IMG/VR virus record: IMGVR_UViG_3300047317_000085
Span: 1-42,014 of that record
Source of the DNA: a virus
Direction: 5' to 3' (one strand)
Length of the DNA: 42,014 nt
Below the pieces are notes generated by a model. That model ran no database searches, was not told the origin of the DNA, and saw nothing but the letters and a program-made list of their open reading frames with translations. This document shows, one piece after another, positions 1 through 42,014 of the stretch. Both the position numbers and the translations under genes were made by a program. The first letter of the stretch is position 1. Each line of letters starts with the position of its first letter.

Positions 1-144
1 CTGCGCTTGCATCTGCTTCTGGATGTTGGCGATCTGCTTCCTGATCAGATCCTGCGTCGGCAGCTGCGTCTGCGACATCTCGATGATCGTCACCGGATCG
101 AACTTTTCGGTGATGATCTCTGCCGTGATCTCGACGAGGTCACG
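1..144. repeat. Terminal overlap, left copy (pairs with 41871-42014)
   Basis: These 144 bases are repeated at 41871-42014 with one difference: T at 18 against G at 41888. The portal reading frame runs across the join without a break when one copy is removed. The overlap is most simply read as the ends of a circular assembly from a circularly permuted or circular molecule. A true short terminal repeat is possible but is not shown by the sequence alone. The mismatch changes one portal codon (Lys in the left copy, Gln in the right copy). Confidence 0.93.
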
Positions 145-1455
145 CGCCAGCCGCGCCAGCTCCTGCTGCTTGTCGCGGATGCGGACTGAGCCGTAATCGG
201 TCTTGAGTTCGACGGCGCCCAGCGTCTCGCCGGGATCGGTCTGGCCGCGCATGATGTCGGATAAACCTGTGATCTGGTAGATGTCGTCGGTGACCTGCTT
301 GCGGAGCGCGACGAGTGCCGTGATGGTCTGCGCGATCATGTCGATGGGCAGCCAGATGATCACTTCCTTGGAGCCGCCAAACGCCGCCCAGTTGCTGATG
401 GGGACGAGCAGTCTGCCGGGCGACTTGATCTTGATTGCCGCTTGCACCGCATCCGACAGCTCGGCGCCACCGGCTGGATAGAACCCCTTCGCCTCGAGCG
501 CATCGCTGAGTGCATGGATGCGGCCAGTGAGAAGATTGATCTCCTCGAGCTGGTCCTTGTACTGCAAGACCTCGGGCACCGGCACCAGCGAGCCGCGCTG
601 CACGCTGGCGTAGGCTGGCTTGGGGCATGGGAAGAAATTTTGCAGGTCGAGGTGCGGGTCATCCTCGTCGAGAATGTTCTCGCAGCCTTCAGCGACCCAG
701 ACGACACGCTTCTCGGTCTTGTGCCAGATCTCCCAGAACTTTGCCCGCTCGCGCTTGTCGGCGCCGCCGACGTCCTTGCTGTCCTTGTCAACCTTGTACT
801 CGGCGTTCTGGTACTCGTCCTTGCTGGTAGCGTGAAACCGCTTGCGTGCCTCGCCGCGCGTCATGTAGGCGGCTGCCGCCACCCATGTCACCTCGTACCA
901 GCAGCGGCTGATCGAGTGCAGGAAATCCCGGCGATGCTTGAACTCGATGCAGACCTTCTCGTGATCGTAGTAGCTGCCTTCGCCGTCACCGCCCTCCTCG
1001 TAGCGGCACCACGCCACGCCGCGACTGATCATGGCGACGTCGTCGCGGATCAGCAGCATGGTGTCGTTGATGCGGGTGAGGTCGAAGGCGACGATCGCGC
1101 ACCGCTCCATGATCTCGGACGCGGCTTGCGGCACAGGTCGCCTGTCCTTGAACTTGGGGACGACGACCGGCTGCGGCGGCTTGGCGTAGATGGAAGGCTT
1201 GATCACCTCCATGTTGGCCCAGAACATCTGGTACTCTTTGTCACGCGCCATGTTCGACAGCCGCTCGAGCGATGCGAACTGCTTGTCGATCTTGTCGCAG
1301 TGGTCATTCCATTTCTCGAACGCCTTCTCGCTCTCGGCCAGCAGGTTGAGCCACGCCTTCGCCTTCTTGGGTTCGACTGCCGGGTTGTAGGTCTGGTCGT
1401 CGAGCCGGATGTCGTCGGCTGCCGGGCCGGTTTCGGAGGGCGTGTCGTCAGCCAT
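1..1455 (-). CDS. Portal protein, N-terminal 485 codons (continues at 41870 to 40977)
   Basis: The portal is the dodecameric ring through which DNA is packaged and ejected, and it joins capsid to tail. The frame opens with ATG at 1455 and has no stop before base 1. Joined across the circular overlap it continues to the stop at 40977, giving about 782 residues, in the range of P22-type portals (about 725). The protein begins MADDTPSETG. It holds a long helix-rich N-terminal part, the Trp-rich wing-like region (CWYEVTWVAAAAY) and the segment leading to a Gln-rich helical C-terminus. It lies directly downstream of TerL and one small gene, the usual place for a portal. The start overlaps the upstream gene by 8 bases. 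The portal call rests on position, length and overall pattern. Confidence 0.87.
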   Translation of the reverse strand, partial: MADDTPSETGPAADDIRLDDQTYNPAVEPKKAKAWLNLLAESEKAFEKWNDHCDKIDKQFASLERLSNMARDKEYQMFWANMEVIKPSIYAKPPQPVVVPKFKDRRPVPQAASEIMERCAIVAFDLTRINDTMLLIRDDVAMISRGVAWCRYEEGGDGEGSYYDHEKVCIEFKHRRDFLHSISRCWYEVTWVAAAAYMTRGEARKRFHATSKDEYQNAEYKVDKDSKDVGGADKRERAKFWEIWHKTEKRVVWVAEGCENILDEDDPHLDLQNFFPCPKPAYASVQRGSLVPVPEVLQYKDQLEEINLLTGRIHALSDALEAKGFYPAGGAELSDAVQAAIKIKSPGRLLVPISNWAAFGGSKEVIIWLPIDMIAQTITALVALRKQVTDDIYQITGLSDIMRGQTDPGETLGAVELKTDYGSVRIRDKQQELARLARDLVEITAEIITEKFDPVTIIEMSQTQLPTQDLIRKQIANIQKQMQAQ

Positions 1456-1804
1456 TGGTGTCACCCTTCACGAGCCAGACGATGCGCTGCGGTCTGCGCT
1501 TGCTGCCCATGCGTTGCATGATCTCGAAATTTGCGTCGTATCGGATAGTCAGGATACCGGCATCGAGCAGCGGCTTGACGCGAGGCGTGATCGCATTCCA
1601 CTCCTCGCCGGTTATCCGCACAAGGTCATCGTTGATCATGCCGTAGTCGCCCATTTCTCTGGCGGCCTCGACAGTCTTGCGTTTCAGATGCGAGAGGCGA
1701 TCGCCATCCATGCGATCGGCGGAGATGTGGCTCGTCACCGGATCGGTGCGGCGAGCGTATGGCTCTCCTTCCCAATCGAACTCTGGCTCGTCAGGGTCAG
1801 CCAT
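1448..1804 (-). CDS. Small protein with winged-helix-like pattern
   Basis: A 118-residue protein between the TerL and portal genes. It contains the RRTDPVTSH motif seen in many short phage proteins that carry a winged-helix-like fold. The later sequence (LVRITGEEWNAITPRVKPLLDAGIL) fits a recognition helix and wing arrangement. I chose ATG at 1804 because AAGG lies 9 bases upstream; an earlier in-frame ATG at 1813 directly abuts that AAGG and is less likely. Its end overlaps the portal start by 8 bases and its start overlaps the preceding tiny gene, so the three are probably translationally coupled. The function is unknown; DNA binding is only suggested by the pattern. Confidence 0.75.
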   Translation of the reverse strand: MADPDEPEFDWEGEPYARRTDPVTSHISADRMDGDRLSHLKRKTVEAAREMGDYGMINDDLVRITGEEWNAITPRVKPLLDAGILTIRYDANFEIMQRMGSKRRPQRIVWLVKGDTNG

Positions 1805-1928
1805 TGTGGTCATCCTTCAGTTCGCGGTAGGAGCTGGCGCCCAGCGCGAAAGCGAGAACGTGCGGCAGCAGCGGACCAAGCGGCACATGCATCACGCACC
1901 ACATTGCAACAGAGCGCAGACGTTTCAT
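1797..1928 (-). CDS. 43-residue hydrophobic peptide downstream of TerL
   Basis: A short gene whose ATG at 1928 overlaps the TerL stop in an ATGA arrangement, a strong sign of translational coupling. The peptide starts MKRLRSVAMW, has a hydrophobic middle rich in Leu, Val, Ala and Phe that could cross a membrane once, and ends with a charged tail (YRELKDDHNG). It resembles the tiny one-pass membrane peptides common in phage operons. I recognise no family. The overlap at both ends and the fit into an otherwise gapless operon are the main evidence that it is real. Confidence 0.6.
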   Translation of the reverse strand: MKRLRSVAMWCVMHVPLGPLLPHVLAFALGASSYRELKDDHNG

Positions 1929-3295
1929 AGCACAATGCCTCCTCGCCTCGGCTCTGGCGGTGGCGGGATCTGCCAGCCTTCCGGCTTGGGGACGATAACC
2001 TCGCGGTGCTGCACGCCGCGCCACGCCAGCGACAGGTAGCGGAATGCAGCCGCAGGGTGCGCCGTCCAATCGTGGACGTCGCTCTGCCGGAATGCCTTCT
2101 TCTCGTCGTCCCACTCGCGCCGGTACTGCTCGAGCGCGGCGATGCCGGTCTCCTCGGTGCGCGGATGAAACACGCACAGCGGCAGCGTGCGCCGGGCGGC
2201 GTTGATGCCGTCCTGAAACGACGCGAACGGCACTAACATAGGCGCCAGACCAAATCCCCTCATGGTCTCCACCCGCGTCTTGCCCGTTCCCCATTCCTTC
2301 ACCTTGGCATCGTGCGGAACGTAGTCGGTGCCGTCGATCCACCCGTGCTGCGCTCTACGTTCAGCGATGCGATCGGCAAAGTGCTCGACGCCGACGCCGC
2401 TCGCCGCGTAGTGATCGAGGATGATGATCTGCGCTCCCTGCATCTGCCACCACCAGATGCTGGTGTCGTCCTTCATGCCGATGTCCCACGCACGATGCAC
2501 CGGCTCGTCGATCGCATCGACTGCAACGATGCGCTCCTCGTTGCGGACCTGCGCCATCTCGAGCGCAAAGTACGCGCCCAGTATCGCCGCGTTCCAATCG
2601 CAGTAATACTCTTGCCGGAATTGCGCCCGGCCAACATCGGCGCCGTAGAGCGCCTGATACTCGGCTAACGCGGCGGTGACAGACGCTTGGGTGAGAGCGC
2701 CGGTATCATCGATTGTGAGGAGCTGGGCGAACCACTCGGGCGACTGAGTTGCGTGCTGAAACATGGCGAGCGCATGATTGCGTCCTCGGGGAGTAGTGAT
2801 GAACGCAGCCCAGCCTTCGTTCTCCTCGACCATTGGCCGGTGGTAGGCCCACGCGCTGGGATTACTGAGCGCCCACTCGCTGTAGGTAATGCCAGCGACC
2901 GATGCGCCGACTGTCGCGTCGTATCGATCGGAACCAACGACCTGCCACGTTGAACCGTTGACAAAGCGGATGAACATTTCGTTGTCGTTGGTGTTTGCTC
3001 GGAGCTGGATGGGGAATGCTTCATCGATGCGCCTCTTGCCGGTGTGTGCGTTGATCGCAGTCCAGATCGCCTTGCGTCCCTGATTGTATTCCGGCAAGCA
3101 GTGCCAGTAATTTCCCACGCGCTCGATCGCCGCCACCATGGTGTGATGTAAGCACACCTCGTCCTTGCCAGCGCGGCGATGCCAGACCGCCATCGACCGC
3201 TTGCCGCCACGCGATAAAAAATTCCACAACTTTTTCTGGTGCGGGCGCGGGTGCCAGTTGTTAAACGGCACATCAACTTTTATCGTCGTCGTCAT
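1925..3295 (-). CDS. terL: Terminase large subunit
   Basis: This is the packaging ATPase and nuclease that moves DNA into the procapsid through the portal and cuts the concatemer. The 456-residue protein shows an atypical Walker A of the HRRAGKDE kind (residues 39-46). A Walker B-like stretch GITYSEWAL has the catalytic Glu near residue 140, and an ATPase coupling motif FITTPRGRNH lies near 165-174. The C-terminal RNase H-like nuclease half begins around HRAWDIGMKDD (Asp 271 and 276/277). The length is normal for the family. It overlaps the TerS-like gene by 23 bases and is followed by a tiny coupled gene and then the portal region. Confidence is high from motifs plus gene order. Confidence 0.95.
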   Translation of the reverse strand: MTTTIKVDVPFNNWHPRPHQKKLWNFLSRGGKRSMAVWHRRAGKDEVCLHHTMVAAIERVGNYWHCLPEYNQGRKAIWTAINAHTGKRRIDEAFPIQLRANTNDNEMFIRFVNGSTWQVVGSDRYDATVGASVAGITYSEWALSNPSAWAYHRPMVEENEGWAAFITTPRGRNHALAMFQHATQSPEWFAQLLTIDDTGALTQASVTAALAEYQALYGADVGRAQFRQEYYCDWNAAILGAYFALEMAQVRNEERIVAVDAIDEPVHRAWDIGMKDDTSIWWWQMQGAQIIILDHYAASGVGVEHFADRIAERRAQHGWIDGTDYVPHDAKVKEWGTGKTRVETMRGFGLAPMLVPFASFQDGINAARRTLPLCVFHPRTEETGIAALEQYRREWDDEKKAFRQSDVHDWTAHPAAAFRYLSLAWRGVQHREVIVPKPEGWQIPPPPEPRRGGIVL

Positions 3296-3515
3296 TGCCG
3301 ATCATCTTTCGGATAATGATCTCGATCGCCTTGCCTTCTTCGCCGGTCACCGGCTGCGGCGCTCGTCCCCATCCGCGATCGAGCAGCAGACCAGCGGCTT
3401 GTGTGCGTGCAGATGCTGGCGCAGATTTCTGCCGCACAATGCCAGTGAGAACGCGCACGCACGTTTCGGTCTGCGCTCGCGCCAAACTTCTCAGATCTGC
3501 TGGCGCTTTCGCCAT
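3273..3515 (-). CDS. Small terminase subunit-like protein
   Basis: An 80-residue protein immediately upstream of TerL and overlapping it. The motif LLLDRGWGRAPQPVTGEEG matches a pattern I associate with short alphaproteobacterial phage and prophage proteins at the TerS position. The N-terminal half (SLARAQTETCVRVL) looks helical and could form the DNA-binding part. A TerS would recognise the packaging site and stimulate TerL. The length is short compared with typical TerS proteins (about 140-180), so it may be a minimal form or only the DNA-binding portion. The call depends on position and motif, not on an alignment. Confidence 0.65.
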   Translation of the reverse strand: MAKAPADLRSLARAQTETCVRVLTGIVRQKSAPASARTQAAGLLLDRGWGRAPQPVTGEEGKAIEIIIRKMIGNDDDDKS

Positions 3516-3776
3516 TTACTTGTTTTCAGTCGGCATCGCATTCCCGCTCCCCGCAACCATCGTCAGCCGATCGTGCAGCCCCCGCAGCTCGTGACCAAAC
3601 TGCACTACACTCTGCTCGAGATCGCTGACGCGATGTCGCAGCTCATCGAGCTGGCGCGTTCCGTCCGTTCGTATCGCTTCGATTTCTTTTGTCGCCGTCA
3701 GCACCGCGACAGCCAGAGCTGCGTTGAGTTCGTCGCGCATCGCGGCGATCTCGCGCGTGATCTTGAGACCGGCCAT
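3516..3776 (-). CDS. Coiled-coil protein of unknown function
   Basis: An 86-residue protein whose TAA stop is directly followed by the ATG of the TerS-like gene. Residues 25-72 carry a heptad-like pattern of Leu and Ile with charged residues (AIRTDGTRQLDELRHRVSDLEQSV), indicating a coiled coil, with no membrane segment. The place just before the terminase genes suggests a role in packaging or a regulatory partner of TerS, but this is only inference from position. I do not recognise a named family. Confidence 0.65.
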   Translation of the reverse strand: MAGLKITREIAAMRDELNAALAVAVLTATKEIEAIRTDGTRQLDELRHRVSDLEQSVVQFGHELRGLHDRLTMVAGSGNAMPTENK

Positions 3777-3793
3777 GCTTCACCTCAAATGCA

Positions 3794-3837
3794 GAGAGGG
3801 CGCGTGGCGCCCGACATCGGACACTACGCGCCCTCTC
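3794..3837. other. Strong hairpin in the gap before the packaging genes
   Basis: The arms GAGAGGGCGCGT (3794-3805) and ACGCGCCCTCTC (3826-3837) are a perfect 12-bp inverted repeat around a 20-base loop. The hairpin lies between the leftward HTH gene (3863-4096) and the coiled-coil gene (3516-3776). There is no T-run after either arm in the leftward direction, so a simple intrinsic terminator is not supported. Possible roles are mRNA processing, attenuation, or a packaging or regulatory site. Confidence 0.75.
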
Positions 3838-3862
3838 AGGGTGCGGTCAACGCGAGACCTGA

Positions 3863-4096
3863 CTACCGCTCCCAAGACGGGATGATCGGCACCTCCTTGT
3901 GAACCACCATGGCGCGAAGCAGCAACGCAGCTGCTGGCGGTATGATGGCCTGACCGCTGATGAAACGTCTGGCGGTGCGCTCCGAGAAACCCAGAAAGCG
4001 CCCGCTGCCAGCTTGGCTCATGCCAAGCTCCTTGATGATGCGCTTGTACTGCGTCGGCGTCATCTCGCGCTGATGCTGCCAGCTTTTGTCACTCAT
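3863..4096 (-). CDS. Helix-turn-helix DNA-binding protein
   Basis: A 77-residue protein with a Cro/C1-type helix-turn-helix. The stretch YKRIIKELGMSQAGSGRFLG followed by SERTARRFISGQAIIP fits the scaffold and recognition helices of this fold. I start it at ATG 4096 because the stop of the upstream 30-residue gene overlaps this ATG (ATGA); the longer frame uses a GTG inside that gene. It is the second gene of the leftward operon that leads to the packaging genes. It sits close to the divergent promoter region, so it is a candidate regulator of one or both promoters. Its target is not known. Confidence 0.8.
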   Translation of the reverse strand: MSDKSWQHQREMTPTQYKRIIKELGMSQAGSGRFLGFSERTARRFISGQAIIPPAAALLLRAMVVHKEVPIIPSWER

Positions 4097-4185
4097 AGCG
4101 TGTGCCCCGACAATTCCTGCAAAACGCACGCAAGGATCATCAGGACAAGCACCGCGACGAGGATGCCTCCTGCTACCGCAAACAT
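4093..4185 (-). CDS. 30-residue one-pass membrane peptide, first gene of the late operon
   Basis: A very short frame beginning ATG at 4185. An excellent ribosome site AAGGAG lies 9 bases upstream and the stop overlaps the ATG of the HTH gene (ATGA). The peptide is almost wholly hydrophobic (FAVAGGILVAVLVLMILAC) and should form one transmembrane helix. It is the first reading frame after the leftward promoter at 4220-4248. It may act as a small membrane effector or mainly as a leader coupling translation to the HTH gene. No family is recognised. Confidence 0.6.
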   Translation of the reverse strand: MFAVAGGILVAVLVLMILACVLQELSGHTL

Positions 4186-4219
4186 TGTGATGGTCTCCTT
4201 CTGTTGTGAACCAGCACCC

Positions 4220-4248
4220 TATTTAGGCCTCCCCGACAGGGCTGTCAA
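4220..4248 (-). promoter_or_regulatory. Leftward sigma70-like promoter (head of the late operon)
   Basis: On the minus strand, TTGACA (4248-4243) and TAAATA (4225-4220) are separated by exactly 17 bases. The spacer contains GTC and CC at the same places as three rightward promoters in this genome, and GACAGCCCTGTC overlaps the -35 box. The first gene begins about 35 bases downstream with a strong ribosome site. All genes from here leftward, around the circle to 17882, point the same way. Confidence 0.78.
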
Positions 4249-4262
4249 CTGGCTGTCAGGGG

Positions 4263-4285
4263 GGTCAAAATGGCCGATTTTGACC
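4263..4285. promoter_or_regulatory. Palindromic operator candidate between divergent promoters
   Basis: The arms GGTCAAAAT (4263-4271) and ATTTTGACC (4277-4285) form a perfect 9-bp inverted repeat with a 5-base centre. It lies between the leftward promoter (4220-4248) and the rightward promoter (4288-4316), 2 bases upstream of the rightward -35 box. This is a typical position for a repressor or activator site controlling both. The binding protein is not known. Confidence 0.65.
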
Positions 4286-4287
4286 GC

Positions 4288-4316
4288 TTGACAGGGGGGT
4301 CTGGTTGGCCTATATC
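4288..4316 (+). promoter_or_regulatory. Rightward sigma70-like promoter upstream of the 4353 gene
   Basis: TTGACA (4288-4293) and TATATC (4311-4316) are 17 bases apart. The spacer carries GTC and GGCC at the positions shared with the other three promoters of this family. A degenerate copy of the same element (CTGTCAGGGGGGTC and GGCC with similar spacing) lies just upstream near 4252-4275, as if the site had been duplicated and one copy decayed. Confidence 0.82.
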
Positions 4317-4352
4317 CATGTATATCGAAACCACGAAACCGGAGTAATTCAC

Positions 4353-5084
4353 ATGGCCTACAACGTCCTCTCCAGAATAACTTGGCAAGAGCGCAAGGCC
4401 TATCGCGCCAAGCGCAAGGTCGAAATCGCGGCTGAGAAGGCTGCCAAGACTGCCAAGTCGATGACCTGCCAGTGCTGCGGTCGCCAGATCTTCGCGCAGC
4501 GCGGCAAGATCGCCCACCACGGCTACGAGCGCCCCGGCTACGGCTGGCAGACTGCAAGCTGCATGGGCGCCACTTATCTGCCGTTCGAGGTCGATCGCGC
4601 CCGCCTCGCGGACCTGATCGTGCGGCTCGAGCACGAGCTACAAGAGACCCGCGAGAACCTCGTCAACATCCGCGCCGAAAAAGTAAAGCTGGCGTTCTCG
4701 ATCGAGGTTGACTGCGAGCCGTACTGGGACAACAGCAGCTACCGCACGGTGCAGCGCACCCGCAGGAACGAGACCCGCTTCTATTCGCGCAAGACATTCG
4801 ACGCTCTCAAGCGCGAAGGCAAGGGCAAGATCGCGGAGCATCACGCCGCATGCAACGCGGCTCGCGAAAACAAGACCGACTACCCCAAGCGCGACGAGGC
4901 CCTGCAAATCTATTTCGACAGCACCACATGGGACGGCCTCAAGGACCGCGCCATCCGCGAAACGCAGGGCCGCATCGACGCCCTGCGCTCTGACCTCAAG
5001 CTGTCGCAGGATCGCTTCGACAGCTGGAAGCAGACCCACACGCACTTTGACCCGGTGGGCAAGTTCTGGGTCGCCGTGAAATAG
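4353..5084 (+). CDS. Zinc-ribbon-containing protein of unknown function
   Basis: A 243-residue protein, the first gene after the rightward promoter at 4288. I start at ATG 4353 (GGAG 8 bases upstream); a longer frame would begin inside the promoter at a TTG. Near residues 39-73 there is CQCCGRQIF, then HHGYERPGYGWQTASC, a set of Cys and His that probably binds one zinc. The rest is rich in charged helices, with likely coiled coils near residues 85-110 and towards the C-terminus (IDALRSDLKLSQDRFDSW). Position next to a strong promoter suggests early expression. I recognise it only as a phage hypothetical protein. Confidence 0.82.
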   Translation: MAYNVLSRITWQERKAYRAKRKVEIAAEKAAKTAKSMTCQCCGRQIFAQRGKIAHHGYERPGYGWQTASCMGATYLPFEVDRARLADLIVRLEHELQETRENLVNIRAEKVKLAFSIEVDCEPYWDNSSYRTVQRTRRNETRFYSRKTFDALKREGKGKIAEHHAACNAARENKTDYPKRDEALQIYFDSTTWDGLKDRAIRETQGRIDALRSDLKLSQDRFDSWKQTHTHFDPVGKFWVAVK

Positions 5085-5092
5085 TTTTAACC

Positions 5093-5128
5093 GGCCAGCT
5101 TGACACCCGTGTCGAGCTGGCCTATTCT
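5093..5128 (+). promoter_or_regulatory. Rightward promoter embedded in a 30-bp hyphenated palindrome
   Basis: TTGACA (5100-5105) and TATTCT (5123-5128) are separated by 17 bases. The arms 5093-5106 and 5109-5122 are inverted repeats of 14 bp with one mismatch and a CC centre, so the palindrome covers the -35 box and the whole spacer. It follows the stop of the 4353 gene by 8 bases. It could serve both as a hairpin at the end of the upstream transcript and as an operator for the downstream pair 5163-5722. Confidence 0.8.
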
Positions 5129-5162
5129 TCCCGCATCGTAACCATCACAAGGAACTGCCAAC

Positions 5163-5456
5163 ATGATGACCAAGTCCAACCTCTCCGCCACCATCGACGC
5201 TCTGGGCGACATCAAGGCCCAGATCGCTGACCTGACCGCCAAGGAGAAGGCGCTCAAGGATGCTCTCGCGGATCTCACCCCCGGCGCCTACGAGGGCGAG
5301 CTGTTCCGGCTCTCGATCTCGCAGAGCGACCGCGATAACCTCGACATGAAGGCCGTGCGCGAGAAGCTGTCGGACCAGTTCATTCGCGCCCACACCACCA
5401 CGACCACCGTCCGCTCGCTGCGCGTCAGCGCCCGCAACGGAGACACCGGCAAATGA
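5163..5456 (+). CDS. Conserved-type phage hypothetical protein with N-terminal coiled coil
   Basis: A 97-residue protein, the first gene after the promoter at 5100-5128. AAGGA lies 9 bases upstream of ATG 5163; the next ATG at 5166 is an equally possible start. Residues 10-38 form a heptad-like helix (LGDIKAQIADLTAKEKALKD). It is followed by a compact domain (GAYEGELFRLSISQSDRDNLDMKAVREKL) and a Thr-rich stretch, HTTTTTVRSLRVSARNG. I recognise this layout from other alphaproteobacterial phages but know no function. It overlaps the next gene by 4 bases (ATGA), so the two are probably co-translated. Confidence 0.8.
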   Translation: MMTKSNLSATIDALGDIKAQIADLTAKEKALKDALADLTPGAYEGELFRLSISQSDRDNLDMKAVREKLSDQFIRAHTTTTTVRSLRVSARNGDTGK

Positions 5457-5722
5457 GCAGCCCAGCCCTAGTCCTGCCGCAGGTCAGCCTCAACGGCACC
5501 AACAAGCAGGAGCTGGTCAGCCAGCAGCTTGCCGTCGTCGGCGCCATCCGCGTCCTGCTCGAGGCCATGGGCGAGGCTGCCCCCCATGGCCGCGACTACC
5601 AGCGCGACCCCAGCCAGCTGGAACCGGCGAAGAAGGCTTGGATGGACCGCCGCATGCTGGTCTACGCGCTGCGCAAGGAAATCGAGCAGCACGCGGAGGC
5701 GATCGACGCCCTCCCCGTCTAG
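5453..5722 (+). CDS. Small phage hypothetical protein
   Basis: An 89-residue, mostly helical protein starting in an ATGA overlap with the upstream gene. A short recognisable part is PHGRDYQRDPSQL in the middle, flanked by two likely helices (QQLAVVGAIRVLLEAM and KKAWMDRRMLVYALRKEIE). No membrane segment or metal site is visible. Its TAG stop at 5720-5722 overlaps the stop of the convergent leftward gene on the other strand (shared CTAG), so there is no room for a terminator between the two operons. Function unknown. Confidence 0.78.
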   Translation: MSSPALVLPQVSLNGTNKQELVSQQLAVVGAIRVLLEAMGEAAPHGRDYQRDPSQLEPAKKAWMDRRMLVYALRKEIEQHAEAIDALPV

Positions 5723-6336
5723 GTCATGTCGGGGATCGGATCGTCCATCTTGTCGCCCAGTACGACCCCATCGACAATCGCGTCGGTGGGGTCGTCTATT
5801 TCGGCCTTCACCCGCGTCACCGTCGCCCCCGGATAGGTCAATTTCGCGGCCACCACGGCCCTGTAGTGGGTCAGGAGCCGCCCAATCTCCTCCAGCGTAT
5901 AGATTGCCACCTTCCTGCCCTCTGCGGCCACCTGTGAGGCTCTGGCGGCGTCCTGCACGATCGCCGCCACCGTGCCGTCCTCCAGCGTCAGCTCCCAGAC
6001 CGCCGTGGACAACTGCCCATGCCCTGCCGTCGTCGCCATGCGGTCGAGCGCCATCCACCCGGCCAGCATCCTTGTTGCCTCGCGCCGCACCTCATCGAGG
6101 CTGCCGTTGCAGATGGCGCTCGAGTACAGGAACCGCTGCCTGTCAAACTTCTCGCGGGTCTCGTTATCAACCAGCAGCCGCAGTCTGCCGCAGCCCCACT
6201 TGCGCTCGAGCTGAATGGCGACGGCGTCGGTGCCGTCGATATGGCTCCTGCCTGTCAGGAAGGTGGCGTAGCTGGCGTCCCAGCGTGGCGGGCCAAGGAT
6301 CGGCTTGGCTGCCGGTGATTGTTTAGGCTTTGCCAT
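5719..6336 (-). CDS. Hypothetical protein at the end of the replication operon
   Basis: A 205-residue leftward protein, the last gene of the block that includes the primase/helicase. It starts with a Lys- and Pro-rich tail (MAKPKQSPAAK). A mixed alpha/beta body follows with GTDAVAIQLERKWGCGRLRLLVD and VWELTLEDGTVAAIVQDAA, and an Asp-rich C-terminus (DDPTDAIVDGVVLGDKMDDP). It overlaps the preceding gene by 14 bases. I do not recognise a family; gene context suggests an accessory role in DNA metabolism, which is inference only. Confidence 0.75.
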   Translation of the reverse strand: MAKPKQSPAAKPILGPPRWDASYATFLTGRSHIDGTDAVAIQLERKWGCGRLRLLVDNETREKFDRQRFLYSSAICNGSLDEVRREATRMLAGWMALDRMATTAGHGQLSTAVWELTLEDGTVAAIVQDAARASQVAAEGRKVAIYTLEEIGRLLTHYRAVVAAKLTYPGATVTRVKAEIDDPTDAIVDGVVLGDKMDDPIPDMT

Positions 6337-6640
6337 CCGTACCTCCCACTAATTCGATACCCTTCCGTTTTTTAGAAACCTCAAGCCGCCACCAGCAATT
6401 TTTCGAGTTATACTCGCTACCGCCGTACAGCCCGTACAGCCAGCCGTCCTCGGCTTGGCCGTGTATCCTGACGCCACGAAGGCGAGGAAAATCGCCCAAA
6501 TCAATGAAGGTGGCAAAAAAATCTGGCGGCAACATCCGCCAGCTCTCGACCTGATAACAGATCGCGCCGCTCTGATCGAACACCTCAAACCTGTAGAGTG
6601 GTCTGGTCACCGTTTTCTCCTTTTTGTTGCGCCGCACCAT
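6323..6640 (-). CDS. Hypothetical protein between the repeat region and the operon end
   Basis: A 105-residue protein with a basic start (MVRRNKKEKTVTR) and a compact, aromatic-rich body (WRMLPPDFFATFIDLGDF, DGWLYGLYGGSEYNSKNCWW) that looks like a small beta-sheet domain. It begins just after the hairpin-dense repeat region at 6625-6815. It ends by overlapping the next gene by 14 bases, so the two are one translation unit. No family recognised. The repeat region immediately before it may control how much of the replicase transcript continues into this gene. Confidence 0.75.
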   Translation of the reverse strand: MVRRNKKEKTVTRPLYRFEVFDQSGAICYQVESWRMLPPDFFATFIDLGDFPRLRGVRIHGQAEDGWLYGLYGGSEYNSKNCWWRLEVSKKRKGIELVGGTDGKA

Positions 6641-6815
6641 GAATTTGCGCCGTCCGCTGAAAACGCACCCTCAAGGTCAGCGGCGCCAGTGGTGCGCCAC
6701 TCAAATGGCGCACTGGCGCACTTTGCGCCAGCGCCGCTGACCTTAGTGCGTTTGACTGGAGCGGCGCAAAACTGCGCCAGTAGTGCGCCAGTTGGAAATT
6801 ACACTGGCGCACTTT
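6625..6815. repeat. Hairpin-dense region with about ten GGCGCA/TGCGCC repeats (candidate origin or regulatory region)
   Basis: Between the replicase stop (6799) and the next gene start (6640) the hexamer GGCGCA or its complement occurs about ten times, seven of them as TGGCGCA. The 11-mer ACTGGCGCACT occurs three times in either orientation (near 6712, 6782 and 6803). A long imperfect inverted repeat pairs AAACGCAC...AAGGTCAGCGGCGC (6660-6686) with its complement (6730-6752). Inside it are smaller perfect hairpins such as CTGGCGCA-CTT-TGCGCCAG. This resembles a set of iterons or a cruciform-forming origin, but could also be a complex transcription stop. Confidence 0.75.
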
Positions 6816-9045
6816 CACCTCCAAATTTCGACGTTCTATGCGACTGATTATCAGGCCTGTTTGCTGCAATGCAGCGAACACCTTTTCGTGGTTTCCTCTG
6901 CACCGGGTCGACGTACTCGATGGTCTCGATGATCTTGTTTTTCTCCCACTCCTTGAGGATTGCCTTGGCTGCCTCCTCGGAGCGTCCCAGCTCATCGGCT
7001 ACGACATGACCTACCCAGCGGTCTTTGCTGGCCGTGGAGGGGCTATAGTACGAGCCGGTTGGCCTACCGTCAGCTCCCTCCAGACCACGGTCTATGCGGT
7101 CCCAGCACATGCTAAGGATCGCCATGGTGATGCCGTCCGTGAGACCGGCTGGCTTCCATGGCACCAGCACACCAACGTCGTCACCGGGCAGGAAGCCGGT
7201 GCCGTTGTTGAGGGTAACGGTTTTCTTGAAGAACCACCGCACCATTCCCTTTTTGTTGTAATTGCCTTTACCGTCGTCGAACCTGACGTAACTGTTGCGC
7301 TCCTCCACCGGGACGCCCATGACCACGGCCTCGTCCTCGGTCATATCAAAAAACGTGCAAAGTGTCCGCGCCACACCGATCATCGATCCTCCACCCCGGC
7401 TCGCGTCCGCGTCCCCGGCCATGGCCCCGGCGTATTTCTTGGTGTGATGCACCAGCAGCAACGACGACAATGTTCGCCGTGAAACTTCCCGCCACAGCAC
7501 GCCAGCCCACTTGACCTCGCTGTTATTGCTCTCGTCACCCTCGAAAGTCTCGGCAAACGGATCAGCCACCACCAGACCGATGCCGTGATGCTTGATGGTG
7601 GCTACCAAGTCCTCCACCAGTGGCGTGCGGACGACCGCCTTCAGCTGCCGGTCCACCTTGGCGATGACGATGCTCTCCGGGGTCTCAGCCAAGAATAGCT
7701 TGCCGTCCAGATCGGCTTGCGACACCCCCATCTCCTTGGCGCTGGCACACAACCGCCGCCGCATCTCGTCAAGGTCATCCTCTGAATTGATCACCAGAAC
7801 CTTTTCAGGCTTGCGCGGCGTCCAGCCGCCCCACTCGATACCTAGTGCCACCGCAATGGCTATTTGCAGCGTCAGGAGGCTCTTTCCGCTGCCGGGGGGG
7901 GCAACCAGCATGGACATGGCCCGCTTGAGCAGGAGGCCGGGAATGATCCAATCGCGCACCGGTATAGCCGCCTCGTCGATGGGGAAGGCCGACTGCAACG
8001 GCACCATCTTGGCCGTGGCCTTGGCCTCCTCTTTGGGAGGGTCTGAAGCTTTTGGCTGTTCCTTGGCCTTGCGTGTTTTGGCTGCCTCGGCAATCTTGCC
8101 GTCCCATTGCAGGACGGTGCGGTCCCAGCGTTCAGTAAATGCGCTCAGGCCGCGCCCTTCCCGCTCCAGACCGGCCTCGTGATCCTCGCCTTCGCGCGGC
8201 TCCTGCACCTCCACATTGCGCGAATAGTCGGCATAAGCGGCCATCTTTTCGATGTTGCCGGGAGGGATGGGGAAACCGTCCATCTTGTAGCCTACGATCG
8301 CCGCGTACATCAGGTCGCGCATGTATCGCTCGCGTCCGTTGATGCGGGTGCCGAATGAGGTGAACATCGGGCCGGTGTAGTCTGGCCGATCCCCGGTAGG
8401 GGCGCCCTGCACAAGGCCGCCGTGTTCCGCCACCAGTTTCTCGATCTCGTCCATGAGCCACTGCGGGGCCACCATGATGTCGATCTCGCCCGGTGCCCTG
8501 CCGGGGAGCCACCTGTAACGCTGGCCGGTCGGGGTCATGGACGGCGGGATCACCGTGTGGCCGCCTTGACCTCTGATGTCGATGTTGAGGTCCGTGCTGG
8601 CATTATTGAGCATCCAGCCGTCAGGACATTGGAAGAACAGCTGTCTGCCGCCTCGCCCGGTGACCTGTTCCCACGTTTCCAGAGCCATGCCGTTGTTGTG
8701 GACAGCAACCACGCCGTTGAGCCAGTGAGTGGCCTTCTCGCCATCCGGCTTATAGGTGTCGAGGTCCAGCATGATCTTGTTGCCGGACGCCTTGCCGGTG
8801 ACCATGCTCAAGCCAAGGTCAGAGCGCCCGGTGAAGCGCCCGGTAGGCCCGTAGAGACCGTCAAAGACGCCCTGCGACATCAGGCCGTCCATGAACTCCT
8901 TCCACGGCAGTGAAGGGATTTTGTTGTGGCTGGGGATGACCTGTAGACCCCAGTGGCGGTAGTAGGCCGCCCACTGCGCCGGGGTACCAAAGTCTGGGTC
9001 CGGCAGGCTGGGGTTGAGCCGATCGGGGTCGTCTGCTATATCCAT
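6799..9045 (-). CDS. Primase-polymerase / helicase replication protein
   Basis: A 748-residue replication protein with two enzymatic parts. The N-terminal part fits the bifunctional primase-polymerase fold. The catalytic Asp pair is in IMLDLD (Asp 94 and 96), followed by the DIRGQGGHTVIPPS motif with its His near 163. After a charged linker (about 315-350) comes a RepA/AAA_25-like helicase. Its Walker A is APPGSGKS (382-389), its Walker B is GLVVADPF with Asp 494, and a sensor-like VHHTKK lies at 531-536. The C-terminal 100 residues look like a winged helix. It probably primes and unwinds the phage DNA. AGGA precedes the ATG. It follows the SSB-like gene and sits beside the repeat region at 6625-6815. 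Confidence 0.92.
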   Translation of the reverse strand: MDIADDPDRLNPSLPDPDFGTPAQWAAYYRHWGLQVIPSHNKIPSLPWKEFMDGLMSQGVFDGLYGPTGRFTGRSDLGLSMVTGKASGNKIMLDLDTYKPDGEKATHWLNGVVAVHNNGMALETWEQVTGRGGRQLFFQCPDGWMLNNASTDLNIDIRGQGGHTVIPPSMTPTGQRYRWLPGRAPGEIDIMVAPQWLMDEIEKLVAEHGGLVQGAPTGDRPDYTGPMFTSFGTRINGRERYMRDLMYAAIVGYKMDGFPIPPGNIEKMAAYADYSRNVEVQEPREGEDHEAGLEREGRGLSAFTERWDRTVLQWDGKIAEAAKTRKAKEQPKASDPPKEEAKATAKMVPLQSAFPIDEAAIPVRDWIIPGLLLKRAMSMLVAPPGSGKSLLTLQIAIAVALGIEWGGWTPRKPEKVLVINSEDDLDEMRRRLCASAKEMGVSQADLDGKLFLAETPESIVIAKVDRQLKAVVRTPLVEDLVATIKHHGIGLVVADPFAETFEGDESNNSEVKWAGVLWREVSRRTLSSLLLVHHTKKYAGAMAGDADASRGGGSMIGVARTLCTFFDMTEDEAVVMGVPVEERNSYVRFDDGKGNYNKKGMVRWFFKKTVTLNNGTGFLPGDDVGVLVPWKPAGLTDGITMAILSMCWDRIDRGLEGADGRPTGSYYSPSTASKDRWVGHVVADELGRSEEAAKAILKEWEKNKIIETIEYVDPVQRKPRKGVRCIAANRPDNQSHRTSKFGGESAPV

Positions 9046-9095
9046 GACGTCGTTTCCTGTGATCTTGACGGGTCTCTGGAACGCGGTTTCGGTTT

Positions 9096-9123
9096 AGGCC
9101 GGGGGTCCAAACACCCCCGGCCT
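9096..9123. terminator. GC-rich hairpin between the SSB-like and replicase genes
   Basis: A perfect 11-bp stem (9096-9106 with 9113-9123) around the loop CCAAAC. On the plus strand it is followed by TTTGCCGTTTTT, the form of an intrinsic terminator. Both flanking genes, however, read leftward, and in that direction the stem is followed by AAACC, not by a U-run. For leftward transcripts it may therefore only pause or attenuate. It could stop antisense transcripts arriving from the left. Confidence 0.75.
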
Positions 9124-9139
9124 TTGCCGTTTTTGCAGT

Positions 9140-9811
9140 CTAGCCGAAATCGCCGGGAGCGACAGTCGCTGCCTGTTGTGGTGCGGCAGCGCGAGTGCCA
9201 CCAGTGGCAGGGGCCGTCTGACCGGAGCCGTTGGTCATGACCTTAGACTGCGGCGCCAGATCACCGCGCGGCGCCCAGCCGACGATCTTGAACGTCGGGT
9301 GGTAGTTGGTGCTGCTCTTTTCACCGGTGCCGGTTTTGATCGGCGTCGTCTTCTCCAGCATGATGGCTGGCAGCTGACCGGCGTGCTTGGCCTTCTCCGC
9401 CTGATACTGGACGTAGACCGCCTCGATGCCGGACAGGAACGCCTTCGACGTCCCAGCCACCTCGCGGATAGGCTTGTCGCCGCCGCAGTCCTTCGCCAGC
9501 TTCAGCATGAAGCGGACGCCGTTCTTGTGGCGCGGCGACGGCTTGTCGGGCAGCGTCTGACCCATCGGAACGAGAACGAACGACGGCGCACTGCCGGGCA
9601 CGAAATCGATCCAGCCCACCTCGATGTTCTCAAAGTCTACAAGAGCCTTAAACGAGCCGGTGATGTCCACCGGGTGGTTCTCGAAGCCCGTGCCGGTATC
9701 GACACGATCGACGCGGAAGAAGCGGCCAGCCCGCGCATCGTATTTCACGATCGGGGTGAAGTCGCCGCCCTGTGATGGCTCAGTGCTGAACCCAAAAACA
9801 TTGCTTCCCAT
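9140..9811 (-). CDS. Candidate single-stranded-DNA-binding-type protein
   Basis: A 223-residue protein directly upstream of the primase/helicase gene. The first 185 residues look like a folded beta-rich domain (FTPIVKYDARAGRFFRVDR, FVLVPMGQTLPDKPS, NGVRFMLKLAKDCGGD). The last 40 are low-complexity Ala, Thr, Gln and Gly ending PGDFG, similar in layout to a flexible SSB tail. I have seen this protein type beside replication genes in other alphaproteobacterial phages, usually unnamed. The SSB role is an inference from order and layout; no OB-fold motif can be proven by eye. GGAG lies 7 bases before the ATG. Confidence 0.78.
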   Translation of the reverse strand: MGSNVFGFSTEPSQGGDFTPIVKYDARAGRFFRVDRVDTGTGFENHPVDITGSFKALVDFENIEVGWIDFVPGSAPSFVLVPMGQTLPDKPSPRHKNGVRFMLKLAKDCGGDKPIREVAGTSKAFLSGIEAVYVQYQAEKAKHAGQLPAIMLEKTTPIKTGTGEKSSTNYHPTFKIVGWAPRGDLAPQSKVMTNGSGQTAPATGGTRAAAPQQAATVAPGDFG

Positions 9812-9876
9812 TTCAGTTCTCCAAATTGCCGTCTGTCAGGCCAGCGGCGTGCCAATCCCGGTTGCTGCCGGGAATG

Positions 9877-10133
9877 TCAGGATTTCGGTGCGGGCGGAAC
9901 GTGCTTTTCGTAAGGCCCGGAGTAGTCGGTCATGTCATGCGGCGTTGGTGACGCCCGCGTCTCGAAAAACTCTCCCAGCTCGGGGTGATTGTCCATAAAC
10001 CAGCGCGACAGTTTTGGCGTCCAGTTGTTGTTGCACTTGAAGCTCATGTCGCCTTTGTCGATGTGATAGTGCCAGCGAATGCGGTGCAGGACGGCGCGTG
10101 CGGAGTACCCCCCAGTTGATTGTAGTCCGACAT
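9877..10133 (-). pseudogene. Small phage gene apparently broken by a frameshift in a G6 run
   Basis: An intact frame of 56 residues (ATG 10047, stop 9877-9879) begins MSFKCNNNWTPKLSRWFMDN and its ATG overlaps the HNH stop (ATGA). Upstream in the same frame the sequence reads on convincingly (YSARAVLHRIRWHYHIDKGD) but has no start. Adding one G to the run of six (plus-strand C at 10108-10113) joins it in frame to MSDYNQLGG with ATG at 10133. This suggests a former gene of about 85 residues. Either the gene is frameshifted, the run is a sequencing or assembly error, or the ribosome slips here. The shorter 56-residue product may still be made. Confidence 0.6.
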
Positions 10134-10475
10134 TGACTTGGCAGGGCCGTACCCGCCGAAATTCGATCTACCTTTTTTGATCATGTCGTGCATGTTTTCA
10201 AGATGTGTTCCTAACCAAAGATGGTCTGGGTTAACGCAACAACGAATATCACAAGTGTGCAGCACATCCATCATTTTTGGAATAGGACCGCGAAAAACCA
10301 TGTAAGCTGCGCGATGCGCTTTAAGTCGCGTGTGCTTCCCATCGGCAATGATGCCGTAACCAAGCCTGTCCACATAGCCGGTAAAAAACCAACACCCGCT
10401 ATTAGGCTCTGGCAATATCATTTTGAGTAGCCGCGCTTGCAGCGTGTTCTTGCGTGAATAAATTCCGGTCGGCAT
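10044..10475 (-). CDS. HNH homing-type endonuclease
   Basis: A 143-residue protein of the HNH family used by free-standing homing endonucleases. The sequence RLKAHRAAYMVFRGPIPKMM, then VLHTCDIRCCVNPDHLWLGT gives the conserved His residues (about 54, 73 and 85), paired Cys and the Asn-Pro-Asp-His of the beta-beta-alpha metal fold. ENMHDMIKKGR completes the typical end. I start at ATG 10475, which overlaps the stop of the upstream nuclease gene (TGATG). The last 35 or so residues are probably not native: they read into the neighbouring small gene in another frame. Its insertion between two replication-block genes, with damage downstream, fits a mobile homing gene. Confidence 0.88.
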   Translation of the reverse strand: MPTGIYSRKNTLQARLLKMILPEPNSGCWFFTGYVDRLGYGIIADGKHTRLKAHRAAYMVFRGPIPKMMDVLHTCDIRCCVNPDHLWLGTHLENMHDMIKKGRSNFGGYGPAKSMSDYNQLGGTPHAPSCTAFAGTITSTKAT

Positions 10476-11215
10476 CAGACTTTCCAAATCTCATAAGCAA
10501 GTTGTCGAGCAGATGGATTGGCCCAATAAAAACTATCTAGGTCTGGGACAGTAATAGTGACAAAAAACTGCGGGTCATCGCTTAGGGAAAGAAATTTTTC
10601 AACCGCTAGAGCGATGATGCGTAGCGCGTCTCTGTGCTTCCTGACATTTTCCAAACTATACACTTCCAATCGTTTTGGGGTGCAATAGATCAGCCTCGCG
10701 TCCACATTGTCTGAAACCGCATATAGCGCCACCTGTCGTGCATGCCCGGTCTTGATCTCGCTAGGCATTCTTTCCGTGGTCTTGAGGTCGCCCAGTATGC
10801 CGTGCTGGCCCCACTTGTAGTCGAAATAGCCGACGATCGGCAGCCGCAAGCCTTCCGGTTTCCACTCGATGAAGCCCTGCATCTCGTCTGGAATGCCGTA
10901 GTCGCGCAGCTCCTTGAGCGCAGCCTTCACCATGTCTGGAATACTCTTGCGGTACTGCTCGCGGCGCGGGTCCGGTGACAGGGCAGTGATGGTGTCGTAT
11001 TTTTTCAGCGCCTCCTTGAAGCAGACGTCGAGCGGGGCGCCGGGGTCCATGAGGCCCTTGGTGACGCCAGCCTCCACCGCCGTGCCGCGATGCGCTGGCG
11101 AGCCTACGACCTGCTTGAAGCCAAGCACCCGCTCCAGCACGAACATGGCTGGCTCTGCTGCGAACAAATTGAGCGAGGAGGGCGAGTGTCGCGGATAGAT
11201 GTCAGCGGAGATCAT
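10475..11215 (-). CDS. PD-(D/E)XK nuclease of the RecB/Cas4-like type
   Basis: A 246-residue nuclease-like protein. The N-terminal RHSPSSLNLFAAEPAMFVLE and HRGTAVEAGV resemble the entry helices of RecB-family exonucleases. The core GYFDYKW, then GILGDLKTTERMPS gives the Asp and Asp-x-Lys of the PD-(D/E)XK site. HARQVALYA is the Gln-containing motif that follows in this family. No Cys cluster is seen, so an iron-sulphur form is unlikely. It probably works as an exonuclease or recombination nuclease beside the SSB-like protein and primase/helicase. Its start overlaps the stop of the ribbon-helix-helix gene (ATGA). Confidence 0.85.
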   Translation of the reverse strand: MISADIYPRHSPSSLNLFAAEPAMFVLERVLGFKQVVGSPAHRGTAVEAGVTKGLMDPGAPLDVCFKEALKKYDTITALSPDPRREQYRKSIPDMVKAALKELRDYGIPDEMQGFIEWKPEGLRLPIVGYFDYKWGQHGILGDLKTTERMPSEIKTGHARQVALYAVSDNVDARLIYCTPKRLEVYSLENVRKHRDALRIIALAVEKFLSLSDDPQFFVTITVPDLDSFYWANPSARQLAYEIWKV

Positions 11216-11385
11216 TTGATGACCTCTCGCGGGCGTTTTGCCAGAACGCCTTTTTGTTTCAGAAAATCATGCAGCACCTTGCGCACCAGTGACGCGACAG
11301 AGCGGCCATCGCTTTCGGCGTATTTTTCAGCGGCAAGTTTCAGGTCTGTCGGCACATTGACCGATAGGGGTTCGTTTCTGGCCAT
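11212..11385 (-). CDS. Ribbon-helix-helix DNA-binding protein
   Basis: A 57-residue protein, the first gene of the leftward replication block. The pattern PLSVNVPTDLKLAAEKYAES then RSVASLVRKVLHDFL has the short beta strand and two helices of Arc/CopG-type regulators. The basic tail ends KRPREVIK. Its TGA overlaps the ATG of the nuclease gene (ATGA). A small inverted repeat, GTCAA-TCC-TTGAC at 11392-11404, lies 7 bases before its ATG and is a natural candidate for autoregulation. Such proteins often repress their own operon; that role here is inference. Confidence 0.8.
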   Translation of the reverse strand: MARNEPLSVNVPTDLKLAAEKYAESDGRSVASLVRKVLHDFLKQKGVLAKRPREVIK

Positions 11386-11467
11386 ACTGTAGTCAATCCT
11401 TGACCGTTAAATAAGATAATGCAACATATATCAACTAACCGCAATCATCACAACAGGAGAAATTATC
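11386..11467. promoter_or_regulatory. Divergent AT-rich control region between replication block and rightward pair
   Basis: An 82-base AT-rich gap between divergent genes. It contains an inverted repeat, GTCAA-TCC-TTGAC (11392-11404), next to the ribbon-helix-helix gene. A possible rightward promoter has TTGACC at 11400-11405 and CATATA/ATATAT near 11425-11431, with less than ideal spacing. AGGAG before ATG 11468 is a clear ribosome site. Leftward promoter boxes are not obvious by eye. Confidence 0.5.
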
Positions 11468-12073
11468 ATGAATGTCGCCGCGATTAATGAGCCGGTTGTG
11501 CGCCCGCTTGGCACACTGGTCGCGCTCATCAAGCAAGATCTGGAAAAACTTAAACAGGGGCAACTGGAGGCAAAGAAAAGCGAGCAGTCAATTTTCTCTG
11601 CTATCGGCGGCAAACTGCTAGAGGCAAAAATTCAGATGTCGCGCGAGGAGTTTGAACTGTGGGTGCGCAAAAATTTCAACTTCGGCGTTCGTGCCTCCGA
11701 CCAATATATAGCAATCTCTCGCGCTACCAAGGACTTAGACAGGAGAATCGTTGACCGCGACAGAGAAAACGAACAGTACAGTTTTCGCAAGATGGTGCGC
11801 GAGGTCACCGAAAATAAAAATTTTGGCAAGCCAGCCGCGTGGCGTGCCGACATCGCTGACAATATCCGCAAGGCAAAAGCCGACGCTCGTCGCTTGGAGG
11901 ACGAGCGCCTGTCACAGGCGGAAGAGCGCAAGGCTGAAAAAGCCCTAGCAATGCGTCTCATCGATATTGGCTTCAAGGTTCTGGCCAAAGAGCTTCACCC
12001 CGACAGGGGTGGGTCCAAGGACGCAATGGTGCGTCTTGGAAAAGTGCGGGCGCGACTAAAAACGCACGCATGA
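11468..12073 (+). CDS. DUF3102-like protein with C-terminal J-domain-like HPD motif
   Basis: A 201-residue protein. The middle part (GGKLLEAKIQMSREEFELWV, then NFNFGVRASDQYIAIS) resembles the DUF3102 domain found in plasmid and phage proteins, where a helix-turn-helix follows an opening helix. The C-terminal 40 residues, GFKVLAKELHPDRGGSKDAM and a following helix, match the helix II, HPD loop and helix III of DnaJ-type J domains, which stimulate Hsp70. The linker (135-160) is charged and helical. It may link a DNA-binding part to host DnaK, but the shortened J domain lacks a clear helix I. The ribosome site is AGGAG, 9 bases before the ATG. Confidence 0.72.
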   Translation: MNVAAINEPVVRPLGTLVALIKQDLEKLKQGQLEAKKSEQSIFSAIGGKLLEAKIQMSREEFELWVRKNFNFGVRASDQYIAISRATKDLDRRIVDRDRENEQYSFRKMVREVTENKNFGKPAAWRADIADNIRKAKADARRLEDERLSQAEERKAEKALAMRLIDIGFKVLAKELHPDRGGSKDAMVRLGKVRARLKTHA

Positions 12074-12083
12074 GGAGAGCAGT

Positions 12084-12548
12084 ATGAGTGAGATACAAGG
12101 CGAGGGACGCTCGGTGTCTATCGAGCAAGCCAAGCCGGAGCGTGCCAAGCCAGCCCTGATCAAGATTGGCAAACGCTGGGTGATCTCAACGGGCCGATGG
12201 AACGACATTCTGATGGCCGATTATCTGATGGAGAATGGTCGCGAAGAGTGGGTAAAAGTCGGCGTGCTGGCTGGTGTCGGCTGTGGGGCCAACACCATAC
12301 CAAACAAGAAGCGCGTTCGTAGTCGTCTCAGCTCTTTATTCATGGAGCTGCGCGAACGCAATCTCTTCTTGGCTATTAAGTATGACGGCGATTTTGGCGC
12401 AGCATCTGAAATTAAGATTGCTGACTTGAATTCGGACCATGACCGCCAGAACGTTAAAGACAAACTCAAGCGCATGAAGAGGCGCAAGGAAATGAGCGAA
12501 GAGCAATACGACAAAACTATCGCCCTTCTTCATAGTCAGATTTGTTAA
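12084..12548 (+). CDS. Hypothetical protein with possible helix-turn-helix
   Basis: A 154-residue protein with GAGGAG upstream of its ATG and 10 bases after the DUF3102-like gene, so co-transcribed with it. KPALIKIGKRWVISTGRWND begins a compact domain. VKVGVLAGVGCGANTIPNKK could be the turn region of a DNA-binding fold. The C-terminal third is very basic and helical (RQNVKDKLKRMKRRKEM). I know no family. A regulatory or DNA-binding role is possible but unproven. The gene is followed 5 bases later by a clear bidirectional terminator. Confidence 0.72.
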   Translation: MSEIQGEGRSVSIEQAKPERAKPALIKIGKRWVISTGRWNDILMADYLMENGREEWVKVGVLAGVGCGANTIPNKKRVRSRLSSLFMELRERNLFLAIKYDGDFGAASEIKIADLNSDHDRQNVKDKLKRMKRRKEMSEEQYDKTIALLHSQIC

Positions 12549-12552
12549 ACTA

Positions 12553-12580
12553 TCGGGAGGCCGGGCAACTGGCCTCCCGA
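12553..12580. terminator. Bidirectional terminator between convergent genes
   Basis: A perfect 10-bp stem TCGGGAGGCC / GGCCTCCCGA around an 8-base loop, placed between the rightward gene ending at 12548 and the leftward gene ending at 12583. The rightward side is followed by CTTTAT, a short T-rich stretch, and the leftward side by ATAGTTTAA. The position and symmetry fit a shared terminator. Confidence 0.85.
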
Positions 12581-12582
12581 CT

Positions 12583-13131
12583 TTATGCGATGCCGTGGAA
12601 TTTTTTGTGAGCGATGAACTTTTGCGAAACGTAGTAGGCAAGCAGCGCGGCCTCGGCGCGACCCTGATCCTTCTTGCGGGCGAAATACTCTGAGCTGAAC
12701 GGAAACATCCGGTTCGCCATGGCGCGGCACTGCTCCTTGCCGTCAGGGCCGCCTTTCACCGACATGCCCTTCTTCCAGACCGTCGGCGTGACCAATGACG
12801 TCGGAATACCCAGCAGCGCCACAACAGTACGTGCCGTGTGGTAGGCACCGGAAAAGCGCCACGCTTGCATGACGCCGTCGCGCGGCATCGGGCCGACACG
12901 CTCGATGACGGCAAGCGTAGGCTTGTATCGCTTGATCATGCGGCTCAACTCGGCGGCGTTGATCTCGCCACCGACGACCGGCATGTCGTAGACCGACACG
13001 CGATCGATCGCCTCTGGATGATAAAACGCCATGGCGCCGGTGAGGCCGGGGTCGATGGCGAGGATGCAGAGCGTGTCCTTGAGCAGCGACGGTGTCATGT
13101 TGCGGAAGCCTTCCATGTCCTGTGACGTCAC
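12583..13131 (-). CDS. RuvC-like Holliday junction resolvase
   Basis: A 182-residue protein with the RNase H-like fold of RuvC. LAIDPGLTGAMAFYH supplies the first catalytic Asp (about residue 27), LAVIERVGPMPRDG the Glu (about 77), and KKDQGRAEAALLAYY the last acidic pair (about 155 and 160). WRFSGAYHTARTVVALLGIP lies between them, as in other phage RuvC-type resolvases. It should cut branched DNA before packaging. I use GTG at 13131: it overlaps the GcrA stop (GTGA) and has GGAGG 5 bases upstream. Internal ATGs at 13116 and 13098 are alternatives. Confidence 0.88.
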   Translation of the reverse strand: MTSQDMEGFRNMTPSLLKDTLCILAIDPGLTGAMAFYHPEAIDRVSVYDMPVVGGEINAAELSRMIKRYKPTLAVIERVGPMPRDGVMQAWRFSGAYHTARTVVALLGIPTSLVTPTVWKKGMSVKGGPDGKEQCRAMANRMFPFSSEYFARKKDQGRAEAALLAYYVSQKFIAHKKFHGIA

Positions 13132-13544
13132 GCGAACCTCCGTGAGTTGAATGCCATGTTGCAGTGTTTGGTGCAGTACGGATATTCGCCTTCTTTCTGC
13201 TCGCCGCAGAACAGGAAGGGCGAGCGGTCACCGATCGGCCAGCGGCAGTGGTGCGTCTGAAGATCCATGAGCGCGATCAGGCCGGGCGCCTTTGGCTTGG
13301 GGCGCAGCTTCTGCACCGGCTCCCTTTTTGTCGGGCGCCACTTGCGTTTGGGTGGTTTGCGCGGCTTGGCCCGCAGACCCTTCTGCATGCGCCGTGCCTT
13401 GCCGATACAGGCGTTCTTGGTCAGCCTGACGCTGAACTCGCGCGACAGGATCTTTGCCACCTCCTGATAGCTCAGGTCTTTGTCGCGCGTGAGTGCATCG
13501 AACCGCGAAACAATTTGCGGTGTCCAATCAACTTTGTGTCTCAT
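13128..13544 (-). CDS. GcrA-family transcriptional regulator
   Basis: A 138-residue protein resembling GcrA, the alphaproteobacterial cell-cycle regulator that binds sigma70-RNA polymerase at CcrM-methylated promoters. The N-terminus (VDWTPQIVSRFDALT, then YQEVAKILSREFSVRLTKNA, CIGKARRM) matches the DNA-binding helices. The middle is Lys-, Arg- and Pro-rich. The end, HHCRWPIGDRSPFLFCGEQ then YPYCTKHC, is the family's Cys/Trp-Pro-Ile-Gly signature. The start at ATG 13544 overlaps the stop of the HTH gene (ATGA); the longer frame reads through that gene and is rejected. It may redirect host polymerase to phage or host promoters. Whether it needs GANTC methylation cannot be told here. Confidence 0.87.
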   Translation of the reverse strand: MRHKVDWTPQIVSRFDALTRDKDLSYQEVAKILSREFSVRLTKNACIGKARRMQKGLRAKPRKPPKRKWRPTKREPVQKLRPKPKAPGLIALMDLQTHHCRWPIGDRSPFLFCGEQKEGEYPYCTKHCNMAFNSRRFA

Positions 13545-13777
13545 CGTTTTTTCCGTATGCGTTTTGGGTGGCGCATGGCCCAGAGCGTGTCCGGGATGAG
13601 AACCTCGTCCGTCACCAGCACGCGCATCCACAGGTAGTAATTGGCCGGAAATTTTTTCTTTGTTTTCCAATTACTTACGCATTGATGTGTGGTCTCGAAC
13701 AGATTTGCGAACGGCTCATTGCCGCCATAGTGATCAATGACTTGCTTGGTTGTCTGTAGGCACACAGGTGTTTTCAT
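13541..13777 (-). CDS. Cro/CI-like HTH regulator, apparently from a leaderless transcript
   Basis: A 78-residue protein. TKQVIDHYGGNEPFANLFET followed by QCVSNWKTKKKFPANYYLWM has the layout of a small Cro/YdaS-type helix-turn-helix. I start at ATG 13777; no good ribosome site precedes it. A promoter at 13812-13784 would start RNA at or within a base or two of the ATG, as for leaderless repressor messages. It heads the leftward trio with GcrA and RuvC and faces the rightward accessory operon across a 62-base gap. It is therefore a good candidate for the main repressor of the divergent promoter. A longer GTG-started frame (13816) exists but begins inside the promoter. Confidence 0.78.
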   Translation of the reverse strand: MKTPVCLQTTKQVIDHYGGNEPFANLFETTHQCVSNWKTKKKFPANYYLWMRVLVTDEVLIPDTLWAMRHPKRIRKKR

Positions 13778-13783
13778 GGCGCC

Positions 13784-13812
13784 AGTGTAGGACAAGAAAA
13801 ATGTATTGTCAT
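13784..13812 (-). promoter_or_regulatory. Leftward promoter with overlapping inverted repeat
   Basis: On the minus strand ATGACA (13812-13807) and TACACT (13789-13784) are 17 bases apart, and the last bases before the -10 are GTCC as in the phage promoter at 16946. The inverted repeat GACAA (13791-13795) with TTGTC (13806-13810) lies across the promoter. Initiation would fall at about 13777, the A of the HTH gene's ATG. Confidence 0.68.
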
Positions 13813-13839
13813 CCACTTTTATTGTAGTAGGGTGCCAGC

Positions 13840-14070
13840 ATGTCGCACATGACCAAGATCGCGGGCGTCCCCGACAAGGACCGCGCCAGACCCGGCATGG
13901 CCTACTTTGCCGGTTCAGGCCCGCCCCGCATGACCTGCGGCGAGTGCATTCACCGCAAGGACAGTAAACCTACCATCTGCATGATGTTCACCACCCTGAC
14001 GGGGAAGGTTGGCCCGCCGGTGCGTTCGCACTGGCACGCTTGCCGTTATTTTGAGGAGAGGATGAAATGA
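13840..14070 (+). CDS. Small Cys-rich, probably zinc-binding protein
   Basis: A 76-residue protein, first gene of the rightward accessory operon. MAYFAGSGPPRMTCGECIHR, a later Cys in PTICMMF and the final HWHACRYFEERM give four or more Cys and His that could bind zinc. I recognise the layout from other phage hypothetical proteins. AGGG lies 7 bases before the ATG; an internal Met at residue 4 is another possible start. It overlaps the next gene by 4 bases. Function unknown. Confidence 0.75.
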   Translation: MSHMTKIAGVPDKDRARPGMAYFAGSGPPRMTCGECIHRKDSKPTICMMFTTLTGKVGPPVRSHWHACRYFEERMK

Positions 14071-14438
14071 ACACCGCCATCGCACCGAAGCGCAACGGCA
14101 ACCAAGAGCAGACCTTGCCAGAGCACCGGCAGAAAACCGTCGAGGCTGGCCTCGCCACCTACCAGAAGGTGCTGGCGGAGCGCGACCATCTCGAGGTGCA
14201 GCTGCGCGATGCCACGCTTCGCATCGAGGCGCAGGTCGTGCAGCTCGACGCTCTCAAGGGCGTCGTCAACATGATGGAAAGCACCTACCTCTCCACCAAG
14301 CTGGAAATGGAGAACCGCGTGGCGCAGTATCAGGCGCAGCGTGACGATGCCGTGAAACAGGCGGCAGCGTTCGAGGCCACACTGACGAATATCTTCGCGA
14401 TGCTGTCTGACATCGTCCCCGGCATGGTCGAACGGTAA
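14067..14438 (+). CDS. Long coiled-coil protein
   Basis: A 123-residue protein starting in an ATGA overlap. Residues about 20-105 are an almost continuous coiled coil (LAERDHLEVQLRDATLRIEA, ENRVAQYQAQRDDAVKQAAA), with a short hydrophobic end (FAMLSDIVPGMVER). There are no Cys and no membrane segment. It might be a scaffold for a protein complex or a regulator partner. I do not recognise a family, and the operon gives little further clue. Confidence 0.75.
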   Translation: MNTAIAPKRNGNQEQTLPEHRQKTVEAGLATYQKVLAERDHLEVQLRDATLRIEAQVVQLDALKGVVNMMESTYLSTKLEMENRVAQYQAQRDDAVKQAAAFEATLTNIFAMLSDIVPGMVER

Positions 14439-14459
14439 CTGCGCCTAAAGGATCGTGAA

Positions 14460-14645
14460 ATGGACGCCACCGAGAGATTACAGAACTACAAGCCGGGTGA
14501 TCCGCCGCCCTGCCACCCTGACGCATTTTGGGAGTGCTCTGCCTTTACAATTCACGGCACTGGAATTGCCGTCTGCTCAGTCTGCAAGAGGGGCCTTGAA
14601 TCTATGCGTCAGTCGTTACCCGCCGCTAAAGGGCCGACACCATGA
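14460..14645 (+). CDS. Small Cys-containing hypothetical protein
   Basis: A 61-residue protein with AAAGGA upstream of its ATG. It has a Pro-rich first half (YKPGDPPPCHPDAFWEC) and a CSVCKRGLESM segment, so the four Cys and one His may bind zinc. An overlapping frame from 14455 is judged a shadow because this one has the better start and the metal-site spacing. Its TGA overlaps the ATG of the next gene (ATGA). Function unknown. Confidence 0.65.
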   Translation: MDATERLQNYKPGDPPPCHPDAFWECSAFTIHGTGIAVCSVCKRGLESMRQSLPAAKGPTP

Positions 14646-14776
14646 GAGTTGAACGCTTCATCGCCTGTTGGTGGATTTGGTTTGGCAAGTACGTTCTGAG
14701 AATCGGGAAACCTTGGGGTCACAATTACCGCTATGCTTGGCGTCCGCTAATTTCGTTTTTCCGTGTTCTGCGCTAA
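14642..14776 (+). CDS. 44-residue basic, aromatic peptide
   Basis: A tiny gene coupled by an ATGA overlap to the one before. The peptide, MRVERFIACWWIWFGKYVLR and a second half with WRPLISFFRVLR, is rich in Trp, Phe and Arg. This composition fits an amphipathic peptide at the inner face of the membrane. It has no family I recognise. Its overlap and its fit into an otherwise close-packed operon are the main support. Confidence 0.5.
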   Translation: MRVERFIACWWIWFGKYVLRIGKPWGHNYRYAWRPLISFFRVLR

Positions 14777-14797
14777 TGGCCCTTTAGGGAAATAGAC

Positions 14798-14968
14798 ATG
14801 GCCACTGTTGGAATGTTGCCGCCAGAATATCTCGGGGCTGGAGAAATTAGAGACCGCTATTGGTCGCCGCCAAAGCCGCTGCCTTGGTGGCAGCAACCGC
14901 GCCATCTGAACGCTATGGCGTTGGGCGCAATCGCGGTTCTAATCGTCATCGGCATATATGGCCCTTGA
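14798..14968 (+). CDS. 56-residue protein with C-terminal membrane anchor
   Basis: A short gene with AGGGA before its ATG. The first 40 residues are polar and Pro/Trp-rich (YWSPPKPLPWWQQPR) and the last 17 form a membrane helix (MALGAIAVLIVIGIYGP). It is a tail-anchored layout. Its TGA is directly followed by the ATG of the next gene. Function unknown; a membrane partner for the next protein, which also has one membrane segment, is possible. Confidence 0.6.
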   Translation: MATVGMLPPEYLGAGEIRDRYWSPPKPLPWWQQPRHLNAMALGAIAVLIVIGIYGP

Positions 14969-15535
14969 ATGATCAAACGCCCCTGCCATGGTCTGCCGCC
15001 CGGTGCGCCGTGTCCCACCTACGAACGCGGGACATGGCCGCGCGACTGTACCTGCTATCAGGAGGCGCAGCCCGGCGGCTGGGCCGATCGCATTGTGCGT
15101 CGTTGGCTGATCGCAGCACTGGTTCTATGTCTTGCCTTCAGCTTCGTCATGATCAAGGCATTCGGCGCCGACGTAGATCCTAGTTGTCTCACACATGACG
15201 AGGCCGCGCGGCGCTATCCAAATCAATGGCTGTACTGGCACACAGTAAAACACTGCTGGGATAATCACTCGGGCCGCACCGCTATTCGTCACCCGGCGGC
15301 TCCCAAGACTGACAGGCTGCCGCCACCGGCGCCGTCGATCGACATGCCGGAAGGCCCGACAGTCGCCTACCCGTCATTGATGCCGGGGATTGGCAGCTCT
15401 GACAATATGTTGCGCCCAGATCCCATGACGATCTGGCCGCCAGTGTTTGATTTCGACGCAGAGCCACCATTGTTCATTCCGTGGCAGCAACGTGTGGTAT
15501 CGTCGTTACCGGCAGCTGGAGGCGGGCCGGAATAA
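14969..15535 (+). CDS. Membrane-anchored protein with Cys-Trp-His-rich exported domain
   Basis: A 188-residue protein. The N-terminal part has five Cys/His-type residues (CHGLPPGAPC, CTCYQ). A membrane helix follows at about 46-66 (WLIAALVLCLAFSFVMIKAF). The segment after it, CLTHDEAARRYPNQWLYWHT then VKHCWD, is a motif I have seen in unnamed Rhizobiales envelope proteins. The C-terminal half is Pro-rich and probably unstructured. It starts immediately after the preceding stop and lies just upstream of two PEP-CTERM genes, so the operon looks directed at the cell envelope. Function unknown. Confidence 0.72.
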   Translation: MIKRPCHGLPPGAPCPTYERGTWPRDCTCYQEAQPGGWADRIVRRWLIAALVLCLAFSFVMIKAFGADVDPSCLTHDEAARRYPNQWLYWHTVKHCWDNHSGRTAIRHPAAPKTDRLPPPAPSIDMPEGPTVAYPSLMPGIGSSDNMLRPDPMTIWPPVFDFDAEPPLFIPWQQRVVSSLPAAGGGPE

Positions 15536-15563
15536 AAGCCGCTGCCATCACAAGGAGACCATC

Positions 15564-16217
15564 ATGCGAAAACTGGGAATGCTGGCAGGTATCATCCTGC
15601 TGGGCGGTATGGGGGTGGTGCAAGCAGCCACGCTTGGACCGGACATCGCTACGGAAGGCCTCACCTATAATTTTTCGATTATCGGTGGCGCCCTCAACTC
15701 AACGTCAGCGACGTTTCAGGTTGAGATCACCGGCATCAATGTTGTCGGCACTGACACAAGACTTGGCCGCAGCGGCATCAACGCCTTTGCGTTCAGCACA
15801 CCAAACCTTCCTGCCATTTCGTCAGGAACCACCACGCTTGTCGGCGCCACCTTCCAGAGCACCGGACTGAACTCCGGTGGCTGTAGCAATGGCGGCGGGT
15901 TCTTCTGTTTCGGAAACACTGGTGTCGCTGGCACACCGGCGCTCGCTTCCGGCACAGTGATCGACATCGACTTCACGCTGAACTTGGCGTCGGGGAACTT
16001 CCTCGCGTGGGACCCAGCGTTCAAGATTGATTGGGCTGGAAACCAGAACAATTTCAGCCTCGTCTCTGAGACTATTCCACTCGGACCCAACGGGACGCCG
16101 TTCAGCAACCCTCCGGGTGAAACCCCACTCCCGGCAGCCGCTTGGCTGTTTGGCAGTGTATTCGGCGGCGGCGCACTGCTGCTTCGACGCCGGAAGAAAG
16201 AGAGGACCAATGCGTAA
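15564..16217 (+). CDS. Secreted protein with PEP-CTERM (VPLPA-type) sorting signal
   Basis: A 217-residue protein with three parts. It has a signal peptide (MRKLGMLAGIILLGGMGVVQ, cleaved near AA-TLG) and a beta-rich Gly/Ser/Thr-rich exported domain of about 160 residues with one Cys pair. The C-terminal tail reads TPLPAAAWLFGSVFGG, then a hydrophobic helix and RRRKKER. That tail is the VPLPA variant of the PEP-CTERM signal, recognised by an exosortase that cleaves and delivers proteins to the cell surface or polysaccharide matrix. No exosortase is encoded here, so the host must supply it. AAGGAG lies 6 bases before ATG 15564; longer upstream frames are rejected. It overlaps the next gene by 8 bases. 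Finding this in a phage is unusual. Confidence 0.85.
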   Translation: MRKLGMLAGIILLGGMGVVQAATLGPDIATEGLTYNFSIIGGALNSTSATFQVEITGINVVGTDTRLGRSGINAFAFSTPNLPAISSGTTTLVGATFQSTGLNSGGCSNGGGFFCFGNTGVAGTPALASGTVIDIDFTLNLASGNFLAWDPAFKIDWAGNQNNFSLVSETIPLGPNGTPFSNPPGETPLPAAAWLFGSVFGGGALLLRRRKKERTNA

Positions 16218-16803
16218 GGCTCTGCTTGCGATCGCCGCTGTGCTGGCAATGTCTGCCAGCGCAGTGGCTGACACCATCACCAGCTTGGGCACCAACCCGA
16301 CGTCTGGCGCTGGCGCCTTCTCCAATACCGATCCCGGTACTGGCTCAGGCGGCTCAGGTTTGTTTGCTGACATTTACAAGTTCGATCTCGTCGGCGCCCA
16401 GATCCTGACCATTGCGTTCGCCACCAACACGTTCGCGTCGGGTGCGCCGCAGTTCATCACCAACTTCCAAGGCGCGGTGGTGAACGACGGCGCAGACAAC
16501 GCTCCCGGTGGCGGTGATGACTTCGTGGTGCTCGGTCCTGAGTTGGCGGTGGCGTGTAATGCCATCCCGAATTGCCAAGTGTTCGGTGGTTCAGCGATAC
16601 TCGGTGGCGGCCACTATTACCTGCTCGTTTCCGGCAACGCTGGCGTCGATGCTGGCTACGGCGGCAACCTGAGTACGTCGGCGGAGACACCTCTGCCGGG
16701 CGCCATCTGGCTCTTTGGCAGCGCACTAGCTGCCTTCGGTCTGGTTACGCACCGCAAGCGGAAGGTTAAATCCGCTTGGGATATCAAAGCCATAGCGGCG
16801 TAA
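16210..16803 (+). CDS. Second secreted PEP-CTERM (VPLPA-type) protein
   Basis: A 197-residue protein overlapping the previous gene by 8 bases, with AGAGG 4 bases before ATG 16210. The signal peptide is MRKALLAIAAVLAMSASAVA. The exported domain (about 21-165) is Gly- and Asp-rich, includes GGGDDFVVLGPELAVACNAI and NCQVFGGSA, and resembles the domain types common in PEP-CTERM proteins. The tail TPLPGAIWLFGSALAAFGLV then HRKRK is a second sorting signal. The pair share layout more than sequence and may be distant duplicates. They may coat infected cells or modify the surface matrix; that is inference. A strong terminator follows at 16899. Confidence 0.84.
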   Translation: MRKALLAIAAVLAMSASAVADTITSLGTNPTSGAGAFSNTDPGTGSGGSGLFADIYKFDLVGAQILTIAFATNTFASGAPQFITNFQGAVVNDGADNAPGGGDDFVVLGPELAVACNAIPNCQVFGGSAILGGGHYYLLVSGNAGVDAGYGGNLSTSAETPLPGAIWLFGSALAAFGLVTHRKRKVKSAWDIKAIAA

Positions 16804-16898
16804 GCCGCTATCCCCGTTCCGCAGGTCTGACAGGCTCCCAAGCCGCGTCACGCACTCCCAACCCGAATGCGCCACACCCTGCGGGACGGGGTCATTAA

Positions 16899-16940
16899 AT
16901 AGGCCTCACAGTCACCATGACTGTGGGGCCTATATTTTTG
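16899..16940 (+). terminator. Intrinsic terminator after the accessory operon
   Basis: The arms ATAGGCCTCACAGTCA (16899-16914) and TGACTGTGGGGCCTAT (16918-16933) pair over 16 bp with one G-U pair and a 3-base loop, followed by ATTTTTG. This is a textbook rightward intrinsic terminator. The 95 bases between the stop at 16803 and the terminator hold a second, weaker inverted repeat (near 16810-16822 and 16879-16892) and no gene. The promoter at 16946 begins six bases after the terminator. Confidence 0.92.
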
Positions 16941-16945
16941 CCCAC

Positions 16946-16974
16946 TTGACACGGGGGTCAGGATGTCCTATACT
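16946..16974 (+). promoter_or_regulatory. Rightward sigma70-like promoter for the 17003 gene pair
   Basis: TTGACA (16946-16951) and TATACT (16969-16974) are 17 bases apart. The spacer has GTC, G, G and CC in the same columns as the promoters at 4220, 4288 and 5100. It lies directly after a terminator and 29 bases before ATG 17003, leaving little doubt that it drives 17003-17739. Confidence 0.88.
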
Positions 16975-17002
16975 GCTTTTTGTTCATCACAGGAGCAGAT
17001 CA

Positions 17003-17302
17003 ATGACTGTCTATTACGAATGGGATCTCGAGAGCTGGGAGCTGTTTGGCGACGAGGAGGAATGCCTCGATCACAACCACGCCGACAAGCTGTCTGATCT
17101 TCCGACGCCATCAACGCCGGGCGAGAAGCTGGTGCTGGTGCGTGATGCCGTTGGCTCGCGGCTCTGGGCCTACGTCGATCCGGTCAGCCGCATGCTGCCA
17201 AAGTATTTCAGCCGCCCGGAGGCTGACGGCAACTATCACGAAACCAACGTGAAGGTGCCGCAGCGTTTCCACCGCGAGATCGCACGGGAGATGGCGCGAT
17301 GA
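17003..17302 (+). CDS. Small acidic hypothetical protein
   Basis: A 99-residue protein with AGGAG 7 bases before its ATG and a strong promoter just upstream. The first half is acidic (MTVYYEWDLESWELFGDEEE) and the rest looks like a compact alpha/beta fold (EKLVLVRDAVGSRLWAYVDP, then YFSRPEADGNY). No metal site or membrane segment is visible. The promoter class and position suggest early expression; acidic early proteins often act on host targets, but nothing specific is shown. It overlaps the next gene by 4 bases. Confidence 0.78.
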   Translation: MTVYYEWDLESWELFGDEEECLDHNHADKLSDLPTPSTPGEKLVLVRDAVGSRLWAYVDPVSRMLPKYFSRPEADGNYHETNVKVPQRFHREIAREMAR

Positions 17303-17739
17303 AAGTCATCATCAACGATGGTGGCCGCGAGGCCGCAGGGTTCAGGGGCAGCGCAGGCGACTGCGTTGCCCGCTCGATCGCGATCGTAGCGCAACTGCCC
17401 TATCAGGAAGTCTACGATCGCCTCGCCCACATCATGGCGACGATGCCCAAGACTAGAAAGCGCAGGAGTGCTGGCAAGCGGTCTGCCTCCAACGGCGTCT
17501 ACACCAAGTCGAAGCTGTTCAAGGACTACATGAAGGAGCTGGGGTTCGTGTGGACGCCGACGATGGGCATCGGCACCGGCTGCACCGTGCATCTTCGCCA
17601 GCGCGAGCTGCCAGCAGGACGGCTGGTCGTTGCCGTCAGCAAACACTACACCGCCGTCATCGACGGCGTCATCAACGACACACATGACCCGCAGCGCGGC
17701 GGCGTGAGATGTGTCTATGGGATCTGGCGGCTACCGTAA
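17299..17739 (+). CDS. Possible cysteine-peptidase-like protein
   Basis: A 146-residue protein coupled to the previous gene (ATGA). It has FRGSAGDCVARSIAIVAQLP near its start. SKHYTAVIDGVINDTHDP lies towards the end. This order of Cys, His and Asp resembles the catalytic set of papain-like or C39-like small peptidases. The middle (residues 50-66) is basic and flexible. I know similar unnamed proteins from alphaproteobacterial phages, but the peptidase reading is inference from the spacing of these residues, without an alignment. A strong hairpin follows the stop by 4 bases. Confidence 0.75.
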   Translation: MKVIINDGGREAAGFRGSAGDCVARSIAIVAQLPYQEVYDRLAHIMATMPKTRKRRSAGKRSASNGVYTKSKLFKDYMKELGFVWTPTMGIGTGCTVHLRQRELPAGRLVVAVSKHYTAVIDGVINDTHDPQRGGVRCVYGIWRLP

Positions 17740-17743
17740 TGCA

Positions 17744-17781
17744 AGACGCCCCCGACACCGGAGGGTGAAGCGGGGGCGTCT
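17744..17781 (+). terminator. Hairpin terminator after the 17299 gene
   Basis: The arms AGACGCCCCCG (17744-17754) and CGGGGGCGTCT (17771-17781) are a perfect 11-bp inverted repeat around a 16-base loop, right after the stop at 17739. No T-run follows, so termination may depend on other factors. The hairpin separates the rightward pair from the convergent leftward lysis-type cluster. The remaining 100 bases to 17882 show no gene. Confidence 0.75.
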
Positions 17782-17881
17782 GCAACCATGAACCACGAAC
17801 CAAGGTAAGAAACGCTCGTCCATCACAACGAGGCGCCCAGTATAGCCCTCCGCTCAGTGGCAGCGCAACACGTTCTCGTTA

Positions 17882-18121
17882 TCATACGAGCAGAGACAGC
17901 ACGGGTCCGGCAGTGTGGTGCCCAAGTCGAAACCCGGCGCGAGGCAGCACCAGCTGCACAAAGATCAGGATGCAGACCAAGACGAAGATGACCCAGATGA
18001 TCTGGATAACCTTTGCCGGTACTGCTACACCGACGACGCTCGTCAGCACCCAGATGATCAGGTAGATCACCAGCGCCAGCAAACAAATATAAATCAGCGC
18101 GTAGATTACTGCTTCGATCAT
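17882..18121 (-). CDS. Holin-like small membrane protein
   Basis: A 79-residue protein with two membrane helices (about 4-27, IEAVIYALIYICLLALVIYL, and about 40-64, VIQIIWVIFVLVCILIFVQL), a short loop between them and a polar tail. It resembles small two-helix membrane proteins that phages use as holins. It lies at the end of the late operon next to lysis-type genes, so a holin is a fair inference. GGAGG sits 5 bases before ATG 18121, and this ATG overlaps the stop of the upstream gene (ATGA). It is the last gene of the leftward late operon. Confidence 0.75.
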   Translation of the reverse strand: MIEAVIYALIYICLLALVIYLIIWVLTSVVGVAVPAKVIQIIWVIFVLVCILIFVQLVLPRAGFRLGHHTAGPVLSLLV

Positions 18122-18423
18122 GGTCGCCTCCTCGGTTGGGCTGCACACTCACTCCGGTAAATTGCCGGGATCAGGTAATTGCCAACGGGGAGCGATGTGA
18201 AGCCGGGATCGTTTGGCCCGGTAGCGACAGCGATCGTCGGGTCGCATGACGTTCGCCGGATGAGATCGAATGCTACCGCCAGCGGCGGCACAGCAACAAG
18301 CGGCACGGCAGATGGTTGCTGTACCGGGACGTCTTTGTGGATACGAACGTGCGTGCGCTTGGCGTCAGCGTATCCCGGTAGAAAGATCACCAGCGCAGAG
18401 ACCGTAATCAAAAACTTTTTCAT
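18118..18423 (-). CDS. Exported small protein of the lysis-type cluster
   Basis: A 101-residue protein with a clear signal peptide (MKKFLITVSALVIFLPGYAD, cleavage after ADA). The mature part is Val- and Pro-rich at first (VPLVAVPPLAVAFDLIRR), then CDPTIAVATGPNDPGF and a second Cys near the end, possibly a disulphide. There is no lipobox, so an outer-membrane spanin lipoprotein is not indicated. I have seen similar exported proteins in Rhizobiales phages. It is coupled by overlaps on both sides (ATGA). A periplasmic role at lysis or in exclusion is possible. Confidence 0.7.
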   Translation of the reverse strand: MKKFLITVSALVIFLPGYADAKRTHVRIHKDVPVQQPSAVPLVAVPPLAVAFDLIRRTSCDPTIAVATGPNDPGFTSLPVGNYLIPAIYRSECAAQPRRRP

Positions 18424-18851
18424 GCCTCCTCCTGCCGTGGCGGCAGCACGATGATCTCAAGATCGTCATCGGTCTCCACGCCCAGCGCCTCCATTAAACC
18501 CGGCGAGATGTCGCAGATGCGACCAGTGTCGTTATCCTGTTCCGGCCCAGCCGGTCCCCAATCCGCTGGCCTCGCCCAGAACGATCGACTATTGGCCGGA
18601 TTGCGTACCAGACAGATCGTGTCGAGCAGATCGTCCTTGGAGATCTCGTCGTAGTCCCAGCGCATGGCGATGTAGTATTCTTCCGGGTCAAGGTTGCGAC
18701 CAAGCGCCTCCTCCGCACCATCGAGAAAAAGATCCGGTGCCTGTGAGACATTGAAGATAAAAGCTAAAGGCTCGGTCTCGGACATTCCGGTGTCGTCGGG
18801 GCCGCCAAACCAACTGCACTTTCCAGAATTGACTTTGCCGGTGACTGTCAT
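18420..18851 (-). CDS. RlpA-like double-psi beta-barrel protein, candidate lysis protein
   Basis: A 143-residue protein whose opening (GKVNSGKCSWFGGPDDTGMS) and later CLVRNPANSRSFWARPADWG, then GRICDISPGLMEALGVETDD match the pattern of double-psi beta-barrel domains related to RlpA. RlpA acts on peptidoglycan in some bacteria. The DISPGLMEALG helix is the most characteristic part. No signal peptide is present, so release would need a holin such as the neighbouring membrane protein. It may be the endolysin of this phage, but the catalytic residues cannot be confirmed by eye. GGGAG lies 8 bases before the ATG. Confidence 0.68.
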   Translation of the reverse strand: MTVTGKVNSGKCSWFGGPDDTGMSETEPLAFIFNVSQAPDLFLDGAEEALGRNLDPEEYYIAMRWDYDEISKDDLLDTICLVRNPANSRSFWARPADWGPAGPEQDNDTGRICDISPGLMEALGVETDDDLEIIVLPPRQEEA

Positions 18852-19111
18852 CGAAGCTGCTCCCTCTTTACTGGCAACTCGCGCAGCATGATCTCGACAA
18901 CGCGATCGAGGCTTTGTTTGTTCGCCTCCGTCTGCTTCTCAAGAACCGTAAGCCGGTTGTCGATCACGGCCAGATGCGGAGAGCCGCGTGTCTCCAGTGT
19001 AGCCACCCGCGTCTCAAGTTTCACAACGTAGGCCGTTACGCTGAAGATGGCGACCACCAACCCGCCAAGGAAATAGTTTTCCCTGAGCCACGATGTGACG
19101 GCGGTAGTCAC
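18848..19111 (-). CDS. One-pass membrane protein with coiled coil (spanin- or holin-like)
   Basis: An 87-residue protein with one membrane helix near its start (NYFLGGLVVAIFSVTAYVV) and a long coiled coil after it (LETRVATLETR, then RLTVLEKQTEANKQSLDRVV). That layout is shared by inner-membrane spanins and by some phage membrane proteins of unknown role. I start at GTG 19111, 4 bases after the stop of the preceding small gene; the longer frame would run antisense-like through that gene. It overlaps the RlpA-like gene by 4 bases. Position in the lysis cluster supports a lysis role. Confidence 0.7.
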   Translation of the reverse strand: MTTAVTSWLRENYFLGGLVVAIFSVTAYVVKLETRVATLETRGSPHLAVIDNRLTVLEKQTEANKQSLDRVVEIMLRELPVKREQLR

Positions 19112-19115
19112 ATGG

Positions 19116-19289
19116 TCACCCCGGCGCTGGCTTGGCGGCTGGCGGCGGCACATAGGGATCGGGCACACCACCGTCAGCGAGCCATTTGTCGTACTCAACG
19201 CGGTCACGGTTGGCCGGGTCGTTGGGAATGAACGCCTGATCGGCTGTGCGGATGACGATGTCGCTTTGTGTGAGTTGATATTCTGCCAT
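19116..19289 (-). CDS. Small fibre-associated protein, copy 2
   Basis: A 57-residue protein directly after the 392-residue fibre gene (stop and start share one base, TAATG). It begins [20 protein letters not shown], continues with [17 protein letters not shown] and ends in a Pro-rich tail (GGVPDPYVPPP). The first 32 residues are nearly the same as those of the gene after the larger fibre (20666), at the DNA level 78 of 79 bases. The motif DPANRDxxEYxxWLAxGxxPDP is common in small proteins beside phage tail fibres. It may be a fibre chaperone or accessory; this is inference. Confidence 0.75.
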   Translation of the reverse strand: MAEYQLTQSDIVIRTADQAFIPNDPANRDRVEYDKWLADGGVPDPYVPPPAAKPAPG

Positions 19290-19300
19290 TAGAGCCTCGC
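19222..19300. repeat. 79-bp direct repeat, copy A (with 20599-20677)
   Basis: Bases 19222-19300 and 20599-20677 differ at one position (T at 19281, G at 20658). Each spans the end of a fibre gene and the start of the following small gene. The offset is 1377 bases, the size of one fibre plus small-gene cassette. Such identity beside more diverged fibre sequence suggests a recent duplication or ongoing recombination. Confidence 0.93.
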
Positions 19301-20467
19301 ATCAAACATGATACCACCTGCACTTATTGCAGTGACGCAGCCTTGCCCGGCGCCGAACGTCGCCCCTGAATAAGTGACATCAAGCGTAGCTTGGTTTGGC
19401 CCCAATGAGCCGCCCGCCGCAATACTTGATGCAGGATTTGCATTCTGATTCATTGTGTTTGTCGTAAAGAGTAACAAATTTTTTGCCACTATTGTCGGAG
19501 AAGTACGCATAGCCGGTAGAAATGTAACGCCATGTCTGGCAAGCGTGGGGATTGGCGCAAATCCTGACAACGTCATGCCATCAAGACCTTGCAGATACCG
19601 TTTGCACGTCACCAACTCCTGATCGTAAGGCCGCATCACATTGGGCGACTGCGCGGCGGTGGGACCTTGATTGCCGGGGATGACGGTGACGCCTGTGATT
19701 AAGAAAACGTCGGAGGTTGCGGCGACGCCATTAATGGTCCCAGTCGCGCCGTAAAAAGACCCGCCGACCCATGAACCCGCTGCTGCCGTATACGACGTAC
19801 CTGCCATAAGCGTGATGGAAAGATTTATTCCGGCGCTATTATTTTTATTCCATGTCCCCGCCACATCGCCCGGCACGGTGATCGTTTTATATTCCCATGT
19901 GCTTACCGAGTTGATAGTAAACGTAAAGACATAAGACCGATTGAACGCCCCATTTTGTATCGACCCCGAATAAGTGCCAACCCGTCCGGCAGCAACCCAA
20001 AATGCAATGACAATTGACTGTGCGCCAGCCGCACCCCAACCGAGTTTAATTGTGCGGTATCCTTCGATTGGCTGGGCAATATAAACAATGTCACCGGCTG
20101 CCGGGGAACCATTGGCTGTCGTGATGTTCGTTTGTAGTTGATTTACAAAACCGGCAGGCCCGCCAGCCCCTTGCGTGCCGCCAATAACCTGCGGGCCGAT
20201 AGAACCAACCCTCCAGCCATCGACAATATATTTTGCCTGTCCCGTTGTTGATAAAACCGTACCTGCGCCATTCTCCTGACTCACCTCCATGCCGCCGTTG
20301 ATCTGCAATCCTGAGTACGCCATTGCGTCGAACGGTGCGTAGATGACGCCGCTGCTGCTGGTCACCGCCCACTTTTCGCCGTCCCATTTATAGACCGGCT
20401 GACCGGCAACCGGCGGCGAGGGATAAAGCTGGCCGATGCTGGGTGAGGTCGGAAAATCTAGCGCCAT
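19289..20467 (-). CDS. Second, shorter tail fibre/receptor-binding-like protein
   Basis: A 392-residue protein paralogous to the 626-residue fibre upstream. The N-terminus ([20 protein letters not shown], then [12 protein letters not shown]) is the same virion-attachment-like segment. The C-terminal part shares [35 protein letters not shown] and the end FDARL. It lacks the collar repeats between these parts. The central jelly-roll-like region (beta-rich, [20 protein letters not shown]) resembles carbohydrate-binding tail proteins. It may give the virion a second receptor or sit at another position. GGAG lies 8 bases before its ATG. Confidence 0.82.
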
Positions 20468-20666
20468 GGTTCAAACTCCGCGCGATTTTTTGCTGGTTGT
20501 TTCCGGTGCAGGTTTTGCCGCGCCGCTTGTCGCAGGATCGGGCGTGTTGCCCTGCGAACCAAGCCTCGTATTCAGCACGGTCGCGATTGGCGGGATCATT
20601 GGGAATGAACGCCTGATCGGCTGTGCGGATGACGATGTCGCTTTGTGTGAGTTGATAGTCTGCCAT
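20388..20666 (-). CDS. Small fibre-associated protein, copy 1, probably frameshifted
   Basis: As it stands the frame encodes 92 residues. After [20 protein letters not shown] and [15 protein letters not shown] it loses all resemblance to the other copy and runs 80 bases into the next fibre gene. In the neighbouring frame, just after the GGG at 20550-20552, the expected ending appears ([16 protein letters not shown]...). It stops at 20471-20473, 3 bases before the next ATG. A gain of one base or loss of two at this GGG would explain it. The original gene would then be 20471-20666, about 65 residues. Whether it is a mutation, a sequencing error or programmed slippage is open. Confidence 0.65.
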
Positions 20667-20677
20667 TAGAGCCTCGC
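20599..20677. repeat. 79-bp direct repeat, copy B (with 19222-19300)
   Basis: The second copy of the near-identical repeat, placed at the end of the 626-residue fibre gene and the start of its small partner gene. A crossover between the copies would remove exactly one fibre plus one small gene (1377 bp), leaving the remaining cassette intact. Confidence 0.93.
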
Positions 20678-22546
20678 GTCCATAGTCAGGGTCGTTAAAG
20701 CGCGTGTTGCCTGATATACAAACGGGCTAATTGCGCTTGGGCCGTTGATAGTGAACCCCGTACCGCCGCCGGTAAAAGTTGGTATAACTCTCATTTCAGG
20801 CGCTAAAAAAATTGACTGACCGGCAACTGCCACATCGACAACGCAAGTCATTTTTTGAAAATACCGCTTACACGTCACCAACTCCTGATCGTAAGGCCGC
20901 ATGACATTCGGTGACTGTGCGGCGGTGGGAGCTTGGGTGCCGGGAAGGACGGTGACGCCGGTGATGCGAAAATTATCAGTTGTTGCGGCAACGCCGTTTA
21001 CTTGACCGGGGGCGGCAACATAAATACCGGCAGTCCAAACATTTGCCGCTGGTGCTGTGTAGGTTGGCCCACAGGCATTTGCAAATTGTATTCGCATTCC
21101 AACGGTATTGTCTTTTGCCCACGTTCCAGACACATCGCCCGGAATAGTAACGGTTTTATATTCCCAAGCATCAGACACATTTTGAGTATAGGTCGTAGCG
21201 TATGAGCGGCTGTCGCCATTATTGCGAACAGAAACACTATAAATGCCAGTGCGAGTATGAGCAGTCCAAAAGCCAATCGTGATTGGCTGTGCGCTCGTCG
21301 TGCCCCACGCTAACCGCGCACAGCGATAGCCTTCAATTGGTTGAAAAAAACTATGAGTTTGTGTTCCAGTAATAGTTGCTTGAGGCGTTGTTGTTTTTGC
21401 TACTATTGCAAAGGGAGTGCCGGGAAGGCCAGAACTAAAAACATTCGCCGGTCCTGTACCCGTTGTAGAAAAGTTATAAATCCAACCGTCGCAAACATAA
21501 CCTGACGCGACTATACCTGTTCCGGCTATAAATTCTTGACTGACATCCATCCCGCCGTTGATCTGCAATCCTGAATACGCCATCGCATCGAACGGGGCGG
21601 CGTAAATGTTTTGCCGCGCCTGTTGCTGCTGCGGCGCTGTTAAGGATTGCGAAATGTCATAGCGCACAACGGTACTGTTGAGCGCGTAGGCAGAACTATC
21701 GATCGCCGGATACGTCGTCACCCACTGCGTAGATGTTCCGTCATTGTAGCGAATGAAAAGTATGCCGGTGTCGCTCTCCCACCATAATGAATTGTCGGGT
21801 GCTGTTGGCGCCGTGTCTGCAATCAGAACCGATGCGCCACCGCCACCGCCACCGCCGGTGGCTACTTTATTGTCAACGTACTGCTTAGTGGCGGCCCCCA
21901 GCACAGCTGACGGATCTCCGTTTAACAGCAGCGGCCCGGTCATGGTGTCGCCGCCCTTGCTGACCTTGCTGGTGCCTACGCTGTCGGCGTATTGTTTTGT
22001 CGCCGCTCCAAATCCGGCGGTGGGATCTGCCGATAAGATCAGCGCACCAATCATGGTGTCGCCAGCCTTGGCGATTTTTCCGCCCAATCCTCCGTCAACG
22101 TATTGCTTGGTAGCTGTGCCAAGACTTGCGACAGGGTCCGCCGCCATGAGCAGAGGCCCGGTCATGGTATCGCCAGCGCGATTTACCTTGCCGGTGAGAG
22201 CGCCGGAAATGACGCCATCAGCGTACTGCTTGGTGGCCGCCCCCAGCGCGACAGACGGGTCAGCCGCCAGCACCAGCAGCCCGGTCATGGTGTCGCCGCC
22301 CTTGGCAACGCGGCTGCTGTCTGATGGGTGAATGTGGTCGTCGCGTGAGCCTACGGTGGATGTGCCGGGAGCCGCCGTCCCATTCATTAATGGAGGTACG
22401 TTTGACAGCCCCATGCCGCCGCCGATAGGTAACGTGAATGTCGTCCACTTGAGGCCGTCCCAAGTATAGACCGGCTGCCCCGGCACCGGAGGTTGCGGGT
22501 AAAGGTCGCCAATGATCGGATTATTTGGAAAGTCGAGCGTGGCCAT
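20666..22546 (-). CDS. Tail fibre with collar repeats
   Basis: A 626-residue fibre. The attachment-like N-terminus is [20 protein letters not shown] then [12 protein letters not shown]. Residues 80-235 hold four collar-type repeats of the form [20 protein letters not shown] followed by ATKQYVD, typical of trimeric fibres. A Gly-run precedes an [20 protein letters not shown] domain. The C-terminal 300 residues are beta-rich with [13 protein letters not shown] and end MDARL. It probably binds the host surface. It overlaps the upstream Cys-rich gene by 26 bases and shares its ends with the 392-residue fibre. Confidence 0.88.
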
Positions 22547-22832
22547 TGCGGCGCTCCTCTAAAAACAATTGGGTGGATACCGCATTTGCCTTGACCATTT
22601 CGTTGCGAAAACTTTCAACTGCGGCGCCGGTCTGCCGCTGCGTCTGGCTGTTCTCAACCAGCATGACAGGCAGCCACGCGAGCGCACAATTCCATTGATC
22701 GATGGTGTCTGTGCCCTGCGGATTTTTTCCACGCACCTGTATCCACAACGGACACTTGTGGCAGACCTTGCTCATGTCCTGCTTGTGCAGCGGACAGGTG
22801 AGGCCTTTGTTTGCGTGCGGGATCTGCGTCAT
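22521..22832 (-). CDS. Small Cys-rich phage protein between fibre genes
   Basis: A 103-residue protein whose first half has CPLHKQDMSKVCHKCPLWIQ and a later WNCALAWLP, giving four Cys and one His that could bind zinc. The second half is helical and Gln-rich (NSQTQRQTGAAVESFRNEM). I recognise this type from other phages, always unnamed and often beside virion genes. Its ATG overlaps the stop of the preceding fibre gene by one base, and it overlaps the next by 26. Function unknown. Confidence 0.78.
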   Translation of the reverse strand: MTQIPHANKGLTCPLHKQDMSKVCHKCPLWIQVRGKNPQGTDTIDQWNCALAWLPVMLVENSQTQRQTGAAVESFRNEMVKANAVSTQLFLEERRNGHARLSK

Positions 22833-24064
22833 TAGTTTTTGTACGCTATGATTACGTCAAGATAATTTATATTGAGATTTATCGAGTGGGTATGTCCATT
22901 GTTTCCGCCAGCGGCGTATGTCGCATCGAAGTTTGCTCCGTCCCACACACGCACTCCGGTTGCAGCGGGACTGACGCCCAATGACATGGGGCCACATTGT
23001 GGGTTTCCGCTTGAAGCCGGGCATTGGCCAATAGGCGTGCCAACGGTAACCGTACCGGCCCCGTTTAATAAATGCGAATGCCCCGGATCGTAAATAGCTG
23101 CCGAGTGGGCATGAGACGGCATCTCTGCAACCGTAACGGCGTGATAGCCGACAGTGTTCTGTCCGGCTAATCCTGATAAGCCGTAGCCGCCGCCATTATG
23201 TGCCTGATTTCCACTGACTACGCGCAAAGCAAAATCATTCCAGTCTGTTCTTTTTGTCCACCCGACAGGTGCGTTATTCTGAAAAAAAATCATGTGAGTG
23301 CCGGGCGGGAATACCGTAATAGACCCAATACCAGCCGTTATCTGGGCATCAACGTACTGCTTGGTGGCCGCCTCCAGCGTTGCCGCAGGGTCTGCGTGCA
23401 GCGTCAGCTTGCCCTGCATGAGCAGCGGCCCGGTCATGGTGTCGCCGTCCTTGAGCAGAAAATGATTAACGTCAGCTTGCGGGGAGGCGATCACCCACTG
23501 CTTTGAGTTTCCGTCGTTGTAATAGATGTAGAGTTCGCCGCCGACGCTGTCCCACCACAGTGTGTTGTCAGCCGGGTTTACCGGAGGTGTTGAACCCGAC
23601 AGGCCGGTGCCGTCTATGTTCCACGTTCCCCATATGCCCGCCTTCTTTTCGCGAACATACAACTTGCCGGGCAGCACAACGTCGTTCTGATCTCGGGCGT
23701 GAACGACGACGTTCAGGTTTGCCGGTGGCGTGACCAGAGCATCGGAAGAAACCACCCAGCCTACAAAAGCGTGCCCGGCAACTGGCGCACTGGTTGCGCC
23801 AGCAGCTGAATAGAACGACCCCGGCCACCACACTTGGCTGTCGTAATTGGTGACGGCTTGCGATGATTTTTCTGCACCAAGACTTACCAGAGCGCCATCG
23901 GCGCTGGTTGCGCCGGTGCCGCCAGCCACGATGGGGCGCGGAAGGTTTGCTTCCTGCTGGGCGTCGAGCACGAATGCGTTGTATTTGTTGCTCTCGATCG
24001 TCGTATCGGGAATGCCCAGCGTGCCGGGCGGTAGATGATAGACGTTTGAACCGTCGCGAGGCAT
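22832..24064 (-). CDS. Tail collar/fibre protein
   Basis: A 410-residue fibre-type protein. Its N-terminus has a T7/phage collar-like beginning (IPDTTIESNKYNAFVLDAQQ). A middle domain (NTLWWDSVGGELYIYYNDGN) is shared with the 626-residue fibre, with one collar repeat ([12 protein letters not shown] then EAATKQYVD). The C-terminus is tail-collar like: FPPGTHMIFFQNNAPVGWTK, MPSHAHS and NNGHTHSINLNINYLDVIIA. Paired His motifs of this kind bind metal in trimeric tips. It is probably the first fibre of the tail and an adaptor for the others. Confidence 0.87.
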   Translation of the reverse strand: MPRDGSNVYHLPPGTLGIPDTTIESNKYNAFVLDAQQEANLPRPIVAGGTGATSADGALVSLGAEKSSQAVTNYDSQVWWPGSFYSAAGATSAPVAGHAFVGWVVSSDALVTPPANLNVVVHARDQNDVVLPGKLYVREKKAGIWGTWNIDGTGLSGSTPPVNPADNTLWWDSVGGELYIYYNDGNSKQWVIASPQADVNHFLLKDGDTMTGPLLMQGKLTLHADPAATLEAATKQYVDAQITAGIGSITVFPPGTHMIFFQNNAPVGWTKRTDWNDFALRVVSGNQAHNGGGYGLSGLAGQNTVGYHAVTVAEMPSHAHSAAIYDPGHSHLLNGAGTVTVGTPIGQCPASSGNPQCGPMSLGVSPAATGVRVWDGANFDATYAAGGNNGHTHSINLNINYLDVIIAYKN

Positions 24065-24072
24065 GAAACCCC

Positions 24073-26187
24073 CTACTGCCCTTCAGGAAACCGGTACTGG
24101 CCGGTCCAAGGATTTACCCCCCGCCGACGCAAGTTGTAGTCAGCGAGTTGGTTTATCACGTTTGCCGTGGCGTCAGGCTCTCTTGTCAGCAACATCTTGG
24201 CGATCGCATCACGCTGCTTCTCGCTCTCGCCCTTTGATGCACGCAGCAGAAACTCGGTGGCATTTTTTATGAAGCCGCCCGGACTATGTCCGGCGGCACT
24301 CGTGATCATGCCGACAGCTTCGCCACCGCCGGGCGCCGATGTGATGTCGGCAAGGTTCTCCGCCGTGGACGAGCCGCCCAGCGCCGCCTTCGACGTGCGC
24401 TGCATTTCTTCTTCGCGGTTGAGAAACTGGCGCATCTGGTCCGGGCGTCCCGGCATCTGCGGGCCTTGGTACAGCGACAGGTTCGCCAGCTCGTTGCTGC
24501 CTTTCACTGATTTCTCACGCAGGATGGTTGGCAGGTTTCCACTCTGCTCGAGCTGCCCCAGCACCTTGTCGGCGTAGCCGATGCGGACGCCCTGCTGCTC
24601 CGCTTCAGGCAGTCCATGAAAAGCCGGGACCGTGTCCTGATAGCGGCCTCGAGACGCCATGTCGCGCCCTTGCTGCACGGCGTCCTTGACCTCCATAGGC
24701 CCGCGAAAAATCTGCCGGGCAGCAGCGTAGTCAGGGTTCATCGTATCGACCTGATCGAGCAGCCGGTTCTTCATGCCAACGAGCGCGGCACCACGGTTGG
24801 TCATGCGGCCAGTGATCTTGTCGGTCTCCGCATCAATCAGACCATCGAGACCGATCTTCATCGTATTGATGGTTTTCATGTTGGGTACGCCGCTGATGAT
24901 CGGGTCACCAGCCTCGTTAAACCCGGTGATGGCTGCGTCAGTCGGATTGAACGGAGTATCGGTACCGGCGTTCCTGATGCGCTGGATATTGACACCTTCT
25001 CGCAAGCCAGCCTTCGCCTCTGGCGTGCTGAAAATGTCCTCCATAACATTATTCCAAACAGGCCCCTTCTGCTCCGCCGCTTTGTAGAACGGTGCGCTCT
25101 CCTTCTGCGCCTGACCCATCAGCCTGTCAGTGGCGGCTGCCGCAGTTTCTTGCGTGCCTAGTGCCTTGCCTACCTCGCCGCCAACGCGGTACGGCATGTT
25201 GAGGTCGCGTGTGCCTAGAACCTCAGTGATGCGTTCTCGCGCCGGTCCCGGTATCTTGCCTTGCGCCGCCAGCTTGCGCTCGCCTTCCTTGCCGATCGCG
25301 TCAGCCAGCGTGTAGTCGGTCTGCCCGGCGGCGTGCGCGTCCCGCATCTTCTGCAAGACCTGATCGAGCGTCTGGCCGCTGTCTGCCGCAGCCTTCGACA
25401 CCTGATCAGCCGCCATGGTGTCGGCTGCCCGCAGCCGGGGCGCTTGCATGATGCGGGCGCCAAAGCCGCCAACGGCGGCAGCGATCGGAAGCCCGGCAGC
25501 AAACCCGCCACCCAAGACGCCGCCCATTTTGGCACCGGACAGGCGCTCGTCGAAATTGTTGCCTTCGCCAGCTCCGACAGCTGCGCCCAGTGCGCTGCCC
25601 TTGAGGACGTTGCGGCCATAATTGTAGGCGGGCGCCACCGCTTCCGGCAGGGCGCGGCTGGTGAAGGGGATAGTCGCAGCTCGAGGCCCGCCAAAGACGC
25701 CAGCGCCGGTAGCGAGGCCGCCGGACAGCGAGGCGGCTCCTCCCAGAAATCCCTGCGGCTGGTTCTCGGTAGACAGATCCTGCGCCGCCTTGGTGTACTT
25801 GTAGGCCTCTCGCGGGTCGATGATGCCGCGCTTGATCATCTCAAGCGGCGTTAGGGCGCCAGCCATCAGCTCGTCGCCCCAGCCCATGCCAGCGCCGTAG
25901 GCCGCCTTGGCGCCGTAGCCCTCGAGCGGTGGAGAGGCACCGGCAGCTATGAACTTGTCGCGTTCGTCGATCGCCGCTTGCCGGTACTTGTCCGGGCCGC
26001 GCGTGCCGGGGATGACATCGACCGGGTCAACAGTCGGCCTGTTGCGGTACGACGCCCAGATGTCGGGCTGTGATATAGGAGGCGACGGCGTTGTGTCGGG
26101 CGCAGCTGGAGCGGCTGGCGCCGCTGCTGGCGCAGCTGGAGCGTCATCTGGAGAGATGCGAAACGCTGCCCAAGGATCGTCAGCCAT
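24073..26187 (-). CDS. Internal virion / ejection protein
   Basis: A 704-residue protein located where podoviruses encode ejection proteins. The N-terminus is Ala/Pro-rich. Residues about 150-250 have Gly-rich helical stretches (GFLGGAASLSGGLATGAGVF, GGVLGGGFAAGLPIAAAVGG) of the glycine-zipper type seen in proteins that insert into membranes during DNA entry. The rest is long charged helices. KQRDAIAKMLL near the end fits the recurring RRxAI motif. I start at ATG 26187 (GGAG 6 bases upstream), overlapping the previous stop; a GTG at 26190 is an alternative. Confidence 0.77.
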   Translation of the reverse strand: MADDPWAAFRISPDDAPAAPAAAPAAPAAPDTTPSPPISQPDIWASYRNRPTVDPVDVIPGTRGPDKYRQAAIDERDKFIAAGASPPLEGYGAKAAYGAGMGWGDELMAGALTPLEMIKRGIIDPREAYKYTKAAQDLSTENQPQGFLGGAASLSGGLATGAGVFGGPRAATIPFTSRALPEAVAPAYNYGRNVLKGSALGAAVGAGEGNNFDERLSGAKMGGVLGGGFAAGLPIAAAVGGFGARIMQAPRLRAADTMAADQVSKAAADSGQTLDQVLQKMRDAHAAGQTDYTLADAIGKEGERKLAAQGKIPGPARERITEVLGTRDLNMPYRVGGEVGKALGTQETAAAATDRLMGQAQKESAPFYKAAEQKGPVWNNVMEDIFSTPEAKAGLREGVNIQRIRNAGTDTPFNPTDAAITGFNEAGDPIISGVPNMKTINTMKIGLDGLIDAETDKITGRMTNRGAALVGMKNRLLDQVDTMNPDYAAARQIFRGPMEVKDAVQQGRDMASRGRYQDTVPAFHGLPEAEQQGVRIGYADKVLGQLEQSGNLPTILREKSVKGSNELANLSLYQGPQMPGRPDQMRQFLNREEEMQRTSKAALGGSSTAENLADITSAPGGGEAVGMITSAAGHSPGGFIKNATEFLLRASKGESEKQRDAIAKMLLTREPDATANVINQLADYNLRRRGVNPWTGQYRFPEGQ

Positions 26188-29100
26188 CACCTTCTCCTCG
26201 GTACCTCGCCCGGCTTGCCGTCAGGCAGTATCAGTCTGCGACCGGGTTGCAGGTCTTTGACGTCGTCCGGCGACGTTACCTGCACCGGCGGCAGCGCACG
26301 CTGCTCTTTCACCGCAGCGTCCTGTGCAGAGTAGCTGTCGTTCAGGCTCTTGATGATTGTCTCACCGGCAGTGCCGCTGACTTTGCCGACGACCTCCATC
26401 AGCTGCCGCCGTCGATCTGACTTGTCTCTAATATCTTGGTCAGTGTCGCCAACCATCGGCACGAATGCCGGAATGTTGCGGGCCGCCTCGCTGGGTGACA
26501 CGGCAGAGCCGCTGACAAAGTTCAGCAAACCAGACGCCCAGTTGTCGATCGCGTTCCGCGCCCTGCGGTACTCGTCCGACACCAGCACATTGCCCAAGTA
26601 TGGAATGCCGGAACCGATGCCGCTCGGGTACTTGGTCAGTGCCTTGCCGTAGTTCAGCTCCTTGTCGAGCAGGTCGAGATCCGGCTTGGCGCGTTCAGCA
26701 AAGACAATCGCACGCTGCTGCGGCTCGGACAGTGTCGCCGCCGGTGCGCCCGGTGCGATGCTGTACTTGTCGGCGCCTTGTGGTCGCTCATACTGCGTGC
26801 CCTGCGCCTGAAATTTGTCAGGCTCGTTGACCTTCCGCTTCAGTTCTGCAATTTCGAGTTCTGCTTTTCGTTGCGCCTGATCACGCGGGATGCCGGTGTC
26901 GTAGTATTTCTTCTCCAGATCCGCGCGGGAGTTCTCGATGTCAAGCGTGAGCTTGGCGCGATCGAGCGGCACCTTGTTGATGTTGGCTTGCTGCATCTCC
27001 GCTTGCAGCCGCTCGTTGAGCTGCTTGATGGTGCGGTCTGGACCTTCTCGCACCCATTTCTGGTAATCCTTGACATCCTCCTGCCAGAGGCCGCGCTTGT
27101 TGACGAAGGCGTCCTGCTGCTGCTTGTCGCGTTCGCCCCTGAACTTTTCTTCAGTGTCGTAGATGTTCTTGTAGTAGGCCCGCGTCTCCGGGCTGACATT
27201 TGGGTTGTTCATGTACAGGGCGGCTTCGGCCATCGCTCTCGACGGGCCAAGGGGCGGCGGCTGCACTGGCGGCGCCCCCGGAGGCTTGCGCTGCTGCTCT
27301 GAGGCGGGCTGGATCGCCTCCTGCGATGGCGTGGAGCCAGCTGGAGCTGGCGCGGCCTGTGTGGGTGCCGCCGTGACGCCCTGCGAGGTGTCTGCCGCCC
27401 GCGCTGGCGGCACCAGCGTGCCAACGGCATCGCCATAGCCTACCGGGGGAGCCATGGGCATTGCCGCCTGTGCCGTGGCACCCATGGGAGGCACGGTGCT
27501 GCTATCCGAAATCACCGAAGGCGAAGTCGGGGGCAGAGAAGCGGTCGTCGGGGACGGGGAAGTCCCCGACTGTGTAGGGTCCGGCTGCGGCACCTCCGGG
27601 GCCGTGACAGGCTGGTCTATGACCGCTCTGGTGATGGCATCACGCCGGTCCTGCAACGACGCATCCGGTCCACCGCCAAGCGACCCCATCGGGCTTAGAC
27701 CCGGCAAAGGCGCATCTGACCTCACGGCACCCTCTCGGCCAATAGATGCTGTTGGGAGGAATGGCGATCCGGGTCTGCGGCCACCGCCCAGCATCTCGAG
27801 CAGCCGCGCGTCGGACGCGCCGCCTTCCGGCGGAGCCTCCTGCGCCACCTGTTGCGGCTGCTGCACCGGCTGGTCGAGCAGCGCGGCAGTCACGGCATCG
27901 CGCGGGTCTGCCTGAACTGGAGAGCCTTCACGATCGCGCATGCCGCCGCTGCCGCCGCCCATGGCTATGGCAGTCGCCGGTGCTGGCTGTGCGCCGGTCC
28001 CGGCGAGGTAGGAAGCCGATCGAGAGGCGACATTCGGAGCTGACGGACGCAGGTAACCGCGCAGCATGGCGTCTGCCGCTTGGCCTTCAGTTGGCGCATT
28101 CTGCATCGCCTCGAATGCTTTCGGCGTGCTCTCCTTGAGGTTCTCCGCCGTAAAGCGCGACTGCAATGCCGGGTCTTGTCTGCTGTAGCCGGGATAGTTT
28201 TTGTCCAGCCACGCTTGCATCTTGTTCCAATCTTCACCGCCCTCCTGAAAGAGGCCGTGCGAATACATCGCCTCGGTGCCAGCGAACTTGGGGTTATGCT
28301 GATCGATGTGGCGTGATGCGTCTGACCAGTTGAAACCGCTCTCGTCGCGGGCATTCGGCATGGTGCCGCCGATCGCTGTAGGCGTGTAGCCAGCGCGAGC
28401 GAACTCATTCCGCATGGTAGCTTGCACGCCGCCGACAGTGCGCGGGTCACCGCGCGGCAATGGCACATCCGGCGACGGCACTGGAGCCGACGACGCCACA
28501 TCGATCGGCGCCTGTTCTGGCGCCTGAGACACCGGAGGCGGCGGCTCTGGCGGCCTTTCTTCCTGCCGCGCAAACATCATCATCTGCGGGTCAGCCGCTG
28601 GCGACAGCATCGCTGTCTGCTGCGGCGCCGGTGCTGGCGCCGTGATCGACGCACGCTGCGCTGGCATCGGCGGAATGTCCGCTGGCGTCAGGTCAGCCAC
28701 CGTGCCGCCGCTGAAGCTGGGGGTTGCCAGCTCTGGCTGGAAGAACGTGTTTTCCTGCTGCGCCGACGCGGCTGACGGAGGAGGCGTCGACGGCACGGCA
28801 TCCGCGAAACGCTGGGCAAAGGGCGGCATATCAGGCGGCGGCGGGCCTTCACTGACCGGCCACGGGGGCGGCGCAGTAATGGCGGGGGCAGTCCATGGGC
28901 CGCCCGGTATCGATGCCGGGGCTGCGGCAGCTGGAGCTGGCGGAGGCGCCACTGGCGCCGCTGTGGGCGGTGGCGGCCTCTCGGTATCGATCGTGGACAC
29001 CTTGGGGTCGTAGCCCGGCGCAGTCACCGGCGCCGGTGCTGGCGCAGCAGTCACTCCTGCTGGCGTGTAGGTGCCGGGCGTAGCTTTGCCGCGCAGGTTT

Positions 29101-29321
29101 GCTTCAGCGGTTTTCTGCTTCTGCTCCATGTGGTGGAGCATTAGGTCGTTGATGCCTTCAGCGAACGCATCACCCAGATAGGTCATGCCTTCGCCCTTGG
29201 TCTTGGGGAAGCCTTTCTGCTTTCCGGCGAGCGCGGCAGCGATGGCGCGGCGCTGTTGCAGCTCCTGATAACTCAGGCCGGTATTGCCTCCGAAGATGAA
29301 ACTGCCCTGTTCGTCTGCCAT
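26187..29321 (-). CDS. Large internal virion protein with tail-lysozyme domain
   Basis: A 1044-residue protein, the largest in the genome. The first 280 residues are Pro/Ala-rich and flexible. Residues about 295-430 match the phage tail lysozyme pattern: MRNEFARAGYTPTAIGGTMP, NARDESGFNW, YSHGLFQEGGEDWNKMQAWL, with a likely catalytic Glu in DESGF. A second low-complexity part (430-680) contains two copies of the RRDAITxAxxDQP motif. The C-terminal third is a helical rod. It probably digests peptidoglycan while DNA is injected. The role is inferred from the domain and its place among ejection-type genes. Confidence 0.83.
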   Translation of the reverse strand: MADEQGSFIFGGNTGLSYQELQQRRAIAAALAGKQKGFPKTKGEGMTYLGDAFAEGINDLMLHHMEQKQKTAEANLRGKATPGTYTPAGVTAAPAPAPVTAPGYDPKVSTIDTERPPPPTAAPVAPPPAPAAAAPASIPGGPWTAPAITAPPPWPVSEGPPPPDMPPFAQRFADAVPSTPPPSAASAQQENTFFQPELATPSFSGGTVADLTPADIPPMPAQRASITAPAPAPQQTAMLSPAADPQMMMFARQEERPPEPPPPVSQAPEQAPIDVASSAPVPSPDVPLPRGDPRTVGGVQATMRNEFARAGYTPTAIGGTMPNARDESGFNWSDASRHIDQHNPKFAGTEAMYSHGLFQEGGEDWNKMQAWLDKNYPGYSRQDPALQSRFTAENLKESTPKAFEAMQNAPTEGQAADAMLRGYLRPSAPNVASRSASYLAGTGAQPAPATAIAMGGGSGGMRDREGSPVQADPRDAVTAALLDQPVQQPQQVAQEAPPEGGASDARLLEMLGGGRRPGSPFLPTASIGREGAVRSDAPLPGLSPMGSLGGGPDASLQDRRDAITRAVIDQPVTAPEVPQPDPTQSGTSPSPTTASLPPTSPSVISDSSTVPPMGATAQAAMPMAPPVGYGDAVGTLVPPARAADTSQGVTAAPTQAAPAPAGSTPSQEAIQPASEQQRKPPGAPPVQPPPLGPSRAMAEAALYMNNPNVSPETRAYYKNIYDTEEKFRGERDKQQQDAFVNKRGLWQEDVKDYQKWVREGPDRTIKQLNERLQAEMQQANINKVPLDRAKLTLDIENSRADLEKKYYDTGIPRDQAQRKAELEIAELKRKVNEPDKFQAQGTQYERPQGADKYSIAPGAPAATLSEPQQRAIVFAERAKPDLDLLDKELNYGKALTKYPSGIGSGIPYLGNVLVSDEYRRARNAIDNWASGLLNFVSGSAVSPSEAARNIPAFVPMVGDTDQDIRDKSDRRRQLMEVVGKVSGTAGETIIKSLNDSYSAQDAAVKEQRALPPVQVTSPDDVKDLQPGRRLILPDGKPGEVPRRR

Positions 29322-29322
29322 G

Positions 29323-30816
29323 TCATCCCGCCCTCAAAACTGTGCCCATGACCAGCCTGTGGTCGATGAACTTTCTGCCGCCATGCTCCGCGACGGCACT
29401 GGGGTCGATCTTCTCGACGTCCTGCGCCATCGGGCCGATGTGCATCTGCTTGTTGGGGTCGCCCTTGAAGCTGTACTTATAGACCGGCAGCTCGTCGTCG
29501 TCGGCCTCCATCGGCTTGTAGCCGCGCGTCGGCTCGTCATGATCGGCGTCACTGACGTAGCTTGGCGTGAAGATGCTGCCGACTTTGGTGATGTTCTCCT
29601 TCTCGCGAACGTCGGACATCGCCATCAGGCCCATGCCGCCTTTGAGCAGACCACCGGCAAGGCCGTAGAGACCGCCCATCTGCTGCTGGTAGTTGGCATT
29701 CTGCTGCTGGTAGATCTGCATGTCCTGCGAGAACCGGTTGTTGATGAGGCCAGCAACATCGGTCGTCGGGATCTGGTTATTCGGCGTGTTCACGAAATTC
29801 GGGTTACTGATCTGCGAGCCTGACAGCAGCGAGCTGATCTCGTTGATCGGCTGGTTCCGCATCGCGTACTGCTCGTTCATGTACTGGTTGCGGGCCATGT
29901 TCTCCGCATTGAACGAGGACTGCGCTTGCGAGACCTGTTGCGCTAAACCTGCATTGGCAAAGTCTGCGCGGGCACCGGCTTGCTGGAAATTCTGCGCCTG
30001 AGCCTGATTGGCGAATGTGCCGGTCTGCTGTGCCTCGGTGTAGGCCTGTTGCTGCGCGGCATTCTGGAAGCCAGCCTTCTGCGCGGCCATGTCCATCATG
30101 CGCTGCTGCTCGGCACCGGCCTGACCAACTGCGGCAAACCGCGCGTCGTTGGCTTGCCGGTTGTAGTTGTCCATGGCCGATGTGTAGGCCTGACTGCCGT
30201 AGCGGATGCCTTGGTCCGCGAGCTGCTGCGTGATGCCCTGCTTCTCGATGGCGAGCTGCGGGTTCATCCGCGCCATCAGTGCGTCCTGCACGTTCTGGCG
30301 GTCGCTGCTGAAATCATCAGCCGGGCCGTAGGTGCTCTGGATATTCCCGGCACCCGCTGCACCGCTCTGGTCGAACGATGTCTGCTGCTGCCCGGTGTCG
30401 GCAAACGTCGTCGCCGCCGATGGCAGACCGCTGATCTGGTTGGGATCACCGGCAGCCGGTGCGCCGCTGGTGTCGATGTTGTTGGACAGCCACTGCGACA
30501 GGCGCGAACTCTGCGCGTTCGCCATGCCAGCCAAGTTCATCTTGGTGGCGTTCGACTGATCCTGTATCTGCTGCTGCTGCGGCGACAGCGTCTGCGTTGC
30601 CGTGAACGTCGGGATGTTGATGTTGGTGCCGGTGTACGGGTCATTCCAGATGTAGTTGCCGGTAACATCGTAATTCAGCGAGCCGTCAGGCGTGACCTGA
30701 TTGGTATTGTTCAGGAACGCATTGCTGATCGCCGTCGCGACGTTGGTGGACGTCGAGGCTCTGGCAGTGTCGACCGGATTAGGTGCCGGTGGTGGCGACG
30801 GCTGCGACTTACCCAT
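29323..30816 (-). CDS. Virion protein with C-terminal S74 (intramolecular chaperone) domain
   Basis: A 497-residue protein. The body is Gln/Asn/Ala-rich and helical (YNRQANDARFAAVGQAGAEQ, QQQAYTEAQQTGTF). The C-terminal 90 residues, starting AMSDVREKENITKVG and continuing YKYSFKGDPNKQMHIGPMAQ then DVEKIDP, match the S74 peptidase/intramolecular chaperone domain, which helps fold trimers and then cleaves itself off at the Ser of SD. Here it is attached to an internal-type virion protein, not a fibre, as in several other alphaproteobacterial podoviruses. It sits two bases from both neighbours' stops and starts. Confidence 0.83.
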   Translation of the reverse strand: MGKSQPSPPPAPNPVDTARASTSTNVATAISNAFLNNTNQVTPDGSLNYDVTGNYIWNDPYTGTNINIPTFTATQTLSPQQQQIQDQSNATKMNLAGMANAQSSRLSQWLSNNIDTSGAPAAGDPNQISGLPSAATTFADTGQQQTSFDQSGAAGAGNIQSTYGPADDFSSDRQNVQDALMARMNPQLAIEKQGITQQLADQGIRYGSQAYTSAMDNYNRQANDARFAAVGQAGAEQQRMMDMAAQKAGFQNAAQQQAYTEAQQTGTFANQAQAQNFQQAGARADFANAGLAQQVSQAQSSFNAENMARNQYMNEQYAMRNQPINEISSLLSGSQISNPNFVNTPNNQIPTTDVAGLINNRFSQDMQIYQQQNANYQQQMGGLYGLAGGLLKGGMGLMAMSDVREKENITKVGSIFTPSYVSDADHDEPTRGYKPMEADDDELPVYKYSFKGDPNKQMHIGPMAQDVEKIDPSAVAEHGGRKFIDHRLVMGTVLRAG

Positions 30817-30817
30817 C

Positions 30818-31348
30818 TCAGTAATTCCCCGGATTGGTTCCCGGCTGCATCAGTTGCGATCCCGGCTGCTGCATCAGCGGCTGCGGACCCACGAGACCCG
30901 GCACGTTTGGCTGCGGCCCTTGCGGCAGTCCTGATGCCGGTGTCGGTGGCATGACTGCGCCCGGCCCCGGCCCAGCTCCACCCATGCCAACCGGCGGGCC
31001 GCCCATGGGCGGGCCGCCCGGAGGCGGCGCACCCATGCCGCTCGGAGCCAGACCGGCTGCGGCCATGATGCCGGGGGGCTGAGATCCCGGCATGGCGCCA
31101 GCGGCATTAAGCGGGTCTGATGGGCTGGGCATGTTCTGCCCCAGCACATTAGGCGGCCTAGACAGGTCAGGACGGTAGCCACCACCAGCTCCCATGCCGG
31201 GCATGGTGCGCGGCGACGGGTTTGCCACATTCATCAACGCCGATGTGATGGCGTTGCGTTGCATGTTGGCGCCCGGCGGCATCGGGTTGGCCGGGCCTTG
31301 CGGCATTGTGGTAGCGCCGACGCCCTGCGGGTTTGCGTAATTGATCAT
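30818..31348 (-). CDS. Pro/Gly-rich virion-cluster protein
   Basis: A 176-residue, mostly disordered protein. Long stretches are Gly, Pro and Met (PPPGGPPMGGPPVGMGGAGP), with one helix-forming motif MQRNAITSALMNV near residue 30 that belongs to the recurring RRxAI family. It overlaps the acetyltransferase-like gene by 4 bases. It may be a minor internal virion protein or assembly factor; no family can be assigned. Confidence 0.72.
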   Translation of the reverse strand: MINYANPQGVGATTMPQGPANPMPPGANMQRNAITSALMNVANPSPRTMPGMGAGGGYRPDLSRPPNVLGQNMPSPSDPLNAAGAMPGSQPPGIMAAAGLAPSGMGAPPPGGPPMGGPPVGMGGAGPGPGAVMPPTPASGLPQGPQPNVPGLVGPQPLMQQPGSQLMQPGTNPGNY

Positions 31349-31839
31349 GCTGCCTCCTCCAGAGCGTCAGCTGGTGCCGTGTCTGGCGTCAGGTGATGCT
31401 TAAATCTGCGATTAAAGCGGTTATTCGCCCAATCCTCTGCCGTCAGCAGACACAGGACGCCGTCCTTGCCGCGACCAAACATGCGCGGCACCTTGATGAA
31501 GGTGTAGTCGTAGACTGCGAGCTGGCGCAGCAGCCGCTCGTTCTCGATCGGCGTTCGCTGCACGAGCATCTGGCAGCCGCATGTGATGAATGGATAGCGG
31601 TACATGCGCTCGATCGTGCCGCGCATCAGCCAGTGCGGATCTATGGCGGCGCCGGTCAGCTCGATCAGGCCGCTGTCGTCGTCGTAGTTGTGGTAGACGA
31701 GGCCGCCGATCAGAACGCCGCTCTCGTTGAGCACGCCGATGCCGCGAGCCTCGGACGGGAAGCCGCGATGGCAATGCGGCACCAGCTGCGAAACAAATTT
31801 CGCCACCAGCGCGTCGTGTCCGTACAGGTACGAGAGCAT
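31345..31839 (-). CDS. GNAT acetyltransferase-like protein
   Basis: A 164-residue protein with the layout of GNAT N-acetyltransferases. GIGVLNESGVLIGGLVYHNY gives the central strands, and WLMRGTIERMYRYPF and QRTPIENERLLRQLAVYDYT the helices around the acetyl-CoA site. The classic QxxGxG/A loop is not obvious, so activity is uncertain. Similar proteins are regularly found among the structural genes of podoviruses, where they may modify a virion or host protein. It starts one base into the preceding stop (TAATG). Confidence 0.78.
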   Translation of the reverse strand: MLSYLYGHDALVAKFVSQLVPHCHRGFPSEARGIGVLNESGVLIGGLVYHNYDDDSGLIELTGAAIDPHWLMRGTIERMYRYPFITCGCQMLVQRTPIENERLLRQLAVYDYTFIKVPRMFGRGKDGVLCLLTAEDWANNRFNRRFKHHLTPDTAPADALEEAA

Positions 31840-32348
31840 TAGTCGAAAATGAACCTCATTCCGCCGGTTGGATCTGCTGGCGGCGCCGGTTGCGCCGCAC
31901 TAGCCGCTGCGGCATTTGCCGCCACTCGCGCGGCAATAGCGTTGCGCCGCGCGTTCATGTCGTAGTGACCGCCCTGCGCCCAGACCTTGAGCGCCTCCGG
32001 GTCAACCATGCCGCGACTGTCGCCGTAGACTTGGTTGGCCTGTATCGGGCCGCCGTAGACGCCGTCGCCGCCCAGCGTCTTGCTTGGGTCTGTCCACGGC
32101 TGCGCGATGCGCGTGGCGTCGACGTCGGCGCGGGTGAGGCCACGGTTTTCTGCCTCCCACGCCGACACGGCATCCATCGAAGGCTTGTAGCCTTTGATGT
32201 AGGCGGGGACGAAGGCGTCGGTTGGAGAACCGGCCTGATAAGTCTGAAACAGATTGCCCATCGGCTGCGCGGCGGGAGCGGTAGCAACCGCAGCAGTCAA
32301 ATCCGCCGCCGGGTCTGCCGGTACCGGCACTGGAGGTGCGTCTGCCAT
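31839..32348 (-). CDS. Virion-cluster hypothetical protein
   Basis: A 169-residue protein. It has an Ala/Pro-rich start (PPVPVPADPAADLTAAVATA), then a compact part (LFQTYQAGSPTDAFVPAYIK, GYKPSMDAVSAWEAENRGLT). Near the end MNARRNAIAARVAANAAAAS fits the recurring RRxAI motif. I start at ATG 32348 because GGAG is 6 bases upstream; the GTG just before is less well spaced. It lies between the nozzle and the acetyltransferase-like gene and is probably a minor virion or assembly protein. Confidence 0.72.
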   Translation of the reverse strand: MADAPPVPVPADPAADLTAAVATAPAAQPMGNLFQTYQAGSPTDAFVPAYIKGYKPSMDAVSAWEAENRGLTRADVDATRIAQPWTDPSKTLGGDGVYGGPIQANQVYGDSRGMVDPEALKVWAQGGHYDMNARRNAIAARVAANAAAASAAQPAPPADPTGGMRFIFD

Positions 32349-32358
32349 CACTCGCTCC

Positions 32359-33984
32359 CTAGACGTTCACGCCAAGTCTCTCGAACGTAGCGCCTATTGA
32401 AATCAGCTCCACGAGCGGCGTAGCTTCCTGCGCCACTGTTACCTGACAGATCGGCGCGTGAGAAAATCCAGTTTCCCCGACCGACACCCAGCCGGTATTT
32501 CTCACCACCTGTGAAACCATGCTATGCGACTGATCCCACTTCGCCTCATCCCACCTTCCCTGATCCCAGACGTCTGGAATGCCGGGATCTGGTCCTGCGG
32601 ACGGTGGAGTAGGAATACGAATAACGTAGTCGGTGCATGCGGCAAGCTGCGGAACGAACGGCTGCCCGCTCTCCGACAAAAACGAAGCCCGCGCCTGATG
32701 CCAGACGACGGTGGTCGATGTCTGCTGAAACATTTCCCAACCGCCAACCATGACCGCCGTATACGGTTTTCCGTCGTCGTAACCGCCGCGATCGGCCTCC
32801 ATGATGAGACCATCCTGCGTACCGAAGAACATGCGCCCGCCAAGATACATCCAGCACATGGCGTCCCAGCCGACGATGCGGCCCCACGCGCCGGTGGCGC
32901 TGTTGGCGCAGCCGACGTACTGGACGCCGATCGGCCCTCCCGGCCATGTGACGAACACTCCGCCGAACTCGTCCCACTTTTTCATCGTCCACGGATATAG
33001 ACGACGCTGCGCTACCATATCCCGCCACATCGGCTTGATTGGGCGCGTGACGGCAGCCAACTCGAGCTGGTCAGCAGTCTTGGTGATGGCTTGCGAGAGC
33101 GGAATAATTCCGTCCACGCAAGCAATCAGCAGGTCTCCGCCGATCGGGATGTGCGCATTCATGCCCATGGGGACGCTGACCGTGTAGCGTCCTTCCTGCC
33201 GCCAGTTGTCTGCGGTGGACGGGTCACTGCCGGTGAAGATGATTGCCTCGCCCTGATCAGTCATGAACACGCACTTGTCGTCGGTGCCGTCACCGGCGTC
33301 GATCGACCATGTGGCGCCGAACATCAGCGTGCCGCCTTTGGTGGCCGCCCCCGACAGCGGGATCATCAGCAGCGTGCCTTGGATGGCGTTGAGCGGCAGG
33401 TACCACGCATTCATGCTGTTCTTCTCGATGAAGAACCAGCGGTTGCGATATTTCCAGACGTACACAAGGTCCAGCCCTGCCTCTACGGCAGAACCGGCAA
33501 TGGCGTTGATTTCTCCGCTGTTGAGTTTTGTCCAAGTTGTTCCATCAAACCTGAGCGGGTAATCGCCAGCATCATTGACAGCGATCATGTAGTCGCCGCC
33601 TTGATTTGAAAGCTGCGAGGCTGCGTAGTTTCCTGAACCCTGACCGGCCATGACGACAGTCGGAAAACCTGAAACCGTTACGTCGTAAAGCGTGCTCTGC
33701 GTTGCCGCGTACATGCGCTGCGAGGCATGAATGTTGAACTCGAAACCTGAAATAACCGGAACAGTTTCCGGCAGCTCGCACCAGCGCACGCAGCCTCCGC
33801 GCAGCTTTACGCTACGCATTGTCGGCAGCCAGTTGTCGAGAACCATAGCCCCACCGGGCTGCATGTAGGTGAAATTCTCGCTCAGGATAATGCCGCGCGT
33901 CGGCGCCGCGATCGTGATCGTTTGCAGGTTCTGCGCGACCTGCTGCGGGACCGCTGTGCGTCTGAATGCCTGATGCTGGCTCAT
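32359..33984 (-). CDS. Tail nozzle (stabilisation) protein
   Basis: A 541-residue protein in the place of P22 gp10 / T7 gp12-type nozzle proteins, which extend the tail tube below the adaptor. It is beta-rich with repeated blade-like segments such as MYAATQSTLYDVTVSGFPTV, GGDYMIAVNDAGDYPLRFDG, GTLMFGATWSIDAGDGTDDK, and many Trp and Gly residues, as expected for a beta-propeller. The start at ATG 33984 overlaps the adaptor stop (ATGA); a longer frame adding six residues is rejected. Order portal-capsid-adaptor-nozzle supports the call. Confidence 0.85.
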   Translation of the reverse strand: MSQHQAFRRTAVPQQVAQNLQTITIAAPTRGIILSENFTYMQPGGAMVLDNWLPTMRSVKLRGGCVRWCELPETVPVISGFEFNIHASQRMYAATQSTLYDVTVSGFPTVVMAGQGSGNYAASQLSNQGGDYMIAVNDAGDYPLRFDGTTWTKLNSGEINAIAGSAVEAGLDLVYVWKYRNRWFFIEKNSMNAWYLPLNAIQGTLLMIPLSGAATKGGTLMFGATWSIDAGDGTDDKCVFMTDQGEAIIFTGSDPSTADNWRQEGRYTVSVPMGMNAHIPIGGDLLIACVDGIIPLSQAITKTADQLELAAVTRPIKPMWRDMVAQRRLYPWTMKKWDEFGGVFVTWPGGPIGVQYVGCANSATGAWGRIVGWDAMCWMYLGGRMFFGTQDGLIMEADRGGYDDGKPYTAVMVGGWEMFQQTSTTVVWHQARASFLSESGQPFVPQLAACTDYVIRIPTPPSAGPDPGIPDVWDQGRWDEAKWDQSHSMVSQVVRNTGWVSVGETGFSHAPICQVTVAQEATPLVELISIGATFERLGVNV

Positions 33985-34688
33985 GGTGTCGGCACCGGCC
34001 ACGGATACGCAACGGTGGCGTTAGTTGATACAGGCGAGCGTCCGGCAATGATTGGCGCCGGACTGTCGGCGCCCATCATCATCACCAGCGCGTCACCGTA
34101 GGTGCCCATGTCCTCGGCGTAGGGCGAACCCTTCTGCGCCTTCCACTGCCAGATCATGGCCAGCTTGTGAATGCGATCGCCAAGAATGAAGCTGTCGTTG
34201 TCGGTGGTGAACTCGGTGCCAAGACCGCCAGAGAAAAGTTTGATGCAGTTTTTCTTCAGGTACGGAAAGTATGCGCTGGTGCCTACGCCCATCACCGGCA
34301 CGATGTGCATCTGGCCGCCGTAGATGATCCACTCGCCGCGATTGTCGTAGTAACCGCGAGCGCGGCGGTTCACCCACTGGTCGAGATCCGGGATAAACCG
34401 CATCTGCACGGACGGCGTCGTCGATCGCCAGACGTTCGTACTGAGCAGCATGCGCTGGTAGTCCGGCGGCATGTCGAACGCCTCGGTGGTGCCGTCACCA
34501 GCAAAAATTGTCGTTGATTTCAGTACATTCCACTCGCGCGTGTCGTAGGCGATGCGCTGCGCCATCTCGTTGGCGAGCGTCAGCATCTCCTGCATGGTAC
34601 GGTTGCCGGTGATGTTGGAGAACACGGACGTCGGAATGGTGACGCCGACGACCTCGCATACATCTTTCACCACCGACAAAAGGGACAT
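33981..34688 (-). CDS. Head-to-tail adaptor protein
   Basis: A 235-residue protein resembling P22 gp4 / T7 gp11-type adaptors that bind under the portal. The start MSLLSVVKDVCEVVGVTIPT, then EMAQRIAYDTREWNVLKSTT and FDMPPDYQRMLLSTNVWRST are the helical part and the beta-strand contact region typical of this family. RIHKLAMIWQWKAQKGSPYA near residue 175 is the second conserved helix. Its start shares a base with the previous stop (TGATG). It is followed at once by the nozzle gene. Confidence 0.85.
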   Translation of the reverse strand: MSLLSVVKDVCEVVGVTIPTSVFSNITGNRTMQEMLTLANEMAQRIAYDTREWNVLKSTTIFAGDGTTEAFDMPPDYQRMLLSTNVWRSTTPSVQMRFIPDLDQWVNRRARGYYDNRGEWIIYGGQMHIVPVMGVGTSAYFPYLKKNCIKLFSGGLGTEFTTDNDSFILGDRIHKLAMIWQWKAQKGSPYAEDMGTYGDALVMMMGADSPAPIIAGRSPVSTNATVAYPWPVPTP

Positions 34689-35398
34689 CAGTCAACTTTC
34701 TGCTGGGCCTCTGTTGCCATCCGCATCAGCGTCTTGCGATTGAGCGAGCCGTGCGGCGCGTGACCGCTGTTGGTCGTAATAAACTCGCGCAGCTGCTCGA
34801 GGCTCATAGTGTCGAACTGGGTTGGCTCTGCCCGGCTCTCCAGTGCGCCGCTCAGTGCCTTGGCATCTTCCTCGAGCGCCATGTTGCGGGCCTTGAGCGC
34901 CTCGTTCTCCGCGACCAGCTGCGCTGACGGCGCCGTTGCCTTGGCGTCCTTCATGTACTCCTCGGCGCGGTTCTTCAGCTCGCGACCGGCGAGGCCAAGG
35001 TTCTTCAGCTCCTGCCCGTCAACGTGTGCAAGAGCCTCCACAGTGTAGATGTTGAGGGCGCGTAGTTCAGCTCGTCGAGCCTCCGTGAGAAACGGCGCGT
35101 AAGTGAGCGGCGTCCCCGCCTTGGTCTGGGCAGTCTGCTCCTTGAACTGACGATACTGGCGGCCAAAACGCTCCGCATAAGTGACAGCAATCTGCTCGCC
35201 TGTCTGCGGATCTGTGACCCAGTGCGAGAATGCCATCGCGGGAAAAACGGATACGTTGCGCGACCCGGCGAAGCGGATCTCGCAGATTTCCATGTCGTCG
35301 TAGATGGGTCTGCCTTCCTTAACGGTCTTGGCCTCGTTCTTGATGGCGTGGTGTTTGAACAGCGCCACTGTTGCTGCATCTGGATCTCTCGTAGGCAT
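34688..35398 (-). CDS. Capsid-associated protein with SAP/HeH-like C-terminus
   Basis: A 236-residue protein between the major capsid and adaptor genes. I start at ATG 35398 (GGAG 7 bases upstream), not at the earlier in-frame codon. The N-terminal half (YDDMEICEIRFAGSRNVSVF, then AFSHWVTDPQTGEQIAVTYA) is a conserved-looking beta domain. LNIYTVEALAHVDGQELKNL resembles a helix-hairpin-helix. The end, SLEQLREFITTNSGHAPHGS then LNRKTLMRMA, resembles SAP/HeH DNA-binding folds. A role inside the head, near DNA, is plausible. A hairpin lies just upstream after the capsid gene. Confidence 0.75.
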   Translation of the reverse strand: MPTRDPDAATVALFKHHAIKNEAKTVKEGRPIYDDMEICEIRFAGSRNVSVFPAMAFSHWVTDPQTGEQIAVTYAERFGRQYRQFKEQTAQTKAGTPLTYAPFLTEARRAELRALNIYTVEALAHVDGQELKNLGLAGRELKNRAEEYMKDAKATAPSAQLVAENEALKARNMALEEDAKALSGALESRAEPTQFDTMSLEQLREFITTNSGHAPHGSLNRKTLMRMATEAQQKVD

Positions 35399-35433
35399 CT
35401 TGGTTCTCCGTCTGAGGGAATGTGGTAGCGAGC

Positions 35434-35481
35434 AGCTGCCGCCCCGTGGGGACACGGGGAAAGGGACACGGGACGGCAGCT
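35434..35481. terminator. Hairpin directly after the major capsid gene
   Basis: The arms 35434-35448 (AGCTGCCGCCCCGTG) and 35467-35481 form a 15-bp stem with one G-T pair and an 18-base loop. It lies in the 98-base gap between the capsid stop (35497) and the next start (35398). There is no T-run in the leftward direction. It probably acts as a partial terminator or as an RNA end protector that raises capsid message over downstream genes; this is inference. Confidence 0.7.
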
Positions 35482-35496
35482 ATAGCCCAGTGGAAA

Positions 35497-36519
35497 TTAC
35501 GCCGCCGGGTTACTGTCGTAGAAGCGCCAGTTGAACATCGGATTGACTTGGGTGAGTTCACCCATCCAGCCGATGAACTGCGCGATCGCGTCCTTGTCGA
35601 TCGGCATCTGGCCTTCTCCGTCGAACAGGTTGTCGAAATTCCGGTTGGCGTGATACCGCATGCGGAAGCTGTCGGTGTTCAGGCCAAACGTGGTGTTTGC
35701 TGGCATGTTGGAGCCGATGCCGCCGTCGAGGACGATCTCCGCTCGCTTGCCGCCGCCGATGTATTCGATCGCGCTGAAGCCAAGCTGACCCAGCGAGGTC
35801 GAGTTTGTCTGTCGCTGGATGGCGACAGTCGCCGCATCGTATGCGGCGTAGTGCTCCGGTGACATCACCAGCAGATCGGCGTGATCCTTGCCGCGTGACT
35901 GCTTGGTCATGATCACGTTGAGGTACGGACGGATCGTCGTCGCGCTCGCTTGCGTTCCGATCGCCGCCGACATCGACTGAGCATCGTAGGTCTTGGTCTG
36001 CCAGATCACGGCAGAAGCACGATCGATGCCGCCGTAGACGCCGGTATTGGTGACGACCGGCACGGCAGTGGCGAGGCCGGTGACCTGCTTGCCGCCGTTG
36101 GCGGTGCCGTCACTGTAGATCGCTGCATCCATCGTGTCCTCGAGTGCGCGTTCAGCCGCATCGATGTAGCTGTCGTAGACATCCATGAGCTGGGCATCGC
36201 CCTCGTTGTTGAGGATTTCCTGCATCGAGAGGATGACCGGCACAACGACCATCTTGGGATCAAAGTATGCGTCGTTGAACAGATCGAGCGCAGGATTGAG
36301 CAGCTGATCGTAGCCGCTGTACCACTGGGCGACCTGCTTGCTGATCTGGAGCGTCTGGCGAATGCGCGGACCAGAGTAGGTCTGCCACAGGCCTTTGCGC
36401 CGCATCACCGCGAGCAGGGCGTTATTGTTTGACACCAGATCCTGATAGCCGCTCGAACGATCTTCGAGGGCCATCGACAGGATCTGCTGATAAGCAGCAT
36501 TCGGGTTGATATTGGGCAT
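35497..36519 (-). CDS. Major capsid protein
   Basis: A 340-residue protein, the right size and place (after a scaffold-like gene, before the adaptor) for the main head subunit. LWQTYSGPRIRQTLQISKQV and WYSGYDQLLNPALDLFNDAY are followed by VVVPVILSMQEILNNEGDAQ, the kind of spine helix and strand order seen in HK97-fold coat proteins. The segment SRGKDHADLLVMSPEHYAAY and the last 60 residues fit the A and P domains. A strong hairpin follows the stop. Confidence is from length, order and pattern. Confidence 0.88.
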   Translation of the reverse strand: MPNINPNAAYQQILSMALEDRSSGYQDLVSNNNALLAVMRRKGLWQTYSGPRIRQTLQISKQVAQWYSGYDQLLNPALDLFNDAYFDPKMVVVPVILSMQEILNNEGDAQLMDVYDSYIDAAERALEDTMDAAIYSDGTANGGKQVTGLATAVPVVTNTGVYGGIDRASAVIWQTKTYDAQSMSAAIGTQASATTIRPYLNVIMTKQSRGKDHADLLVMSPEHYAAYDAATVAIQRQTNSTSLGQLGFSAIEYIGGGKRAEIVLDGGIGSNMPANTTFGLNTDSFRMRYHANRNFDNLFDGEGQMPIDKDAIAQFIGWMGELTQVNPMFNWRFYDSNPAA

Positions 36520-36535
36520 CGGACATCCGGTTCTG

Positions 36536-37810
36536 TTAGACGCTGCCGTTCACACGCTTGATTGCGTTTGAAATGGCTTCGCGTCGGCCAATCGGTTTGT
36601 CGTTCCTGCGCCGCGTTCCGTCTGAGGGACCGCTATCGGGTGCGCCGGAAATCGACTTGTTGGATCGGGTCTGAGCCGGTGTGGTAGAGCGGGTCTGAGC
36701 CGCGCGTGGAGGTCTTAGTCTGATCGCTCGCTGATACGCGGTCTCGAGATCGAAACCAAGTTTCAACTCTTGCTCGATCAGGTCTCCTACCTCGTCAAAG
36801 CCGGGATGCGCGTCTGCGAACACATCGACCGCAGAGCGCGTCTGACCAAAGACCTTCTCATGGTGCATCCCTTGCACGGTTTGTGCAAGTGTACTGACGG
36901 CTTGGTGGAGCTGCCCGATCTGTTGCGACTGTGCCTGTTGCGCGTTCTGGTTCTGCATCAGCTTGTGCTGGTCCGGCGACTGATTGAGGATGTGATACGC
37001 AACATCCCTTAAGGTGATCTTCTTACCGTCAGACGTCCGCATGTTCAGGTTGCTGACGATCACATCGAGACCGCCGACGACGTCTTGCCGCAGCTTCTGC
37101 TCCATGCCGACGTAGTTGGTGAGCGCCTTCTGCAACGTGGTGCCGTGCTGGGCCGCCAGCTCGTGGAAGGGCCGTATCGTATTCATGGTCTCGTTGTCGG
37201 AGCGGTACTTGCGGTACGCGCCCTCAAACTCCTGCGCCATGCGGTGGACCTCGCCGCGCACGCTCTCTGGCGCGGTAGCCCACTCCGCCTTGGCTTTCTC
37301 GTTGAAGCGCGGCAACGGGTCGCGGTACGGGGTGCCTTCCGGCAGCGGCGAACCTGCCGCTAACTTGCCGCTAACCTGCGGCGAACCTTCCGCTAACCTG
37401 CCGCTAACCTGCGGCGAACCTTCCGCGTCCCTGTCCGGTGCCTTGGCGAACCTGCCAGCCTCGCGGTACCGCTCCTGCTGCGGAGGTTTACGGAGGTCCA
37501 GCTCCTTCTGCATTTTCTCGGGCGGGTTGTTGTCGCCCATGCCGCGCTTGGCCTCCGCCTTCTTGGCGCCCTCCTTCTTGGCCTCCGGGTGGTTGGCCTT
37601 CTCGAACGCACGCTTGATGGCCTCGCGCCGGTTCTCCGGGCGCCCGTGGCCTCGCTCCACATCCTCGACCGGCTTCTCTGGCGTCTGGGCGCCGACAGGC
37701 GTCGGCGTGTTCGTCGGGTTCTGGTTGATCACCACCTCGTTGGCTGGAGCTGGTGCGGGAGATGACGGTGCGGATGCCGGTGCTGGCGGGGTGATGTTGA
37801 CGTCTGACAT
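36536..37810 (-). CDS. Scaffolding-type protein
   Basis: A 424-residue protein immediately before the major capsid gene, the usual place of a scaffold. It is highly charged and largely helical or disordered. An Ala/Pro-rich start is followed by a Lys/Glu region and a 33-bp in-frame tandem repeat (EGSPQVSGRLA). The central helical part (ESVRGEVHRMAQEFEGAYRK, QQIGQLHQAVSTLAQTVQGM) precedes the basic end IGRREAISNAIKRVNGSV. The basic C-terminal helix is what scaffolds of the P22 type use to bind coat protein. The RRxAI motif occurs twice, near residue 61 and at the very end. Confidence 0.82.
   Translation of the reverse strand: MSDVNITPPAPASAPSSPAPAPANEVVINQNPTNTPTPVGAQTPEKPVEDVERGHGRPENRREAIKRAFEKANHPEAKKEGAKKAEAKRGMGDNNPPEKMQKELDLRKPPQQERYREAGRFAKAPDRDAEGSPQVSGRLAEGSPQVSGKLAAGSPLPEGTPYRDPLPRFNEKAKAEWATAPESVRGEVHRMAQEFEGAYRKYRSDNETMNTIRPFHELAAQHGTTLQKALTNYVGMEQKLRQDVVGGLDVIVSNLNMRTSDGKKITLRDVAYHILNQSPDQHKLMQNQNAQQAQSQQIGQLHQAVSTLAQTVQGMHHEKVFGQTRSAVDVFADAHPGFDEVGDLIEQELKLGFDLETAYQRAIRLRPPRAAQTRSTTPAQTRSNKSISGAPDSGPSDGTRRRNDKPIGRREAISNAIKRVNGSV
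37347..37425. repeat. 33-bp tandem repeat inside the scaffold gene
   Basis: Two full copies (37347-37379 and 37380-37412) and a partial third share the unit starting GGCGAACCT. The copies differ at two positions (37356 against 37389, 37365 against 37398). The repeat is in frame and encodes an 11-residue unit of the form EGSPQVSGRLA in the flexible part of the protein. Length variation between related phages would be expected. Confidence 0.88.
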
Positions 37811-37839
37811 AGGTACTCCTTGCCGGTCTGAGCGGCTGG

Positions 37840-38151
37840 TTAAACACGTTCACCATTGCGGTAGCGTGCGACGGCCTTCTGGATGGCCTCTCGCCGTTTC
37901 TTCTTCAAGGATCGATCAGTGGTCGTCCGCTGCTTGGGTTTGAATTTTTCGGTGCCAACCTCGATGAGACCCAGCGCCCTGCCGACTGAACGAAACTGAG
38001 ACTTCGACGTATAAAACCTGCCATCGACCTGCTCGGTGGCGTCCATGATGTCGCTGATGATGTGCGGACACGGGAGCGGCGATCGCGCCGGGGCGATCGC
38101 TTCTTTTTTGATGCGCCAGCGGCCCGGCTCAATTTCGATCAGCTCTGGCAT
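37840..38151 (-). CDS. Conserved-type head-region protein with basic C-terminal helix
   Basis: A 103-residue protein. MPELIEIEPGRWRIKKEAIA, then DGRFYTSKSQFRSVGRALGL and IEVGTEKF are a pattern I recognise from unnamed proteins beside the scaffold gene in other phages. The end, KKKRREAIQKAVARYRNGER, is another copy of the RRxAI motif and forms a basic helix. I choose ATG 38151 because the recognised pattern begins there; upstream codons are in the preceding gene. It may assist capsid assembly. Confidence 0.78.
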   Translation of the reverse strand: MPELIEIEPGRWRIKKEAIAPARSPLPCPHIISDIMDATEQVDGRFYTSKSQFRSVGRALGLIEVGTEKFKPKQRTTTDRSLKKKRREAIQKAVARYRNGERV

Positions 38152-38332
38152 CGGCTTCCCTGACCAGCGGCGGCGATACATACACCACCGGCATTCCGTA
38201 GAGCGCCACCTTGGTGACAGCCACGCCAAACTTTGTCGCAGCCTCCGACACCGGCATTCCTATTTTTGTTGTCGCGGAGACATCAACGACGGGCATGCCA
38301 CCCGCTGCCACGGTTACGACTGACATGCCCAT
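38129..38332 (-). CDS. Small Val/Met-rich phage protein with internal repeats
   Basis: A 67-residue protein with GGAGG 6 bases before its ATG. It holds an imperfect repeat: GMPVVDVSATTKIGMPVSEA, then VALYGMPVVYVSPP. Each repeat looks like a short beta strand pair. Such proteins occur in the head regions of several phages and are unnamed. It overlaps the next gene by 23 bases. No function can be assigned. Confidence 0.72.
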   Translation of the reverse strand: MGMSVVTVAAGGMPVVDVSATTKIGMPVSEAATKFGVAVTKVALYGMPVVYVSPPLVREADARADRN

Positions 38333-38342
38333 CGATGACCTC

Positions 38343-38522
38343 CTACCTGCGGCGCCGCTTCTGCTTCGCCTTGATCTTGCGCTTGCCGTTGGGTTTTGCC
38401 TTGGCCTTCTTGGTTTTCTTCTTTGGTTTTTTCTTTTTGGGCGGCGGTAACACTTGCGAGCCTTCCGGCTCGTTGATACTCGGCATGGCGCCTTCCGGCG
38501 GCTGCCCGTTCTCGGCTCTCAT
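38343..38522 (-). CDS. Highly basic small protein
   Basis: A 59-residue protein whose second half is almost only Lys and Arg with some Ala and Pro (PPPKKKKPKKKTKKAKAKPN, ending KQKRRRR). AGGAG lies 8 bases before ATG 38522; longer frames run through unrelated Arg-rich reading. The first part, MPSINEPEGSQVLPPP, shares the SINEP motif with the next protein upstream. A protein this basic probably binds nucleic acid or neutralises packaged DNA. This is inference from composition. Confidence 0.7.
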   Translation of the reverse strand: MRAENGQPPEGAMPSINEPEGSQVLPPPKKKKPKKKTKKAKAKPNGKRKIKAKQKRRRR

Positions 38523-38568
38523 GGTCGTCACTCCTGTTGAGCGGCGCAGGGATATGCGCCGCCTCCGT

Positions 38569-38979
38569 CTACCGTCTGGTTCTACGTCTGGTTCCGCTGG
38601 CAGCGCCAGCCTCCATGAACGTGAACTCGACCTCGTTGGAGACCTTGTCGCCGTTCTTGACCGTGACCGGCACAGTGTCCGGTCCAAGCCAGAGCGGCAT
38701 GTTGATGCCGGTGGACAGTCTGCCGTCGTCCTCCAGCGTCGTCAGCTCGTCGTTACCGGCAAAGTTGATGACGCTGCCAGCGAAGAAGAACTCTCCGCTG
38801 AGATAGATCCTGAAGCTGGCATCACCGATCGTGCAGCTCGACGGGTCGATCGATGTGATCGCTGGCGTCGGGATCTCGCCGCCCATGTCCGGCAGCTTGG
38901 GCGGCTCGTTGATGCTGGCGGGCAGCACCATGGTGGTGCGGCCCGGCCCGTCCGGTTCGTTGATGCTCTTGATGCTCAT
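38569..38979 (-). CDS. Ig-like (IPT/TIG-type) domain protein, possible capsid decoration
   Basis: A 136-residue protein. After a start with two SINEP motifs (SIKSINEPDGPG, ASINEPPKLPDMG) comes one Ig-like domain. PAITSIDPSSCTIGDASFRI, then GEFFFAGSVINFAGN and VPVTVKNGDKVSNEVEFTF have the strand pattern and the closing SNxxxFTF of IPT/TIG domains. The C-terminus is Arg-rich. Such domains often decorate phage heads or tails and bind cell-surface sugars weakly. It overlaps the preceding Ig-like gene by 4 bases. Confidence 0.77.
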   Translation of the reverse strand: MSIKSINEPDGPGRTTMVLPASINEPPKLPDMGGEIPTPAITSIDPSSCTIGDASFRIYLSGEFFFAGSVINFAGNDELTTLEDDGRLSTGINMPLWLGPDTVPVTVKNGDKVSNEVEFTFMEAGAASGTRRRTRR

Positions 38980-39617
38980 GTGAATGTCCAGTTGCTGGCG
39001 GCAGAGCCTACGCCGCTGTTGACGACCTGAACGGGGACGGCGCCAGCCGTTGCCTTCTTGGGCGCGGCGGCGACCGTGAGCGATGTGGCGGAGACATAGG
39101 TGGTGGCTTGCGGTGTGCCTCCGACGTAGACCTGCGAGTTGCGGGTAAAGTTTGCGCCGGTGACCGTGAGCGCCAGCGTGCCGACGCCGCTTGCCGGTGA
39201 TGCCGGTGCCAGTGCGCTGATCGTTGGCGCCGCTCCGCCCGTCAGTGACGATGCGTGCGAGGCATTTGGCGTGGTGGTGTAGTTACCCAGATCCGAAACG
39301 GTTTGCAGCTGACCGCCGGGTCCGGGGTTAACGCTGGCTGCCGTCACCACCACCTCAGTGCCAGCGCCTTCGTAAGGTGCGCCGCCCGCGCTGGGTGTAG
39401 CGAATGCCGTGAGTGCGCCAGCCGCGCCGTCGTCGATCGGCGTGAGGCCAGCTGTCGTCGGCGGTCGCATGCCGATCTGGCCGGGAATGTTCGTCGGCGG
39501 CGTCGGGCCGTCCGGCGTTACCGTCGTTGCGCTCTGCGCCAGCGGATTGACGACTACGTCTCGCTCCTCAACCTCTGGTTCGTGTTCGTGCCTTCGTGTC
39601 GTTGCCTCTTTAGCCAT
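38976..39617 (-). CDS. Second Ig-like (IPT/TIG-type) protein, possible capsid decoration
   Basis: A 213-residue protein. The first 130 residues are Pro/Thr/Ala-rich and may be an attachment or flexible arm (PEVEERDVVVNPLAQSATTV). The last 80 form a clear IPT/TIG domain: PTISALAPASPASGVGTLAL, TVTGANFTRNSQVYVGGTPQ, and VQVVNSGVGSAASNWTFT. It is followed in the operon by a second protein with a similar domain, so the two probably act together at the virion surface. Position before the scaffold gene is compatible with a head decoration role. Confidence 0.8.
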   Translation of the reverse strand: MAKEATTRRHEHEPEVEERDVVVNPLAQSATTVTPDGPTPPTNIPGQIGMRPPTTAGLTPIDDGAAGALTAFATPSAGGAPYEGAGTEVVVTAASVNPGPGGQLQTVSDLGNYTTTPNASHASSLTGGAAPTISALAPASPASGVGTLALTVTGANFTRNSQVYVGGTPQATTYVSATSLTVAAAPKKATAGAVPVQVVNSGVGSAASNWTFT

Positions 39618-39634
39618 GTCGCGATCTCCTCTGG

Positions 39635-40984
39635 TTACTGTTGATCGTAGTTGTCATGCGCGGCGAGACCGCCCATGGCGGCAGCACCACCGACACCAAG
39701 CAGCGGTGCCTTGCCGCGCATCATCTGCGACAGCGCCTCGGCTGGCGTAATGCCACGTTCAGCCGCCGTCTTGATAGCCCGGTTTTCCACGGCTCGCATA
39801 AACGGGTCACCGGCAACGCTGCCAAGACCTGTGACCTTGCCGCCACCAGCCCACGCAGCCGCCTGTGTCTGAGCTGGCGTCATGCCAGCCTCACCGGCAA
39901 GGCCTTTGTAGTACTGCTCCATCGCGCCGTATTCATTTTTGTTTGGCCGCGCGGCCCAATACACAGGACGTTTGGCAGCCTCGCGCATCGTGAGGTCGCC
40001 GCCCTCGTACATCTGTGTCGGATTGATCGTCGGCTCGCCCTTCTCCAGCTTGAGCGAACCGGCAAGGAAATCAGGATCGCGCGACAGCATCGCTGGCAGC
40101 TTGAATGCATGCGCGTCCACCGTCACCGGCGCGAAATTGCCTTGCAGGTTCTGACTGAACGACAACGGCTTGGGGTTGGCGATCGGATCAAAGTATTCGC
40201 CGGAACGGATCTTCTCGGCGTTCTCTCGATGCAGGTTCTGCGCCATGTGACCGTAAGGCTGCGGGTTGACGCCGCCTTGCTCTGGCACCGGCAACCCCTG
40301 CTTTTCCAGCATGTAGTAGTAGCTGGCGTTGCGGGCGTTGGTCTCAACATCCGATCGTGGTGAGGTGGCTGCGACGTAGTCCATGTACCGCGCAAACGCA
40401 TCTGGGCCTTTCTTCTTGCCCAGCTCAGACACGAAAGCATCACGCAGTGGCTCGTTGTAGTAGAAGGTCTCGGCATTCATGTCGCGACCCTTGTCGATGT
40501 AGTCGAGCATTTGCTGCTGCACTTTTTTATTTCCAACCAGTGCATCGACACGCTCGCTCACGCCGCGAGGAGGCTCGTAGCGCGGCAGGTCGTATTGCCG
40601 CACATCTGGCGTCTCGTGAATGCGAGAGTAGTCGAACAGATCACCGATCGCGCTCTTGTCCGGCGCAAATCCCACAAGCGGATCACTCGGTGTCCTGATC
40701 CTGCCGCCAGCAGCTCCGATCGCCCCTTCCGGTGCAAACGGTGAAGCGCCGCCAACAGCCGCCATGGCAATATCAGCGGCTGGCTTGATCATCTCCTCAG
40801 TGGTGATCGGTGTCGTTGATTGCAGCGCCTGACCGGGAGCGGCTGCCATCTTGGCAGCGCCAGCCACCAAGGCATCCGACTGCCACGGCACGCCGGGACC
40901 AGACAGCGCCGCCCATTGCTCAGGCGTCATGCCGTAATCGTCCTGCCGCGCCAGCTCGCCCATGACCTCGGGGTCGTCAGCCAC
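39635..40984 (-). CDS. Large virion-region protein downstream of the portal
   Basis: A 449-residue protein starting at GTG 40984, with GGGAGG 5 bases upstream and an 8-base overlap with the portal stop. The middle contains FVSELGKKKGPDAFARYMDY, VAATSPRSDVETNARNASYY and later GNFAPVTVDAHAFKLPAML, then TPAQTQAAAWAGGGKVTGLG. I recognise this arrangement from proteins that follow portals in other podoviruses (a DUF7178-like pattern), without a proven function. The Gly/Ala-rich C-terminal helix (LLGVGGAAAMGGLAAH) might insert into a membrane. Possibly a minor head or ejection protein. Confidence 0.72.
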   Translation of the reverse strand: MADDPEVMGELARQDDYGMTPEQWAALSGPGVPWQSDALVAGAAKMAAAPGQALQSTTPITTEEMIKPAADIAMAAVGGASPFAPEGAIGAAGGRIRTPSDPLVGFAPDKSAIGDLFDYSRIHETPDVRQYDLPRYEPPRGVSERVDALVGNKKVQQQMLDYIDKGRDMNAETFYYNEPLRDAFVSELGKKKGPDAFARYMDYVAATSPRSDVETNARNASYYYMLEKQGLPVPEQGGVNPQPYGHMAQNLHRENAEKIRSGEYFDPIANPKPLSFSQNLQGNFAPVTVDAHAFKLPAMLSRDPDFLAGSLKLEKGEPTINPTQMYEGGDLTMREAAKRPVYWAARPNKNEYGAMEQYYKGLAGEAGMTPAQTQAAAWAGGGKVTGLGSVAGDPFMRAVENRAIKTAAERGITPAEALSQMMRGKAPLLGVGGAAAMGGLAAHDNYDQQ

Positions 40985-42014
40985 GGCGGCCTCCCGGCAC
41001 TGCTGTTGCCTGTCGCGTCATCTGGAACTGCTGCTGGCTGCGTCGATCCTCCTGCCGCATCGACATATCCGTCAGCTTGGCATTATGCGCCTGTATGCTG
41101 GCGTCTGCCTTCTGCTGGTTGAGCGCCATGTCCTGCTGCTTGCCAGCCATCTCCATCTGGTGCGCCTCGCGGCTCTCCAGCAGCTTCTGGTTCTGCACCG
41201 CCAGCTTTGCCTGTGCGTCCTGCGATGACATGCCCTGATCGACCTGCTTGAGCGCGAACTGGGCGTTGATGTCGGCCTGTTTGTGCCGGTCTTTCTGCGC
41301 CATCTGCTGCTGCGCGATCTGACCTTCCTGACTGATCTTCTGGCGCTCGGTCTCCTGCTTCATGTTCTCGATCTGCAACGCCGTCTTGGCGTTGATCTGC
41401 GCCGGATTGTTGTTGCTCTGGTCTTGGTTGCCCTTCTGCTCCATCTGCTGCACGAGGTCGTCGATGGCGCCGTCGAGCGTGCGCCCGGCACGGAATGGCG
41501 CGGTGGCGAACTTGAGCAGCTCGCCGCAGAACGATGCCGTCTGCGGCTCCGCCGTGATCATCATCGACAGCTGCGGCAGCAGCGTACTGAGCACGCCGAC
41601 GAACTCGGTGCGCCTCTGCTTCTCGGCATTCTCGTCGGCTTGGATGGTGCTGTCGGTCTCGATGTCGAGCACGAATGACTTGGTGCGCTGGTTCTTCATG
41701 AACTGGAGCACCTGCTCGATCGTCGGCTTCTCCGCCAGCTTCTGGATGGCTTGGTTGGCGCCCTGCTGGACCTGCTGGAACTGCTGCATCGCCTGTTGAC
41801 CGGCTTGCGGGTTCTGCTTCGCCATCTGCTGGATCTGCGGCGACTGCATCAGCTGCTCGGCCTGTTGCTGCTGCGCTTGCATCTGCTGCTGGATGTTGGC
41901 GATCTGCTTCCTGATCAGATCCTGCGTCGGCAGCTGCGTCTGCGACATCTCGATGATCGTCACCGGATCGAACTTTTCGGTGATGATCTCTGCCGTGATC
42001 TCGACGAGGTCACG
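40977..42014 (-). CDS. Portal protein, C-terminal part (continues from base 1)
   Basis: This is the continuation of the portal frame that opens at 1455. At 42014 the frame is open on its left side, and bases 41871-42014 duplicate 1-144, so the non-overlapping part is 40977-41870. It is strongly Gln-rich and helical: IANIQQQMQAQQQQAEQLMQ, QAGQQAMQQFQQVQQGANQA, then a mixed region and another long Gln/Lys helix to the end. A long helical C-terminus is like the barrel of P22-type portals. An internal ATG at 41963 is not a real start. Confidence 0.87.
   Translation of the reverse strand, partial: RDLVEITAEIITEKFDPVTIIEMSQTQLPTQDLIRKQIANIQQQMQAQQQQAEQLMQSPQIQQMAKQNPQAGQQAMQQFQQVQQGANQAIQKLAEKPTIEQVLQFMKNQRTKSFVLDIETDSTIQADENAEKQRRTEFVGVLSTLLPQLSMMITAEPQTASFCGELLKFATAPFRAGRTLDGAIDDLVQQMEQKGNQDQSNNNPAQINAKTALQIENMKQETERQKISQEGQIAQQQMAQKDRHKQADINAQFALKQVDQGMSSQDAQAKLAVQNQKLLESREAHQMEMAGKQQDMALNQQKADASIQAHNAKLTDMSMRQEDRRSQQQFQMTRQATAVPGGRRG
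41871..42014. repeat. Terminal overlap, right copy (pairs with 1-144)
   Basis: The same 144 bases as at the start of the window, with G at 41888 where the left copy has T at 18. Removing one copy gives a continuous portal gene of about 782 codons and a circular map of about 41,870 bp. Confidence 0.93.

Follow-up and report, generated by a model that had tools for sequence, protein, structure and literature searches.

Why would a phage encode proteins that end in the sorting signal of a bacterial exosortase system? Bacteria use this signal to direct proteins to the cell surface or into their slime. Substrates of exosortases are familiar from cellular genomes, and their roles are mostly obscure. 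The stretch of DNA analyzed here, referred to as the window, corresponds to an entire IMG/VR virus record (42,014 bp) from a podovirus-like soil phage, in which an initial annotation had pointed to two tandem, overlapping genes for secreted proteins with exosortase-type tails. The reading preferred here, to which a probability of about two in three is assigned, is that the phage supplies the two proteins (P1 and P2) as substrates for an exosortase of the host, and that infected cells show phage proteins on their envelope or matrix.

Organization of the cassette and its sorting signals

The tandem arrangement was borne out: P1 and P2 overlap by 8 bp (16210-16217), both carry exosortase-type tails, and both have good ribosome-binding sites (AAGGAG for P1 and GAGAGG for P2). 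The features of the region are as follows.

13131-13670, minus strand: GcrA-like regulator (PF07750 GcrA, 62.3 bits, E 9e-17), flanking the cassette operon
13544-13774, minus strand: Cro/YdaS-like HTH gene, putative switch (PF14549/PF15943, E ~5e-5; phrog_409 transcriptional regulator, E 2e-5), divergent from the cassette operon
14067-14438, plus strand: ORF123, coiled-coil-like, conserved first member of the cassette, with homologues beside tailed genes in 14 loci
14798-14968, plus strand: small 56-aa protein with a C-terminal hydrophobic stretch, seen from sequence; no family match
14969-15535, plus strand: ORF188, one hydrophobic segment followed by conserved C-terminal regions; partner of tailed genes
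15564-16217, plus strand: P1, 217 aa; signal peptide, exported beta-rich core, VPLPA-type tail at residues 187-213
16127-16201, plus strand: tail-coding segment of P1, exchanged as a block (14 differences to contig G001)
16210-16803, plus strand: P2, 197 aa; signal peptide, FxDxF-PEP-CTERM-like core, VPLPA-type tail at residues 160-187, C-terminal extension KSAWDIKAIAA
16899-16933, plus strand: intrinsic-terminator-like hairpin closing the operon (16 pairs, 8 of them G-C, then a T-run)
16946-16974, plus strand: promoter-like site of the next transcription unit (TTGACA-17-TATACT, consensus match only)

No promoter-like site was detected directly upstream of P1, and a terminator is present downstream; the two genes thus appear to be the last of an operon that runs from about 13.8 kb, divergent from the Cro-like gene. 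The proposal that the pair shares an operon with membrane proteins and that a strong terminator closes it is supported. The conserved regions of ORF188 read C..(Y/W)PxxWLYWHxxxxCWD and DFDxxPPxFIPW, and the protein has no match in Pfam, NCBIfam or PHROG. The GcrA-like cell-cycle regulator adjoins the Cro-like gene, and its homologues lie close to tailed genes in several other contigs. Further downstream, a small exported-looking protein is encoded on the minus strand (18121-18423; MKKFLITVSALVIFLPGYADAKRTHVRIHK...), with conserved counterparts close to the cassette in 7 loci.

The N-termini of P1 and P2 are hydrophobic, K/R-started and signal-peptide-like, and a scan of hydropathy and charge found an N-terminal signal peptide in 54 of 58 proteins, these two included. 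The tails, ETPLPAAAWLFGSVFGGGALLLRRRKKERTNA in P1 and ETPLPGAIWLFGSALAAFGLVTHRKRKVKSAWDIKAIAA in P2, consist of the motif TPLPxAxWLFGS, a hydrophobic helix and a basic cluster, which is the C-terminal arrangement of the VPLPA-CTERM/PEP-CTERM signal. The expected match to curated models held only in part. P2 resembles the VPLPA-CTERM model TIGR03370 (17.4 bits, cut-off 25.35) and the FxDxF PEP-CTERM model NF038126 (31.6 bits, cut-off 50; residues 6-183 on model positions 1-165), and it scores 13.6 bits against PF07589 (cut-off 20.7). P1 has no match to the FxDxF PEP-CTERM or VPLPA-CTERM models, its sole match being the LPXTG anchor model TIGR01167 (13.6 bits, cut-off 15.9). With P1 unmatched and P2 under the curated cut-offs, neither protein is a formal member of these families.

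At the level of the family, all eight rows of the P2 alignment match the FxDxF PEP-CTERM model over almost its whole length (best E 3.9e-12), and four members weakly match the model of the flocculation protein PepA. The structure model of P2, of low confidence (pLDDT 56), is weakly similar to PPC/collagen-binding and CBM35 folds, with no match at E<=0.001. The PepA match and the PPC- and CBM35-like folds are treated as leads only for what the protein might contribute. The structure model of P1 was discarded as unusable (pLDDT 32).

The phage genome and its likely host

The two ends of the record (1-130 and 41885-42014) overlap almost identically inside the portal gene, and the portal ORF spans both; the genome therefore closes and is essentially complete, the IMG/VR class being linear. 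Terminase, portal, major head, tail-fibre and primase/helicase-like genes are recognizable, and no tRNA and no XerCD dif-like site was found. A protein with an IPT/TIG (Ig-like) domain is encoded within the structural module (38979-39617). In addition, the ends of two tail-fibre genes (19122-19303 and 20566-20680) match the same place in contig G004, which suggests from sequence an exchangeable fibre tip common to both phages.

GcrA is an alphaproteobacterial family. Together with the GcrA-like gene, a capsid relative (61%) in a Rhizobiales genome points to an alphaproteobacterial host, and Alphaproteobacteria are the likely host class of this phage. The closest named phage by capsid, also at 61%, is Rhizobium phage RHph_I3_18. 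One misaligned capsid row (L095, 17%) was left out before the host search.

Spread, mobility and tail exchange among phages

Relatives of P1 and P2 were found in eight further contigs, and P2-type cores in about 25, with identity down to 39%. A survey for the same tail in other phages, suggested at the outset, was productive: written as a degenerate DNA pattern, the tail matched 74 IMG/VR contigs, in which tandem pairs are common. The matches lie almost all at the C-terminal end of a protein, at a median of 34 aa before the stop, at least three basic residues follow the pattern in 80 of 82 matches, and a reversed control pattern had no match in 397 Rhizobiales genomes; taken together, these results indicate that the pattern does not arise by chance. 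The tailed cores belong to many unrelated families, and the same P2 core occurs beside different first genes. Searches of INPHARED phages with P1 and P2, of PLSDB plasmids with P2 and of the genome contigs with P1 gave no match; the consensus tail also had none in INPHARED, where low-complexity filtering may mask matches. In six contigs (L023, L035, L043, L049, L086 and L087), some of up to 119 kb, a small tailed protein (VPVPGAVWLFGSALVGFVTISRNRKSK) is encoded near two other exported proteins, and this group is apparently a separate lineage.

The cassette, made up of a coiled-coil ORF, a one-pass membrane ORF and one or two tailed proteins, is present in phages with unrelated virion genes. 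The siphovirus-like contig G004 (50.6 kb) lacks the capsid family of the window and has virion genes unrelated to it, and resembles it mainly over 15158-16811 (73.7% nt) and 14115-14393 within ORF123 (72% nt), besides a few short stretches; in the P1 core, 2% of nonsynonymous sites differ. The window capsid family is present in 9 of 50 carriers. ORF123 and ORF188 recur upstream of tailed genes, and a search seeded with ORF188 recovered 21 viral loci, with one or more tailed proteins adjacent in 18: a protein with signal peptide and VPLPA tail follows within 2.5 kb downstream in 16, and a pair lies immediately upstream in two. Among the remaining loci, L292 has its tailed protein elsewhere on the contig, one is cut by the contig end and L293 has none. 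The ORF188 profile had no match in 209 Rhizobiales, an uninformative result for want of a positive control. The accessory genes occur in phages that are unrelated and differ in their virion genes, as the initial description of a moron-like cassette implied, and ORF123 and ORF188 probably act as a pair, a helper or regulator whose passengers can be exchanged. Further passenger types, not among the seeds, stand beside ORF188 in L275, L283 and L291 and point to more unsampled exported cores.

The P1 and P2 cores are under strong purifying selection, with dN/dS of 0.013-0.024 and 0.07-0.11, respectively (Nei-Gojobori; dS ~0.65-1.0). The tails behave differently from the cores. In contig G001, which is about 98% identical to the window, there are zero differences in 15446-16126 and 16202-16957, so that 1.5 kb differs solely in the P1 tail (tail versus core, Fisher p = 2e-13). 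Among clearly diverged cassettes, the tail is more divergent than the core in most pairs, and tails such as RGAWDDLPRVDFLPK or KSAWDI are found on unrelated cores. Every relative keeps the tripartite tail though its sequence changes. The confinement of differences to the P1 tail and the reuse of tails on unrelated cores indicate that the sorting tail behaves as a recombining module.

Possible sources of an exosortase

No exosortase was found in the complete phage genome of the window or in 50 further tailed contigs (0 of 51 phage records), which upholds the initial observation that the virus encodes substrates and no enzyme, and suggests that the host's enzyme is probably used. XrtD (TIGR04152) is the VPLPA-specific exosortase. 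The search in the predicted host group was favorable in part: XrtD is among the enzymes found, but only 21 of 397 Rhizobiales species have an exosortase at all. TIGR04152 scored above cut-off in Rhizobiales and other alphaproteobacteria (G403, G279, G108, G075, G087, G488, G784 and G614), G488 having XrtD together with a PLPAAAWLFG tail. Furthermore, within the Rhizobiales, VPLPA-CTERM proteins are found mainly in genomes with an exosortase (16 in G087 and 12 in G075), and the exosortase-bearing genomes G788 and G784 encode cellular proteins that resemble P2 along almost the full profile. Among alphaproteobacterial genomes with P2 profile matches, 10 of 12 have an exosortase, a weak contrast and mild evidence given that 4 of 10 arbitrary alphaproteobacterial controls have one too. 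The W-L-F-G tail variant was found in three of 397 Rhizobiales, and no exosortase was detected in these three, whose drafts are possibly incomplete; the rarity of this form in the order suggests that the phage may have its true host among species beyond those sampled.

Proposed route and alternative explanations

The architecture of the pair, its conservation and mobility, the exchange of its tails and the missing enzyme in the phages are established at the level of sequence. By the established rules of such signals, the signal peptide would direct Sec export of P1 and P2, and the tail helix and basic cluster would keep the proteins anchored to the inner membrane, their core being periplasmic and TPLP lying at the outer face of this membrane. 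An exosortase of the host, most likely one of the XrtD kind, would then cleave at or near the motif and pass the core to the envelope or exopolysaccharide. The resulting phage-made layer could alter the surface of the infected cell or, in relatives, of the lysogenic cell, most likely by excluding competing phages or changing aggregation. Display on a carrier cell, as originally envisaged, is a weaker prospect for the window phage, in which no own promoter was detected before P1 and no tyrosine integrase was found (nor in G001 or G004), but the enzyme is present in three of 39 carriers, all of the window capsid family and with the tailed gene or genes downstream of it. The cassette may be active while a cell is infected, in a carrier state without integration, or in lysogens of these cousins. 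A broader version, in which phages widely use host exosortases through a mobile ORF123-ORF188 cassette with interchangeable exported passengers, the same passenger being fitted to different hosts' exosortases by tails swapped as modules and coating infected cells, is offered tentatively and falls somewhat short of even odds.

Counted against the host-exosortase reading are the sub-threshold scores of P1 and P2, the few Rhizobiales with an exosortase, the three Rhizobiales with W-L-F-G tails in which none was detected, the exosortases among the control genomes, the residues that follow the basic cluster in P2 and many relatives, and the lack of a tyrosine integrase in the window. Alternatively, the tail may be a membrane anchor only, keeping P1 and P2 in the inner membrane on its periplasmic side, where they would block DNA injection by superinfecting phages or tune lysis with no exosortase involved. 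The anchor-like geometry of the tail and the lack of the enzyme in the phages and most Rhizobiales fit such a role; however, a plain anchor has no need of the conserved P-[LI]-P-[AG]-x-x-W-x-F, which is kept across unrelated cores and is common to cellular tails from exosortase-bearing genomes, and this explanation is considered unlikely. A different question is whom the display would serve. Rather than phage exclusion, it might benefit the community or matrix through flocculation or biofilm, as conversion genes do, an alternative to the benefit and not to the sorting route. The weak PepA matches of four P2-family members, the PPC/collagen-binding and CBM35 likeness and the position of the tailed genes behind the integrase of temperate cousins speak for it, but the P2 structure is of low confidence and 36 of 39 carriers searched show no tyrosine integrase, leaving this benefit possible and rather doubtful.

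Host genes picked up by transduction as mere passengers, of no use to the phage, would account for the distant relationship of the P2 core to cellular PEP-CTERM proteins; strong purifying selection, conservation of the cassette in unrelated phages and a near-identical core in complete phages make this very improbable. Fusion of host to phage DNA in the contig could be suspected from the linear label of the record, but the genome closes through its portal ORF, the 98%-identical contig has the same arrangement and the cassette recurs in many contigs, so that the chance of an artefact is negligible.

Comparison with known systems

Under the host-exosortase reading, repeated recruitment by phages, conserved cores and swapped tails would mark the exosortase-made surface as a phage-host battleground. 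Proteins of the P1/P2 type would also offer small, testable exosortase substrates, and if tails track the exosortase type of the host, they could help to predict hosts of uncultured soil phages. The sorting signal and the moron logic are known; their combination is unreported in the open-access literature searched, in which no report of phage-coded exosortase substrates was found in titles and abstracts, one related match concerning host genes in Microcystis.

Like proteins with the VPLPA-CTERM signal (TIGR03370), P1 and P2 combine a signal peptide with a C-terminal motif, helix and basic cluster, and the cognate exosortase XrtD (TIGR04152) occurs in some members of the likely host class. They differ in being phage-coded, in scoring under the model cut-off, in their W-L-F-G variant and in having no enzyme in the same genome. 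Unlike textbook tails, P2 and many relatives have 8-20 residues after the basic cluster. The P2 family fits almost the whole model of the FxDxF PEP-CTERM proteins (NF038126), but it is phage-borne, and the P2 of the window reaches 31.6 against 50 bits. The founding description of the PEP-CTERM/EpsH system concerned mostly single-gene operons in cellular genomes with EpsH, and phages were unmentioned (Haft et al., 2006; PMC1569441); the tripartite tail, the signal peptide and the diversity of cores are the same here. Ltp of phage TP-J34 is a phage surface lipoprotein for superinfection exclusion (PMC3952083). Phage surface lipoproteins of this type are the closest functional analogue, in a comparison of how the proteins would work only: both would be phage products at the host cell surface, Ltp held by a lipid anchor and P1 and P2 sorted by an exosortase-type tail.
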